This document shows, piece by piece, positions 1-64,000 of a stretch of 64,000 bases of DNA (positions are counted from its first letter, which is position 1; the number at the start of each line of letters is the position of its first letter). This DNA comes from Whalleya microplaca (Eukaryota; Ascomycota; Sordariomycetes; Xylariales; Xylariaceae). Made by a program: the position numbers and the translations under genes. Where the stretch lies: positions 62,001 to 126,000 of the forward strand of contig MU385737.1 of NCBI GenBank assembly GCA_022497155.1, in the 5' to 3' direction. Below the pieces are notes generated by a model. The model searched no databases. It saw only the letters and a program-made list of their open reading frames with translations, and was not told where the DNA came from.

Positions 1-378
1 TATCGAAAATGAGCATATATGCTTGAACGCTTAAGTCCATGATCGTGAAGTCCATAACTTCATGTAAGGCATGGCGCTGGCGTAAAGCTGCATAGAACGA
101 CAACACTTAGCAGAGACCTACGAGTTCTGGTTCCAAACAATCGGTAGCTGCCCTCATGAGAACCAGCAATCGCCCAACCACTGGAGGCCACTCTTTTCGG
201 GACTAGCTGACTGGAGTGAAGGCTTCCGGAATATTGATTGAACGAGCTCGTCTTGATTCTCATCGATCCGACAGGGGTTGGCACATGGAGGCAAACTGAC
301 CCGAAAGCAAGACTTAGGCCATATGTCAACGAACCCGCGAGACGGCTGCATTGTCTAATTGCAAGACATTGCGAAGTT
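1..378. other. Intergenic, 3' flank of QTRT2-like gene
   Basis: I see no supported gene here. It is the downstream flank of the minus-strand gene that ends at 379. The open frames in it are short and have no family resemblance. Confidence 0.5.
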
Positions 379-1909
379 TCACTTGTCAATCTCAGCGAAC
401 CCCTTCTCGTCTAATTCTTTAGCATTGGCTTCAGGGACGAGCGGTGTCTCAATGCCCTCCTTTGCAATGCCCGTCACGGCTCGCCCTGCTATTTCTGCAG
501 CGAGAGCCGGGTCCGGCGTATCGTGTCCACCATATTTCTCCCAGGCGGGACGATTGATCTTCGGTTGTCCCGCTTCAGTCTTGAGGTGAAAGCCTCGAGC
601 CCGCGGTCGTTCTCCCGTGCCTTTTGGAAGATCCAGTTCATATGTCCTGTAGAAGCGATCGCATCCTTCCTCGAACGTTGAAGGCTCGGCTGTAAGCGCC
701 GCTCGGATACCGGCGAAGAAGTCGCTCATGACATGGTGGTTGTGGATCTGGAGAAGAGTCCACCCGAGCATTTCCTTGGCGTTCAGTAGATGGTGCAAGT
801 AAGCGCGGTGATGCTTCGTGCAGGTATAGCATTTGCATCCGTCCAACAGCGGCCCAAGCGACACTTGGTGCTCGGAGGACCACATATTCGTCCCTAGGGG
901 ATATACACCCTCACTTGGAGGCGGAGATGGTGGGAACGAGAAGGCAAGGGCGATACCAGCATCTGAACAGTTGTTTATGAAGGGCAACGTGAAAATGTCA
1001 ACTCCCAACTGGACTTGTCGAAGGATTTCCCGCGGGGATGCGATGAAATCCAGAGAAAGCCGTGGGAGGGGTGCCAACGAACGGTGCTCGCTCAAGTCGA
1101 CGAGAATATCTGTGTCATACAATGCTAGACCTGATAGCTTCTTAGCATGATCCTGATCTAGACGATTCAGATATTCCCATTGTATTGGGTAGGAAACCGG
1201 CAGCAGAGGGGCAAAGACGCAATATTCCGCAACATCATCTTCCTCAGAAGACATGAGCCCTAAGAATTGGGCGAGCCAATCTTCTGTCCGTTCTACCATT
1301 CGAAGCTGCCGTTTTGCATTTGGAAGTCCTTGTCCAAACGTTAGGTCGGCTAGCGGGATAGTGATATCTGGCTTGAGAATATCGCTGGCACGTTGATAGT
1401 CCTCAGTGCTCAACGACTGAAAGCCGGTTGAGGTGTAGGTAGAAATATAGTTTCGGCCATTTCCCATGGGGGCAATGACCGCTGGATGTCGCCGAGCACC
1501 CAGTACTGTGATTGTAGATGCGGACGTCGCGGTAAATTCACGTAGAGGATCTTTACTCCCTAACTCATATACCGCAGGTTCGGCCCCTTTTTGAATCTGT
1601 GACCTTTCTATGACTGCCTCCCTCGTCAGTACTCCCAGTATAAAAGGCAAATAGGCCCTTTCACCCACAGTCTTCTAAGGCCATGTATGAGCCCGCAAGG
1701 TTACTATACTTGGAGGCAATGTCAGGGGTTACATGCGGAATCACGCCTCGCGATGTGAGGCCGAAGAAGTTCGGAGTATCAACCGGCTTTCTCTTTGGAA
1801 GCGCTAGTCGCCCTACTCTGGGGCCTACGCTCTCGGCTGCAGCATGCTTGAGTACATTGAACATTCCGTGTTCAGAGTTCTGGTCTGTCATTGTGTATGA
1901 CTGGGTCAC
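379..1909 (-). CDS. Queuine tRNA-ribosyltransferase accessory subunit 2 (QTRT2/QTRTD1-like)
   Basis: Non-catalytic partner of the eukaryotic tRNA-guanine transglycosylase heterodimer, which places queuine at G34 of Asn, Asp, His and Tyr tRNAs; the family is found at the cytosol/mitochondrial outer face. Two exons: 1669-1909 and 379-1613. The 55-nt intron 1614-1668 has a GTGGGT donor, a CTGAC branch and a GCAG acceptor. Splicing restores the conserved run MALEDFIERSQ, which neither unspliced frame contains. The product is 491 aa if the first ATG is used; a second ATG lies six codons in. A zinc-binding C-x-C-x2-C motif (CKCYTC, from about residue 340) is followed about 25 residues later by the histidine-rich HNHH, as in TGT-family proteins. 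The GARRHPAVIAPMGNG segment is also typical of the family. The catalytic QTRT1 partner is not in this window. Family call seen by motif; assignment to the accessory subunit is by overall resemblance. Confidence 0.88.
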
Positions 1910-2857
1910 CGCTTCGGTTTATAGATGGAGCCACTATGTTGAGGCATGGAGTGAGATCAGTAGGCACAGTTCTAGTGGGACTTGTCATACGACAAGGCTA
2001 TGAACCGATGATTGCAAGACCGATGGAGCCTTAGGTACCAGGTCTGTAACTCTCAACTTATCAACCGTTCTTTGACGTTCTCGGTAATTAGGCGCCTGAA
2101 GCTATTAGCAGTGGACTGAGCTGGGTTTTCATGCAACTTTCAGGTGAAAATATAATAATATGCACACGCCGGGTGTCAATTAAACTTAGGTGTTGATTGC
2201 CTTAGACTGGACTGATCGGATCTTAGAGGTGCCGTATTCCGGATTCCGGATTCTGGCATCATGATTACCTAAACAATTCCGATCTGGGAACTCAACCCAC
2301 CACAAGCGGCCCTTTCCTTCCACTTACCTAATCCGTATTACGTACCTAAGGATGTACATATACGGAGTACATACGCAGGTACCTGTGTTAGCGCCGGGCC
2401 AGTCGGCTGCAACGGAGGGGCTGAAATCCACTGTTTCCTGCCTAGTGGCCAATCATGAAACACACTGCGTATCCCACGGGGCTGGAGCTGGCTCATCTAT
2501 TCGCGTCCCGCCCGCTTCGTCCCTCTAGTCCAGGTCCCAACCCAAACATGGCATGCCGGTCATAGGCTGAGCAGGTTCTCGTCAGCTTGTATTCCGTATC
2601 CCTTCATGCTTTTTAAGTTATTAACTGCATACTACTTGTACTTGCATGCTTACATCTCTCGCCGTGCATAATCTGTATCTATTATATACTTATGTATCTC
2701 CTAGCTCTACCGGTGGTTTCGCGATCTCTTAGCTAGTATATGGCCATAGTTTCTTGACCACGTAAGTCGATTCCTAATGCGCCGCTCTGTGCGGAGGCAA
2801 CAAGCGCCATTGGGTTTAGGTTGCTGACAGATACCGCGCAATATATAGTCGTATATA
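1910..2857. other. Divergent intergenic region between QTRT2-like and LCCL genes
   Basis: About 950 bases shared as 5' flank by two divergently transcribed genes. I see no coding signal. The region holds tracts such as GTACATATACGGAGTACATA near 2353, and AT-rich stretches at 2130-2170 and 2600-2720. It presumably carries both promoters; no specific binding site can be named. Confidence 0.5.
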
Positions 2858-4873
2858 ATGAGCCATCAGATGACCGACACCCGCCCAACCTCGCCCGACG
2901 TTGAGCAGCAGCAGCAGCAGCCGTCGCCGCCGCCGCCGCAGCAGCACGCCGGCGATTCTTCGTCGCATCCAGACGCTCCGCTGGCCGTAGCCGAGGATCT
3001 CGATTTCGGCGAACAGAACGACGACGACGACCCACCAACTCCGCGCTTCATGCAGGACCAGGGCGCGTGGAAACGTTGGAAATGGGTTCCCTATCCCGTT
3101 CGCAAGTTTGGCACGAGTGCCGTCAGGTGGATCAAGGGACCGCCGAGTCCGAAGGTCTGGAAGATCGAGCCCTTCCTCCCCGTCGTCCAACACGCTCCGC
3201 TCCGTCTGGTCGACAGGTTCATCTCGCAGAAGAAACACAAATTCCTACTATACCTGGGCTATGCTGCCGTGTGGATCATCACCTTTGCGATTGTCATGTG
3301 GCGGGGTCAAGTCGCTTCTGAGATAGCGACCTGGGGCCAGCCCCAAGACATCAGCTGTGGTGCGGCATATTGGAGTCGCAGTAACCAATGCGGTCTTAAC
3401 GGTGTAGACTGTAGGCCGTTCAACGGCAGCGGCTTCGCCTTTCGGTGTCCCTCTAACTGTGCTAGCTACAAAGTCCTTAACCCCAGAGCAGTTGGCGATC
3501 AAGAGATCGTCTACGCCCCGCTGGTCGTCGGCGGACCTCCCGATCCGGCCAATGAGGAAAATCCAATCTATAGGGGCGATTCGTTCATCTGCGGAGCTGC
3601 TGTTCACTCAGGCTTTGTTTCTGACTCCTACGGGGGCTGCGGGGTCGTCTCACTGGTCGGGGAACACTCGAACTTTGTTAGCACAGTAAGACATGGTATC
3701 AAGAGCATTGGCTTTGATTCCTACTTCCCACTGTCCATCACATTTTTACCCGGTATAGAATGCGAAGCTAGAGACACTAGATGGTCTCTGTTGGCTGTGT
3801 CGGTAGTGTTCACTACAGTCTTGTCCCTATTCACCGCCTCGTCGGCGGTGTTCTTCTTCACTACATTTGTCGGGATATTCTGGCAAGTGGGTATGGCATC
3901 GGATCCACCATCTCATTCGTCAATCGCTGGGCTATTCTCCGATATCTTGGGGAAGTTCCTCCCTGCTATGTTTTGCGCCTGGGTATTCTACGATAAGATG
4001 GGTGTCCGACGAACTCTCAGGGGCCTGACTGCTCAAGTGGAGAAGACAGTACTGTGGCTTGGCGGATGTTGGGTCGGTGCGCTCACTAACTATACGTTCG
4101 ACTTCATCCCAATCCAGCGATTATCTGGGCATGATCTTGAGCAGCAACCTGGCGCTAAGGCGGCGCTGGCTATCATTATTATTGTTCTCCTAGTCATCGC
4201 TGTCGGTCAAATCTGGAGTTTCCGACAAGAAGGGCGATTGGTGCGCTATCTCAAGCTATACGCTCTGTTCATTGTTGTCATCCTCATCTTCCTCGGACTG
4301 CCCAGCCTGAGCCTCCGCATCCATCATTACATACTGGCGCTACTCCTCTTGCCAGGCACCTCCATGCAGACCCGCCCGTCTCTGCTATATCAAGGCATTC
4401 TTGTCGGACTGTTCATCAACGGCATAGCTCGCTGGGGTTTCGATCCGGTCCTTCAGACGTCCGTAGCCCTGCAGGGTGATTCCCAACTGGGCTCACCACT
4501 CCCCGCCATCCTCGCACCAGTCATCAACACCACGCTAGCGACGATAACATTCCAATGGAAGCCGGCGCCAGGGCCGCGATACGACGGCATCAGCGTGCTA
4601 GTGAACGACGTCGAGCGGTTCCGCGGGTTCTTCGACGACGACGAAGAAGGCGACCATTTCACGTGGACGCGCGAGAACGGGACGGACGCGAACGAGTACT
4701 TCCGGTTCGCTTTCATGTCGGGGACGACGAGCGGCGACTACACGAAGGCCGGTATCTGGAATACCGACCTCGAATGGGTCGACATGCAGCCCGGGCCCTC
4801 CAAGATCAAGGCTCGAGATGTGGCGAGGGACGAAATGCAACCGGTGCCGCGTGCTTTGTGGAAACGGCAGTAG
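2858..4873 (+). CDS. LCCL domain-containing multi-pass membrane protein
   Basis: Fungal LCCL-domain membrane protein, 671 aa in a single exon. Residues 1-70 are a low-complexity, Gln/Pro-rich and then acidic cytosolic tail. A membrane segment near residues 127-150 (FLLYLGYAAVWIITFAIVMW) precedes a cysteine-rich region (about 160-290) with the LCCL hallmark YRGDSFICGAAVHSG and a GGCGVV turn. About seven further hydrophobic segments follow up to about residue 545, then a soluble C-terminal domain. The LCCL module is thought to bind ligands outside the cell or in the lumen; what this fungal family does is not established. I chose the ATG at 2858, with a second in-frame ATG four codons later. The neighbouring gene is divergent, so no operon-like link is implied. 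Confidence 0.88.
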   Translation: MSHQMTDTRPTSPDVEQQQQQPSPPPPQQHAGDSSSHPDAPLAVAEDLDFGEQNDDDDPPTPRFMQDQGAWKRWKWVPYPVRKFGTSAVRWIKGPPSPKVWKIEPFLPVVQHAPLRLVDRFISQKKHKFLLYLGYAAVWIITFAIVMWRGQVASEIATWGQPQDISCGAAYWSRSNQCGLNGVDCRPFNGSGFAFRCPSNCASYKVLNPRAVGDQEIVYAPLVVGGPPDPANEENPIYRGDSFICGAAVHSGFVSDSYGGCGVVSLVGEHSNFVSTVRHGIKSIGFDSYFPLSITFLPGIECEARDTRWSLLAVSVVFTTVLSLFTASSAVFFFTTFVGIFWQVGMASDPPSHSSIAGLFSDILGKFLPAMFCAWVFYDKMGVRRTLRGLTAQVEKTVLWLGGCWVGALTNYTFDFIPIQRLSGHDLEQQPGAKAALAIIIIVLLVIAVGQIWSFRQEGRLVRYLKLYALFIVVILIFLGLPSLSLRIHHYILALLLLPGTSMQTRPSLLYQGILVGLFINGIARWGFDPVLQTSVALQGDSQLGSPLPAILAPVINTTLATITFQWKPAPGPRYDGISVLVNDVERFRGFFDDDEEGDHFTWTRENGTDANEYFRFAFMSGTTSGDYTKAGIWNTDLEWVDMQPGPSKIKARDVARDEMQPVPRALWKRQ

Positions 4874-5489
4874 GACTGTAGACAGTTGACTAGTACGTAC
4901 TCAAATCACTAATGCAAATCTATGCGCATACATACTGCGGTATTTGTGCATCATGTTTTGTGTCTTGTAGCAATATGTTAGAGATGTCTTCAAATTTTTA
5001 TATTACGCCCAGTCTAGTACCTATACGTGACATTCGCATTAATTTACCTACAGATACCCTATCCAAGTAGAAAAGGCAAGTTCATATGCTTTGTTATCAT
5101 ATCCCTCGTGACCTCACTGAGGCCTCAAGTATTCAAGTTCATGGAGGGTCATATCACGTTATGCTAATGGCGACACAAATTTAATGGGAATGGCATAATA
5201 TGCCACAAGTATTATTTCAGTTGAGATGGAGCGGTGTACCGCTTCATATAAAATTCGGCTCTATAGTAATATCCATGTGCAGCAAACCTTTTGATTTTCT
5301 TTTTTTAATTTTTTTTTGGTTGGGCGCAGAGGGGGGACCCCTTTTTCCTCGATTTAGGAGCATTCACAAAGTGAAGTTTTGTAGAATGCTACCCATATGA
5401 CACCCTTTCTGTACACGATTCTAACGGAGTGCCGAATCTTGAGAGCTTGCTATCTGTCTCACTACCACCATCTCTCCTTTAGGTATTTG
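4874..5489. other. Intergenic between convergent LCCL and F-box/ankyrin genes
   Basis: Convergent 3' flanks of the LCCL and F-box/ankyrin genes. AT-rich, with T-rich runs at 5288-5320 followed by a GGGGGGACCCC block near 5332. No gene is supported. Confidence 0.5.
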
Positions 5490-7019
5490 TCATGGGAGAG
5501 CTAACTCGGCATTCTCATAACCATGCCATCTGAAACGCACAGGCTCCTTGCGTTGACGCAAAAGCTGAATCAAGCGTTCTTGGCCTCTACATCCCTCAGC
5601 CCTTGCACAGTATGTGGGGTTCGCATCGACGACGACATCGCAGAGTTCCCCGAAAGAACGGATATCGACCGTTGGTAGCGCTTCCAGCAGCACATCTATG
5701 GTCACAAGACCTCGGCTTCCAACACCAGCTGCCCTTCTCGCCATGGGGCACAATTGCCTCCATATCTTCTTCAGCAGAGCCAGGATTGGGTCGCCGGCGA
5801 ATCGGGCTGGGGCCGTCGATGCGCCGTGGTCTATCAGTGCCTTAAAGCATCTGAGCATCCGACCGCTAGTCACGCACCTCCGCTTTGCCCACGCCTTGGA
5901 ACGTAGCAAGACGTCAATTGGTCGCGTGAGAGCCCGTTTCCCTTTCAGGTTATTTTTCAGGGTAATAATTCCAGCTATTTCCCCAACGCCGTTGGGGTTG
6001 GCGCCTAGGCGTAACAGAGTCTCGATGGTAAGTGGATTAGCCGCATCGCAAGCTTCGAGCAACGGGGTCGTGTAATTCCCGGGTCGAAGGCTGTCGATGT
6101 CGAGGCCACCTCTAACCAGAGCGGCAATTTCTCTCCACCCGCTGGGGTTGGCGCCTAGGCTTAACTGGGTGTTGACGGTCAGTGGGTGATGCTCGTCATA
6201 AGCTTCGAGCGACGTCTTGAAATCCCAGCGTCGAATGTTGTCGACATCGAGGCCATCTTTGACCAGAGTGACAATGGTATCGGCGTGGGATGGGTCCTCA
6301 ACATACCTAGCTAGTCGGTGGATGTCTCCCGGACTTGGTGTACACCCACGGTTGAGCAGGAGGCGGAGCATAGCAGCCGACTTCACACAGTGGATTGTCA
6401 GTAGCCCAAACGTCTCTGCGTCGAAAGCCTCCACGAATACCTCGTGGTCTAGCAGAAGCTGGACACAGCTGACCTTATCCGCCCTGACCGCCGCAGCCAA
6501 CAACCAAAACTGAGCCCCCCCTAGAGTATCAAGCCTATCATCCATCAGTCCCTCGAGAGGAATAACCTCTAGCAGGAACTTGAAACTTGCGCTGCTGCGA
6601 CGAGCCGCTAGCTCGAATAGGTCCAGCTGGGGCATTGCAGGCTCGCCCCAATCCTTCACGATGGTGCGCCCTGTGCGGTCTGTCAGCCTGTGGATCATGT
6701 GCAGCATAGGAACATTACCGGTCTTTACCGCATGAATCAGAGGAGCCTGGGCCCTCGTCTTGTTCGGATCAAAGAGGATCCTCTTCCAAACACAGGGGTC
6801 AATCATGGCATATAGGTCTAGACTGGCAAGGCCGAAGTCGAGTTGGCCCTGAGGCGAGAGATAATTTGATATCTGGAAGAGAACATCCAATGGGAGCTTC
6901 TGTGGAGAAGATATTTTCAATTCTTGCATCTCTTGAGGAGTCTGTATATGTCTCTTTGAAAGTTGTGGTGATCTTGGAAGATTGGCCTTTCTAGCTTTCA
7001 TGAACAGGACAACAGTCAT
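5490..7019 (-). CDS. F-box and ankyrin-repeat protein
   Basis: Predicted substrate-receptor type F-box protein, 509 aa from the ATG at 7019 (the frame is open a little further upstream but only from a TTG). The F-box lies near residues 45-85 (LPLDVLFQISNYLSPQGQLD ... CVWKRILFD). Ankyrin-like units follow (PLIHAVKTGNVPMLHMIHRL; FWLLAAAVRADKVSCVQLLL; LLTIHCVKSAAMLRLLLNRG). The middle contains two adjacent, similar units of about 43 residues, each carrying LxLGAN P, a G(L)DID/DVDN segment and an LLEA or SLEA helix. At DNA level they form a tandem repeat across roughly 5985-6260. F-box proteins normally bind Skp1 in SCF ubiquitin ligases while ankyrins bind the target; the target here cannot be told. 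The C-terminal third is not recognised. Confidence 0.75.
   Translation of the reverse strand: MTVVLFMKARKANLPRSPQLSKRHIQTPQEMQELKISSPQKLPLDVLFQISNYLSPQGQLDFGLASLDLYAMIDPCVWKRILFDPNKTRAQAPLIHAVKTGNVPMLHMIHRLTDRTGRTIVKDWGEPAMPQLDLFELAARRSSASFKFLLEVIPLEGLMDDRLDTLGGAQFWLLAAAVRADKVSCVQLLLDHEVFVEAFDAETFGLLTIHCVKSAAMLRLLLNRGCTPSPGDIHRLARYVEDPSHADTIVTLVKDGLDVDNIRRWDFKTSLEAYDEHHPLTVNTQLSLGANPSGWREIAALVRGGLDIDSLRPGNYTTPLLEACDAANPLTIETLLRLGANPNGVGEIAGIITLKNNLKGKRALTRPIDVLLRSKAWAKRRCVTSGRMLRCFKALIDHGASTAPARFAGDPILALLKKIWRQLCPMARRAAGVGSRGLVTIDVLLEALPTVDIRSFGELCDVVVDANPTYCARAEGCRGQERLIQLLRQRKEPVRFRWHGYENAELALP
5985..6260 (-). repeat. Tandem ~130-bp duplication inside the F-box/ankyrin gene
   Basis: Two neighbouring segments of about 130 bp share long runs, including GTTGGGGTTGGCGCCTAGGC near 5993, repeated near 6145 with one change. 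They encode successive ankyrin-like units that keep the same frame, so the duplication adds a repeat unit without breaking the gene. Confidence 0.65.
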
Positions 7020-7521
7020 AACCCGATGCTCTTTATACAAGCTTGCCTCCTGTGGATGATATCAGACAGGGGTATTGTAGTGGAACAATAGGTCTTTGTC
7101 TCCAGCTGTGATGACAACAGCGTTGAACAACACTCCTGCGTAAAGTCGTTTTTCAGTAAGCTTTGTTGTCGACTGTGCACAGTTCCTTTGCTGTACAGAT
7201 GAATTCCTCCTAAGCACGTTAGCAATTTAAAAGTAGAATTATTTTGTGTGGCATGCATTGGTTTTCATGGAATAGTATTCGGCGCATTTCTGAGTGTTGT
7301 CACTGTCTAGGTGATCTTCTGCCACTGTGTGAGGAGATCCTATTTAAATACAGAGCACTTCGGGCGGCTATTCATCTGAGCTCTATATAAGCGGGGGTAA
7401 GTAACAATTACCCCTATGGTGACAACTACCTGTTATGTTTCAATGTTGCTATTCAAATATTGAACGAGTGAATATATCCTATCCCCTATGACTTACTCAA
7501 CTTCTAGACTTGTATACGTGT
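7020..7521. other. Intergenic 5' flank of F-box/ankyrin gene, with a copied promoter-like segment
   Basis: About 500 bases with no supported gene. The part from 7328 to 7432 is the first copy of a promoter-like sequence that recurs at 9985-10092 (listed separately). It is in plus orientation, pointing away from the minus-strand F-box gene. Confidence 0.5.
7328..7432 (+). repeat. Promoter-like segment, copy 1 (pair with 9985-10092)
   Basis: Begins GAGGAGATCCTATTTAAATA and carries a TATATAAGC box. It matches 9985-10092 over about 100 bp with roughly three quarters of positions identical by eye. The second copy lies directly upstream of the F-box pseudogene, but no F-box frame follows this copy. 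Many of the differences are C/T or G/A changes. Confidence 0.6.
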
Positions 7522-8745
7522 CTAAACAGATTCCTCCTTTGTGTCTCGGAAACGATGATCTTCAAATTGCGGGGGGAGGACACCACCAGCCACCTCAGCA
7601 GTCTGTGCAAAGGCCCTAATCTCGGCCTCTTCCGCATCACTAAGGGAGACCTCAAGAGCAGCCCAGTTCTCCTCCAAGTATTTGAGTTTCTTCGTCCCTG
7701 GAATGGGAATAATATCATCGCCCTGCTTCAGCAGCCAAGCCAGAGCGAGCTGAGAAACAGTGCAACCCTTTTTATCAGCCAATGTTTTGAACTGGTTGAC
7801 AACCTTGACATTTTGCTCTCGGTTGGCCTCCTGGAAACGAGGCATGGCATGCGGGCGGAAGTCGGTGTTATCCCCTGATGCTTCGCCTTTGCTAAAGGTC
7901 GAGGTAAGTATACCTCGCCCGAGCGGCGACGATACTACGACGGCAACCCCGAGTTCACGACAAGTAGCTAGGAGGTTGGTGCCAGCCGGACCCTCAATCT
8001 CTCGGGTAAACACACCGTATTCTGTCTGGACGGCATCAACGTGTGCGACGCGGCATGCTCGGCGCAGCGTATCAGAGGAAACGAAGGACAGTCCAATGTA
8101 CTTGATTTTTCCCTCCCTGTGGTATAGTCGTAAGTCAAGAGGAACATATAAATGTCTATGTATTTAATAGATCGCTAACACCTACGATTTTAACTCTGCT
8201 AGGGCTCGCATCGTCTCCTCAACAGGTGTCTCTGGGTTGGCGTTGTGCATGTAGTCTCATTATTACGGTCAGCAAGGCTTATGGAACGTGGATGCAGAGA
8301 AGAAGCTTACAAAGGTCAATGTAATCAACCCCAAGGATCCTAAGACTCTCCTCACAAGCTTTCCTGCAATATGCAGCAGATGTATCGACCGCGAAGGTCT
8401 TGTCTCCTTTGATGTGTCCGAACTTGTCTGCGAGGAAGATTTGGTCGCGTTTCCCAGTCCGTTTAAACCATTTGCCCAAAAGCAGTTCGCTATCCGCATA
8501 GAGACTAAGTTCACGTAGTTAACAACATTGCGACGAGCTTACAGACGTTATCTCAGAGAAACTCACTCAGCAGTATCCCAGAAAGTTGCCCCTAGCTCAA
8601 CAGCACGATCGAGAATAGCAAATCGTTCTTCATCACCGGGAGCTCTGCCGTAAGCATGAGACAGACCCATCAGTCCAAAGCCCAGGGCTGCTACCTGTGG
8701 GCCGTTTTGCCCCAGCTGGCGAAGGTGAACAGTATTGGTAGGCAT
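7522..8745 (-). CDS. Aldo-keto reductase, four exons
   Basis: NAD(P)H-dependent aldo-keto reductase (yakc/AKR13-like family), 345 aa, predicted cytosolic. Exons: 8567-8745, 8311-8504, 8186-8255 and 7522-8116. The introns (62, 55 and 69 nt) have GTGAGT, GTAAGC and GTAGGT donors. Splicing joins WDTA+DLYADSELLLG, VDYIDL+YYMHNANPETP and LAELKS+EGKIKYIGLS, all conserved in the family. The catalytic tetrad is complete: Asp57, Tyr62, Lys87 (LADKFG) and His128 (YYMHNA). The C-terminal cofactor region has IPIPGTKKLKYLEENW. Such enzymes reduce aldehydes and ketones; the substrate cannot be told. No biosynthetic cluster genes are next to it. Confidence 0.92.
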
Positions 8746-9445
8746 GTTGAGACGAAGTGAGTAATATATTGTTTAATATTATTGTTTTCTGTGGTATCTT
8801 CATAACATCGAAGAAGACTCGAGCGTTACATTTATATTGACCAGGCCGCTGGCGAGGCCATGCCGTGTCAGCCAGTCTCAGTATAGTCTCCATAAATCGA
8901 GATCTATGAATACTATCATTAGAGTCCGTGAGGGTCGTTAAAACTAGATCCCGATGACTCAACGGCGTGTCTGATGACTCGTGTAACCTGTTCTATACAT
9001 TGTCGGTAATCTGCCCTATGCAAATATAGATATATAATTGACCAATCAGCATTCAGAGTTTCCGAGCGGGCCAATCCCAGCGAATGGAAGATCTTATATG
9101 TAAACTAATGGGATTTTGGTGGGTCGTATAGATCCCCCTTAAAATATTAACCAATCAAGCATTCAACCCAAGTGTTGCTGAAGCTTATTGCAGTGCATGG
9201 TAGTATCTATGAAATATCGTCTAATTGATGTTTGTAAATCCCATATGGTACTTCACATTAAATATTGTCAAAGATTCATATGTTTGTTAAGGTACGTAGA
9301 TGTGTGTATGCTGTGCAACCCGGTATTTCACTTCAAATCAACCACAGGCCAATGGATGACGCGTCAGCTCGGTGTTATTCAGCTATCTCAATCTCCCAGA
9401 ATCTGGAAACTTAATCCTCTCAGAACAGCTCTCTGTGTGGAGATC
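8746..9445. other. AT-rich intergenic region
   Basis: No gene is supported. The first few hundred bases are the 5' flank of the aldo-keto reductase, with several TATA-like runs (for example at 8762-8785). The remainder has stop codons throughout in all frames. Confidence 0.45.
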
Positions 9446-9600
9446 TGTCAATATGGGATAAAGTAATGAGGAGTGTAGTGACCTGATTAGTGCAAGGTGA
9501 AGCTATAGGAAGGTGGCGGAGCCCCTGACATATACATGTACAGTACAGGTAGCGGCCATACGTAGGCCTCAACCTCAGCCCTATAGGGCATAACTTAATA
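9446..9600 (-). repeat. TGTTAA-element copy A
   Basis: On the minus strand this reads from TATTAAGTTATGCCC to CCCATATTGACA. It aligns end to end with copies at 10843-11004 and 60354-60511, including CCTTCCTATAGCTTCACCTT. It has no coding capacity. Ends of the TG...CA type suggest a solo LTR or a short non-autonomous element. No clear target-site duplication is visible. Confidence 0.7.
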
Positions 9601-9984
9601 GACAGCTCCACGCAGCCGGGTTTACCCTCCTAGGATATATTCCTGGGAGCGAGAAATTCAAAAAACAGGAACAAGCTTGCAGCACACCCTCCTAACCCCA
9701 GCAAAAATGGAACGAAATTCCAAAGGAAAGTGTAATAAAGAAATTGCAGGACTATGGTAACTAAATTTATTCTAGATTGATAAATTCGTGAATCATAACA
9801 AAAAATAATGGTTAACTTCTAAATAAGATGTGTGGCCAGTCTATGTAGTAGGTTAGATGGTCAGTGCGCTTTGGCTGATGGCAAATATCACAGTTAATAT
9901 ACGACATAATTGACCTCTGAGTGCTGCCGTGATCGAAACTAGTCAGTCAGTTGTTGTAGCTGGCTAAGTGAACTTATCTCAATA
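9601..9984. other. AT-rich intergenic region
   Basis: Between repeat copy A and the promoter-like copy 2. I see no gene or RNA signal. Confidence 0.45.
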
Positions 9985-10092
9985 ATTAAGGAGATCCTAT
10001 TTAAATACAGAGCTTCTCAGAACGGCTATTTATCCGATATCCATATTAACAGGGGTAATTAACAACTGCTCCTATCATGACAGCAAACAATA
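9985..10092 (+). repeat. Promoter-like segment, copy 2
   Basis: Second copy of the segment at 7328-7432, here directly upstream of the F-box pseudogene, which suggests the shared sequence is an F-box family promoter. Relative to copy 1 it carries several G-to-A and C-to-T changes (for example GGGCGG to AGAACGG), consistent with RIP. Confidence 0.6.
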
Positions 10093-10842
10093 CCTTCTTG
10101 AAGTTGCTTGCTAGCCTGCCAGGCCTTCCCCCCCTTTCAATCTCATCCTAAAATTGACTCGTTCCGCCCATCATTCAAAACTACTGCTAGTATTCCCGGT
10201 GCTCTTCCTTCAGAGCTACTCCAAGAGATTTTCTCTGGACTGTATTTGCGCACTCTTACTCATTTTAGACGTGCCAATAGACGAGCTCTAGAGCTAAGTT
10301 GATTTCCTTCCATAATATAAAGCGACTATCGCATATGTAGGGAATGCACTTCGTGGCATTCTGGGCATCGAAGCTGGCGGTGGGAATTCTTGCCGAAGCT
10401 TATACGTAAGACTATGTTCGCCTGCATGTGAATAACGTGGCGATTTTGGCGGTTACCTCTATCTTTTTACATGCAAACGTGTTTGCTTTCTGTGTCTGAC
10501 ACAGGATAAATCATACCTCCTACTGTTGCCCAGTCATGCAAGCGCAATGTTTGAGCTGAACCGCCAGATTGTTGAAACGTTGCCTCCCATAAGAATCATA
10601 CCTGGCACCTACTCACCGAAGGAGAAGAAGGCTGTCCAGTGTGTATTGGTCGACTATGACTCCGCTATTCGTGCTCGCATTGCATCCCGTGGATCATTGA
10701 GCGCCATGAACAGGTACGCATCAGAGATAGAAGCTTATAACCTTCAAGGCTACCACGCAAGTTGCCCAACGGTCCCAGCAGCGCAGCAATCCGAATCCAC
10801 CACATGTCGAGTACGACGCCCTTGAGCTAATCATTTTGCTGG
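10093..10842 (+). pseudogene. F-box protein pseudogene, split by a repeat element
   Basis: Decayed F-box gene. Residual coding pieces are LPSELLQEIFSGLYLRTLTH plus FRRANRRALEL (10195-10302), then a NALRGILGIEAGG-like stretch near 10340, and a longer open piece at 10526-10825 with IRIIPGTYSPKEKKA, LVDYDSAIRARIASRGSLSA and EIEAYNLQGYHA. These pieces lie in different frames with in-frame stops. The coding trace runs up to ALELIILL at 10842, where repeat copy B begins. I recognise the order of motifs from a common fungal F-box family with a downstream conserved block. The sequence is non-functional as it stands. Confidence 0.65.
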
Positions 10843-11004
10843 TGTTAAGATACGCCCTACAGGGCTGAGGGTAGTACCGGCCTACGTGTGGCCGCCGCCT
10901 ATACATGTACCTATATACAAGGGGCTCTGCCACCTTCCTATAGCTTCACTTTGCACTACACTAATCAAGTGACTATAGGCTCATTACTTTGTCCCATATT
11001 AACA
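10843..11004 (+). repeat. TGTTAA-element copy B (inside F-box pseudogene)
   Basis: 162 bp, starting TGTTAAGATACGCCC and ending CCCATATTAACA. The six terminal bases at each end are inverted (TGTTAA/TTAACA). It is the best-preserved copy by its ends. It sits where the F-box reading trace stops, so it probably inserted into that gene or its remains. Flanking bases show no obvious duplication. Confidence 0.72.
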
Positions 11005-11050
11005 CATACAACTTGAACCAAAATTGTCAGGTTCAGGTCTTTTTCTCACC

Positions 11051-11810
11051 ATGGCGGACCATGCCTCCAACATACAAGTACTCGAAGCAAGCGTTGATCC
11101 AGAAGACAAAAGCGAGTTCTGTATTCTTATTGACAACGCATTCACTAAATACATCACAATAGATAGGTACATGCATGATAGCGATGAGATGTACCTTGGT
11201 CATTCGCTAATCTCCCTGATGGTACCCCCTTCACCTGGCGATTGAAATACAGGTCGTATCTCCATTCATCCCGCGACCAAAGCCGCCTACCTCGCCGATA
11301 TCGCTGAAACTTGGCATCCTACACAGACCGATCATCCAGAACTCTGTATGGCATCAATACTTCGCATTAACATTCACGAGGCCGCTCGTACTCGTCTTAG
11401 TTCACCTATCATCATCAAGTTCGCACGCTTTCCGTGGGAAGTACCTCAGCTGGAAAAGGAGACGACACCGTACGAATCAGGCCGTGAATTCAGTCCTGTA
11501 TTTTCGGCCACTTTGTTGAGTTTGGAAGGGTCATTAGATTCATTTTGTCCCGCACCGCCGACTACCATAACGCAATACTAGAAGCTATCACCATGTGCCA
11601 CCTAACTCTATCAAAACCGCATCAGTTCGGGGATCAAGCACTGGGAGATCAGCAAACATGATGTTCTTATTCACGATGGCAACGAGGCTTACACTTTTTA
11701 TCATGCTTCACAGGCAGTTAATGCTGATAGGTTGGAAGATGGACTTCAGAATCTGCAGCACTAGTTGAAGGATATGTCTGCAAGAGGAGGGCGAGTTGCT
11801 GAAAGTGGTC
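11051..11810 (+). pseudogene. Decayed protein-coding remnant, family not recognised
   Basis: Coding-like fragments in shifting frames: MADHASNIQVLEASVDPEDK with FCILIDNAF (11051-11245), GRISIHPATKAAYLADIAET (about 11253-11330), a piece at 11348-11581 with FARFPWEVPQLEKETTPYE, and GIKHWEISKHDVLIHDGNEA plus YTFYHASQAV (about 11630-11770). Codon-like composition contrasts with the AT-rich flanks. Frame shifts and stops separate the pieces. It could instead be a multi-exon gene whose introns I failed to place. Confidence 0.35.
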
Positions 11811-13036
11811 CAAGTTGAAAGCTCTAGTCATTTTTACAGATGTGCATGCTCCCAATACTACAGGAATGCTTGATATCTATCATCAATTACAATGCCATTC
11901 GTCTAAACTTCATGTAGGCACTTCAATGCTTGCGCTTCCGAGGCCCACTTAGATATATAGAACTTTCTATATGCGAAATTAGACCAACTAGGCTGAATAA
12001 GAATAGCTTCACTTGATGCGAATATTAGTTATCGGAAGGAGCCAAAATTGTACTTAGGTAATACTCGCTTGGTATACGTAGAGTTACATCTATACGAATA
12101 TAAATATAACGATACTTGAAGTTATTAACTAGGTAGGAAAGAATTCATATATCAACTTCGAGCTACGAGATAATAGCACTAAAGAATCAGAGGCGGTTTT
12201 AGAAGACCCAAATCGTAGACGCATCAGAATTTAGTTTTCTTTTCTATTCCTGCTTTGCTAGGAACAGATGTCTTTCTATTGCGTCTATCACTCTAAATCC
12301 ACTCCAACCGAGAGTTTTCATCGCCTAGGAATACCGTACAGCTATCATATGAATGGGCAGTGTTACTCTCTGAGTCATATCAACTTCGATACCCACCAAA
12401 GAAATGGAGGCAAACAATGTATGTGCATGCCTAGATAGGATAAATATTGGGAAAAGGAAAAAAAAACCAACCGCCAAATTTGCTGGCATCCCTAATACCC
12501 TTACTACGTCACAGAGAAATCGACAAAACAGAACATCTTGTCATGTGTCGCCTTGACTCGTAGTTTTTACCTACCCACCAGTAAGTTTGTTCCAGTCTTC
12601 GTAACAATGAACATGTGTCGCGTATCAGGCGTAATTCCTATGCAGAAATTACGCCTTATCTGCGCGACGAAGTGACTAATTGGTGAGGCCAGAAGCTGCT
12701 CTTTTCTGACTATAAATATCGACCCGCACCAAGGTCTGGAGGTAATTACCAAAATTCAAAGAGAAACCACGAATTCCAACAACGATACTAAGCCCCGCAG
12801 GTCTCCTTACCGCGATACGAGAAGCCAAAAAAGACAATAGCATCATGTGCAAATTCCTCAAGACCCCGTAAGCCATAACCACTACCGCTCATTCAGCTCT
12901 ACTTGGTGCCTTCCCGAATCATCATTTTGGCAGAATACAATACACTCGGCCAGCATTCACATCACAATTTCCCCCGCAATATATAAACCCCTTCACCAAG
13001 ATCCTGACTCATACCCTTCCTTGAAGAATCATACGG
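11811..13036. other. AT-rich intergenic region
   Basis: No gene is supported. The stretch is AT-rich with scattered short frames only. Confidence 0.45.
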
Positions 13037-13435
13037 CTAACCACTACGGGGACTAGGGTCTATTGCGCGGGCGGCTGCGGCACCCTGATTAAGTACATGT
13101 ATGACAGAATCCGCGAGGACTGTCCCGATGAAAAGTACCAGTGCGAAAGAACCGACAGTAACACCAGGACTTCCAAAGAGTTTTACGCCAATTTCTGTGG
13201 CGGCGGGTACAGCTGTAAAAACCAGGGCAAGAAAACGACTTAGGTCATGGAGAGACCGTCCGAGGGACATCCCAACTCCAATGGCGTATAGGGAAGTATC
13301 AACTCGATAGGCCGCCAGAGGAGTAGCAATAGGATAATGGGCGAGAGTGAGCTCCCTGTTAGCCCAGGCTGCTGAAGTGTGTTGGGGAAGGCAAGAAAAT
13401 GATTGAAAAATCAGGGGTTTGCTTGGCAGCATCAC
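13037..13435 (-). CDS. Hypothetical small protein with two hydrophobic segments
   Basis: Open frame of 132 aa with higher GC than its flanks. Two hydrophobic stretches (FLALVFTAVPAATEIGVKLF and TVGSFALVLFIGTVLADSVI) in the C-terminal half could span a membrane. I do not recognise the family. It could be a fragment of a larger decayed gene, since the surroundings are AT-rich and no splice partner was found. Confidence 0.33.
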   Translation of the reverse strand: MMLPSKPLIFQSFSCLPQHTSAAWANRELTLAHYPIATPLAAYRVDTSLYAIGVGMSLGRSLHDLSRFLALVFTAVPAATEIGVKLFGSPGVTVGSFALVLFIGTVLADSVIHVLNQGAAAARAIDPSPRSG

Positions 13436-13762
13436 TTTGGTGGATAACGCTTAGTTGTCCAACCCAGGTATTGCTAATGCGTTGCTTTCAATTGACTTGC
13501 TAAGAATTCTTAGTTTGCAACTGTTTACTTTCGCTCAGCTCTTAAGTGTCAGTTTTTTAAAGTGAAGCCAAATTTAGAAGTTGGAGCGATATGAGAATGG
13601 AGTGATCAATAGGACTTACCTAGTGTATATCGTTGGTATTCAGGATTACCGAATTGCTTTAGAACTACTACAATTGAGTTGGTTTTCTATTTAATTATCT
13701 ATTATATGCTTTATGGTATATACAAAGGTAAGTTGATGTATTTCAACAATCATGTCCTGTCG
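13436..13762. other. Short intergenic region
   Basis: Sequence between the hypothetical membrane protein and the 3' end of the GT25 gene. AT-rich, nothing recognised. Confidence 0.45.
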
Positions 13763-15017
13763 TTAATCTGCCCATTGCTTCTCTGGCGCCATCCCTCTGA
13801 CCAAGTTTTTCATGTTTAAATGTGTGCTATACAACACGTTCTCCGTGTAGCCGACCTCTCTTATTTCGCCGTTCTCCCCTCCTCCGTTGATGTCCGAGTC
13901 CCCGCTGACCTTCCCCCTGGGTTTATGATGCACAAATAGACTCGGCACTATGCTCACACAGCGCATCCCGTTCTCACGCAACCGGCAAATGTCACTCAGA
14001 TGGTTGTCGAAGGGCTTGTGCTGCCCCTCAATCGACAGGTACTGCAAAGCCTTCTGCGCACCGGCCGCGCTCAACGCATACGCGAAGCTGCAAATATTGT
14101 CGCCGGGCACGTACACGATGCGCGTCTGCGGCGGGTACGAGTCCCAGCTGAAGGAGCCGTTGCCCACAAGATGGTTGGCCGTCGGCACGGTTGGGTCGTC
14201 CCGGATGAGCACCTTACGTGGATCGCGCTCGGGTGGCGGGATCTGCAGGTGTTCGGGCAGGTCCTCATCGAAAGTCGTCGAGCACGAACCAACCCATAGC
14301 ATGTCCCAGTCCTGGCCATAGGGACTCGGTGAGGAAAGGGTCTGGTTTCGGTGAAAGCCCTTCTGAATTTGGCCCGCTGCTACCGCGAGCTGTGACAGCA
14401 GCGACTTGATATGCACGTCCCAGTCCATATCGTCCTCCATGATCAATGCTGATGACAGTCCATCGGCAACAATTTGTCTTATTGCATTGATGTGCCCACG
14501 CCAAGACCCTAGGTTTGAGTCTGGCATCTGTTCACGATCCCATCCCTGAACTGAGTGTTAGTGTTTCGACTAAAAGTGATGGATGGTAGGTCGATCGAGC
14601 TTACAAAGGGTAAAGCCTTGTCGGGAATATCCTTCCCTACTACCCCGTCGATCCAGGTCAGCCTGAATCCCGTCAGCGATGCCATTAGGCTCAAGGCATC
14701 GCGCTTGTCTGATCTCTCCGGCAGACCAATAGCGAATACTTTCTCGAACTGTAGAAGACCTATGGTTAGCTAATAGTCGCGACTCCTCCGGGCGTGGGTG
14801 AGTTTACTCCTAGGGTGCTGTTGAAGACGTCCGATTTCCCTGATTTCCCTGGTTTTCCACGATGTACTGCCGATGATATCCATCTACTTGATGCAGCTGT
14901 TGACCCAACCTGGCTCCCGAAAGACCCACAACCTAGATACACAATGACAGCACATATGCACACTGTGATCAGCAGCAAAGGGCTGACCACCGGCCGTCTC
15001 GGGCGTCCCGCGATCAT
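13763..15017 (-). CDS. GT25-family glycosyltransferase (LPS/procollagen galactosyltransferase-like), type II membrane
   Basis: Predicted Golgi-type glycosyltransferase family 25 protein, 378 aa. Exons: 14808-15017, 14605-14748 and 13763-14545, with two 59-nt introns (GTAAAC and GTAAGC donors). Splicing rebuilds NSTLG+FEKVFAIGLPERSDKRD and IPDKALPF+GWDREQMPDSN, both conserved in fungal GT25 proteins. A single hydrophobic anchor (VSPLLLITVCICAVIVYLGC, about residues 10-30) indicates type II topology. The catalytic core has ALIMEDDMDWD, the acidic metal-binding motif of the family, and the C-terminal part has KPFDNHLSDICR. Acceptor and donor sugar cannot be told. It stands alone between AT-rich blocks. 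Confidence 0.9.
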
Positions 15018-17569
15018 ATCTGTACTTGTAGTGCGCGTAATTGACTAGAACCGACTTTCAGTAAAGCACGACGAGGATTCCACAATTTGCGCCAACTCCC
15101 GAGAGTTGGCCTCGTCGAAGAAAGTGTTGCCGACCAGGGCTTTCAAATGCGTGGCTTCTTGTTCCACGAGTGTAGAGTTCGATGCCTGTTAATACGAAAG
15201 AACCATCACGAGCTAAAAAGAGGGAAAACTACTGACACAAAAGACATTGGAGTATTAGCTGTAAATACTAAATACTAAATACTAGAGAATCCTGCGAAGG
15301 CATGGATGGTATTTCAAATGTGCATCAGCCCCCTAACTAGCCGGATATAGCTAATCGAAAAAATAAGAAGATAGAGCTAAAGTGGCAAGTCCAAATATAC
15401 CCACATCAATACGTATACTATTTATTCCGTGAAATGAGTGTGGGCTAGCCTCGAAGAACTGGGGCTACAATTTGTAGGGCGAGGGTGTCATTATGGTACG
15501 ATTGGATTCTAACAATTTAGAAGCAGTGTCTCATGAAATCAACAACGGGTCTTTCTTGAAAGATCACAATGAATACTTTTCTTGTAAGTACCCTTAGCGA
15601 TATAAATCCAAGAACTCTATCTATCATTTACAGCCGTGGCGAACTCGTAACGAGTAATTGAACGGGTCTATTACGAATTCAGGAGACGAAGAAACTCCGA
15701 GATGGAAAATTCCGAATGGCTGCCCAAGTTGTGTATAAATGCTTACCTAATAGGCTAGATCAAGAAATTCGGGAGTCTATCAGTTCTCATACCACAAGCA
15801 TATAGTTCCCATTATGATTAGTGCGAGAAGTGCTTCACATGCCATATGGAATAAAAATAGCACTGAAACTCGGAGGATCTTCCATGCGCCAAAAGCTCAT
15901 GTCGTTAGGAAGAATTTATTGCTGCATATGTAGTTCATTGGCCTGGCCGGTTTGGCCGATCAACTGAAGGAGTTTTCCAGCTGAACTCTAATGATATCTT
16001 ATGTGAGACACATATAGCCATTTCTCTGTGGCGCTGATAATCTAATTACTGTACGCAGTGGCCACATTTTTATGGAGAATTTTCTTGCAAATCTACGTGT
16101 AATAAGATGCTCCTCTTTGACGATAATGATGATGATGATGATAGGTAGGAAGGCAACAATGACAATGGGAACATCGAGGGGAAGTTTGGAACGAAAAAAT
16201 CTCGCAAGTACGAAGAGTATCCGCACATAGTATTCTGTAGGCAAAGATAGGTTGGCAATGAAACCCCTTAATTGACCCTATCAAATCCTACGACAGGGGT
16301 CAAATCCTTTGAACTAACAAGATGATGCTGGAGCCGGCTGGTCGGGCCTGATATCAACAGGGGTACCCCACACTCAAGGCATAAGAACGCCGCTGTCATG
16401 CGTACAGGCTAATAGATTCGACATCTAGTTTGTCAGATTTTGCTGATTCATCGCTTAACCTTATTTTGTCTTCTAAAGACTATTCGATAGTGAAAATTCA
16501 TTATGAAGATGATGTTTAAGATGCACTTATGAAGAGCAGGCCAGAGCAAAATAATTATCTAGGAGCTACGGCAAGTCGCTGCCTAAGATAGAACGTGGAA
16601 GCAGGACGAAATTGAACTGTCTCAGTCAAGGAAAAAATTGCTATTAATAGTAAAGCGCACCAAGAACCCAATGTTGAGTGGTGATTGCCAAGGCGTCTTA
16701 TTGACCAGAACGTTGATGTGGTGCCCTGCTTTGACATTTTGTCATATCTTTCATATGTTTTGTGTAAACATTTCCATCACTTAGTCTTTTGCTTGTAAAA
16801 TGACATCCTCAGTAGTCTTAGAAGCTCGTCAGATTATGAATCTAGGTAGAACACAACTGTCGCCATGATTCGATCCTATTCCCATAGAGAACTTCGAGGA
16901 TTTTTTTCAACCAGAAATTCCATATAACGGCTAAGAGTATAAGTGATGCAAGGCATACGTTCCAGATATGGTAAGACTTATGTTGAGCAAGTCTCTATTC
17001 TAACTGCCATTGAGCAACAGCACATGCAACATATGTCAAGGACAGGCGGCCAATCATCACCGCATAGGCCGGCCAGTCTACGTTTATTATCACTCGGCTT
17101 CTCCTCAGCTATACACAAGGAGTAGTATTGCCTACCATTACTGTATCAAATAATAGTACAAGTTTGGCGTGTTAAAGGATATGCCATCAGGCTGGGGCAG
17201 GTGGGGTTGCGGGTAGAAGTGCCGCCTTACATGCATACGGCAGTTAATCAGATGGAAACTCCGATGTGGGCCTTTGCCGTGCGTATTTTTTAATGCACAT
17301 TCCGGGACGTTCTCCTTGCTACTCACATGGAGGCTGTGTTATAATGGCTGTGTGGCTCGATGAGCGGCAACATCCGCAGGTCTAGACCATGCAAGCTGGA
17401 GAGTCGGATCTTAATGAAAGAGTGTGACTAGACAGCTAGATTGCGGTATGTATCGGGGTTCGTGTTTCAGGAACCCCTAATTTGATGCTGATATCAAGGA
17501 GTTGACCAGCATGTATCGCCAACACATCATCCATGAACATATATTTTCAAGCAGAAGAGGATAGATTGT
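15018..17569. other. Long AT-rich region without supported genes
   Basis: About 2.5 kb with no convincing gene on either strand. Open frames are under 85 codons with no family resemblance. It includes a (GAT)n tract at about 16121-16143. Stops are dense in every frame, as in RIP-degraded fungal DNA, but no parent element is recognisable. Confidence 0.5.
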
Positions 17570-17710
17570 TGTCCATATAGGCCAAAGTCATGAGAAGTAT
17601 AGTGGCTCGATAAATGCAAGACGAAGCTATGAAAGGGCTCTGATACTCCCATATAATGTTCAGGCGGCGGCTACATGTAGGCCCGTAGTAGCCTTATCCC
17701 TACATAAAAT
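17570..17710 (-). repeat. TGTTAA-element copy E, degenerate
   Basis: Reads along the other copies but heavily mutated: GTCCATATAGGCCAAAGTCA matches GTCAATATGGGATAAAGTAA of copy A, GGCGGCGGCTACATGTAGGC matches the central block, and the far end decays before the usual terminus. Several differences are G-to-A. Confidence 0.5.
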
Positions 17711-17787
17711 ATCTCAACAAATGAGTCCAATTATAATATGAGTTAATCGCCATTTTGCGGGAAGATGGGGTTCTCCCGACTATATTC

Positions 17788-18145
17788 CTAAGTATCCAAG
17801 TCTATTGCGACTCTTTTGTTGACGATGACTTGAGATACCAACCTTCCAGCATCATCAATACCAAATATCGCAATAACGTAGTGTTTGCCAAATAATCTCC
17901 TTAACGCCGACAGGTGAAACGAGGTTGAATATCTAACAATCGTGTTGGTATCTGCCGGGTTAGATTTCATTTCCATCCCAGAGCTTGATATACCATATGA
18001 CCACATCTTGCTCTCCCTCAAAATTTCCCGGGCAGTCGTCTATTTCGTATGTAAACGCGAGAAAATTTCCTTCGGAATGAACAATTCCCTCCCATTTTGA
18101 ACTTGTCGAGGTGTCACTGCGGTCACCTCTCTTCATAATCAACAT
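17788..18145 (-). pseudogene. Frame-broken small gene, unrecognised
   Basis: Two overlapping minus-strand frames together look like one protein: MLIMKRGDRSDTSTSSKWEG ... DVVIWYIKLWDG (18145 to about 17970), then SNPADTNTIVRYSTSFHLSA ... AIFGIDDAGRLVSQVIVNKR (to 17788). A shift is needed between them, and I found no intron that joins the frames without a stop. So it is either a pseudogene with one frameshift or two unrelated chance frames. Family not recognised. Confidence 0.3.
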
Positions 18146-18330
18146 AACGTCAAAGCTTCTAGTTCCGTAGGTAGGTAAGTGTATTGAAGTAAATTGTAGA
18201 CTACATGCCTATACATTTTGGTGCGTATGACCTTTTGTATTACTACCCGGGTCCAAAAATGGTGAGCCGTGCGCTATTGGCAGTCACACCATGCGGCAGA
18301 CTGCTCCAATCCTTCCGCCTACCTTCCCAC

Positions 18331-18513
18331 TTATTTCTTATCTTTCGCCTTCTTCTCCTTATTCTCCTTCTTCTTCTGAGCCTCTTCTCTTGCCTTTTTG
18401 ACTCTCTGCTTCTCTTCCTCTTCCTGACGCTTCTTTTCTTCACACTTTCCGCAGCTCCAACCCTCGTACCACTCGCCGCAATCCCCACAAGTTGCCGCGT
18501 TGTCAGAAGACAT
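18331..18513 (-). CDS. Small hypothetical protein with paired CxxC motifs and a charged helix
   Basis: 60 aa. The N-terminal half has CGDCGEWYEGWSCGKC, that is CxxC-x9-CxxC, a likely zinc ribbon or knuckle. The C-terminal half is almost entirely Lys/Glu/Arg and should form a single charged helix or coiled coil. The stop follows directly, and no donor site lies before it. No family recognised. The low-complexity tail leaves a chance frame possible. Confidence 0.4.
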   Translation of the reverse strand: MSSDNAATCGDCGEWYEGWSCGKCEEKKRQEEEEKQRVKKAREEAQKKKENKEKKAKDKK

Positions 18514-19390
18514 ATTGCTCGCTTGTAGTAATAGCTAATATGAACTAAATAAATATAGATTGTTAGAAGTCTAACTGCAAGTTCGAGACTACACGGTGAA
18601 TGCTGATGCGTTTGGTGAGAACTGAGATCTAGAGACTGACAGGATGCTTTTCAACTCGTCACTTGAGATTTTGATGATATTAGTTCTTGGCTTCTATGGT
18701 AATTTATGAAGGCTAAAATGCTTGATGAAGGTTATCGAAAGTTCACTGAAATTTGCTTGTATTTTACTTCTGTTGATGCAAGATATTTATGTCCTAGGAG
18801 ATGGGGCACTCGACGTCTGTTTGCTAGAAATTCGTGATGTATGGCTAGGTAGGTGTATACTCATTTCAGCGGAAGTGTGTCAGGTTTGTTTGCGAAACTG
18901 ACGCAACTAGGGAGTCAAGTATGGGCATCTGAACTTCTGGCGAGCTAAAAGTAGGTCACTTTAAGCAAAAGCCCGCGATATTGAGCATGATTCAGCACAG
19001 ATAAATAAGCAATCAGGTACTTGGCAAATGATTAATACATACAAACACGAGCTCCCATCTTCGATACTAGGGACAATGGATGACGTGTCTGTGTGTACGA
19101 GGGAAGACAATCAAGTGAATCATCTCTATGACTGACCGTTGAAGGTAACTAGTATCAGCAGCATATGTACCAGATACGTAGTCAGAACCATATGTAACTT
19201 GTACCTCCCAATCCTAGTCACTATATCAGAGTACAATCATTCCCAGTCATTTGGCCTTGTATCCGTAGTATTCTCAGAATAGGCGCCTTACATGCTAGTT
19301 GAGAAGACACATTATTCGACTTCAAATTCAATTAGAATATAGAAGCTCTACATAGAGTATACACAATGTATCCTAACCTAGAAAATCGCA
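18514..19390. other. Intergenic region
   Basis: AT-rich, with no supported gene. It contains the 5' flank of the small CxxC protein and the 3' flank of the SnoaL-like gene. Confidence 0.45.
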
Positions 19391-20029
19391 TCAAGAATCA
19401 GAACCAGACGCCTTCCCTCGCAAAGCTTCAACCTTGCTACTGAACTTCAGGCTCTCAGGGGGGTCAACAACCTCAACAATATGTGTGACCTTAGTTCCAT
19501 CATCATTAAAGTCCAGAAACCACGCAAACTCCATGGACATTTCCTCCCCATCTGTGAACTTCCCATGGTATACGGTTCGTGCTGCTGCCTTCCGGGCATG
19601 TGCATCAATGGTAAGGTTCAGTATGTCGGACTTGAGGACGGCCGAAGCTTCAAGGTCCTTCTCGAACAATGACTGATATGCGTCATTGGAAAATTGGAGG
19701 TCAGGTGGCGCGCCCACAGACTTCATGAAGGATGCGGGAGCGATTTGGCGGGAGCAATCAGGGCTCAGGTTTCGAGAAATGACTATAGTATATGGAGTCA
19801 GTATGTTACAACTAAAAGCAATCAAGTCTAATTTCAGGAACCTTTAATTTCCGAATACCGCCATATGTTTTCTTCGTTTTTGCTCCTTATCTAGAGCAGA
19901 AGAGGTCACCAATGGCTCTGGATACTACTCACTGCTGGGATCTTTGTGCGCGGCACCGTCTTGATATGTCATGAGAAACTCTCGAGTAGTGGCCTCGATA
20001 GTCTCTCTAAGCTTATTACCAGATTCCAT
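19391..20029 (-). CDS. SnoaL/NTF2-like fold protein
   Basis: 162-aa protein of the SnoaL-like (NTF2 fold) superfamily, a scaffold used for small-molecule binding or isomerase/cyclase chemistry. Exons: 19933-20029 and 19391-19782, separated by a 150-nt intron with GTGAGT donor, TACTGAC branch and TATAG acceptor. The join gives EFLMTYQDGAAHKDPS+I ISRNLSPDC, the usual N-terminal helix of fungal relatives. The body has TVYHGKFTDGEEMSMEFAWF and FLDFNDDGTKVTHIVEVVD, the typical beta-strand pair. The start is the ATG at 20029. The function cannot be predicted; no biosynthetic genes lie nearby. Confidence 0.8.
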
Positions 20030-21540
20030 GATGATGTTGTTAAGTTGCTTGAGGGAAGATTTGACCCAAGGGGTAAGATTCCAACGAAACTCTTTTCATG
20101 GGTTTTTGGGGACGCAAGGGATTACGCTGTTCAATTAGAAAGCTCCACGCTCCAACACTTCTGTTGGTTCAGAATCATGATTACTACCCAGTGGATCCGA
20201 GCGTCGTGTCATCCCAGGGCTAGTCCTGTACTTCGCCAAGACCGACTCAAGAAATTCGACGACGCAGCACTCAGGTGAGAGTTTCCTTTGATTATTCACT
20301 TTAACATGTTTGTTGAAGATATAATGAGTGTCAAATTCAGTCGTTTCTATCAGCGTCAATCCCATAATGTTCTTCCATCAATTCGTAGTTCCTACGAGGA
20401 TTGGAAGAAACTACCCCTATTGTGGTTGACATCAATATTTTGCCTTCCTAGTATAGGCTTAGCGAGGAACAAGATGTCCGAATACTTACATATCCGGACG
20501 GCACTGGTGAGTCATCTCAGCGAGACTATAGCTGGCAAGGAAACCGCCTTTGCCATTTGCGCCGGCTCTATTACCTACCTATTGCATAAAGCTATTTCAT
20601 CTTGTGTGTACCATCTAACATCTGACCATCTTATGCGTAATAAATGCCCATATTGAGCGGTGCTAAAAAGTAATGTGACCATATAAGACTTCATGTTATC
20701 ATTCAAGATGGAATACCTTCATTCATAAGTAATAGTGTTTGCTACCGTCTGATAAGATATACAGGGGGCCGTTGCCAGGAATTGTAGTTTAACATAGCCT
20801 CCAAATATTGATATCAGTCGTCAAGTATAACATGAACACGATCATAAATATATCGCAGGAATGTCTGGAACAAAGGGGTGATTTAATAGTCAACCGACCC
20901 AAGACTAGAAATGAGGACCTCATAAGAAATTAAGTATACGTTCTATGCCATGGGGAGAACAGAAGAGCTAACAAGCTTTTTTTCTCACAACGCTATGACT
21001 AATATAACTCATTGTCACACGGGGATTGAAGCCAAGACCTGTTGGAAGTTATACGAGATGTAGGAACGCTGCAGGAATTCATATATTGGGTGCTGTTGGC
21101 TGTTATTCGATATTGTTGGAATGTATAACTACCTAACAAAAGGCATAGTAACCTAACGACGGCTGCGCCGGCAACAAACAAGATACGTATCACAGATACG
21201 TACTATCAAAGAGATCTACATAAGGACCTATCGCCTCCCATTAGATTTAGACCAGCAAGCACCATCAGTGGCCCTAGATGAATCATTAGCAAATTGATCT
21301 ATCCCAAGCCCTACAGTACCCCTTGTTACACTCGTTCATTTGGTGATCGGGTATGTATAAGATACCTGTGGCGAGTATAGCAGTCTTCTACAAGGGAGGC
21401 TTTTAGTTAGCAAACAGTATTGTGGCAATTCACAGTGTCTCGTGCCTGGGGTTATATAATTCTCATACTCGTTACGACGTCTAGAGGCACCACAGTTGAT
21501 GATTAGTCTCAAGTTCTGGTATCTTGACGCCTAGATAAGA
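20030..21540. other. Intergenic region upstream of the STAND gene
   Basis: About 1.5 kb with no confident gene. A plus-strand frame at 20288-20656 is open for 122 codons but shows no recognisable motif. The distal part is the 5' flank of the STAND gene. Confidence 0.4.
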
Positions 21541-24500
21541 ATGGCAGATAAACCCATTCCTACAATACTTGTGAAGCCAAAGAAGCTTTCCCCCATTGCA
21601 TGGGCCAGAAAAAAGACTCTCCGAACTAATCAGCCAGTGACGGCTGAATCCAGCTCTTCATCGAAAGAAGCTGGGCATCCCACCACATACCAGAGTTCCG
21701 GAACTCAGACTATCGACACAGCCACGAAAAGCTTGGTCGATCCCCTCATTACCAACGAACAAATATCAGCGACCACATCTACTGCCCCAAAAGAACAACA
21801 AAAGACCACCCTGAGACCTCATGTTGGACCTCTTATTGAGCCTCAGGGTCGAAATGAAGCTTCTCTCTTCACGAGCTCCCATCTCGGCCATGATTTCGAG
21901 AAGCATCTCGATTCTTCCCCGCCGACTCTCGTACATGTCAAGGAGAAGAGGACATTGTGGGACGACGCGTATGACCTGATAAAGCGCCGAGATAGGTCTA
22001 TAGTCCGTTGGTACGAGACGATTATCTCAGGCGATCTCCAGCATCCGGCACCCGAAATAGCGCCTCGAAGTCGGTCGTCAGAGCCTATCGAAAATATAAT
22101 CAGCCAGAGGGATTATTTGTTTAGACGGCAGCAGATGAATAGACTCCTCGGTGGCTGGTTTGATGGGAGTGATGTAGACGGGTGGACTCACACAGATGTT
22201 TATGAACATGAAAGTGACGTGTCGCTTCTGTCATATAGAGAGATCTTCGCCAAATCACAGGGGAAAGGGTGCCCAGGAGCAGTTATTGCCTGGGTTGCAG
22301 CCTGTTATGGCTCACAGGTAAGCATACTCTTGATTACTTTATGGGGAAACTAAATATATGTAGATACTTCAAACCCCAACATCCGCAAATGAGAATGATT
22401 GCTCAGGAATAATCTATGTCATCTCGCGAATGGAATGGTATGACCTTCTTTCAAGGCTATCCATGGGCGACAAGGAAGACAATTCACCGGATCCAGCGCT
22501 TCGGAATCGAACTTTAGACCTATATGCCGTTGTTCTTTCATATTTGATGAAAGTAACATGCTTTCACTTCAACGAACCGGACTTCAACTTCCCGATTGAG
22601 GTTATATATGGAAAGCCGACCTTGGAGGGGATAATCGAAGCAGAAAAAGCTTTATCTCTGTTCAACGAGAAATTAGTCAAAAATCCGCTTGAGATGCTAT
22701 TAGACGCAACGAGAACTGAGCAGACGATATATAAAGATACAGCCGGGGAACAACCTGTGAGGAATGGTGGGTTGATAGAAGGCCTACACGTGGTAGATCC
22801 CAGACCAAGATACATGGACACCACAGATCCAAATCAAATGCAGGCGATGAATGAGGTTTATAACTGGCTTCTCAAGAGACGTGAGTACCATGATTTCAGA
22901 GAGTGGAGTAAGTCAGACAGCCGCATACTCTTAATCAACGGACCACCTGGTCAAGGCATGACCTTGCTCCTAAATGGAGCAGTCCAAGCACTGCCCAAGG
23001 AACCTGATGCGAAATGTCTATCCTTCTTTTTCTTCGAATATGGTAACTCAGAGTCTAATAATGCGGCGGCTGCATTGAGGAACCTTATGTGGCACATTCT
23101 TGTTCAGCAACCGTCACTTGAAATCCACCTGAAACAGAAGTACGACACTACTGGCAGAAAGGAATTCAATCACCCGAATGACTTCATTGCATTATCAGCA
23201 GTCTTTTATGCTATGATACAAGATCAGAGCTTTCCGGAGACATACTTGATTATTGACTCCTTGGATGAATGCGCCTACAATGGCGCATGGGTTGGATTGG
23301 ATGCCCTCGTGGACTTGATTGTCATGTCGACATCATTGTCCACTCGCGTTAGATGGCTGGTATCGAGCAACTATGACGAGCCCATAAAGTCCAAATTCGA
23401 AACATGTGGGGGCCAGTATCTAGACTTGGGCCCAAATGTGCATGGCTCGCACGTTGTCATGCAAAACTACATCAAATATAAGGCGTCGAAGTTAGCCGTA
23501 GACAAGTCTTACGACAATGAACTCGAGACTACCGTCGTAGACAGACTCTACAAGCAGGGTCCAGACAATTATCTCTGGGTGGACATTGTCTGCGAAGCCC
23601 TCCGATCCGAAGAGATTTGGTATGTCGAAGACTTTATGAAGGAACTTGAGGTGCGCAGAGATCTGCCGAGTCTGTACAGCTATTTACAAGATGAGCTGAA
23701 CAGTGCCCATCAGCAGAAGGATAGAGACTTTTGCTTTGATGTGCTCTCAACCTTGGCTGTCGTCCACCAGTCGTTACATCTTAGTGAGCTAAAACATCTT
23801 GTATCCTGGCCTTGGCGAGTAGATCTGAGGGCGATATTGCGGAACTGCTCAGGTTTCCTCCAAGTGCGAGATGGTGTGGTATCGTTCCAACATCGGTCAG
23901 CAAGAGACTATGTCAGGAGACATATACTTGACTCATCCAAAACTTCGGAGACCCATGCAAAGCTCACAAACCTTTGCCTCAAATATTTGGCAAGCCATCT
24001 GGGCAATAATCTTTACTTGTTGCAAGATGGCCTTCGAACTCAACCCGTACCAGTGCCTACTGTAGCCAGTAGCTACGCATCGTTACATTGGATGATACAC
24101 CTGACAGAGATATCAGACATGGACAATAATACTAATATCTTGGATATAGTCCATTCATTTATGAACGGGCACTTCCTAATCTGGGTGGACGCGCTCAGTA
24201 CAGCAAAGAGAATATCCCAGGCGACGATACGATTACAGCAAGCGGACTTCCATCTCCAACAAATGGTGAGTTACGCGGCGCGGCGTTAGGTTTGTTTTAC
24301 GCTAGGAGCATTTTCCCATATATATGTATGTTTTATAACTGTGGAAAGCATAACACTTACGAGTTTATAGTATATGAAAGAGACAGCAGATGATGATCTA
24401 AATGATCTCTGTGATTTAATTCACGATGCCCATTTGTTCCTCCAGCTCCACCAATCAACCAACAGCCCGAGTGATCTACCTGCATCGAATACGCTCTTAT

Positions 24501-26647
24501 TCTGCCCGGAAAATAGCTTTACAAAGAAAGCATGGTTTCCACGGGCTTTTCCTTGGTTGTCTGATTCACCTGTGATGGATCAACACTGGAATTATAACTT
24601 CACGAATTTCCGCGGGCATACGGGCTCGGTGACTGACAATGCTATTTCTTCCGACGGTCAAATCCTAGCTTCCGGCTCTGAAGATGGTACAGTACGGATC
24701 TGGGACACCCAAACGGGTACCACGCAGCAAACATTATCCGTCGGACGAAACGCCGAGGTAATCCGTGTCGCCGTCTCCAAGAGAACTGTCGCAGCCAGCT
24801 CGGACGAAAACCTCGTCGTTGTGTGGGATATATTTACAGGTTGCGAATTAGGAACGCTGTCTCATGTCAAGTATACGCATGCGCATGCCCTTTGCCTTTC
24901 CTCGGCTGGCGACAAACTCGCGGTCTCCTATGATCGGTCTGTACAGATATGGGATGTTGATGGAAAGCAAGACAATTGGCGACATTCAGAGGTCAAGGAA
25001 TATCCCAGCCGCGTTCATAGCCTAGAATTTTCGCAAGATGGGATGCTCCTCCTGCTCGGAGTGTCAGATATGATTGAGATTTGGGACATAAACAATCATT
25101 TGATTCGAGAAAAGTTTGAAAGTCCTACGGCGATCACATGTGCTGTCTTCAGCTCCTACAGTATTGGAGAGAAGAAGCTTATTGCATCGGGTTTAGCTGA
25201 CGGGTCTGTCTGTATCTGGAAGACTGACAGTGAGCCCGGCTACAAAGGGACGAAGCCCTTACAGGTTGCAGAAATAGCCAACGCCCAGAATGATCCGTCA
25301 GATAGTACGAGAGAGGGAAAATTAGAAGTGGCCAAAGAAATTAGCGCAGTCACGACAAAGCCGACTCAGATTCTAAGAGGCCAGCCCGGGAGTCCTGGAA
25401 ATACCGGCATTAGGGTTCGCTCGATGGCATTTTCACCCGATGGCCTCCGACTGGCCTCCGCTTCTGGGAATACCATCGACATCTGGGACATTACTACGGG
25501 CACTAGGTTGCGTACTTTCCAGACGTCAGGCTCGGATACCTTTATCGTGGTTTTCGCATCCCCTGATGGCGCTTACCTCGCCTCGAATTCCCTTGATAAC
25601 AACGTGCACCTGTGGAATGTGGCAGGCAGACCCGAGAAGGCGCTCCCGGACACCACATCTAAGCGAAAAGCTATAAACGAACTCGCCATCTGTCCGCAGA
25701 AGAAGATGATAGCTGGAGCGCGGTTAGGTGGTTTGGTCGTTTTGTGGGACTTGGAGAGCAAGGCGCTCATTCCCCGTGAAACGCAGTTGAGGCATACGGG
25801 TAACGTGCGCTTGCTAGCATTCTCTCCTAATGAAGGTGAGAAACTACTCTCAGCCTCGGATGATGGCACGGTTCAAGTGTGTGACGTTGCAACGGGAAGT
25901 CGGTTGCACATATTCAAGGGCCACAAAGACTGGGTTCGCTATGCAGCATGGTCGGCAGATGGGTATTATGTGGCATCAGCGTCTGATGACGGCTCCGTCC
26001 GGATATGGAAGATCGGGGGCAAGGAGGAGGTAGCCCCAACGCAAATCCTAGATGGGGCGCATGAGGGGAGTTACGCGAGGGCAGTGGCCTTCTCTCCAGA
26101 CGGAAAATACCTTGTGTCTGGCGGAAGCGACAAGAAAGTGGTAGTCTGGGAGCAAATCAAGCATGGAGTTTGGGAACGCAAAGGGATACCTCTCGACGGC
26201 CACACTAAGCCCGTCGACAGCGTCTTAGTTACGCCTGACTCAAAGCATGTGCTATCTGCTTCTATTTTCGATACAACTCTAAGGATGTGGGACCTAGGGA
26301 ACAGAGAAGAGACGCAACCACCGATCAGAATTGACTGGGTCGACTCTAAGATGTGGTGGTATCCTCCTGTCCCCCACGGCCAAGGAACTCCCAACTATGT
26401 AATGACTCCTCAAGGTGCTCAACCCCTGGGGTTCTCCTTGCCAGAAACATCTAAGGCCCAAACGCCGAATTATTGGCGCCTCCGGTATAACCGCAAAAGC
26501 AGCGGCTGCTGGATCACGTCCAGGGATAAGGACGTTATTTTCTTCCCGAAGGAGTTTGTTCCTAGGTCGTCTCTAGTCCTGGGAGAAAGGGCGGTGATAG
26601 GTACAAGGTCAGGAGATATATATGTGTTTGGGGCTTCAAATGGTTGA
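21541..26647 (+). CDS. NACHT-WD40 STAND protein (NWD type), Walker A lysine replaced
   Basis: Large NLR-like signal-transduction ATPase, 1,651 aa. Exons: 21541-22317, 22364-24265 and 24371-26647; introns of 46 and 105 nt have GTAAGC and GTGAGT donors. Splicing gives CYGSQ+ILQTPTSANEN and FHLQQM+YMKETADDD. Residues 1-145 are Ser/Thr-rich and disordered. An NWD-type N-terminal domain follows (LWDDAYDLIKRRDRSIVRWY). The NACHT P-loop at about 452-459 reads GPPGQGMT: the lysine that normally contacts ATP phosphates is Met (ATG codon at 22958). Walker B (LIIDSLDEC, about 555) is intact. From about residue 970 there are roughly twelve WD40 units, the clearest being FRGHTGSVTD ... VRIWDTQTG and FKGHKDWVRYAAWSADG ... 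VRIWKIGG. These units are diverged, unlike the near-identical repeats of HET-D/E. The family acts in non-self recognition and programmed cell death. No effector gene is adjacent. Confidence 0.9.
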
Positions 26648-27538
26648 ACCACTATGAACCAGCTAGCACGGAAGTGTTTAGTAGCTTACCGCAGATGCGA
26701 AAGGCTCATCCACAACTGTTGTTACGAGGTAATGAATGCGATGATGACTTATAGCTTACATAATATCCTCCAGTATTATAAGGATCAAATATGGCGAGAT
26801 TATAAGTGACACCCGGACAGCGATAGTTTCAGAACGGCTTCATTGCCGTGGTATTGCTAATGCACAGTTTATCCATGCTTTACATGTTGGCCCGCATAGC
26901 GGTCACGCAGAAGACTTCGCCTACGCTAGGTAGGTATACATGTCGTAACCCCTCTTATACCACCCCAAGCTCGGCTCATATATGACTTGAGGTTTCAAAC
27001 GCATGTGAATCAATGCGTTCAAACTTAGTGTTCTTCGCATTCCCATTACTTGGCTTCGGTGCGGCTTCGGTGAGGCGTTGCGTTTGGTGATCCACATCGA
27101 TCTCGGGACGGCCCGGAGCCAAGGCTATTGACTTGGCGAGACCCACAATCTTATCAGTAAGTTCAAGAGCTTCCGATCTTCAGATTAAAGGCTGACGATA
27201 GGTAGCAAGTGTCTAAAAGACTCTCGGCATTAATACAATCGGAACTCACTTCGAGTTGACCCAAGTCGACACATTACAAAGCATCTTGTTCCTGATCAGA
27301 ATCGAGGTCTAACGAGTATAGTTCGGTTTTTAACCGTTCATATATCCTTGTTGCGTTTATTCTGCTCGTTCTCATGGAAGCGATACGGAACTTAACACCA
27401 CTAGAGATTTTTCTAAGACTTATCACGGTGCCGTCAATCTCAAGCACACCTTGGTTATTACATAGGAGGAGAGTCATCATACCTAAGATCGTTCCTGGCA
27501 CACTTCAAATTTACTATATCAGAGGCTTGTTTCCGTTT
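26648..27538. other. Intergenic region downstream of STAND gene
   Basis: 3' flank of the STAND gene followed by AT-rich sequence. No gene is supported. Confidence 0.45.
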
Positions 27539-27669
27539 TGTCAATATGGGGACAAAGTAATAAGGAGCATAATAGCTTGACTTGTGTGAGGTGAAGTTAT
27601 AGGGGCTAGCGCCCCCCTTTATATATAGAGGCGGCAGCCACATGCAACCCTATAGAGCGTATCTTAAAA
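27539..27669 (-). repeat. TGTTAA-element copy C, shortened
   Basis: 131 bp. On the minus strand it runs from TTTTAAGATACGCTCTATAG to CCATATTGACA. Both ends align with copies B and D, but the middle is about 30 bp shorter and diverged. Non-coding. Confidence 0.62.
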
Positions 27670-30600
27670 CGCTTTCCCGATCGACTACTCTTATAGTCTT
27701 ACGGAGTACCTTATAACGGGATTTTCATCCGGTCAGTACGCTAGAACATTTAACCCAGGATCGTAGAAACTATTATAGAACGCCGTACCTAATCACCAAA
27801 CCAGTCCCAACCTTCAGCCATACTAGTAGCACATAATTCAGGATATATAAGGATAAACTGATGATCGATATAGCTGTACGGAAAAGCATATGCTTGCGGT
27901 TAAGGCACTCTATAGATTTAAGTGTTTAACCTGGTGATTGTAGTCCTTAAGAAACCTCGAGATACTAAATTGATTGACTGCTATCCCTGATAACAACGAT
28001 AGGCTATAACAACCAGTCAATTCTTACTATACTGACAAGTTTAACGTTACAATGTTGATAATAGTCTTAGTTCTAAGTATTAGCCTAGTGATGGGCCGAA
28101 ATGGAGATGTCAACTATTTCTAGAATTGGCGAGAAGAGATATTAGGCTGAGTTATTATAGCTTCTGATAACTTTTAACAAGCGTGCATGTTACTGACTCG
28201 ACCCGAGAGCCAGATACTTGGAAGACAGTATGCAGGATTGCCCACACTAATATATATGCTTGACTGCTTCTTGATTTATTTGTACCAGTCTAGTGATCTA
28301 GAGTCCTATGGCAGAACCAACCTACATTATCGTATTCCGTTTAGCGATCTAAGCTCTCTCCTCGAGATGCTATGCCAGCCCCTTTCGGCAATGTATCATG
28401 TAGAGACACCACCGAGGAATCCATACCGAGAGAACACCGGTATAACCCTACCTGGTACGAGCATCTGCAGCTGATGAGAGACTGGGTTGGGATTCTGAGA
28501 ACAAGAACCCGTTTGGATGGGTGCGCGTAGAATAGGCAGGTCAACGACACAATCTGCAACATCACGACGATGCCTTCGGGTTTATATGAATTGCCAAATC
28601 TCCCAGAGTAATCAATTCTCAGGGGTTCCATTAGGCATAGTGGTTAGTATTTATGGGAAGAATTGTATGTAAAGAAAGTTGAAAGGGTTGATCAGCATCT
28701 AGTATATCTAAGCATCAGTATTCGTCTAATTTCAAGGAACCGCATGCTTGTATGCAAATCTCATTGTGGTACAGCATATAATAAAGAGGACCAGGTGTAC
28801 TAAGCAGTTGTAAAGAGTTCGGAGCTTTCGGGATCTATCATGTGGTTTCTACTGGGGCAGTTGACTGGGTTTAAAGGCTGAGAGCATTAATAAGAATGTT
28901 TCTCGGACATGTGATGTAGCTGGTGGTAAATTTCTACATAATAGGGAAAAATTGGGAAACCTGACAAAAAGTACCTCTGAAAAATGTGAGTTTCATTGAT
29001 GCTTAGGTAACATTTATTCTTGTGTGAAGTGAATCCGTCTTACCCGGACAGTAGGGAACCCTCGTGACAGTGACGATAAACAAGACCCCTTTTCTTTCTA
29101 TATTGTAAAATTCCCTCATTAGTAAATGAATATCTAGGTAAGAAACTTGGTGCGTTTTTGTGCATTCAATAGCTAGGATAGAGGTTCATCGTCGGTACGT
29201 AGTACAATCTCGATAGTCAAGATCGCTCGAAGGAGCAGGTGCTTGGCAGATATTGATTTAAGCGCCATCTACATTGCGACATAGCTGACTATGCTAGGAC
29301 GCACCTAAGGTAAAGCTAGAGCAGCGGCTAGTTTTGAAATAAGCTTAGGTAGGCGCAAGCTGTATGCACTGAATAGGAGTTCATGCTCTTCTTAGACAGA
29401 TCATGAAATGGGTTCTAAGTATCGTATGTTTGAGGAGACTATGTGAGAGATGGTGCATGTGTCTTTTTGAAGACTTGATTGACCCTTAAACATAAGATAT
29501 CAGAATGTCTCCAGAATCAGTCCTCAATCAGCCTGTAGTTCTCGGACTACACGGATGGAGAGACGCTGGCGCGTAATAGACTTTTCACTAATAAAAGCGG
29601 GAGAGTCGCGCGGCCTGTTCCTGGCGCGAACACGGAACCAGTGTTTGGGGCTTGCATACTAATAAGTAGGTAGGCAGCGTAACCTATTCTAGAAACTATT
29701 CGAGGCTAGTCTAGATCGGAGACTAAGCCGCGCGCGCTGGTCTATCGACGGGACAGCAGGACTATGTAAAAAGTCGAGGTTGATGCGAGGCTTCCGACTC
29801 CGCAAATCGCCTCGGTGAGGCGCACGGGATGGACACTCTCTTGGGACGAACAGGTAAGCGGCGACCTTACAATTGCCTACAATCTGTGGTTCGTGCCAGT
29901 GCCATGAGTCCTTTGAGTGTGGCTGATCGATCAGGAACTTGCTGCGATTGCAGTGGTAACTTTATCGACTACAACAGTGCATTCTTGATGATACAGGATA
30001 TGAGTTCCTTCAAAGACTAACTTAGGCTGGCTATCCGACTGTGGCAATCAGGGAGTCTCTAGGTTTGGCGTTTGAAGTGTGGCAAGGAAGTGATATGACA
30101 GGTCAGCATACGGCGATGGAATATGGTTATGTAGTCGTTGTCTCGTAATGTTCCTTGGCTCTTAGTCTGCCGGTACGTGTGGCGGCTTCGCTGTTCGTCA
30201 ATATGGCTATCTCATATTCAATCGGTCGCGAGCCTCGCTCATAGTTTTCGAACGCTTCGGCAGTTGTTGCATAGAAATTGATTGTATTTGATGACTGCTA
30301 GGGGTAGCCTAGCTACATATCATCACCCTCACCTCTGTCCTCTCACATAATGTAACCCTTTCGACAGCTTAAACCATCCGCCTTTTCACCGATGATCGAG
30401 TCCCAATCGTACCACGAAGGAGCGGGGACAGGGGCTTACCAGGCAGGCCATGTTGCATCGAGGCGTATCATTGAGATGCCGTAGAGAGAAATCTCTGTAC
30501 ATTGGTGGGACTGAAGTAGGATATGATCTGACCTTGGATAGCCGGGAATGGACGTGTAACACACTCACAGTAGTTGTCACATGTGAGGGCAGGCCAACCA

Positions 30601-32959
30601 CGGAACGTGCCAGGGCTACATCGCATCTGCTGGGTCTCATTGCGGTTGCTACCTATGATGGCAGTCCTACGCAGGCGAAGGGGGAAGCTCTGAAGTGACA
30701 GACAATAAAGGATTGCATCCTGCAGGACACGAATTTCCCATCTTTGAAGCCATCCAGATCTTTGACTGAAATAAGGATTGCATGCCATGATCTATCGTCT
30801 TATCGAATTCTAGATGCCACATGCCCAATTCGTTCGTCCAGAGGATAACGAAGCCGAATAAGAAGACGACCCCAGGCATCAGTCGAGTCTTTGAGATCCC
30901 TGGGCTTATATAAACTCATTTAGCGCCATATTGTATGTACTAATCGTTGTTGTACATATTGCATTTGCACTTGCATTTGCACTCGCTCATCAGACAGAGC
31001 AGCATTGAAGGAATATTTACGTCTCATCGAGTTAATGACGCCACCCGTGCCACGCATCGTCGAACGACATATGTAACGAAAGAGGGAAAGAAAGGAAAGA
31101 AGAAGAAAGAAAAGAGACTCTCGGGTTCCTGGATCCATATAACCCCTGAGCCCTGACAGCGGCGTTTAAAGACTAGAAAGGCCAAATCCAAATCCAGTCG
31201 ACAGGTTCACGAATCAGGAATCGAGCTTGATCGGCCCGTCCATCAACAAAAAACCCTTAAACCCTTTCCCCCCTTCCACTCCCACGTCCCCGGTACCGTG
31301 CCCCGGTAACGTGCCCCCCGGTTCCTGACGATCCATTTTTCGCCTCCATTTTTTATCTGCTTGGGGCGTCTCCACCATCTGGGATCGATCTCCTGAACGA
31401 GTTTAACACGCGCCGGCCAGTCCCAGCACTTGCAGCGCTACCGTCTGACCAGACGGGCTAGAGCAGCGAGACGTGCAGCTTGCGATCAGCTCAAACCCCT
31501 CGTCGTGTTGTTGCTGTGTCGTACATAAATACATACGTACATAGGAGAATTTGGGTCCTAGGTAACCCCCGGATAGTCGAGCCGTGTTTTGCGAGAACCC
31601 GAGTACCGTCCATTCCCTCTCTGTTATATGTAATTGACCTTGACAATCGAGGTGGGGGGATTGAAGCAACCGGGAAGGGAAAGGATAAAAAATCTCAAAA
31701 ACGACAAGGGGAGCAATTCCCACAGCTAGGGAAAATTTCCACCCTCGGCAAGCTGCGACTTTGAATCTTTTTTTTCTGTCTACCTATTACCTACCAGGCT
31801 GCCTGTCGACCTTACCTTTTTTCTTCAACCACTTGGACCCTTTTTATGTTGTTGTTTGTTCTTCTACCACTCGTTCAAATTGATTTCCCCAAATGTGGTT
31901 GGTAGCTTCGTCTTGTTAGACGGGCTCACGAAGACATTCGTTGTGTGTATGGACTCTTTCATTGCCGACTCCTTTTCCTCCATAGCAGCAACACAGCAGG
32001 CACAGCAAGCAGACTTGGCGACATCGTTGAACGTTTTACACGATACGACCCCGAACGCACGAACATCTACAACCCGGAGCATATCGGATGTATTAAGAAG
32101 GAGAGAGTACCTATAACAACCAGCGCTGCTCGCCGCCTCACGCCATATCGTGCTATTGCAAGTTTCCCTTATAGTATCTCGACAACGACAACTGGTGCAG
32201 TCAGTCAAAGTCAAGGTCAAGGTCAAGAAAAGGAAGACAAGATAAAACACGAGTTGACTTGACTCGACTCATAAGACGACAATTGGAGCTTGCTTTGCTA
32301 GGCTAATAAAAAGGCATCCGAGGAAATACATAACGGGAAGAGGATACGATACGTAAGGTAAGGTGCTTTTACTAGTATTTATTCATTCATTTATTTATTT
32401 TACTTATTATCAATTGGACGATTGGACAATTCGGCCCTCTTTCTCCAGCTTCGAACTTCTCCAGCATCTACACAGTACTGCATCCATAATTGTATGTATG
32501 TACATGTACCTACCAACCGCCGTGCTTCCCCCCACTTACACCACCTGCACCCTCTGAAGAAGCTTTAGGTGGTGGCCACCCCCATAAGCCCAAGCTCCAG
32601 CCCGTGCAAGCTCTACATGTAGCCCAAGCTTATTAGGTACAGCACCTACCTAGCTATTACCTACCAATGTTAAGTACTTATTAGTACTTATTAGTACTTA
32701 TTAGCTGGAGGTATACATACATGCCGTACAGTTCACAAGCTATATCGGCCCCTCCCTCCCTTAAACCGGCCAGCCAGCAGCAGCTCAACCAACCAACCAA
32801 CCAACCACAACCACATACCCAAACGCCCCCCTCCCCCCAAACCCAGACACATCCAATAATAATAAAATAATAACATAAGATTCGTTAAGTCCGTCGCTTA
32901 CTTATAAACGAGGGCAGGGAGAAGGAAAAATAAAATAAAAAGAAATTCTACCTTACAAG
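27670..32959. other. Long region without supported genes
   Basis: About 5.3 kb. 27670-30880 is AT-rich with short frames only, plus a slightly GC-richer patch near 29520-29830 that may be an old element. 30880-32959 becomes simple-sequence rich: purine tract 31078-31125, TTAGTACTTA repeats near 32675-32705 and CCAA repeats near 32787-32812. This end is probably the long 5' flank or UTR of the URC4-like gene. Confidence 0.45.
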
Positions 32960-33381
32960 ATGGGTCTATTCTCCCGGAGATCGAGAACACAAAAAAACCT
33001 GGCAACCAACGGAACAGGAACAGGAACAGGAGCCGACTCGTCCAGCATCAACTCGGAGGGTTCGAATCTCAAGAGCACGTCGACCATCAACTCGCGCATG
33101 CTAAGCCGCGCCTCCGCCGCCAGCGCCAGCATTCCCACCACGCCCCTGACGCCCATGTCGCCGCAGCTGCCCCGCGTCAACCTGCCCAAGCCGCCCGATC
33201 CGGCCCTCGATGCCGCCGGCTACCTGAGGAGCCTGGGCGCCGTCCGCGAGCGCTCCAAGATCGTGACCGACAAGGCCCTCAAGAACAAGCTCAACCATTT
33301 CGACGTCGACCTCGAGAAGTTCCCTAATGTAGTCACCTTCGTGTGCGGTATTATCAAGGTACGCCTCTATTATATATCTAC

Positions 33382-33413
<32 letters not shown>

Positions 33414-35330
33414 ACCCGTTCACCCGTCTACCAATCCAATCCATGCAAGAAAGGGCAGAGAGAGAGAGAGAATAAAAGAAAAGACAAAAGAAACGAAAAA
33501 GAAATAAAGAAAAAATCGTTATGCCACTATACTGCCTACCTACACCCACCACGTATATGTGCCCTGCCCGGTCTATAGCACCCCACGATCATCAGCCGCT
33601 AGCTACAGTAGCTCCCCCCCAGCTATTCCCTTTGCATACATACACACATACATCACACACCTGACATACATGAGGGCCAATCCCCGTGACCTCTCAATTT
33701 GTATACCTGGTTACATATAGCTATGTAAGCTGTGTACATACATAATAGTAGCTAGGTTAATATCCTAATTAACCTAGCTGCTTACTATACACACCGGTGA
33801 TTTATATATGTATACATAGTCATTCATATATAGTATGTATCTGCTGACTTGAGCCCCCTTGCTTCGGGGCATTGCCTACAGCGCGACTACGACCCGCCCT
33901 TCGTGTCGATCCCCCCTCACGGCCGCCACCAGCACTTCTGCGTCGGCGGCCGCGACCGCGTCGCGAACCTGCTGGCCACCTTCGAGCAGACCGTCGAGGT
34001 CGCCGAGAAAACCCGCCGCCTGATCGACCTGTTCCTGGTCAGCGTGCTGCTGGACGCCGGCGCCGGCACCGCCTGGAGCTTCAAGAGCGCCGAGAACGGG
34101 CGCGTGTACCGGCGGTCCGAGGGCCTCGCCATCGCCTCCCTCGAGATGTTCAAGACCGGCCTCTTCTCCGGCAACCCCGCCAACAAGTTCCAGGTCGACA
34201 AGGACGGGCTGAGCAAGCTCACCGTCGAGCAGCTCGCCAAGGGCATGCAGTCGCGCCCCGGCAACGAGGTCGCGGGGCTCGAGGGCCGCGCCCAGCTCCT
34301 CATCAGGCTCGGCGCCGCACTCGCTGAGAAGCCCGACGTCTTCGGCGACGACGGCCGCCCGGGGAACATCGTCGACTACCTGCTCGCGCACCCGACCACG
34401 CAGGCCTCCTCCACCCCCATCGTGCTCCTGCCCGTGCTCTGGAACGCGCTGATGTCCGGGCTCGCGCCCATCTGGCCCGCGTCGCGCACCGCCATCGACG
34501 GCGTCTCGCTCGGCGACGCCTGGCCGTGCTCCTCGATGCCGCAGCGCCAGCAGCAGCAGCGCGCATCCTCGACGCCCGGGTCGCCCGCCAGCTCCAGCTC
34601 GCCGACGTTCTCGCCCTTCCCGCCCTCGTCGCAGGGCGGCGGCGGCGGCGGCAACAACCGAAACTCGTCGTCGCCGGGCGCGGGCGCGCCCGCCGCCGCC
34701 ACGGCGGAGTGGGAGTCGATCCTGCCGTTCCACAAGCTGACGCAGTGGCTGACGTACAGCCTGATGCAGCCGATGCAGTCCCTGCTAAAAATCCAGTTCG
34801 CGGGCACGGAGCTGCTGACGGGGCTCCCCGAGTACCGCAACGGCGGGCTGTTCATCGACCTGGGGGTGCTGACGCTCAAGAAGGACGACATGGAGCGCGG
34901 CTTGCAGAACTACGCGGACCACGGGCGGCGCACGGGCACGAAGGGCGTCGAGGTAGCGCCCATGTTCGAGCCCGGCGACGACGTCGTGGTCGAGTGGCGC
35001 GGCGTCACCGTCGGGTTTTTGGACAAGTTGTTGGTCGAGGTCAATAAGGCGCTGCGGGAGCAGTTGCAGGGGGGGGAGTTGACGCTTGCGCAGTTGCTTG
35101 AGGCTGGGAGTTGGAAGGTAAGATCCCTTTCTTTTGTGTGTCTTTTTCTCTTATACATACATGTGTATATGGCTATTCCCCGTCTACTTTAAATCGCAGC
35201 CTGCAGGTTTGTGTATACAATGGAACTGACTGAATGGCTTGTCTAGGGTGGTCGCGAAATCGCCGAGGTCAGCCGCCCGAATACGAAAGAACCGCCTATC
35301 CTGATCGATTCAGACGGAACAGTGTTCTAA
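32960..35330 (+). CDS. URC4: Uracil catabolism protein 4-like (URC4/URG3, DUF1688)
   Basis: DUF1688 family protein, 572 aa; relatives are required in the URC pathway for using uracil as nitrogen source. The biochemical step is not settled. Exons: 32960-33358, 33882-35117 and 35247-35330. All joins are in phase 0: CGIIK+RDYDPPFVSIPPHGR, then EAGSWK+GGREIAEVSRPN. The first intron is 523 nt, far longer than others here, and full of simple repeats; the second is 129 nt. Family hallmarks are SIPPHGRHQHFCVGGRDRVA, SEGLAIASLEMFKTGLFSG and FIDLGVLTLK. The N-terminal 60 residues are Ser/Thr-rich. A low-complexity insert of about 55 residues (Q, S, G and P runs, around residues 355-410) interrupts the domain before PFHKLTQWL. 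Coding GC is high. Other URC genes are not in the window. Confidence 0.9.
33359..33881 (+). other. Long repeat-rich intron of the URC4-like gene
   Basis: 523-nt intron with GTACGC donor and CTACAG acceptor. It carries a run of TCTACTG units (33381-33412), GA and AAAGA tracts, and TACATA/TATATA repeats. The length and composition stand out against the other introns (mostly 46-150 nt). Confidence 0.75.
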
Positions 35331-36929
35331 GCGGTTTCTACCTTCTTACATACATAACATACCATACATACATCTCTCATCTTACTTCATTCACCACAAA
35401 CAAACAGACAGCGAGACGCGCCTTTTTTCCTTTTTTTCATTCGACGAGTGGGTGGTACAGGCACCCCCCTACTTACTTTGCATATAATTGCAAATGCATG
35501 CATGAGAAACCAAAAAGACGAAAGAAACTTCGCCGCTACTTACTACCTAGAGATACCGAGACGGAGATAGAGAGAGAAAGAGGGGGGAGAAATAAGGGGA
35601 GAAAGAGGGGGAAGAGGGAAAGAGAGGAGAGGAGAGAGAAACTTCTTGATAACTTGAATTACTTGAATTACCGGAACTTGATACCACCACCAAAAGAATC
35701 ATCGTCATCATCGTCATCATCATCACTTTTTGCCCCTTTGTCGCGGGTTGTTCCATAACTAGAGATTGTTGGGTCGGGTGCGGGTTTTGGGGCTGCTGTC
35801 CTCCCGGCCGTTTTGTCTGTCACAAGGAGGTGGGCCGGGGCAAAAATATTAATGTTTTTCACGTCATCGTCGCAACGACGATATTTTTTTTCGAGCGAGA
35901 TTCTTCATATCCCATTGATCGACATTCGACATTCTTCTCATCGAAGCTTTTATCTCACCTACCGCCTTTGCTTACCATGGTAGGAAGGACTTCGACTTCA
36001 CGTTCAAAAGAAAGAAAGAAAAAAAGAAAACGAAGGCAGATCACTATGGCCTTCTGGCCTTCCGCCTTTTACTACTAAAGTTCTCGAAGATGACGAGTTG
36101 CCAGCCAGTCAGCCGGCCAGAGTGGAGCAAGGAAACAAAAGGAAAAGAGAAAGACCTGGCAAGACTAGGTCGGGTCGGGTCAGGTCGTCCGCATGTACGT
36201 ATGTCAAGACGTGTGACGGGACACGGTACGGCCACGGCACGGCATCTCACGATGAGACAGACAGACCTACCTTCGGATGCGATGGATGGTATTGTGTTGA
36301 CACACTCTCCGTTACTTACCCCTTAGAAGTAAAATAGTAGTAGTGGTAGAATTGCGTAACCTAGGATTTTACATGCCGTCCTCGATACCAGAACTTCGAA
36401 TATTAAGATTCGCGCCGAGACTTATTTTATTTTTATTTCTATGTTCGTGACCTGTGTTTTTTCAGGGATTGTGTACTTTGTATGTGACCCCTTGATAGGA
36501 TGTATTGGACACCAGGAAGGAAAAGTCACCAAGTATAGTGTCTACCTTAAGTGGATGAAGAGCTGCAAAGCCGTCTTATTTTTTGTAATCCGCTTAGCAT
36601 GGGAGTGTGTATGATACAAGACATGCATATACACATATATACACGTAACTACAACCGCATATGCATATCTACCTGGTTCGGTTCGAATACATCTCAGTAG
36701 TAGAAGATGGGTTGTCCCGTCTATGTAATGGTACAGGTACAGCGTAAATAGGCATCGTACACCACACCCACCACCACACCCACCACCACACCCACCACCA
36801 CACCCATCCTAACCACTCTAAGACCTCTAACCCTAAGGTCCCCTAATCAACCCAAGGGCACCAAGCCGAGCCAAGCCCAAACCCCTTTTCTTCCCTTTTC
36901 TCCTTTCCCCCCTCCAGAGTCTAAGTAGT
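35331..36929. other. Convergent intergenic region with simple repeats
   Basis: 3' flanks of URC4-like (+) and OXA1-like (-). It contains a purine tract at 35560-35640, a (CAT/CGT)n tract at 35698-35727, and a CACCCACCA minisatellite at about 36765-36808. No gene is supported. Confidence 0.5.
36765..36808. repeat. CACCCACCA minisatellite
   Basis: Four to five tandem copies of an approximately 11-bp unit built on CACCCACCAC, just before the 3' end of the OXA1-like gene. Non-coding. Confidence 0.7.
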
Positions 36930-38780
36930 CTAGTCCCTCCGGCCCTGCTTCCGCCACCTGAGCTCCTCCAGTCTCCGCTCAGCTTTCTCGCGCTCCTCGC
37001 GCGCGCGGCGCTTCTCGTAGTCCTCAGCAGCCTTATGGCGCTGGTTCTCGGCGGAGGCGCCGAGCTTATCGGAGACGCTCTTGCCCATCTCGCCGACATC
37101 CTTCTTGACGCCGTCCAGGAGCCCGCCTCCCTTGCCTACCGGCTTGTGGGTGCTGCTGCTACCACTGCCGCTACTGGTGGGGGCGGTGGTTCTGGAGATA
37201 CTGCTGCTAGGGCGGGACCGGGGAGCCTGCCAGCCGACCTTGGCGGCGGCGATGGCGGCGGGGCCGGGGGAGGACAGGGACGACGACTTCGACCTGCGCG
37301 GGAGCGGCGGGAGGCCGGCCCAGCGGCGCACCCGCGGGTTCAGCGTCGCCCAGGTCTGGCCGATGGAGGTGACGGAGAAGGTGAAGAAGAACCACTGCAG
37401 GGCCGCGGGCAGCCAGGCGGTGCCGAGGAACATGAGAGGCGGTAGGACCCACATCATGCCCTTCTGCATGTTGGTGTTCGCGGCGCTGGGGTTGACGGCG
37501 TTGGCGGCTTGCATTTGCTGCGCGGGATGTTAGCGCGGGGTATGTACTACTGTGAAAGGTGAAAAGGGAGGTATATATATATCCCTTTCGCCAAAGACGT
37601 ATGTCGATGGTTACGTCGTAGACGGAGGATAAGATAGAGAGGAATGTTAGGAGGTCTTACCTTCATAGCGACCATAGCCAGGCTGACAGATAAGACGGGC
37701 AGGATGTAAAAAGGATCCTGGACCGTCAGATCCGTGAACCAGGCGAAGCCACCGGTCTCGAGGCTAGGCACGGGGATGGCGCACATGGCGCGGGTGAGGC
37801 GGAACATGCCGAAGGTGAAGGGGAGGGTGAGCATGGAGACGAAGGGGCGCCAGAACTGGGCGCCGGTCTGCTGCATGATGGCCTTCATGCGCTGCGAGGC
37901 GAGCATCTGCGCGGAGCGGTCCTGCAGGCGGTAGGCGGCGTCCTGGTACTCGGCCTTGGCCTTCATGAACTCCGGGTTCTGCTGCACCTGCGCCATCAGG
38001 AACTGGTGCTTGCTGCCCGTCAGCGTCGGCTTGAACATGACGCCGCGGAACAGCAGCGCCACCGCCGCGAACGTCGCCCACCACGGCAGCCCCGAGTAGA
38101 CGTAGATGTGCTCCAGCAGCCACTCGCACATGGCCGTCGGGCCGTAGCCGTATTCCAGGCCGAGGTGCTTGAGGTAGCCTATCTGCTCCGGGATGTTGGA
38201 GACGGGCATCAGATCTATATCGGTTATGGGCGTGTCGGTGGTGCATTGCGCTGGGCTCGGATCAATGGGAGCTGTCGTCGGGGTGGTCGTCGAGGCAGCG
38301 TTGACTGGATCGGGGGTGGAAGTGGCAGCGCTCGCCACGGGTTCTTGTGGAGGCTGAGGATCGGGGAGTATGGTTTCTGTCTCTGTCGGAGTCTCCGAAG
38401 CAGCTGGCGTCTCCGTTGGTGGTGTTGGCTGCTGTTTCGATCCGAAAGGCCATAGCGATAGGTTGCGCGAAGCTCCCGAGCCATGGGCAAATACACTTGA
38501 CGCAACACCAATTGACCCGAGACGAGGCTGCCGGGCGCTATATAGAGACGCACATGACGTATCTCGGAGTACGCTCGTTAATCTGGACCGGGGCTGTGCG
38601 CGGGAGAAGTGTCGAATGGAGACTTGCAAAGGTCGAACGGGCTGTGAGACAGCGATCTCAGGATTAGCACACTGATCAACATGCGCATTATTATTATATA
38701 TATACCTGTGTTCGACCAGAGCAAGAATTCCGCACCACGGAGGCCGGGTTCGTTCTTATAAGTCCCCTACTCGGCAGCAT
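36930..38780 (-). CDS. OXA1: Mitochondrial inner-membrane insertase OXA1-like (YidC/Alb3/Oxa1)
   Basis: Inserts mitochondrially made and re-exported proteins into the inner membrane. 547 aa in three exons: 38706-38780, 37661-38641 and 36930-37517. Introns of 64 and 143 nt both have clear CTAA-type branch sites. The first exon supplies the targeting sequence (MLPSRGLIRTNPASVVRNSC, arginine-rich, no acidic residue). Joins are RTQ+PVRPLQVSIRH and VAMK+QMQAANAVNPS. After a Pro/Thr-rich linker (about 85-155) the domain starts at IPEQIGYLKHLGLEYGYGPT. Membrane segments include WWATFAAVALLFRGVMFKPT, PFVSMLTLPFTFGMFRL, FYILPVLSVSLAMVAMK and MWVLPPLMFLGTAWLPAALQ. The C-terminal tail is basic, ending EELRWRKQGRRD, as expected for ribosome contact in the matrix. 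MIM1 lies 2 kb upstream on the same strand. Confidence 0.93.
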
Positions 38781-39148
38781 GGTGGTGGCGGACCAGTCTT
38801 TACAAACCGGTTATAGAGCTTCGGAAGCCAAGTCGAGGCGCGAATTCGTAGATTTTTTTTCTATAGGCATATTATCTCGGGCCAATCGGTGCCGGCTATT
38901 CTCCGGCCCGCTTCTAATCCCCGGATTCACGGCCGGCCAAGGTACGTGGGTACTCAGCAAATGGCATATGCAACTATACTGCTTAAAGGATAAGCTGTCT
39001 TAATTTCCTTCCATATTGCAAGAACAACTACGGTATCGTAGGAAGTCACACGTTAGACAGGTAGGTGATATCACACATGTATCAGCCTTCACCCTCGCTC
39101 TACATGTATCCTTCCCCGTCCTATCTACCTCCTATGTACCATATCTCC
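38781..39148. other. Short intergenic region
   Basis: 5' flank of OXA1-like and 3' flank of the secreted-protein gene. No gene is supported. Confidence 0.45.
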
Positions 39149-39497
39149 TTAATTGCAACTATCACTCTTGCCCTTTCCGCCATCATGGCACCCAGCACCG
39201 CAGAACGCTGTGAACGGCACATCATCATTCCCTTTGCAGAAGAATAGAGACTGATTGGTATGAGCATCGTCATGTGGCTGTCCCGCATTGCTCAAAGAGT
39301 TGTAGATATCTTGGAAATAGTTGCCTAGATTTAATATGTTAATAATTGAAAGCTCTTGGGAAGGAAATTCTGGTTTATATACCCTTCTTGAGAAGATTGT
39401 AGCCGCAGTAATAGATCCCATCCACACAATTATCGGCGATGGCAACTGCGGACAGAGAAGCACCGAGTGCTATGGCAGTAAGGATAAAATTGACCAT
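39149..39497 (-). CDS. Small secreted cysteine-rich protein (effector-type candidate)
   Basis: 96-aa predicted secreted protein. Exons: 39383-39497 and 39149-39324, with a 58-nt intron (GTATAT donor, ATCTAG acceptor). The join gives NLLKKG+NYFQDIYNSL. A signal peptide is plain (MVNFILTAIALGASLSAVAI, cleavage probably after AIA). The mature part has seven cysteines: DNCVDGIYYCGYN, SLFFCKGN, FCGAGCHDGG and GKSDSC. I recognise this pattern (CxxGxxYCG ... LFxC ... FC..GCxDGG..SDxC) from families of small secreted proteins in plant-associated ascomycetes. No activity is established for them. The gene sits alone between OXA1 and MIM1, not in a repeat-rich block. Seven cysteines leave one unpaired. 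Confidence 0.8.
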
Positions 39498-40636
39498 GTT
39501 GCCGATGTATTGAGCTGGTAGGTAGAACTAGTAAACCTGGAGCTGTGAATGGGATTCAATTAAGTGTGCATTCTTGGTTAGACGAAGTTCAGCAGACGCT
39601 GATCTTAAATTTATATATTCTCTTCCCGCTGGCTGTTATTCTAGATGTCTACGTTGCCTCCTTCCCCCTATTCTCAACGCTTCTACTGATGTCGTAATAT
39701 CATCACACAATCCCCAGCTTGTCGCTTAACTTATACGGCCAGAACAGTCTTCAAGTGTTAAGCGACACAACACAAGTCATTGTCACATGGGCTGCCGTAG
39801 AGCCAAGGGATATTGTATGAGTCTGGATTGGTAATCGTATTCATTGTGAAGTAGCGTTGTATTGTGTCGAAGGGGTGACTACTGACCTTACCTACCATGA
39901 CCAACAAAGCTGAAGTGACTAACTAGGCGAGGACACACAGATGAGAATCAACGAACACACTTCCAAGATTTGCCTTATCGAGGTGCACAAGGAAAACCGA
40001 CTCATCTATGCTCGATTTTAAGCTTGTGTCTACAGTCTTGGAGTGTGGAGGTGTGTCTAGTATCTCTCTTTTGAGTGAAAGTTCTAGGCTGCTTAATTGT
40101 TGAACAGACTTGAAAGTCACACAACAAGACGTGCCTAGGTCCCGGAGTCAATTCCGGCCAGTATTTCAGTTACATCATCCCTCTAGACTCAGGTCGAGGC
40201 TCTGTTCTTCAACTGTCTCACCCATCAAGAATAGAGGTGAAATTCTCACACAAGCTTGGGCCTAGATTATATCAATCCTGTCATGTCTATGACAATTCAA
40301 AACTGCCAACCGTTTTGCTCTCTCTCCTTGAAAACGGGTATGTTGAAGACCTTGAGACAGTATATACAATCGTCCATCTGCTCGTGTATGTGACAGAACG
40401 CAACGCAACGTCCCAGGAGCTGAGCTTATACACAAACAACGTTTATCCCGAGATATACCTAGTGTCATGCCCTTTTTAATTCGTGGTCCCCGTAGTCTAG
40501 TAGTCAGATCATATCATTTCCTTTCCTCTCGAGAGGCAGAGTGCCTGCGGTATATAACTCCCCAAATCTAACCATTGCCAGAGCTCTACCGCATATATGC
40601 ACACACACAAGTTTTGACTTCCATAGGTAGACCGCA
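39498..40636. other. Intergenic region
   Basis: About 1.1 kb without a supported gene. 40483-40508 resembles the 5' third of an Asp/Glu-type tRNA (CCCCGTAGTCTAGTAGTCAG) but lacks a partner B box. Confidence 0.4.
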
Positions 40637-41076
40637 TTACTCCATACTCGTCAGGTCCTCCAGCCGGGTTCGAGGCTTCGTTGATCGGTCCCGGATCTCG
40701 ATGCCCGGGCCGATGGGGTGGGCTCTCCGCCGGGAGAGGGGGAAGACCTATAAAAATTGTGTCAGTCTTACTTATATGCACTCAAGCTCGACCCTTGAAG
40801 AGTACTGACTCTTGTGCCTCCCCATCCTAATCTGAAAGCAGCTTCATGCGCGAACAGCTCACCAAACCCCAACATCATGCCATTGATAAACGGTAACAGC
40901 AGGTTGATAGCGGCGCCTCGGACCATAGACCAAAAAGTGGGAGGCTTGTAGAGAATGATAGGCGAAGATGACGAAGGGGGCGATGCCGGTATGTCCTCGC
41001 CGGCCGAGTAGTGTTCGCTGTCGGAGTGCATGGTGACGCCGGATTCGGCAAGAGGGTTCGGTTCTTCGGAGGACAT
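40637..41076 (-). CDS. MIM1: Mitochondrial outer-membrane import factor MIM1/TOM13
   Basis: Small single-span outer-membrane protein of the MIM complex, which inserts helical outer-membrane proteins and helps TOM assembly. 125 aa: exons 40810-41076 and 40637-40747, 62-nt intron (GTCAGT donor, GACTGAC branch, TATAG acceptor). The core is strongly conserved: KPPTFWSMVRGAAINLLLPF with INGMMLGFGELFAHEAAFR, and a GxxxN-type transmembrane face. Splicing replaces an unlikely tail with LGWGGTRVFPLSRRRAHP-like sequence (here VFPLSRRAHPIGPGIEIR) ending EDLTSME, as in relatives. I take the ATG at 41076 (MSSEEPNPLAES). The frame is open to 41130, but the extra Leu/His codons come from the CATCTCCAT repeat in the leader. 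Divergent from the UBX gene, with about 800 bp between them. Confidence 0.93.
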
Positions 41077-41890
41077 GGCGGAGTGTGTAAGTGGATGGAG
41101 ATGGAGATGGAGATGTAGATCTATTAACACGCCGAGCTGTTACTGTAGTAAGGAACAAGAAGAAGAAAAAAATGGGCTAGACGGATTTGCTTCAGCTCCC
41201 GGATGTCATGTCGTGGGCTGCTCCTCCATATAGAGCAGTGGTCGGGCACTTCGAGCGTGGGATACCCAAGAGAGACGATGGGTCTGTCGAGGATGTAGCT
41301 TAAATAGGTAAGTCTCAAGGTGAGGGTGGGTAATTATCGATGCAGCTTCACCAATCTGTATTCAAGCTTGCAAAGCAGAGAGAATATAAGCCGGTCGCGC
41401 AGCCTCGGATAATCCGATCCCTGCAAACTCCGAGCATTATCAGATTACCTACATATACATATACATACATGCATCAAACGGGGCTGGAGGCATCGAGATT
41501 AGATAATCCGTGCTTTGGAGGGGTAACCCCACCTTCCACCTCTTCTGCCTCCAGTCCATCTGACCTAATAAGAAGATACGTACCGACGGTAGGTTAGTGC
41601 ATCGCAGACCGCTGTGGGGAGCTTGACGTCGCCAATGAAGCTGCCTACAATCATCTTACAAAGTCCCGTACATACCTCAGGTCCTTAGGTTAGGCGGTTG
41701 TATATGTCATTTTCTTCACTGTTCCTAAGTTGTCCAACGCAGACACTTGAAACAACATCCCAATCTTCAAGCCAAACTTTGTGAACCTAAGTTTTCCACC
41801 TCCGCCCAACACCATCTTCTTCGTGCTGTTGGAACCTTCTTTTCCATCTGTTTGTGCATAGAAACAGGCACCTCCGACATCATCGACACA
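41077..41890. other. Divergent intergenic region, MIM1 and UBX genes
   Basis: Shared 5' flank of MIM1 (-) and the p47-like gene (+). It starts with TGGAGA repeats at 41094-41115, with TACATA repeats near 41450-41470. No gene is supported. Confidence 0.5.
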
Positions 41891-43357
41891 ATGGCGAGCG
41901 GTAGTGTAGATCACGATGCTCTAACCAGCGAGTTCATCGACATGACCGGCACGTCGCCTGGGGAGGTACTATATAATACTCTTGCATATTTACTGTGACA
42001 CCGGCTCATTTGACTAAAGCTGACATTTCATCTCATTCTCTCAGGCCACACAATACCTTTCTGCGAGCAACTGGGATCTTGCCGCCGCGGCTGGAGCTTA
42101 CTTTGCCGACGAGGAGGAAGAGGCAGAGGCTGAAGCCACCGGCCCTACTACATCTTCCAGCAATGTACCTGTGTCGCCCGAGTACACTGGCCCCCGGACT
42201 CTTGATGGCCGACCTGCCCCTCAGGCCATTCCGACCGTTTCCAGCTCATCGAAACGACCGCCCAAGAAGAAGGGACTAGCTACCTTGAGCTCTCTTTCGG
42301 GCGGCCACTCGCACGACCACGACGATGAAGACAGCGATGATGATGACGATGACCCTCACAGAGACACTTATGCCGGGGGAGAGAAGAGTGGTCTGGCTGT
42401 TCAGGATCCGAACCAGCGCGCTGATCCTAAACGCATCATCAACGATCTCCTAGCCAAGGCCAAGAGGTATGTTTCAACACCAATTCAGCCTCCATCCTAC
42501 TACCATCACCCTCTTCGGGGTCTTACATACTGACATACTCTTCTCCTTCTAGCAATGCGCAACGTCCCGAGACCTCATCTTCGCCGGGTCCCTCCAGCGC
42601 CACCCGCTTCCGCGGCAGCGGCCAGACCCTAGGCGGGGAGGGCGCGCCCAGCCGCACCATACCCGACCCCCTCGCCGCCGCCGGCCCCAGTGGAAGCGGC
42701 AGCAGCCGGGCCCGCCCGCAGAACGAGGAGGTGCAGGAGCGGACGCTGCACATATGGCGCGACGGCTTCAGCATCGACGACGGGCAGCTGCGGCGGTTCG
42801 ACGACCCGGCCAACGCCGAGGCCCTGCGCATGATCCAGCAGGGGCGCGCCCCCATCCACCTCATGAACGTCCGCTACGACGAGCCCCTCGACGTCAAGCT
42901 GCAGCAGCACGAGGAGAACTTCCGCCAGCTCCCCAGGGTCTACCGCCCCTTCGGCGGCGAGGGCCGTCGGCTCGGAAGCCCCGTTCCCGGGGATACTTCG
43001 GCTGCCGCTGCTACTGCGGTGCCTACGACTCTTTCCACCTCGAGCACTGCTGCTGCTGCGTCGTCGGTGGCGTCGCCTGCGGCTTCCGCTGGGCCCGCCG
43101 TGGACGAGTCGCAGCCGACCGTCATGATCCGCATCCAGATGCCCGACGGCACGCGTCTGCCCGCTCGGTTTAACACCTCGCAGACGGTCAGCGACGTGTA
43201 CGACTTCATCACGCGGGCGTCCCCCGAGCTGAATGCCGGAGGGTGGGTCCTGGCGACTACGTTCCCGAATAAGGACCACACGGACAAGTCCCTGGTGCTG
43301 GGCGACATGGCCGAGTTCAAGAAGGGCGGTACGGCTATGGTGAAGAGGAACACGTGA
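41891..43357 (+). CDS. UBX-domain Cdc48 cofactor (p47/Shp1/NSFL1C-like)
   Basis: Adaptor linking ubiquitinated substrates to Cdc48/p97, acting in membrane fusion, autophagy and PP1 regulation. 433 aa: exons 41891-41965, 42045-42466 and 42553-43357; introns of 79 and 86 nt. Domain order is complete for the family. An N-terminal UBA (about 1-45) spans the first intron: FIDMTGTSPGE+ATQYLSASNWD. An acidic stretch (EDSDDDDDDPH) and a basic PPKKKG segment follow. The SEP domain (about 230-300) has LHIWRDGFSIDDGQLRRFDD and RAPIHLMNVRYDEPLDV. The C-terminal UBX (about 350-430) has IRIQMPDGTRLPARFNTSQT and ends with VLGDMAEFKKGGTAMVKRN. The Ala/Thr/Ser-rich linker before the UBX is low complexity. Confidence 0.93.
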
Positions 43358-43814
43358 GTGAGTGTCGGCATCGATCAGGATGGTTGTGGATTGACTGACT
43401 GGCTGATTGGTCTGCGGGTCTGCTGGGGAGGGAGGGGGAAGGGGGGTGTTCGTTAGACGGTAGATAATGGAATGGTTTCCGTGTGTGTAGCCCGGCTTTT
43501 CGGCTCTGGCTCTACCTAGATGATGAAAAGAATTACATGATTTTTACGTTGGTCTGGGGATTGACCTGGTCTCCCAAGATATTACTAGAATTGTTGCTCT
43601 CTTATTGCTAAGGTGATTATGTCTGCCAACTAGTGATATGCTGATTATAACTTATGATCATATTGGTAACTATCGCTCCACGGCTAAGCTTCTTTTCACT
43701 GAGGTCTCCTTAATCTACATCTCGGGCGTTTTAAACAAGTCTATACATTACACTCTCAAACCACAAAAATACAAACAGCTCGCCACCTTGCCCAACTAAA
43801 GAACAGACTACCTT
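43358..43814. other. Convergent intergenic region
   Basis: 3' flanks of the UBX gene (+) and the nuclease gene (-). No gene is supported. Confidence 0.45.
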
Positions 43815-44708
43815 CTAACAAGTCGCCAACATATCCCCCAGCGCCGTCTTCTCGGCCTGCGTGACGCTGAGCGCCCAGTAGGTCTTGACCTGGACCCAGG
43901 CGCTGGCGTACTTGCAGTAGAAGCTCGTCAGCGGCGGCTTCCACTTGTCCGGGCTCTTGTCGCTCTTGGACTGGTTCACGTTGTCCGTCACCGCCCACAG
44001 CTGCGGGCGCGTCACGTCGTTGGCGAACTGTTCGCGCTTGGCGGTTGTCCATTTGTTCGCGCCGGACTGTCACCTCTCGTTAGTGGTTGTGTTGTACTTG
44101 CCATTTACCTACCTACCTACGCAAAGAACACAGGCGTAGGTAAATAAATAGGAGGAAGAGGAAAAGTAAGGGTAGGCACGCACAATCCACGCATTCTTCA
44201 ACGGCACCATATGATCGATATCCACGTCCGCGGGCTTGGTCCACACGCCGCCGTCGTAGGGGCTCGTCCACGTGCCCGCCGTCGGGTAGCAGTCGGCGCC
44301 CACGGTCACGCCCGTCCCGTCCCGCCGCAGCACGAACTCCCGCGTGTTGCACGTCCCCGAGATCGTGTCCCACGTCGGGAACAGGTCCCGCTTGTACCCG
44401 CCGTCGTCCGTGCCGGCGCCTACGGTCAGCGCCGCCAGCTGGGTCTTTGCGGCCGCGGGGGTGGGGATGCCGGACTGGAAACGGTGTCAGTGTTTATGTG
44501 TTAGGTATTGTGTGTCTTTGGGGAGCTTGGGGTATGGATATTGTTCGTAGGGAGGTCTTTGTGAGAGAATGGAGTTGGAGTTGGGTGGACGGACTGGACT
44601 AGGCATCGGCATAGGCTCTGCAACGGGAGCAGGAGCGGGAACCGGCGCCGGGAGGGCGAGGACCGCACCCGCGGATAGGAGGCAGCTGAGGGTATACGAG
44701 AGCCTCAT
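43815..44708 (-). CDS. Secreted HNH-type nuclease (DUF1524-like)
   Basis: Predicted extracellular nuclease of the DUF1524/GmrSD C-terminal-like HNH group, 218 aa. Exons: about 44595-44708, 44184-44474 and 43815-44066. A signal peptide (MRLSYTLSCLLSAGAVLALP) leads into a Pro/Ala/Met spacer. The HNH centre is DVDIDHMVPLKNAW, with the catalytic His in IDHMVPL; the second half has QLWAVTDNVNQSKSDK and WKPPLTSFYCKYASAW. Cysteines at CNTREF, CYPTAG, FYCKY and the C-terminal C fit disulfides in a secreted protein. The first intron (120 nt) lacks a canonical donor: GTCCGT at 44594 keeps the frame, but GTCCAG or GTCCAC nearby are alternatives, so the end of exon 1 is uncertain. The second intron (117 nt) has a GTGCGT donor and a GTGACAG acceptor. 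Confidence 0.85.
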
Positions 44709-46113
44709 GATGACGGTGGCCTATAGCTTCTTTCTACAGGAATACAGTGCCTACCAACACAACAAGGAAAAAATCCTCAGGACAGCGAGATACGAAGTCT
44801 TATATAGTAACTATATCCCACCAGGAACAAGCCCGTCCTGACTCGCGCCTGGAACTCTATATCGTTCTCGAACGATGCAAAGGGCCATCCCGGCCCTAGG
44901 TTAGTTATATCATATACCACTAGTAATAAGAGCAGGCACCATAGAACGTTAAGATCCAGGAACGTGATACTACCTACACGACCTACCTTAAACCTGTGGT
45001 ACATACCGCGGTAGCTCCGAGAGGGCACCCCGTGCAAGCGATCTGGGGACCGCGGTCACACAACACGAAGGCTGAAGGACGGGACCTGCCGGATTGAACG
45101 AATATCGTGGGGCACATCCCGGCGGACCAAGATCATCAGCAGCTAGGGCTGTAGGGAAGGACAGCCCAGACAGACAGGCACAACTCAACTTTATTCAGAT
45201 GCGTGGACAGGCTTCATGCTTGCAATGATGTTGAAAATGTGACGTTCCTGAACGGGCTCTCGCTATGAACTAGTGTCACGGTTAGGTAGTTTTTGTTCCT
45301 GGACTAGCAAATACGATACTTGGTATTCCGTAGCCCGTCATAAGTGTGTGCAAATCATAAGAGAGTCTATAAATCAACAGCTTGGAATTCCATTGCCTAT
45401 AATATCAGATTACCCTTTTATCAGCTGCGCGCTCGCTGCATGAACCACTAGTCATTGGTTGGGCAGGTAGGTTGCTAGCACCCACCAACCTTCCTAATCC
45501 AGGCCCGGAAGCCGATCGTCAGGGACCGCGCAGCGCAGCCGGGGAAAGGGTTGGTCGGGGTCAGGTGCAGCATCATCTGTGATAAGGAGACCCAATGGCA
45601 CCGCGCAGGCGATAAACGTTGTCTTGGCCTGCGCATCTCGCCAATCAACAGCAGGCCATTCACGATGCGTATTCCGCTGGTGTTGTGTAGACCCTGGAAG
45701 TAGTGCTTCATGTCTCATGTCTAATTGATTGATTTGCCTTTTTTGCCAAGTTCTATGAAAAGCTCGCGCGCGGATGGTCCTAGTAGCAATAACCCCAATC
45801 GATGACTTCCCGCCTGCGTCAGAGAAAGTTCCGTAGAAATAACTCTAACTGCAGAGCCGTGATTACACATTATGCCGTCAGTCAAACTCCTGTGCTTAGC
45901 CAGCCAGCATGTCGCTATAATCCAGTTCCGTCCCTGGTAAAGTAGCAAGTTCCCCTTCAACTTTTCCGAAAAAATTGCGATTGAATAGCGATTGATGCTT
46001 CAACAGATTCTTCTTCCTCTTCAAGCTAGTACCGAGTTATAGTGAGAAAAAACGGACCAGCATATTCGAAGTCTGGTCTAGAATCAAGTCCTGTGTTTGC
46101 CCGCTCAAACCTT
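44709..46113. other. Intergenic region
   Basis: 1.4 kb between the nuclease 5' end and the Gtr1 3' end. Overlapping frames of about 75 codons at 45475-45720 show no recognisable motif. I see no supported gene. Confidence 0.45.
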
Positions 46114-47311
46114 CTAGGCGGGCGGGTTTTGACTTGGTCCAGACACGGTCACCGGTCCATCCAGGAACTTGAAGCTCTCTCTGGCGATTTGGCAATTCAG
46201 CTTGGCAGAGTTGAACCGGGCTTCTCCTGGTGGTAGGATAACCATAAGGTAGGTGTTGGTGGTAAACTTGCATGCGAACATGGAGAATCGAGTACCGGCC
46301 TTGTGCTCCTGTTGACTCAGTTAGCAATGTTTACAGCATCTCATAAGGGTTGCTAGTGAGTGTGAATAATCTCGATATGGAGCCCACAAGAATGAGAGAA
46401 TCCAAGTGTGAGGAGTCATGTATAGGAGATCGTCTGCATACCATCAACGTAAACTGCTCCGCATTGCGGGGCGTACCAGTAAATCGGCTGATACTCTGTT
46501 TGAAGTGCTTCAGGATGTTCGATATACGCTCCTGACGATCACCCGTTGGGTTGTTCTGGCCCTCCTCGGATGTCCAGTTCGAGACAACGAGGAAACTGGT
46601 CCGCTCAAAGAGCAGCAGTTCCTCGGCTTCGATCAGGACCCCCAATGCTCCTAGTTGCGACTCTATGACGGACAGGTTCGGGACCAAGTCATGAATAATG
46701 CTTGCCCATGCCTTGTATAATGACTGGTCCCATATCGAGGTTGCGAAGGGAATCAGATCCAGTTCACTAGTGTAGCCGGTACCATGAATAAACTCAGCTG
46801 TCTTCTGTCGCACCAGCCGTACACGATCGACAAAGACAGCCTCGCGAGCATGTGGTGTGATCAGATCCATCTTGTGGATCAACACGTAGACGTTGGCAGT
46901 GGGCGAATACTGCGTCAAGGCGGAGATGATGGAGACATAAGTGGCCATGTCCCTATCCACATCCCTCGACTCTATGTCAAACACGTAGATAAGCACTCCG
47001 ACGTTAGAGAAGACGTGAACGCGCTGCTGAGAGAGGTAGTTTTCCATAAAAGCTTCCTGTCCGCCGCAGTCCCAGAGGTTCAGGGTCAGGTTGCCCAAGA
47101 ACTTGACGTGGGAGAGGTCGACGTCGATGGTGGCGCCCAGGCGTCTCGTGTCTCGGGCAATGTAGTTGCTGAATATTATGCTTCTCATACTAGACTTCCC
47201 CGAGCCACTTTTGCCCATGAGCAGGACCTTCTTCTTCTTAGGTTTCTTGACCTCGCTCCGAACGTCGCTCGCCGTGCCCAAGCTGGGCGTGGATGTCTCA
47301 AGATCGGCCAT
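46114..47311 (-). CDS. GTR1: Rag-family GTPase Gtr1/RagA
   Basis: Vacuolar/lysosomal small GTPase that, paired with Gtr2, signals amino-acid sufficiency to TORC1. 354 aa: exons 46442-47311 and 46114-46308, with a 133-nt intron (GTATGC donor, CAACAG acceptor). Unspliced translation runs into intron sequence, while the splice gives AEQFTLM+EHKAGTRFSMFACK, the usual longin-like C-terminal domain, ending PSQNPPA. G1 is GKSGSGKSS; the switch region has ATIDVDLSHVKF and G3 NLWDCGGQEAF. G4 is HKMDL. All match Gtr1/RagA rather than Gtr2/RagC. The start is the ATG at 47311 (MADLETSTPS). Confidence 0.95.
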
Positions 47312-47325
47312 CTTTCATTCAGTAG

Positions 47326-47365
47326 AACTTCGACTTCAACTTCGACTTCGACTTCGAATACTTCG
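47326..47365. repeat. CTTCGA hexanucleotide tract upstream of GTR1
   Basis: Imperfect tandem CTTCGACTTCAACTTCGACT units immediately upstream of the GTR1 start codon, within its probable leader. On the gene's strand it reads TCGAAG. No regulator can be assigned. Confidence 0.6.
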
Positions 47366-48190
47366 TATCTCCCTCCACAAACGGATCGCGAGGGTCCTCG
47401 CAGGCGTGACGCGACGGTGAGGGTTTGCTCAACATGGATCGCGCATCATTATTCGTCCCTGGGGATCGCAACGAGGCTGTTTGGTTTCGATGGGTTTGTT
47501 GTTCAGTTTGTTCATTGATCATTGGTCGAGGACGACTTCAGAATTGGGACGGAAGCTCTCAATCGGCAGAGAACATGGTACGACCGTGCTCTGGCGGGGT
47601 AAAGAGCTTGCAGACTTATTTAATTAGAGGCTCTCACCGAAGTCTGCATTGACCTTTCGTTGAAATGTACATACAGAATGACGTCACGTGTTACGGATTA
47701 ATACATATACTAGCTTAAAGTCTGCTGTATATAAAGATATCCCATTATGCGAAGTCTCATTACTCACCTGGGCACTTTGCTTGTTACCACTCAACCAAGT
47801 ATTTAGCTGTAGGCAGTCGAACCTATAACCTGAGGCTACCTATGTATGAAATTATCCTACGCATTATATATGTAAAGCTAAGTCTATGTCAATCATACAT
47901 AAGGGCAGAAGCAGTGAGTCTTGGATAGACTCAGACTCAGAGTAGGTCTTCGATTAAAATCCACACTCTATATAAGTAGTTAGATTTAAAGTCTTCCTTA
48001 TACTAAGTTTAAGATACCTGACTATACGCTAACATAAATCAAGCTCAAATGACTCTATTCTAATGCTCTCGAGTTCTAGGTTCTGAGAAACCGCCTCGAA
48101 CACCAGCATCATATATACACCCAGCTATTTAAATCTCATATTCGCTTGCCCGCTAATGACTTCTTAACAAATTCAATCATAATTATGTAC
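47366..48190. other. Divergence-free intergenic region
   Basis: 5' flank of GTR1 and 3' flank of the BBE oxidase. AT-rich beyond 47680. Box A-like and box B-like tRNA promoter words occur on the minus strand near 47780-47830 but in the wrong order. No gene is supported. Confidence 0.45.
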
Positions 48191-50213
48191 TCAAATCTTA
48201 CGGCAGAGTCTCGTTCCGTATTCAATGACCTCCCAATCCTCAGTCCCTGGCGTCGAAACCGCATAGAAGACGCCATGAGGATCCCACTTCTTGCGAATCT
48301 TAAGCAACTTGGGGTATTCAGAACCCCAGAAGTGGTCCTGCCAGTCTGGTTGGTATGGATCACCCTGAAAGACCGTCAGCTTTGCAGAACTAAGGGACTA
48401 AGGGTCAGGAAATATCAATGCTCACTTCATTTATGTAGGCACATCCGTTCGGACCTGCTTTCCTCATAGCATCATCTTGAACGTGAGTGAGCACGTTCTG
48501 GAGGTCTGCTTTCTGGTCTAAAGTTGCACCGAAAGGAACTGGAAGTGCGACGATAGCAAAATTCGTCGACTTCCTAAACCGCGGATTAGTTGCACTGTTT
48601 GAGACCTTTACGGTATGACCAGCGTCCCAGAGGTGGCCAATCATGAATCCTTGGTTAGCCAAATCCTCTCGCGGAGATACAACCGTCTTGAATGCTTCGA
48701 TGATCTCATCATTGTTCCTCTCGACATCTTCGTGAGCGAACATCCACCCGCCAGTGAGAGCCGAGGTGCCGGCAGCCTCTCCCTCGAAGAGATCGGTGTA
48801 CAGATCATACAGCGTGTCAAACTCCTTGCTGACAGTATCATAAGCGATGCCTTTCTTCTCTAATTCCTCAAAGAACGGTTTGAGGATGGCGGCCATATCT
48901 TCTGAAGTTTTCCCGAAACCAACAAAGGGCTGAACTTGTAAGCGCAATGCCATAAGCTCAAAGTACGCGTAGAGGCCGGAATCAACAAAGTGATTCGAGA
49001 ACTTGTGGAACGACTTTACGCCATCCCAGAAAACATCGATATCACTAGTATGAGTCGCGTTGATACTAAAGATGACGCCGGTAGACTTCTGCTCAGGGAA
49101 CGTTTTCAAAGTGACCGAAAGGACTACGGCGTATGTTGATGGACCACCTCCTTTCAAAGCCCAAAACAAATCGGTATTCTCCTCAGAATTCGCAGTCAGG
49201 AACTCGCCATCTGCTGTCACTACATCAAATGACAATGCAGTGTCTGCGGTCAGCCCGTATGTTGGTGTCAGGGGACCGTGGCCACCTCCTTGAACCAGTC
49301 CACCAGCCACGCCGACCGTCTACCAAATCATTAGCCCCCATCTCTGTATTTAAATGTCACTTGTATACTTACTGGACATTCTCCTGTCAGAACCGCAACA
49401 GGGGGGTTCTGTGCATTGGCCTCTCCGAGCAATGCACTACCCTGAACTCCTGCACCCATAGTGACAGCGCCTCCCTTGTAGTGTCCAGGGCCATCATACT
49501 TCGTAGTGAAGCTGAGGTCTTGGAAACTATGCGTGTTAATAACCAACGAGCCCCATCCGGTACTGCGTCCAATAAAGTCATGGCCGGTGTTTCGAATGAC
49601 GAGCCGCAAGTTTTTCTCCCTAGCAAAATCTATACCCGCCTTGATATGATCCTTGGTCTGGGCTAAAATCAAATATACACCGTAATTACCAAGAGTGCAA
49701 GGTTCTTCGGGGTTTCCTGTCGGACGGCAAGTGTCGTTCGTGAAGTACGTCCACAATGCGGCCTCGGGCCTTTCAGTGCTGTACTGCTTTGTCAATATTG
49801 TATATGAGACCAGGATCGGGACTAACTGACGTCCAGCTCTCACTGACGAAGTTATTTGTCACATCAGCGCAGGCTTCTGCATCGTAGGTGGAAAGTGTGC
49901 CGAGGGGGCCTTCAAACGTCTAAGGCCCAGATCAATATTGACTTCCCTTCTTCAAACTTATTACCCAAGCGATCAGCCCTTGACGTACATTGTGACAAGC
50001 TGCTCCTGGCGGAATCACTATTTGGAGGTTTCCCTCCACGGTTGAATTCAACCCCGCCCATGCGCTCTCGTTCGGCCAGCAGTCGTCTCCGAGATAACAC
50101 TTGCAGCCATAATCTATACCGTCCCACGTCCGTAGAACCAGCGGTGGCGGTGATGCGGCCTCGCTGAAAAGCGTCAAGATGCTTGCACCCAAAAACAGCC
50201 AGAGCCCAGCCAT
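48191..50213 (-). CDS. Secreted berberine-bridge-enzyme-type FAD oxidoreductase
   Basis: FAD-linked oxidase (FAD_binding_4 plus C-terminal BBE domain), 595 aa, predicted secreted. Five exons: 49989-50213, 49831-49919, 49373-49778, 48426-49319 and 48191-48364; introns of 69, 52, 53 and 61 nt. The signal peptide is MAGLWLFLGASILTLFSEAA. Both flavin anchors are present: His171 in IRNTGHDFIGRS, and Cys239 in LTGEC just before the intron, followed by TVGVAGGLVQGGGHG. So bicovalent FAD is expected. The BBE tail is in the last exon (WQDHFWGSEYPKLLKIRKKW, DPHGVFYA). Relatives oxidise sugars, alkaloids or secondary metabolites; the substrate is unknown. The intron between exons 2 and 3 was placed so that SESWT+TERPEAALWTYF stays in frame; it is the least certain join. 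Confidence 0.9.
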
Positions 50214-51406
50214 TGTTGCTCACCTGAAGTAGAAGTTGGCCGGGGAATCCCCCAGGACATTAAGCGGGACTTGGCCGCCATTTAACGAAGGTAGAATCGG
50301 GTGTTGTTGTTCCATCGTACGTACCCGGTGTGTGCTACGGTCGTCTAAATGAAGAACCTCAACAAGATAAAGTTGCATTCCCCAGATTCATCAATAACCT
50401 AGCTGCTATTTAAAAGACGGGATCTCATTCGCGGGGCCAGCAGCGCCCTCTCCGCACGACAACCTTGCCGCGGTCTAATGAACTCTAGGCACGGGAGTAG
50501 ATTATAGTACATCTTAATATACGTACGTATCGTGGGGTCCCCATGGGCCAGGCTAGTCCCCAGATCTCTTCCCCATTCGTAACGGGGTATGGGCTTAGCC
50601 AACGTGGGGATACTACTGCATGCCGAGGACACCTGACTCGCACTCACGATGCTGGCGGCAGTTTTGGAGAATACCCCAATTCACACAGCTAGATGGACGA
50701 ATTGTCCCGACGTTTTGAATAGAGGTGGACTCTACCCACTATGGGTTAGCGGCGGTGAGATGATATGATCATCGTCTCGTTACAGCGCAGATTCAATCTA
50801 TAGATATACTCAAGTTTCTGTGGGGTTGCACTGTTAGCCTAAATGAGACTCAACACTCGTGCAACTATACGGTTATATCGACAACGACGATACCGACTTT
50901 GAGTCTGTGAGGCCCTGCTTATATGTTCCAGGAGGAAATTCCCAAATCAATGTCACCCACGGATACACCGGCTCCACGTGTTGAGGTAGGGCTGTGCGAC
51001 AATTCATGTGTATTATGCATTAGGTCATCCTTATATCTTATTGGTTAGACTCAAGGACAGCCCAGCCTACGCCGCTTGGCCGTCTGTTTGTTCGTATAAA
51101 AGGTGAGAAGCAGACAAACAAGAATGATGAAGTAAGCAGCTCTCCCGAGCTGGGTCAATAATGGATCCAGTCTCCTATTATTGGCTATGGCGTGACTCAC
51201 CGTTCCGCTACCGCTTTGCAAACATACGATGCCCTCAGGCTGACTATAGCTTCACTTATACCAACGCAACCATATAACAATCAACTCATAGTGAAAGGAC
51301 GCAGGTCTTGCTCCGTGGGAGGATAAAAGTGCATCTATTCAAGTGCATTCAAACTTCGTATAATTCCCTCTTCTCAGGACTCAAGTATCGCTTGCTCTAG
51401 ATCATA
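50214..51406. other. Divergent intergenic region, BBE oxidase and GNAT genes
   Basis: 1.2 kb of 5' flank shared by two divergent genes. No coding signal. A TATA-like TATAAAAGG lies at 51096-51104. Confidence 0.5.
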
Positions 51407-52033
51407 ATGGCATTTACACTCCGAAAAGCAACAATCTCCGATATCCCTGGTATCGTCGATGCGCACAACGACTCATTCCGAGACCATCCACTCTCCAAGC
51501 GGGTATTAGATCCATCCTCAGAGCATGTGCACGAATTCTGGAATAAATCCTTGAAAGATGAGCTCGTGGATCCAAACGCGGATTATATAGTCATGACCGA
51601 CCCAGCGTCTTCACCTCCAGAGAAAGTCGTTGGGTTCGCCAAGTGGATCAAACCACTCACTCCGGAGTCTCCCCCTTCGCCGGCACCTCACCCTTGGCCA
51701 GAAGGTGCGGATTTAGCCTTCGCAGATACCTTCTTCGGGACGATAGACAAGTATCATGAGGACACGATGAAAGGTCGCCCGCACTGGTATCTCAGTGTCC
51801 TGGGGACCAGAAGGGAGTATCAGGGGAAAGGCATAGGCAAGGAACTTGTGCGGTGGGGTACGAGCAGAGCTGATGAAGATGGGGCCGAGGCGTTTGTGGC
51901 AGCGAGCCCAGCCGGGGTTCATCTATATAAAAAGATGGGGTTCGAAGCTCTAGATGAGATTGCTATAGAAGGTGTCACGTACCTTGAGACTCTTATGCTC
52001 CGGAAGCCTAATAAGTCTCAGCAACAGGGTTAA
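51407..52033 (+). CDS. GNAT-family N-acetyltransferase
   Basis: 208-aa single-exon acetyltransferase of the GNAT fold, predicted cytosolic. It starts MAFTLRKATISDIPGIVDAH, the typical first strand and helix. Acetyl-CoA motif A is clear: YLSVLGTRREYQGKGIGKEL, with the R/Q-x-x-G-x-G pyrophosphate loop QGKGIG. Motif B has GVHLYKKMGFEALDE. A Pro-rich insert (PLTPESPPSPAPHPWPEG) lies in the middle, as in many fungal small-molecule acetyltransferases. The substrate is not predictable. The ATG is preceded by CATA, with no upstream in-frame alternative. Confidence 0.9.
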   Translation: MAFTLRKATISDIPGIVDAHNDSFRDHPLSKRVLDPSSEHVHEFWNKSLKDELVDPNADYIVMTDPASSPPEKVVGFAKWIKPLTPESPPSPAPHPWPEGADLAFADTFFGTIDKYHEDTMKGRPHWYLSVLGTRREYQGKGIGKELVRWGTSRADEDGAEAFVAASPAGVHLYKKMGFEALDEIAIEGVTYLETLMLRKPNKSQQQG

Positions 52034-52781
52034 ACATGGGACTTTAGAAAACTAGATTAATTAATCTGGCAGCATTTTAAGATAAGGGGTTATACTAGAT
52101 CTCTATCATATGAACTACAGTTGGACTAATCTTGTAACTTTCGAGACTCATGTGCAGTCTCAGGAAACTGAGTAAGTTATTGCTTTAAGACAACCTGAAA
52201 TAGTAGCTGAACTACTTGAACGGTGTAACGACATGATTGGGCTTATATGTTACATTTAGACCCATATTGAGTGCACAAAACCTGAAAACTATTCATCTTC
52301 CATGTTATAACCAAGGGGTTAAACAACACGAGCCTACATCCAAAGATATGAGAGATAGAGTGAACTTAGAAATTAGACACTATTCACAATCAAGAATAGT
52401 ACTCCTGTGTTACATGGCTTATCACTGAATAACTGGCTGTATCACCGCGCCTAGTAAGCCGTTACCTGTCAGAAACTTACCGGGAACTTGCATCCCCGTG
52501 CTACCACACAGTCATAGCATATCATATACTCTGTTATCTAGATTGTGCTACTGAAGCAGTCGTGGCTCGGCCATCTGCATTCCTCGTACGCCCACACCAG
52601 ACTTTGTGTGCTAGGTTTGTTTGATATGCGCACGCGTGTGTAGCGGAGAATCCCGTGAGTCATATCTGTAGCACGGATTAAGCATACAAACACAGCCAAA
52701 AGGCTTCTATGGTAAGCCTTGGGGGGAGATGATTAAAAACTAGCATAACAAACCCGTATCACAAAGTGGAGACACAAGAAA
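52034..52781. other. Intergenic region upstream of the tRNA gene
   Basis: No gene is supported between the GNAT gene and the tRNA. AT-rich, with no repeat copy recognised. Confidence 0.45.
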
Positions 52782-52910
52782 AGCTTCATGGCGCAGCGGA
52801 AGCGGTATGTTATATAAACTCGTCACCCTCACCTTGAACATTTAACTAACAAACATTACAGCGCCGGGCTCATAACCCGGAGGTCCTCTGATCGAAACAG
52901 AGTGAAGCTA
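52782..52910 (+). tRNA. Initiator tRNA-Met (CAT), with an intron in the D arm
   Basis: Exons are 52782-52804 (23 nt) and 52862-52910 (49 nt), giving a 72-nt tRNA. Acceptor stem AGCTTCA/TGAAGCT (seven pairs) with discriminator A; D stem GCGC/GCGC; anticodon stem CCGGG/CCCGG around CTCATAA (anticodon CAT); T arm CTCTG-ATCGAAA-CAGAG. A1-U72, three G-C pairs in the anticodon stem and A54 in the T loop are the standard marks of the eukaryotic initiator. The A box (TGGCGCAGCGG) lies wholly in exon 1 and the B box (GATCGAAAC) in exon 2, and a T run follows. There is no intron at the usual 37/38 site. The 57-nt insertion breaks the D stem between its 3' strand bases 24 and 25, so the unspliced molecule cannot be functional. 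Confidence 0.9.
52805..52861 (+). other. Spliceosomal-type intron within the initiator tRNA gene
   Basis: 57 nt with GTATGT at the 5' end, TTAACTAAC (branch site) ending 11 nt before the 3' end, and ATTACAG at the 3' end. Exact GT-AG removal restores a perfect cloverleaf. Size and signals are those of the protein-coding introns in this window. Only one alternative boundary is possible (shift by one G), and it would give GG-CA ends. Confidence 0.82.
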
Positions 52911-52918
52911 GTGCTCAA

Positions 52919-52926
52919 TTTTTTTT
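52919..52926 (+). terminator. Pol III terminator (T8) of the tRNA gene
   Basis: Run of eight T residues starting nine bases after the tRNA 3' end, the normal RNA polymerase III stop signal. It implies Pol III transcription of the gene despite the mRNA-like intron. Confidence 0.8.
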
Positions 52927-53566
52927 AAGAAAACTTTTTTCTCTGGCCCTATTTTGTCGTTTGCTCCACAACCCTAATCGGGAACTACACAGAACGGACT
53001 ATCGTGTGTTACGCTAGCTAATCAAGCGTATGGCATCACCTTCTACTTGATGTTAGCTCTGTCATTTATTGTATCTATTAGAACGGACTCTGTTAGTTGC
53101 TGTGTTTCAAGATACGTATGTGTGAGAACTGTTTCTATTTGTGCTTAGACATACAAAATGTACGGAGTCTGGAAGCTCTCTACTCAGTAGATACCCTATC
53201 GCTTCATTATACCCGCAATCCTTTCGGAAAACACTGCTTCTCTCTTGTCTGGCCATGAGCCTGTTCTAACAATGGGCATTCAAGGCATTCAAAGCCACTT
53301 GCGCCTACAATTCTAGAAGACAAGAGTCAATCACCATGAATCTTGCTTTAGCATTGACAATGCCACAAAGTAAAGATAAAGAACCCACGTATATAAAGCC
53401 ATATTTCCTTTGAAATATATCTCTACATAAACGCGCAATAATAGCGTTGTTCCCAGCATCCACAAACAGATTATTATACATAACATCGATATTCCATCGA
53501 TTCGATCACATTCTGCTTAACCTCGCAACTCAGCACAGTACGAGGTTATATATAAGCCCGCTCACC
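52927..53566. other. Intergenic region
   Basis: Between the tRNA and the CxxC protein. No further gene is seen. A TATATATAAG box lies at 53546-53555, about 12 bp before the ATG at 53567. Confidence 0.45.
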
Positions 53567-53944
53567 ATGCCGACCTTCATCACCAGAGACGAGTTCGCTT
53601 GTGGACATTGTGTACACACTCACGACAAGTCCTTCGGCAGCGATCCCTTGGTCTTCACCGAAACGATCCCCGTTCGCTCCCGTTGCATGATGTGTGCGTG
53701 CCAGTCCCTCCTCGATGCTTCGATGAGCCCTCTAGGCGCTATACCGCGCAGCTATGTACGGGAGGTATCGGATAATCTGGAGATGCATATTCGTAAGTAT
53801 AGCCCAATGACTTGTAAACTCAGAAGACTCCAGTCCAGCATCCAGCGACCGAGCGACGACATTGAGTTTCGTGAGGCTGTTATGGCTCTCGCCAACTTTC
53901 CCATAGGCAGTTTGCCTGAGGTCACGGCTCGTCCTTATTGGTGA
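53567..53944 (+). CDS. Small hypothetical protein with CxxC pairs
   Basis: 125 aa from the ATG at 53567 (context CACC). The frame is open back to 53447, but a TATATATAAG sequence falls in that extension, so I prefer the inner start. Two cysteine pairs, CGHC (residues 12-15) and CMMCAC (about 40-45), with HTHD between them, could bind zinc. The C-terminal half is helical and charged (SYVREVSDNLEMHIRKYS; IEFREAVMALANFPIGSLPE). No family recognised; similar short proteins are common as unnamed fungal orphans. No signal peptide in the shorter form. Confidence 0.6.
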   Translation: MPTFITRDEFACGHCVHTHDKSFGSDPLVFTETIPVRSRCMMCACQSLLDASMSPLGAIPRSYVREVSDNLEMHIRKYSPMTCKLRRLQSSIQRPSDDIEFREAVMALANFPIGSLPEVTARPYW

Positions 53945-54343
53945 AGAGCATAAAGGCCTAGACGGTTAAGCCGCGTTAGATAGGTAAGTTATATAACCTG
54001 TAGTTCTTAATTACAATTACTGTTTCTATATATATATTTGATCCTTATATGTTAGGTTCATCGTGCTTGTACAAGTCTCATGAATCTCATTAAAACATAT
54101 TAATTAAATTGAATAGCCAGTAAAAGTGCCTGTGATTGGTTAGAATATTGAAAATATAGCTCTGATGTGCACCTACCAATTGTTAAGAATTCTTTGTGAA
54201 AGTGACAATCTTTGTGCTAAATAACGTGTAGTACAAGACGTCACATTTGATGGATCCGGCGACAAGACAATACAATTGTATAACAAGCCGCATTTGGCAC
54301 AGCTCACCCCGAAGTCGGAGCTGAAGTATCTGAGACATCACCT
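53945..54343. other. Convergent intergenic region
   Basis: AT-rich 3' flanks of the CxxC protein and the C2H2 regulator. No gene is supported. Confidence 0.45.
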
Positions 54344-57018
54344 TCAAGGTGCACCTCCATGTAGCATCACCTTACAATCCACAAGTCGACCACAAGCTTC
54401 CTTCAATAACTCAGAAGGCGACTCAGCTGTAAGGGCTCCTACAGCATCAAGCAGCTCTGGCAACCCATCTTGGAGATTCGTAGAAGTCGTGACATCAAGC
54501 TCATTCAGTCTTGCGACCTTGCTGAGGTACTCGACTATCCCGCCAGGGTTGCGATGGAGATGCGAAGAGAACGGCCGAAAGCTGTTCGACTGACTCCTCG
54601 ATGACCCCAGCGCTCGAACAAAAGACCATATGCTCAACGTAGCGTAATACATGATCCACGGTCTATGTGGATCAGGGTCGCTCCGACATGAGTATTGAAA
54701 GACACTCGTCTGATAGCCTGTGCTCCTTTTCTGGCGAGGGTCCACGAGCACACGGTGGAGGAGTTTAAAGGCATGCAGGACAGCATAGCGTGTCGTAAGT
54801 TGAGAAGCCCATACAGACATTCGCGAGACAACGTTAGTGTAATCCCTCCTTGAAATCTTTCGTCCAAGTAATGCCTTTGCCCCTGCATAAACCTGACAGT
54901 CGACAATGTCGATGTACAAGCTGATATGAGCTAGGTGGTATAACACAGACGCGCTCTGAATTAGCCCGTTTGAGCCTGATTGCTGTCCGGATCCTCCCTC
55001 CGACTCTGAATCGTCCGAGCCCACCGCAACGTCAAAGCTGGCCTTCCAGTCGTCAAATGCTTTCAGCAGCATCTTGCACCATTTATCCCTCGTATCGGAG
55101 AAGTTGGATCCCAGCTCCAGCCACCTCAGATGCGTCTCGTGGTGTCTTATGTGCCAGCCGACGCTGAGTAGACCACACATGATGATCATGCGGCCGAAAG
55201 AGTGCGTTTGAACTTCTTTGCCGTGGATGGCACGCTTTAATCCGTCCAAAAACGATACCGGCCTAATGCCGTACATCCTAAATCTTCCGTCCTGATGACG
55301 CACTAATTCCGGACTCGACGCGCACCACAGGGAATCGTCACACGGCAGCGGGAGCCGAATCTCGTGGGGCGCCATATCTGCCGTGTGTCCGAACATAGCA
55401 GCATGGACAGCATCCATCATGAATGCAGCAAAGACGACTCTGTGCATTGCTTCCGTCTCAGCCCACCGAGTCCACCACGTCCGTACATCCGACGCCGCGG
55501 GGTGCTCCGTTTCGTTCTGCTCTTCAGGCGTTGTATTGCCGCCATTTTGGCCGATCAGGGGGCTACCTCTTCTAAGCAGAGTTAGAGTCACCGAATGATA
55601 GACGTGGGCCCTCTCATGCAAGAGTCTAGTCGAATACGTCTTCTCGTAAAATTCCAACAACATCAGTGCCTGAGCAGCCCATAGTTCTACCGGGGGCGAC
55701 GCTCCCTCGGCCAATAACTCGAACCGAACATGCAGTATGATGAGATCGGCGAATGTTCTGTACTCCGGATGCTCTCTTGTTGAGTCTTGGTTGTGCATCT
55801 GAGCAGCACCTAACGCGATCATGACTAGGATGAGAAAAATCGAGCAGCGAGTGGGGGAAAACGTCGGTTGGTGGACGATCGGCAACCGTGGTGATACGAA
55901 GTCCCAATAATAGCGTATGCAATCTCCCAAGAACTCTAAGCTCAAGCCGGGGGTATCGCCGCCTGCTTCGTGCACGAAGCTAGCCAGCTTCGAGTCGAAC
56001 TTGCCATACTTTTGATAGAACATTTGAACATAACGAAGAATTTCCTGCCCGCGATACTCAGAGATAAGCCCATCTGGCGTATCAGTGGGTTGTGGTGGCG
56101 TCAGATCAAGCTGGGATCTACTAGTCAGAGACTCGTAGTCGTAGCGGATGTTATTGTTGAAGGGTGATTCGAGACCGCCTTCGAGGAAGGCAATGTTGCT
56201 AATGTCTGAATAAACACCATGCACTGCAGGGGTAAAGAGCCATTCGGTAAAAGGAACACCGCCAACATGAGTCGGGACCTGGACGTTGGGATAAGGGACG
56301 AAAGTTGACTGATCATTCATAGATGCCTGTTCACGACTATAGAATTCCGGCTTCGGCCGCATCATGTTTACCCCTTCCATCGAAGGCGTCCAGGGGCCAT
56401 TATGTGCAATGGGACTCAGCTGAGTAGCCGTCAGGGGTGGGGGAGGATGGGCTGGGGGAGGCGGCGGCGGTGGCAGTTGAGGTTGGACCGGAGAGTCCGT
56501 CGTCAAGAGAACAGAAGCATTGCGAGGGGCACTTGCCGGCTGTGGGGGGAATGTCATTGGTCTTGGTAATCCAGCACTTGCGACACTTGGCGAAGACATC
56601 ACGGAGATGTCTTGGGCCGTGTCCTTTGGCGTAGGGATGTTGAAGCTGCTTGTGCGGTTTCTGGGAATATACGAAGCCGAATGACGCTTCTTGTGCCGCT
56701 GCAACAGATCTGGCCTGACAAAGGTCTGATTGCAATCTGTAACATCGCATTCGTAGATCTCCTTGGGGGCATCTTGGGGTCACAGGTCAGCCGTCGTAAC
56801 ATCGATCATCATCAGCTCGACCCACAGGAGCGGATCAGGGGAGATCTAGATTCAGCCTTACGGTTCAATTGATGTCTCTGAAGATGCTCAGCTCTTGAGT
56901 AAATCTTGTCGCATCCTGTCCAGTTGCAAGCGAACTTGCGAGGAGCACCCTTCCGGCTGGCGCGTTTGTAGCCGGTTCCTCCACCTCCACCTCCCGGTGT
57001 TGGTAGTTGGGAGGCCAT
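54344..57018 (-). CDS. C2H2 zinc-finger / Fungal_trans transcription factor
   Basis: Nuclear regulator, 861 aa: exons 56862-57018 and 54344-56772, with an 89-nt intron (GTAAGG donor, GCTGACC branch). The intron splits the finger region: the join gives EHLQRHQLN+H APKEIYECDV. Two tandem C2H2 fingers lie at about residues 28-80: CNWTGCDKIYSRAEHLQRH and CDVTDCNQTFVRPDLLQRH. A Pro-rich stretch (PPPPPPPAHPPPP, about 130-150) follows. Then comes the Fungal_trans (PF04082-like) domain from about residue 270: YYWDFVSPRLPIVHQPTF, LELWAAQALMLLE-like text and WWTRWAETEAMHRVVFAAFM. An acidic Ser-rich loop (GSDDSESEGGSGQQSGS) lies near residue 620. This combination (two C2H2 plus Fungal_trans) resembles Klf1-type regulators; targets are unknown. 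Confidence 0.9.
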
Positions 57019-58975
57019 TTATCCGCGACATAGCTCGCCCATACCGAAACGACAGACTTGCATATGCGATGGGCCGTAGTGAGACTTGAGGAAAGGGTCT
57101 AAAGGCAACCCGACAAACCTGAGCGGAGTCGATGGGGGTCCAGCCGGGTTTTCAACAGGAACAGGATTGGGACTGCGTGAGATTTCCAACCCGGGAGAGC
57201 TGAGATGGGCATATTTGCCAAGACGCCACGCGGGGGTTCCCCGGTGCATAACAGCGTGGGGGTGTTCTTTGGCGCCACAACATTATCCGGGGAAGTGCGA
57301 CGTAGTATTATGAGATCAGTCTGTGATCGAGAGCGAAGCGAGCTTCGGCACTACATCAGATATGTGTTACAAACTCTGAAACTTATACGCTTACCTTCAC
57401 TTTTATGATGTAGACGACAAGTTGTCAAAATGTGAACTAGGACACCAGAAGTGTTTGCGTTGGGAACGCCTATCAAGTGTAAGCCACTAATAATAAACTG
57501 TTCGGTTAGTAATATAAATCGTGATGAAAAACGCACTTTGACGTAGGTGCGCATAGAAGTGCTAGAACAGACGTCAAATCTGCTCAAATGCAAGCCAGTC
57601 CTGTCAAATTCTTGAAACGGCCTACCAGTGCCTACATCCAGGAAACCGGTAGGAACGGGCAAAGCCTCTTGTAAGCACTAAATCTTATATCCTCGTTAAA
57701 CCTTGCCAGCCTGCTTGAGTCCTAGAGTGAACAGAATCACAGGATCTGACAAATCAGATATCAGCATAAAGCGGCGGGATATTCTAGCAGGAAGCCAGGT
57801 AATTGCTATCTCATGGTTGAAACCTCGACTTCGCAAGCAATACTAGAAAATCGCCTCTATTTTCAATAATTACAAACGAGAAAATATAGCCACTGTTATC
57901 TTGAAAGGTGAGCTGTATCAACCTTGATCACTCGAAATGCCCTTCTCATAATACCCATTAATTGATAGTTAGATATGCGCTTCGGATTTCATTTCTTTGT
58001 CTTATAGGGATAACCCTCACGTATAGCCACTGGCATATGCGAAAAACTGACCCTACTCTGCTCTCATATAGAAGAGGATTAGCCTAATCTTTCAGTGCCG
58101 TCAGCCACCCGGATGTCAGAGATATCCCGACAAGTACTAGCTAGGGACAATAAGTCCAGACTCCCAGGACAGAATGTCCTGGGATCTCCATCAATCGTAT
58201 AACTTTAAAGCTTATCACAAGGTGCCTCACACCGGACAAGTGTTATTCAGACATATACGCGTACATATAAAAGTATATGTAGATATCTTAGAGTAAATGC
58301 AATAATATCCCATGTATCATGTTTTTCAGATATATATAGCATAGCTACGATTTTACTAAGGTTAGTATTACACGGCGTGACTATACACATAGGACTCAGA
58401 AAGTCAGGGGAATTCTCCATAAGCATCACCTTGATGAAACATCGTTCCTTGAAATAGGATGGCCCATATTTGTCTTTATTCCCGATATTTGAGTATTCTA
58501 AGTGAATTTCAGGAGTACTATGATGGCAGCTTAATATTACGATATAACTCAGATACCCATAGAACCATTCCTAGACCATGCTTCCCGATACTTTCTGATG
58601 TTGTTGAATTATTCATCATTTGTAGCACCGAAGCTCCTGATGACGAAATAGTAATATGGTTAGTACACAAAGAATCAACTCACTAAAGGATTGTCTTTCG
58701 AATAATCCCAAAATATCATGCTAATAAAGAAATTTAACAAATAGATTTTATGTTGCTTTATAACCGGATGCGGTTGTAATAAAGGACATTGTGTGCTATT
58801 TCTTGTAAAGCCCTCTTAATGATGACCTTTAGTTAACGCTAACATAAAAGCATTGTTCTTGTACAATATCAAAGGACGTTTAATAAAATAGTTTTTATTT
58901 TCTGCAATGTTTAATTGCTCTTTGATTCTGTTTATACTTAAGTGCATTCCAATTTGAAGCTGAAGCACTACGACC
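57019..58975. other. Intergenic region, divergent
   Basis: About 2 kb of 5' flank shared by the C2H2 regulator (-) and the Gfd2-like gene (+). AT-rich from 57350 on. It contains a perfect 10-bp palindrome at 58162-58184. No gene is supported. Confidence 0.45.
58162..58184. repeat. Perfect inverted repeat, 10-bp arms
   Basis: TCCCAGGACA, a 3-base GAA loop, then TGTCCTGGGA. It could be a hairpin, a dimeric binding site or an element end. No partner copy was noticed. Confidence 0.6.
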
Positions 58976-59836
58976 ATGGCAGAATCACATTCTCCCAGCG
59001 CTACACCAGAATCAGCAAGCCTCGCAGAAGAACACAGGACTGAAGCAAGCTGGACTTACTTGCTAGTTACTACCACTTTGCGACCTTTCACGTATATCTT
59101 CAATAAGATGAAATTATTACCGGACGTCTGGAACCTCTCACCAAAGGCTTCAGGAAATTCACCAACGACTGCCGGTATCGAACAGTTTGCGCAAGAAAAT
59201 GCGCAATTAGCAGCTTTTTGGAAAGACTCCTCTAATCCTAGTATGATTTTTGCAGCCCTTGACGTTCATGCTTGGGATGGAAACCGTGAGAAAATCATGG
59301 AAATCGGCCTGTCAACGTGGACGCCGGTGAAAGCGCACAAAACACAATGTTTCCATTGGAAGATCGAGGGAAATGTAGAACTACAGAACCGATATTTAGC
59401 TCATGATGCTGATATTTTTCTATTCGGGGCTTCTGAAGTTATTGCCGAGCCGGACATTGAGCCTATTCTCAGTAGTGTCTTTGAGTCCCTCGCAATGCGC
59501 TTCAAGCATGTAGTTATAGTAGGACATGGTATTGACTCAACACTGGAATTACTCAAAAGATACTGGAATGCACCCATGTCAATGACAGTTCTTGACACTC
59601 AAAAGATTTGGCAATTCCAACACCAGGAGTTGAATCAAGTTTCATTCGAAAAGGCACTCAGAACAACCCCGGGTGCAAACTACAACAAATATGTACTCCA
59701 AAACGCAGGAAACGACGCACGATACACCATCAACCTCTTGCGGGCATTGGGTGAAGTTGCTCAGCATTTCCAACATCGGGACCATATAGATCACGAGCAT
59801 TTTGCATTCCCCCCAGCGGATCCACTTGTCTGGTGA
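58976..59836 (+). CDS. Gfd2/YDR514C-like RNase H-fold protein, altered catalytic motif
   Basis: 286-aa protein related to the Gfd2/YDR514C C-terminal domain, an RNase H-like (DEDD exonuclease-type) fold found in many fungi. The first motif is FAALDVHAWDGNREKIMEIG: the family form is DVE, so the metal-binding Glu is His98 here (Asp96 is kept). The middle has VVIVGHGIDSTLELL and VLDTQKIWQ; the end has QNAGNDARYTINLLRALG, matching the HNAGNDA signature except that its His is Gln. Loss of two catalytic positions suggests an inactive exonuclease fold, perhaps an RNA-binding protein. Residues 1-50 are poorly conserved. Single exon, with the ATG in ACCATGG context. Confidence 0.75.
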   Translation: MAESHSPSATPESASLAEEHRTEASWTYLLVTTTLRPFTYIFNKMKLLPDVWNLSPKASGNSPTTAGIEQFAQENAQLAAFWKDSSNPSMIFAALDVHAWDGNREKIMEIGLSTWTPVKAHKTQCFHWKIEGNVELQNRYLAHDADIFLFGASEVIAEPDIEPILSSVFESLAMRFKHVVIVGHGIDSTLELLKRYWNAPMSMTVLDTQKIWQFQHQELNQVSFEKALRTTPGANYNKYVLQNAGNDARYTINLLRALGEVAQHFQHRDHIDHEHFAFPPADPLVW

Positions 59837-60353
59837 GTGCATTCTTCTTTACCTTCGCAATCTTATTGACTTTACCCAGCCACGATAGAGATTCCCTCAG
59901 GAAAGAGACTCAAAGGATAAATTGACATTATAGTAAGATATGAACAAGGGATCAAAGCAATAGACACATTGTATAAGGACATGGAAGGATATTTGTTTCC
60001 TGTGACATGTTGATTCTGGGTACCTTTGGTCCAAAATGAAAACTGCACTATACAACAGTAAAATTACAACGTGGAGACCAAAACCTTGGGTGTGTAGACT
60101 TCGAGGTGCCAGTGTGCCGACTGTATGGTTAGGCTAGTGTATAGTAACTTTGTCAACTAGTCATCATTTATGGGAACCTAGATGTATATATGGAAATCTT
60201 ATCGATTTTTTTTTTGAAGATCATAAAAGAAATAAACAAAAGGAGAAGGATACGAGGTAACGTGGAGGAGAAGATGGAGATGTCGAGAGAGGGTTATAGG
60301 GCTGAGGCTGTCTACTATGGGTTTACATATGGTCCTCCTATATAGGGGGCTCT
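59837..60353. other. Intergenic region
   Basis: AT-rich 3' flank of the Gfd2-like gene, running up to repeat copy D. No gene is supported. Confidence 0.45.
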
Positions 60354-60511
60354 TGTTAACATACGCCCTATAGCGCGGAGGGTGGTACGGGCCTACGTAT
60401 GGCCGATCCGCCTATACATGTTTATATATTAGGTAGCTCTGCCACCTTCCTATAGCTTCACCTTGCACTATCAAGTCACTATACTCCTCATTACTTTGTC
60501 CCATATTGACA
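60354..60511 (+). repeat. TGTTAA-element copy D
   Basis: 158 bp, from TGTTAACATACGCCCTATAG to CCATATTGACA. Closely similar to copy B throughout, including CCACCTTCCTATAGCTTCAC. It lies just beyond the 3' end of the HET gene. Confidence 0.72.
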
Positions 60512-60590
60512 GCTCTGCCCCTTCTAGCGTCACCTTGCACTCTATAAGCTATTCTACTCCTTATTACTTCGTCCATACTGAATCGAAAAT
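60512..60590 (+). repeat. Partial second copy of the TGTTAA-element 3' half
   Basis: GCTCTGCCCCTTCTAGCGTC ... CTCCTTATTACTTCGTCC repeats the right half of copy D directly after its end, forming a tandem arrangement. Confidence 0.55.
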
Positions 60591-60621
60591 ACTTTGAATT
60601 AGGTGACATCTCTTGGTTTCC

Positions 60622-62376
60622 TCAAGACACCCGGGCGCTCATAAACCTAGGTGGGTCTCTGAATGTCACATCCACGACGACTTCTTGTTGCCCAAAGAGA
60701 TTGAAGAGACGCTGACTTTCAACCCAAATCCATGGTGTTCTTTCCTCCTTTATGTAGGCTTCCAACGGTTTTCCGTATGCCTGTCGCAGCCGGTTATGAA
60801 GCGATTGCAACGAAGACGCAGTGTTACAACATGCGCAGGAGTGATTGCTTAACTCTCCAAACAAGCAGCTCCATTCACGTTGTGATGCCATTCGATTGCT
60901 GACTTGCAATTTAGGGTCAACAACAGTGGTATGTTCCCAATCTACCGGGCACCCATCTTTGTCCCAGTATATTGAGAAAAAGACCGTGAGGTTGTCACTT
61001 GATAATAATTGATGAGATAGGGTTGAGATGCCTCGACTCTTGAGCACTCTCATGTAGAGATCCCCCAGGGGATAAACTTCCTTGAACATGCGGACTCGAG
61101 GAAGCATAATTCCGGAAGCAACAGTAAAGAACAATCCTGAAGACATCAATGCTAGATGCTTTTCGGGAGCATTGGTGGGGATGAAGTACGGTGCACCTAT
61201 ACCTATGAAAATGTCTGTCAAGGTCGGATGTCCTGACTGCGGGTATGACTGATGGAGGAATATCTTCGAAGATGGGAGATGGCCTTTCAGATATTTTTGC
61301 TGGCCCAAACGTCGTAATGGGATCCAAACTTGGTATTGCCTGATAATTGAGATTGATTCAGGATTCATGATGTCTTGATCGCTCCTGCCTCGTAGCTCCC
61401 TGGCGCAGTTGAGTCCTGCCAGCACGACTTGGGTATCTAGAGTTTTAATTATAGGAACATTCATAGATATGCCCAAATTTGTAATAGAGTATGGGCTCGC
61501 CTCGATTTCGCTATCCCTAACGATAGATCCACATAAACGAAACCTAGTGGGTGATGATGCCAAAGAGCTCGTCCAAGGCTGAGAATTCGGATTCTGCAAG
61601 TCCCAAGCAAGAATACTTTGATCATCTGAGACTTTTATAATCTCCTGCTGTAGTCTACTGAACGCCTTCAGGCCCTCGCCATAGAGAAGCGGCATATTGA
61701 TGTCAAAGATGCCCAGTAAACAGTATGCAATATCCTCCTTCCTCGTCGTGTTCCGATCCGCAGCCCAGCTCATCCGCTGCGCAATGCTGTACTCCCGAAT
61801 AGTTTCTCGATCCATGAGTGCCCCAATATGGATCCGCGTAATCTCTGAAATCTGACCCGCGACAGTCTTCCTGTCCCCAAGGACCTTCCACTCGTTCGAG
61901 AAGAAGATCACATGCGTAGGAGCAAGTAACTCCTGCAGCGTCCAACCTCGCGTGAACCAGAGACTCTTTGCAAAACTTCCAGGCTGAGGCTTCGTCTCGA
62001 CGTCAAAGAGATATGCGTAGCAGACCTTGGAATCGCGGTACCAGGCATACATGGAATTAATCGCCTCGCTGAGTTCCGCGGAGCTTCTTTTATCGATACA
62101 GTTCGTGTCACACCACACGTATTGAAACCCGTCGGCGCGGGCACGACGACACGCGCCTATGATCTTGGCGTACCCGGACTTGCGAGTAATAGCCGCGTTG
62201 GTGTTGCTATTATGGTGGGGATTAGGGTTCATGTAAGAGGGAGGGTGCACGCGTTCCCACTCCTGGAAGGTGACTTCCTCACCGCGCCAGACGTGCGAGA
62301 GGATGGCATAGGGAGGCATCTTCGCGGGGTCGAAGAACTCCTGGAGCTCCAGGGTCTTGACGTCTATGAGGCGCAT
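60622..62376 (-). CDS. HET-domain protein (heterokaryon incompatibility family)
   Basis: 584-aa single-exon protein with an N-terminal HET domain, which relates to TIR domains and is used in fungal non-self recognition and cell death. It begins MRLIDVKTLELQEFFDPAKM. The three HET blocks are clear: PPYAILSHVWRGEEVTFQEW, then ACRRARADGFQYVWCDTNCI with DKRSSAELSEAINSMYAWYR, and LWFTRGWTLQELLAPTHVIF. The usual DTCCIDK is DTNCIDK here. A further block, EDIAYCLLGIFDINMPLLYG with EGLKAFSRLQQEII, is the standard continuation of HET proteins. The C-terminal 300 residues are not recognised and have no obvious repeats. No adjacent partner gene (for example NLR or patatin) is seen. Confidence 0.93.
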   Translation of the reverse strand: MRLIDVKTLELQEFFDPAKMPPYAILSHVWRGEEVTFQEWERVHPPSYMNPNPHHNSNTNAAITRKSGYAKIIGACRRARADGFQYVWCDTNCIDKRSSAELSEAINSMYAWYRDSKVCYAYLFDVETKPQPGSFAKSLWFTRGWTLQELLAPTHVIFFSNEWKVLGDRKTVAGQISEITRIHIGALMDRETIREYSIAQRMSWAADRNTTRKEDIAYCLLGIFDINMPLLYGEGLKAFSRLQQEIIKVSDDQSILAWDLQNPNSQPWTSSLASSPTRFRLCGSIVRDSEIEASPYSITNLGISMNVPIIKTLDTQVVLAGLNCARELRGRSDQDIMNPESISIIRQYQVWIPLRRLGQQKYLKGHLPSSKIFLHQSYPQSGHPTLTDIFIGIGAPYFIPTNAPEKHLALMSSGLFFTVASGIMLPRVRMFKEVYPLGDLYMRVLKSRGISTLSHQLLSSDNLTVFFSIYWDKDGCPVDWEHTTVVDPKLQVSNRMASQREWSCLFGELSNHSCACCNTASSLQSLHNRLRQAYGKPLEAYIKEERTPWIWVESQRLFNLFGQQEVVVDVTFRDPPRFMSARVS

Positions 62377-63374
62377 GGTGATAGATTGGAGTTTGAAGGA
62401 AATAGGGGGTAAGATGATGGACTATGGGGACGTGCTGATGACGGTGCAGACTGTGAGAGTCGATTTGAGAGCTCAGTGTGAGTTGGAGAGTATAGTTGAA
62501 ACTGGACTCGGGGGTCGGCCAGCGTCGCATGCGACTTGGCCTGGTATATGAGAGGACTACTCTCCATCTTGGGGCCGTGATCACGAAGATGACTTGTCCC
62601 ATGTTCAGTTCCTGTGTAGTTAGCTTGTAAGTGATATATAGGAAATGATAAGCTAAAAGCTAATTTGAACCTGATCATATTGAAGCATGCCCCTGATAAG
62701 TGACGACTGTTAAACCAAAGATTACGTTTTGACAGATCTAGAACCTAACGTCTGATAGAAGTAAATACTCAGACTTCAATGTCTGTGCCTCACTTCAAAG
62801 TGGACTAGAGAACGAAGCAAAACTCTTGAGGTGCCTCAAGGCGAAAAAAATGGGAGGTAGTAATCAGGATATCTAACGAGTATATCTTGGCGAGTGAGAA
62901 TTGTTAGATCAAAAACTCTCGGATAGGTCCAGGGAGTAAATACGTACCGAAGGACTGGACTAGAGAATGCAATATGTGACAGGATCAAGACATTCAACAA
63001 GCGCGAATCGACCAATTATGGTAGTAATTCAGTACTCTCGTTGGCTTTTACCCACCTCGAGGGCTGAACTAGAGTGTAGGGTAAATGTACCATAAAGTCA
63101 AGAGACCTAAGGGTAGAAAGTGATACTCAGAACATTCGATAACACACGCACCGCGATATAGGAAGAATTCGTGCTGGTATTCATGATGCCACTGCCTAGT
63201 TTCTTGAAAAGATTTGTTTGCGCCGCTCCTGATCAAACGCGATACATCACTTGCAGCTGAAACTCTTTTTTCTCTAAGCCTGTCTGTCGGAAAAGCCACG
63301 CCACACCTTCCTATAACATTACTCATAACATTTATACGATCACTTATTGACCCCTCTCTGTCTTTCTCTCTCTC
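62377..63374. other. Intergenic region
   Basis: About 1 kb between the HET gene 5' end and the AP-1 mu gene 3' end. AT-rich; no gene is supported. Confidence 0.45.
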
Positions 63375-64000
63375 TCATACGGCGTCCGGTAATCGCACTG
63401 CGATGTCTCCGGATTGGGTGATGTATCTGACCCAGGGCAGTGATGGGTATTGCAGCTAGAGGTAGATAGGTTAGTTAATGTGAAGTCTGATATGTCAGGA
63501 GTGACGAAGTGACGTACCTTGGGCTCGGTGATCTTCAGATACCGCACCTGAATACCACTTGTGGTGAAATACGGGATCTCGAATTTCACCTGGATCGGCC
63601 TCTTGGCGCCCTTGCCAGCATTGACACCGCCCATGCTGCCACCAAACCCACCCGTCATGCCTCCGCCGTGCTCGTCGTCGCCTCGGACGCTGGGGAGTCC
63701 CAGCTCGGCGCGCATGAGGAACTCCTTACCGCCTCCAAACTGCTTGATCTTCCAGACGATCGCGCTCTGCTCGGGAGCATAGTGGACGCTGCCGATGTTG
63801 GTCCGGAAGCGCGGGGAGTCGGCGTCGTCGGGTACGGGGACGATGATCTCGACGTTGTTGGCTGTACTCCTCCTCTTGAACTGCGCCTTGGCCTTCAGCA
63901 TGTACTCGATCCGGGAGCCCGAATGGCTCTCCACCACGCACTCGACCCAGATCAGGGGCTTGACCTGGGTGTTCAACCGGTAGCTCATGAGCTCGAACTC
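63375..64000 (-). CDS. AP-1 complex medium (mu) chain, C-terminal part, cut by window edge
   Basis: Clathrin adaptor subunit that selects cargo at the trans-Golgi/endosome. Only the last 188 residues are in the window; the gene continues beyond 64000. Exons: 63518-64000 (partial) and 63375-63455, with a 62-nt intron (GTACGT donor, CTAAC branch, CTCTAG acceptor). The mu homology domain shows FELMSYRLNTQVKPLIWVE, IVWKIKQFGGGKEFLMRAEL and KFEIPYFTTSGIQVRYLKI. The end, after splicing, is LQYPSLPWVRYITQSGDIAV. The ending PWVRYITQSGD is the AP-1 form; AP-2 mu ends differently. A Gly/Met-rich insert (about 25 residues, GGGMTGGFGGSMGG) occurs in the domain. Confidence 0.92.

Follow-up and report, generated by a model that had tools for sequence, protein, structure and literature searches.

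Spliceosomal-type introns outside the anticodon loop in three tRNA genes of Whalleya microplaca

Nuclear tRNA introns form a class that is removed by a protein endonuclease and are located mostly at position 37/38. The window analyzed here, a stretch of 64,000 nucleotides from the fungus Whalleya microplaca (Xylariales, Sordariomycetes; C28:62001-126000 in an assembly of 48.1 Mb and 114 contigs), carries a nuclear initiator tRNA-Met gene (iMet, 52782-52910, forward strand) that is interrupted in its D arm by a segment resembling an mRNA intron. What is this segment, and by which machinery could it be removed? The first-pass annotation had proposed that the exact excision of 57 nt leaves a perfect initiator tRNA, and this was borne out, since with 52805-52861 excised ARAGORN returned a full 72-base tRNA-Met(CAT).

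Both exons lie on the forward strand. Exon 1 (52782..52804) supplies positions 1-24, i.e., the 5' strand of the acceptor, the 5' strand of the D stem, the D loop, and most of the 3' strand of the D stem, as delimited by ARAGORN on the spliced sequence and by two intronless paralogs. Exon 2 (52862..52910) supplies positions 25-73, with the last base of the D stem, the anticodon arm with CAT, the T arm, and the 3' strand of the acceptor, according to ARAGORN, Rfam, and the initiator paralogs. Inspection by eye of the spliced sequence and its fold revealed the features of a eukaryotic initiator tRNA-Met, with the CAT anticodon, an A1:U72 pair, an anticodon stem containing three G-C pairs, and a T loop with A54 and A60. 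Left unspliced, the gene is not recognized as such. ARAGORN called nothing when introns were disallowed and, when they were allowed, wrongly read it as Phe(aaa), placing an intron of 34 nt at 36, while the Rfam tRNA model gave 23.3 bits, below its gathering score of 29, so that the default scan of the window listed no tRNA.

The insert (52805..52861, forward strand) has the organization of a U2-type spliceosomal intron, with the signals and the 57-nt length already described in the annotation. It opens with the 5' splice site GTATGT (52805..52810), contains the branch site CTAAC (52846..52850) within AACTAAC, where 52849 is proposed as the branch A, 12 nt from the 3' end, and closes with the 3' splice site ACAG (52858..52861). 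A hand count on the standard tRNA numbering places it between positions 24 and 25, within the D stem and not at the canonical 37/38 position, again as annotated. The tRNA itself sets the ends of the insert to within one base, and one of the two placements is exactly GT...AG. In a 264-kb sample of the genome (both strands, window included), the strict signature (GTATGT, CTRAY at 9-18 nt, and YAG) was found in one of 525,606 57-mers, the window insert itself, and a looser form with GTRNGT was found in two. A BLAST search of the genome, in which the tool skips very common words, listed the intron itself alone, and an origin from an introner (a multicopy intron family) was rejected because no near-identical copy was listed. 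In Hypoxylaceae, which belong to the same order, the available text of PMC8469720 describes related introns that have recently multiplied and come to occupy new positions.

Size and signals are also alike to those of the mRNA introns in this DNA, another point of the annotation that we could confirm. An exon ORF at 379-1674 of the window matches the tRNA-guanine transglycosylase of W. microplaca (100% identity over 96% aligned). Its gene has one intron of 55 nt (GTGGGT...TACTGAC...GCAG, branch A at 12 nt from the 3' end), whose borders were set by matching the window exactly with the annotated protein, and all 485 aa of that protein could be rebuilt from the window. In the 264-kb sample, the signature GTRNGT/CTRAY/YAG was seen 46 times at lengths of 50-69 nt (window insert included), versus 22.8 expected from five Markov-model randomizations. 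Outside this range, the lengths from 40 to 159 nt made up ten more bins, of which those of 110-119 nt (15 versus 8.4) and 130-139 nt (16 versus 9.8) were raised and eight were near or below expectation. Ab initio prediction with looser criteria gave 74 candidate mRNA introns in this sample, surely with false ones among them; their lengths spread widely, with a median of 73 nt. The window also contains NACHT_N and NPHP3_N/NACHT ORFs followed by a WD40 ORF (21535-26644), an NLR-like gene that introns probably interrupt, and a HET-domain ORF (heterokaryon incompatibility) at 60625-62421.

If this were the only type of initiator gene, as the annotation had considered, translation initiation would depend on the removal of the intron. 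The rest of the genome does not bear this out. BLAST listed three initiator loci (the window gene, C34:62702-62773, and C39:316990-317061), a signature pattern retrieved the same three, and the copies on C34 and C39 are intronless and intact; hence, translation need not depend on the window gene. Seven stem pairs vary among the three copies, all of them still paired, and no unpaired position differs. Against the C34 copy, the window gene has exchanged two whole base pairs of the T stem, 48:64 and 51:61 of the 72-mer (C:G and T:A in the window gene), and is otherwise identical; from the C39 copy it differs at seven pairs, so that its spliced product could be told apart from both. One of the two T-stem pairs is the same in C34 and C39, and its change therefore most simply occurred in the lineage of the intron-bearing gene. 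When the C34 initiator was substituted at random, four changes were all pairing-preserving in 81 of 300,000 trials and two changes in 3,888 of 300,000. The pair-preserving changes may predate the insertion.

We found two further tRNA genes with inserts of the same type. The first, a tRNA-Lys(CTT) gene (L077:101-235, equivalent to C41:306943-307077), was found among 60 retrieved Rfam tRNA matches and is interrupted in the T stem, at 52/53, by a 62-nt GT-AG intron with GTAAGT, TACTAAC 13 nt before the end, and GAAG. ARAGORN finds a full Lys tRNA without the insert and nothing with it. Three other Lys(CTT) genes lack the insert; the differences among the four are all pairing-preserving, and a single paired change separates the interrupted gene from its nearest paralog. 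The two copies on C32 are distinguished from it by pair 4:69, and the copy on C18 by pair 7:66 and position 68. The second, a tRNA-Ala(CGC) gene (L103:425-571, equivalent to C38:93566-93712), was recovered by pattern search and Rfam and has a 19-nt intron at 37/38 plus a 56-nt GT-AG intron at 47/48 (GTAAGT, GGCTAAC at 13 nt, and TTAG). It is located ca. 0.4 kb downstream of an Ala(CGC) paralog lacking the 47/48 insert, from which it differs, with both introns excised, by one swapped pair (6:67).

Excision of each insert leaves a full tRNA that matches its insert-free paralogs (in Ala, once the 37/38 intron is excised too). All three inserts have the extended GT 5' site and the AG 3' site of U2-type introns at exact exon borders. 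Their lengths (57, 62, and 56 nt) fall within the mRNA intron size of this genome, as given by the excess at 50-69 nt and the proved 55-nt intron, and the distance from the branch A to the intron end is 12 (iMet), 13 (Lys), and 13 (Ala) nt, compared with 12 in the proved mRNA intron of the window. The combination of GTRNGT, CTAAC at 9-18 nt, and AG at exactly 57, 62, or 56 nt occurred one, four, and one times, respectively, in approximately 525,000 positions each; the single 57-nt occurrence is the window insert, and the Lys and Ala loci lie outside that 264-kb sample. The three inserts are mutually unrelated, having in common the splice motifs and strings of 6-7 bases alone, and the genome search made with the initiator insert gave no template. 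The presence of such introns at other positions in two other tRNA genes makes the spliceosomal-type reading of the initiator insert stronger, and the sequences now strongly support what the annotation had put forward for the D stem.

The numbers of genes given here are lower bounds, because the searches scored the best candidates only. The Rfam tRNA search of the genome scored the best 63 of 1595 candidates and gave 61 matches (the same 61 at an E value of 10), 60 of which were retrieved for inspection, the one on C48 being left out. BLAST with 46 of the fungus's own tRNA sequences, in which the best 40 of 75 candidates were scored, added four loci to the Rfam set. With the window and Ala genes, the genome has at least 67 tRNA loci, at least three of them with mRNA-type inserts. 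The list is incomplete, since the Rfam search, with the best 63 of 1595 candidates scored, missed the window gene and the Ala(CGC) gene, and the anticodons Gly-GCC, Phe, Cys, and Trp were uncalled among the 60 retrieved matches. The absence of these expected anticodons is probably a limit of the search, and further genes with unusual introns may hide behind them.

The genome was also searched with two sequence patterns. An A box followed by GTAHGT gave 14 matches, the window gene among them, versus 16 for the backward control. Two of the 13 others had a B-box-like string within 230 nt (L084 with the loose form, L085 with the strict one), and both were discarded, as no tRNA exons were seen by eye in either. 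The pattern CTAAC...AG...GTTCRANYCC gave 25 matches versus 34 for the control. Besides the Lys gene, eight of the 25 were retrieved, of which one (Ala) was a tRNA by Rfam, and the remaining 16 were judged by eye from the matched text alone. Four matches (C60:249332, C64:217636, C68:151265, and C73:76135) have much the same terminal string, GAGTTRGGTTCGATTCC, and may represent a dispersed repeat in which part resembles a B box; the two of these loci that were retrieved (L097 and L102) had no Rfam match. The lone match among the genome contigs searched for relatives was in a bacterial MAG and was taken as chance, with no tRNA 3' part seen by eye. A collection of viral contigs matched neither the exon-intron junction nor an intronless fungal initiator and is thus uninformative on relatives.

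The window gene has the A box, B box, and T run of a Pol III type 2 gene. By the consensus of such boxes, they are TGGCGCAGCGG (A box, 52789..52799), intact and upstream of the intron, and TGATCGAAACA (B box of the initiator type, 52889..52899), both on the forward strand. The gap from A to B is 89 nt, or 32 nt without the intron. A terminator-like run of eight T (52919..52926, same strand) lies 8 nt past the tRNA. Transcription by Pol III seems likely, given the intact boxes and the nearby T run. The inserts spare the boxes in the other two genes as well: that of Ala lies between them, and the last G of the Lys intron completes GGTTCGA at the DNA level, and therefore the B box is whole. The T runs of these genes are more distant, T9 at 50 nt in Lys and T7 at 27 nt in Ala, which weighs against an explanation that combines Pol III with the spliceosome. 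Folding of the unspliced initiator precursor in silico gave the acceptor and T stems, but hardly any D stem (≤0.05) and a weak anticodon stem (0.14-0.26); five of the six bases of the 5' splice site and four of the five CTAAC bases are mostly paired. The folding program draws the anticodon stem wrongly for the mature tRNA, too, and the modeled precursor neither proves nor rules out splicing.

Considering that three genes carry full signals, spliceosomal removal is the simplest route. We infer from the sequences that U2-type spliceosomal introns were gained by Pol III tRNA genes at least three times in this genome and are excised by the spliceosome to leave ordinary, functional tRNAs, an explanation that we consider probable. 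One of the three initiator genes would have gained such an intron; Pol III would transcribe it from the intact A and B boxes and stop at the T8 run; and the spliceosome would act with U1 at GTATGT, form the lariat at CTAAC, and ligate the exons at ACAG, releasing the 72-nt initiator tRNA. The same gain would have happened at least twice more, at 52/53 of Lys(CTT) and 47/48 of Ala(CGC). Since the Ala gene keeps its canonical intron beside the 47/48 insert, a single precursor would need both splicing systems, the endonuclease for the former and the spliceosome for the latter.

The alternative that survives best, although we regard it as unlikely, is that these are dead or poorly used copies, in which introns entered redundant tRNA genes, the transcripts are unproductively spliced and degraded, and the loci are heading to loss. 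Each interrupted gene could indeed be dispensable, since insert-free paralogs exist for all of them (two initiator, three Lys(CTT), and one Ala(CGC) genes). However, damage would be expected in three decaying genes unless all were very young, and the exons of all three are without any unpaired or pair-breaking change relative to the paralogs compared; none has lost its splice signals or Pol III boxes, and each has a T run downstream.

A much less probable reading is that the tRNA splicing endonuclease removes these inserts as atypical substrates, in the manner of Cyanidioschyzon merolae or nucleomorphs. The D and T arms are among the sites outside 37/38 at which tRNA introns are known in some algae, and the available text of PMC3978253 and PMC4090602 attributes such introns to the endonuclease. 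They have a bulge-helix-bulge motif in C. merolae and are 3-24 nt long in Guillardia, and that text makes no mention of mRNA-type splice signals in them. When the motif (two 3-nt bulges, a central helix of 4 bp, and flanking helices at the junctions) was fitted to our three inserts alone, it was absent in iMet (central helix 3/4, outer 1/4, inner 2/4) and Ala (3/4, 1/4, and 0/4), while Lys had a possible central helix (4/4), which would suit the endonuclease, but weak flanks (outer 2/4, inner 2/4). Many of the ectopic introns of Guillardia lack a defined bulge-helix-bulge, as described in the same sources, and therefore its absence is not decisive. The comparison with the canonical introns of W. 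microplaca, which also interrupt nuclear tRNA genes, tells against this reading. ARAGORN called 31 of them, in the anticodon loop and 8-39 nt long, after one 93-nt call of the original 32 had been dropped for lying off the Rfam match of its locus (L023); others were uncalled or shortened (L031, L061, L064, L067, L069, L048, and L053). These 31 lack the GT/branch/AG signature: only one can be shifted to GT...AG, and the branch motif is absent there. In contrast, all three inserts have 5', branch, and 3' signals at mRNA geometry, which endonuclease introns do not need. Finally, an assembly or sequencing artifact is scarcely credible, given that the loci lie on three different contigs (577, 484, and 498 kb), with inserts unrelated to each other, no other listed copy of the initiator insert in the genome, and full splice signals three times over.

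U6 is a Pol III transcript. Its introns in fungi, together with those of U3 snoRNA, resemble the ones proposed here in being mRNA-type introns in small structured RNAs, and U3 and U6 were, as of 2017, the only such RNAs known to be often interrupted by introns, at least in the available text of PMC5832005, which also describes genomes that hold both intron-bearing and intronless U3 copies. The difference lies in the host, here a tRNA, the introns of which are otherwise removed by a protein endonuclease. U6 introns have been gained repeatedly (PMC4829304, as reported in a citing paper), and the U6 gene of Schizosaccharomyces pombe escaped a covariance search on account of its intron, as our window gene did (PMC10581693, in the text available). 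In W. microplaca, the only U6 match listed, with the best 47 of 2566 candidates scored, is 103 nt long and intronless. The nuclear rDNA introns of lichen fungi are similar in being short spliceosomal introns (one of 57 bp in Cladonia grayi) of a stable RNA that Pol II does not transcribe, although their host is a Pol I rRNA rather than a Pol III tRNA. According to the portions of PMC8527467 available, a lichen intron of 57 bp that had been moved into yeast rDNA was excised from the Pol I rRNA by yeast spliceosomes, and the slow growth there is modeled in the paper. Among the matches listed in a search of the open-licence literature, outside of which most subscription papers fall, no title or abstract described nuclear tRNA genes as carrying spliceosomal introns.

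The genome of W. microplaca thus has three tRNA genes with mRNA-type introns, each at a different site outside 37/38. If they are spliced, the spliceosome is able to process tRNA precursors made by Pol III in which the first exon measures 23 to 65 nt, excluding any leader. Intron gains with insert-free paralogs at hand are also material for studying the origin of introns. Since gene finders miss such genes, fungal tRNA counts may be incomplete if the genes are spliced. On balance, and with less confidence than in the explanation of the three genes themselves, we favor the view that spliceosomal introns repeatedly invade Pol III tRNA genes in this lineage and would be tolerated through spliceosomal processing. 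Genes such as Ala(CGC) would then need the spliceosome as well as the endonuclease, which would tie part of the tRNA supply to mRNA splicing capacity, and standard finders, built to expect introns at 37/38, would overlook similar genes across fungi.
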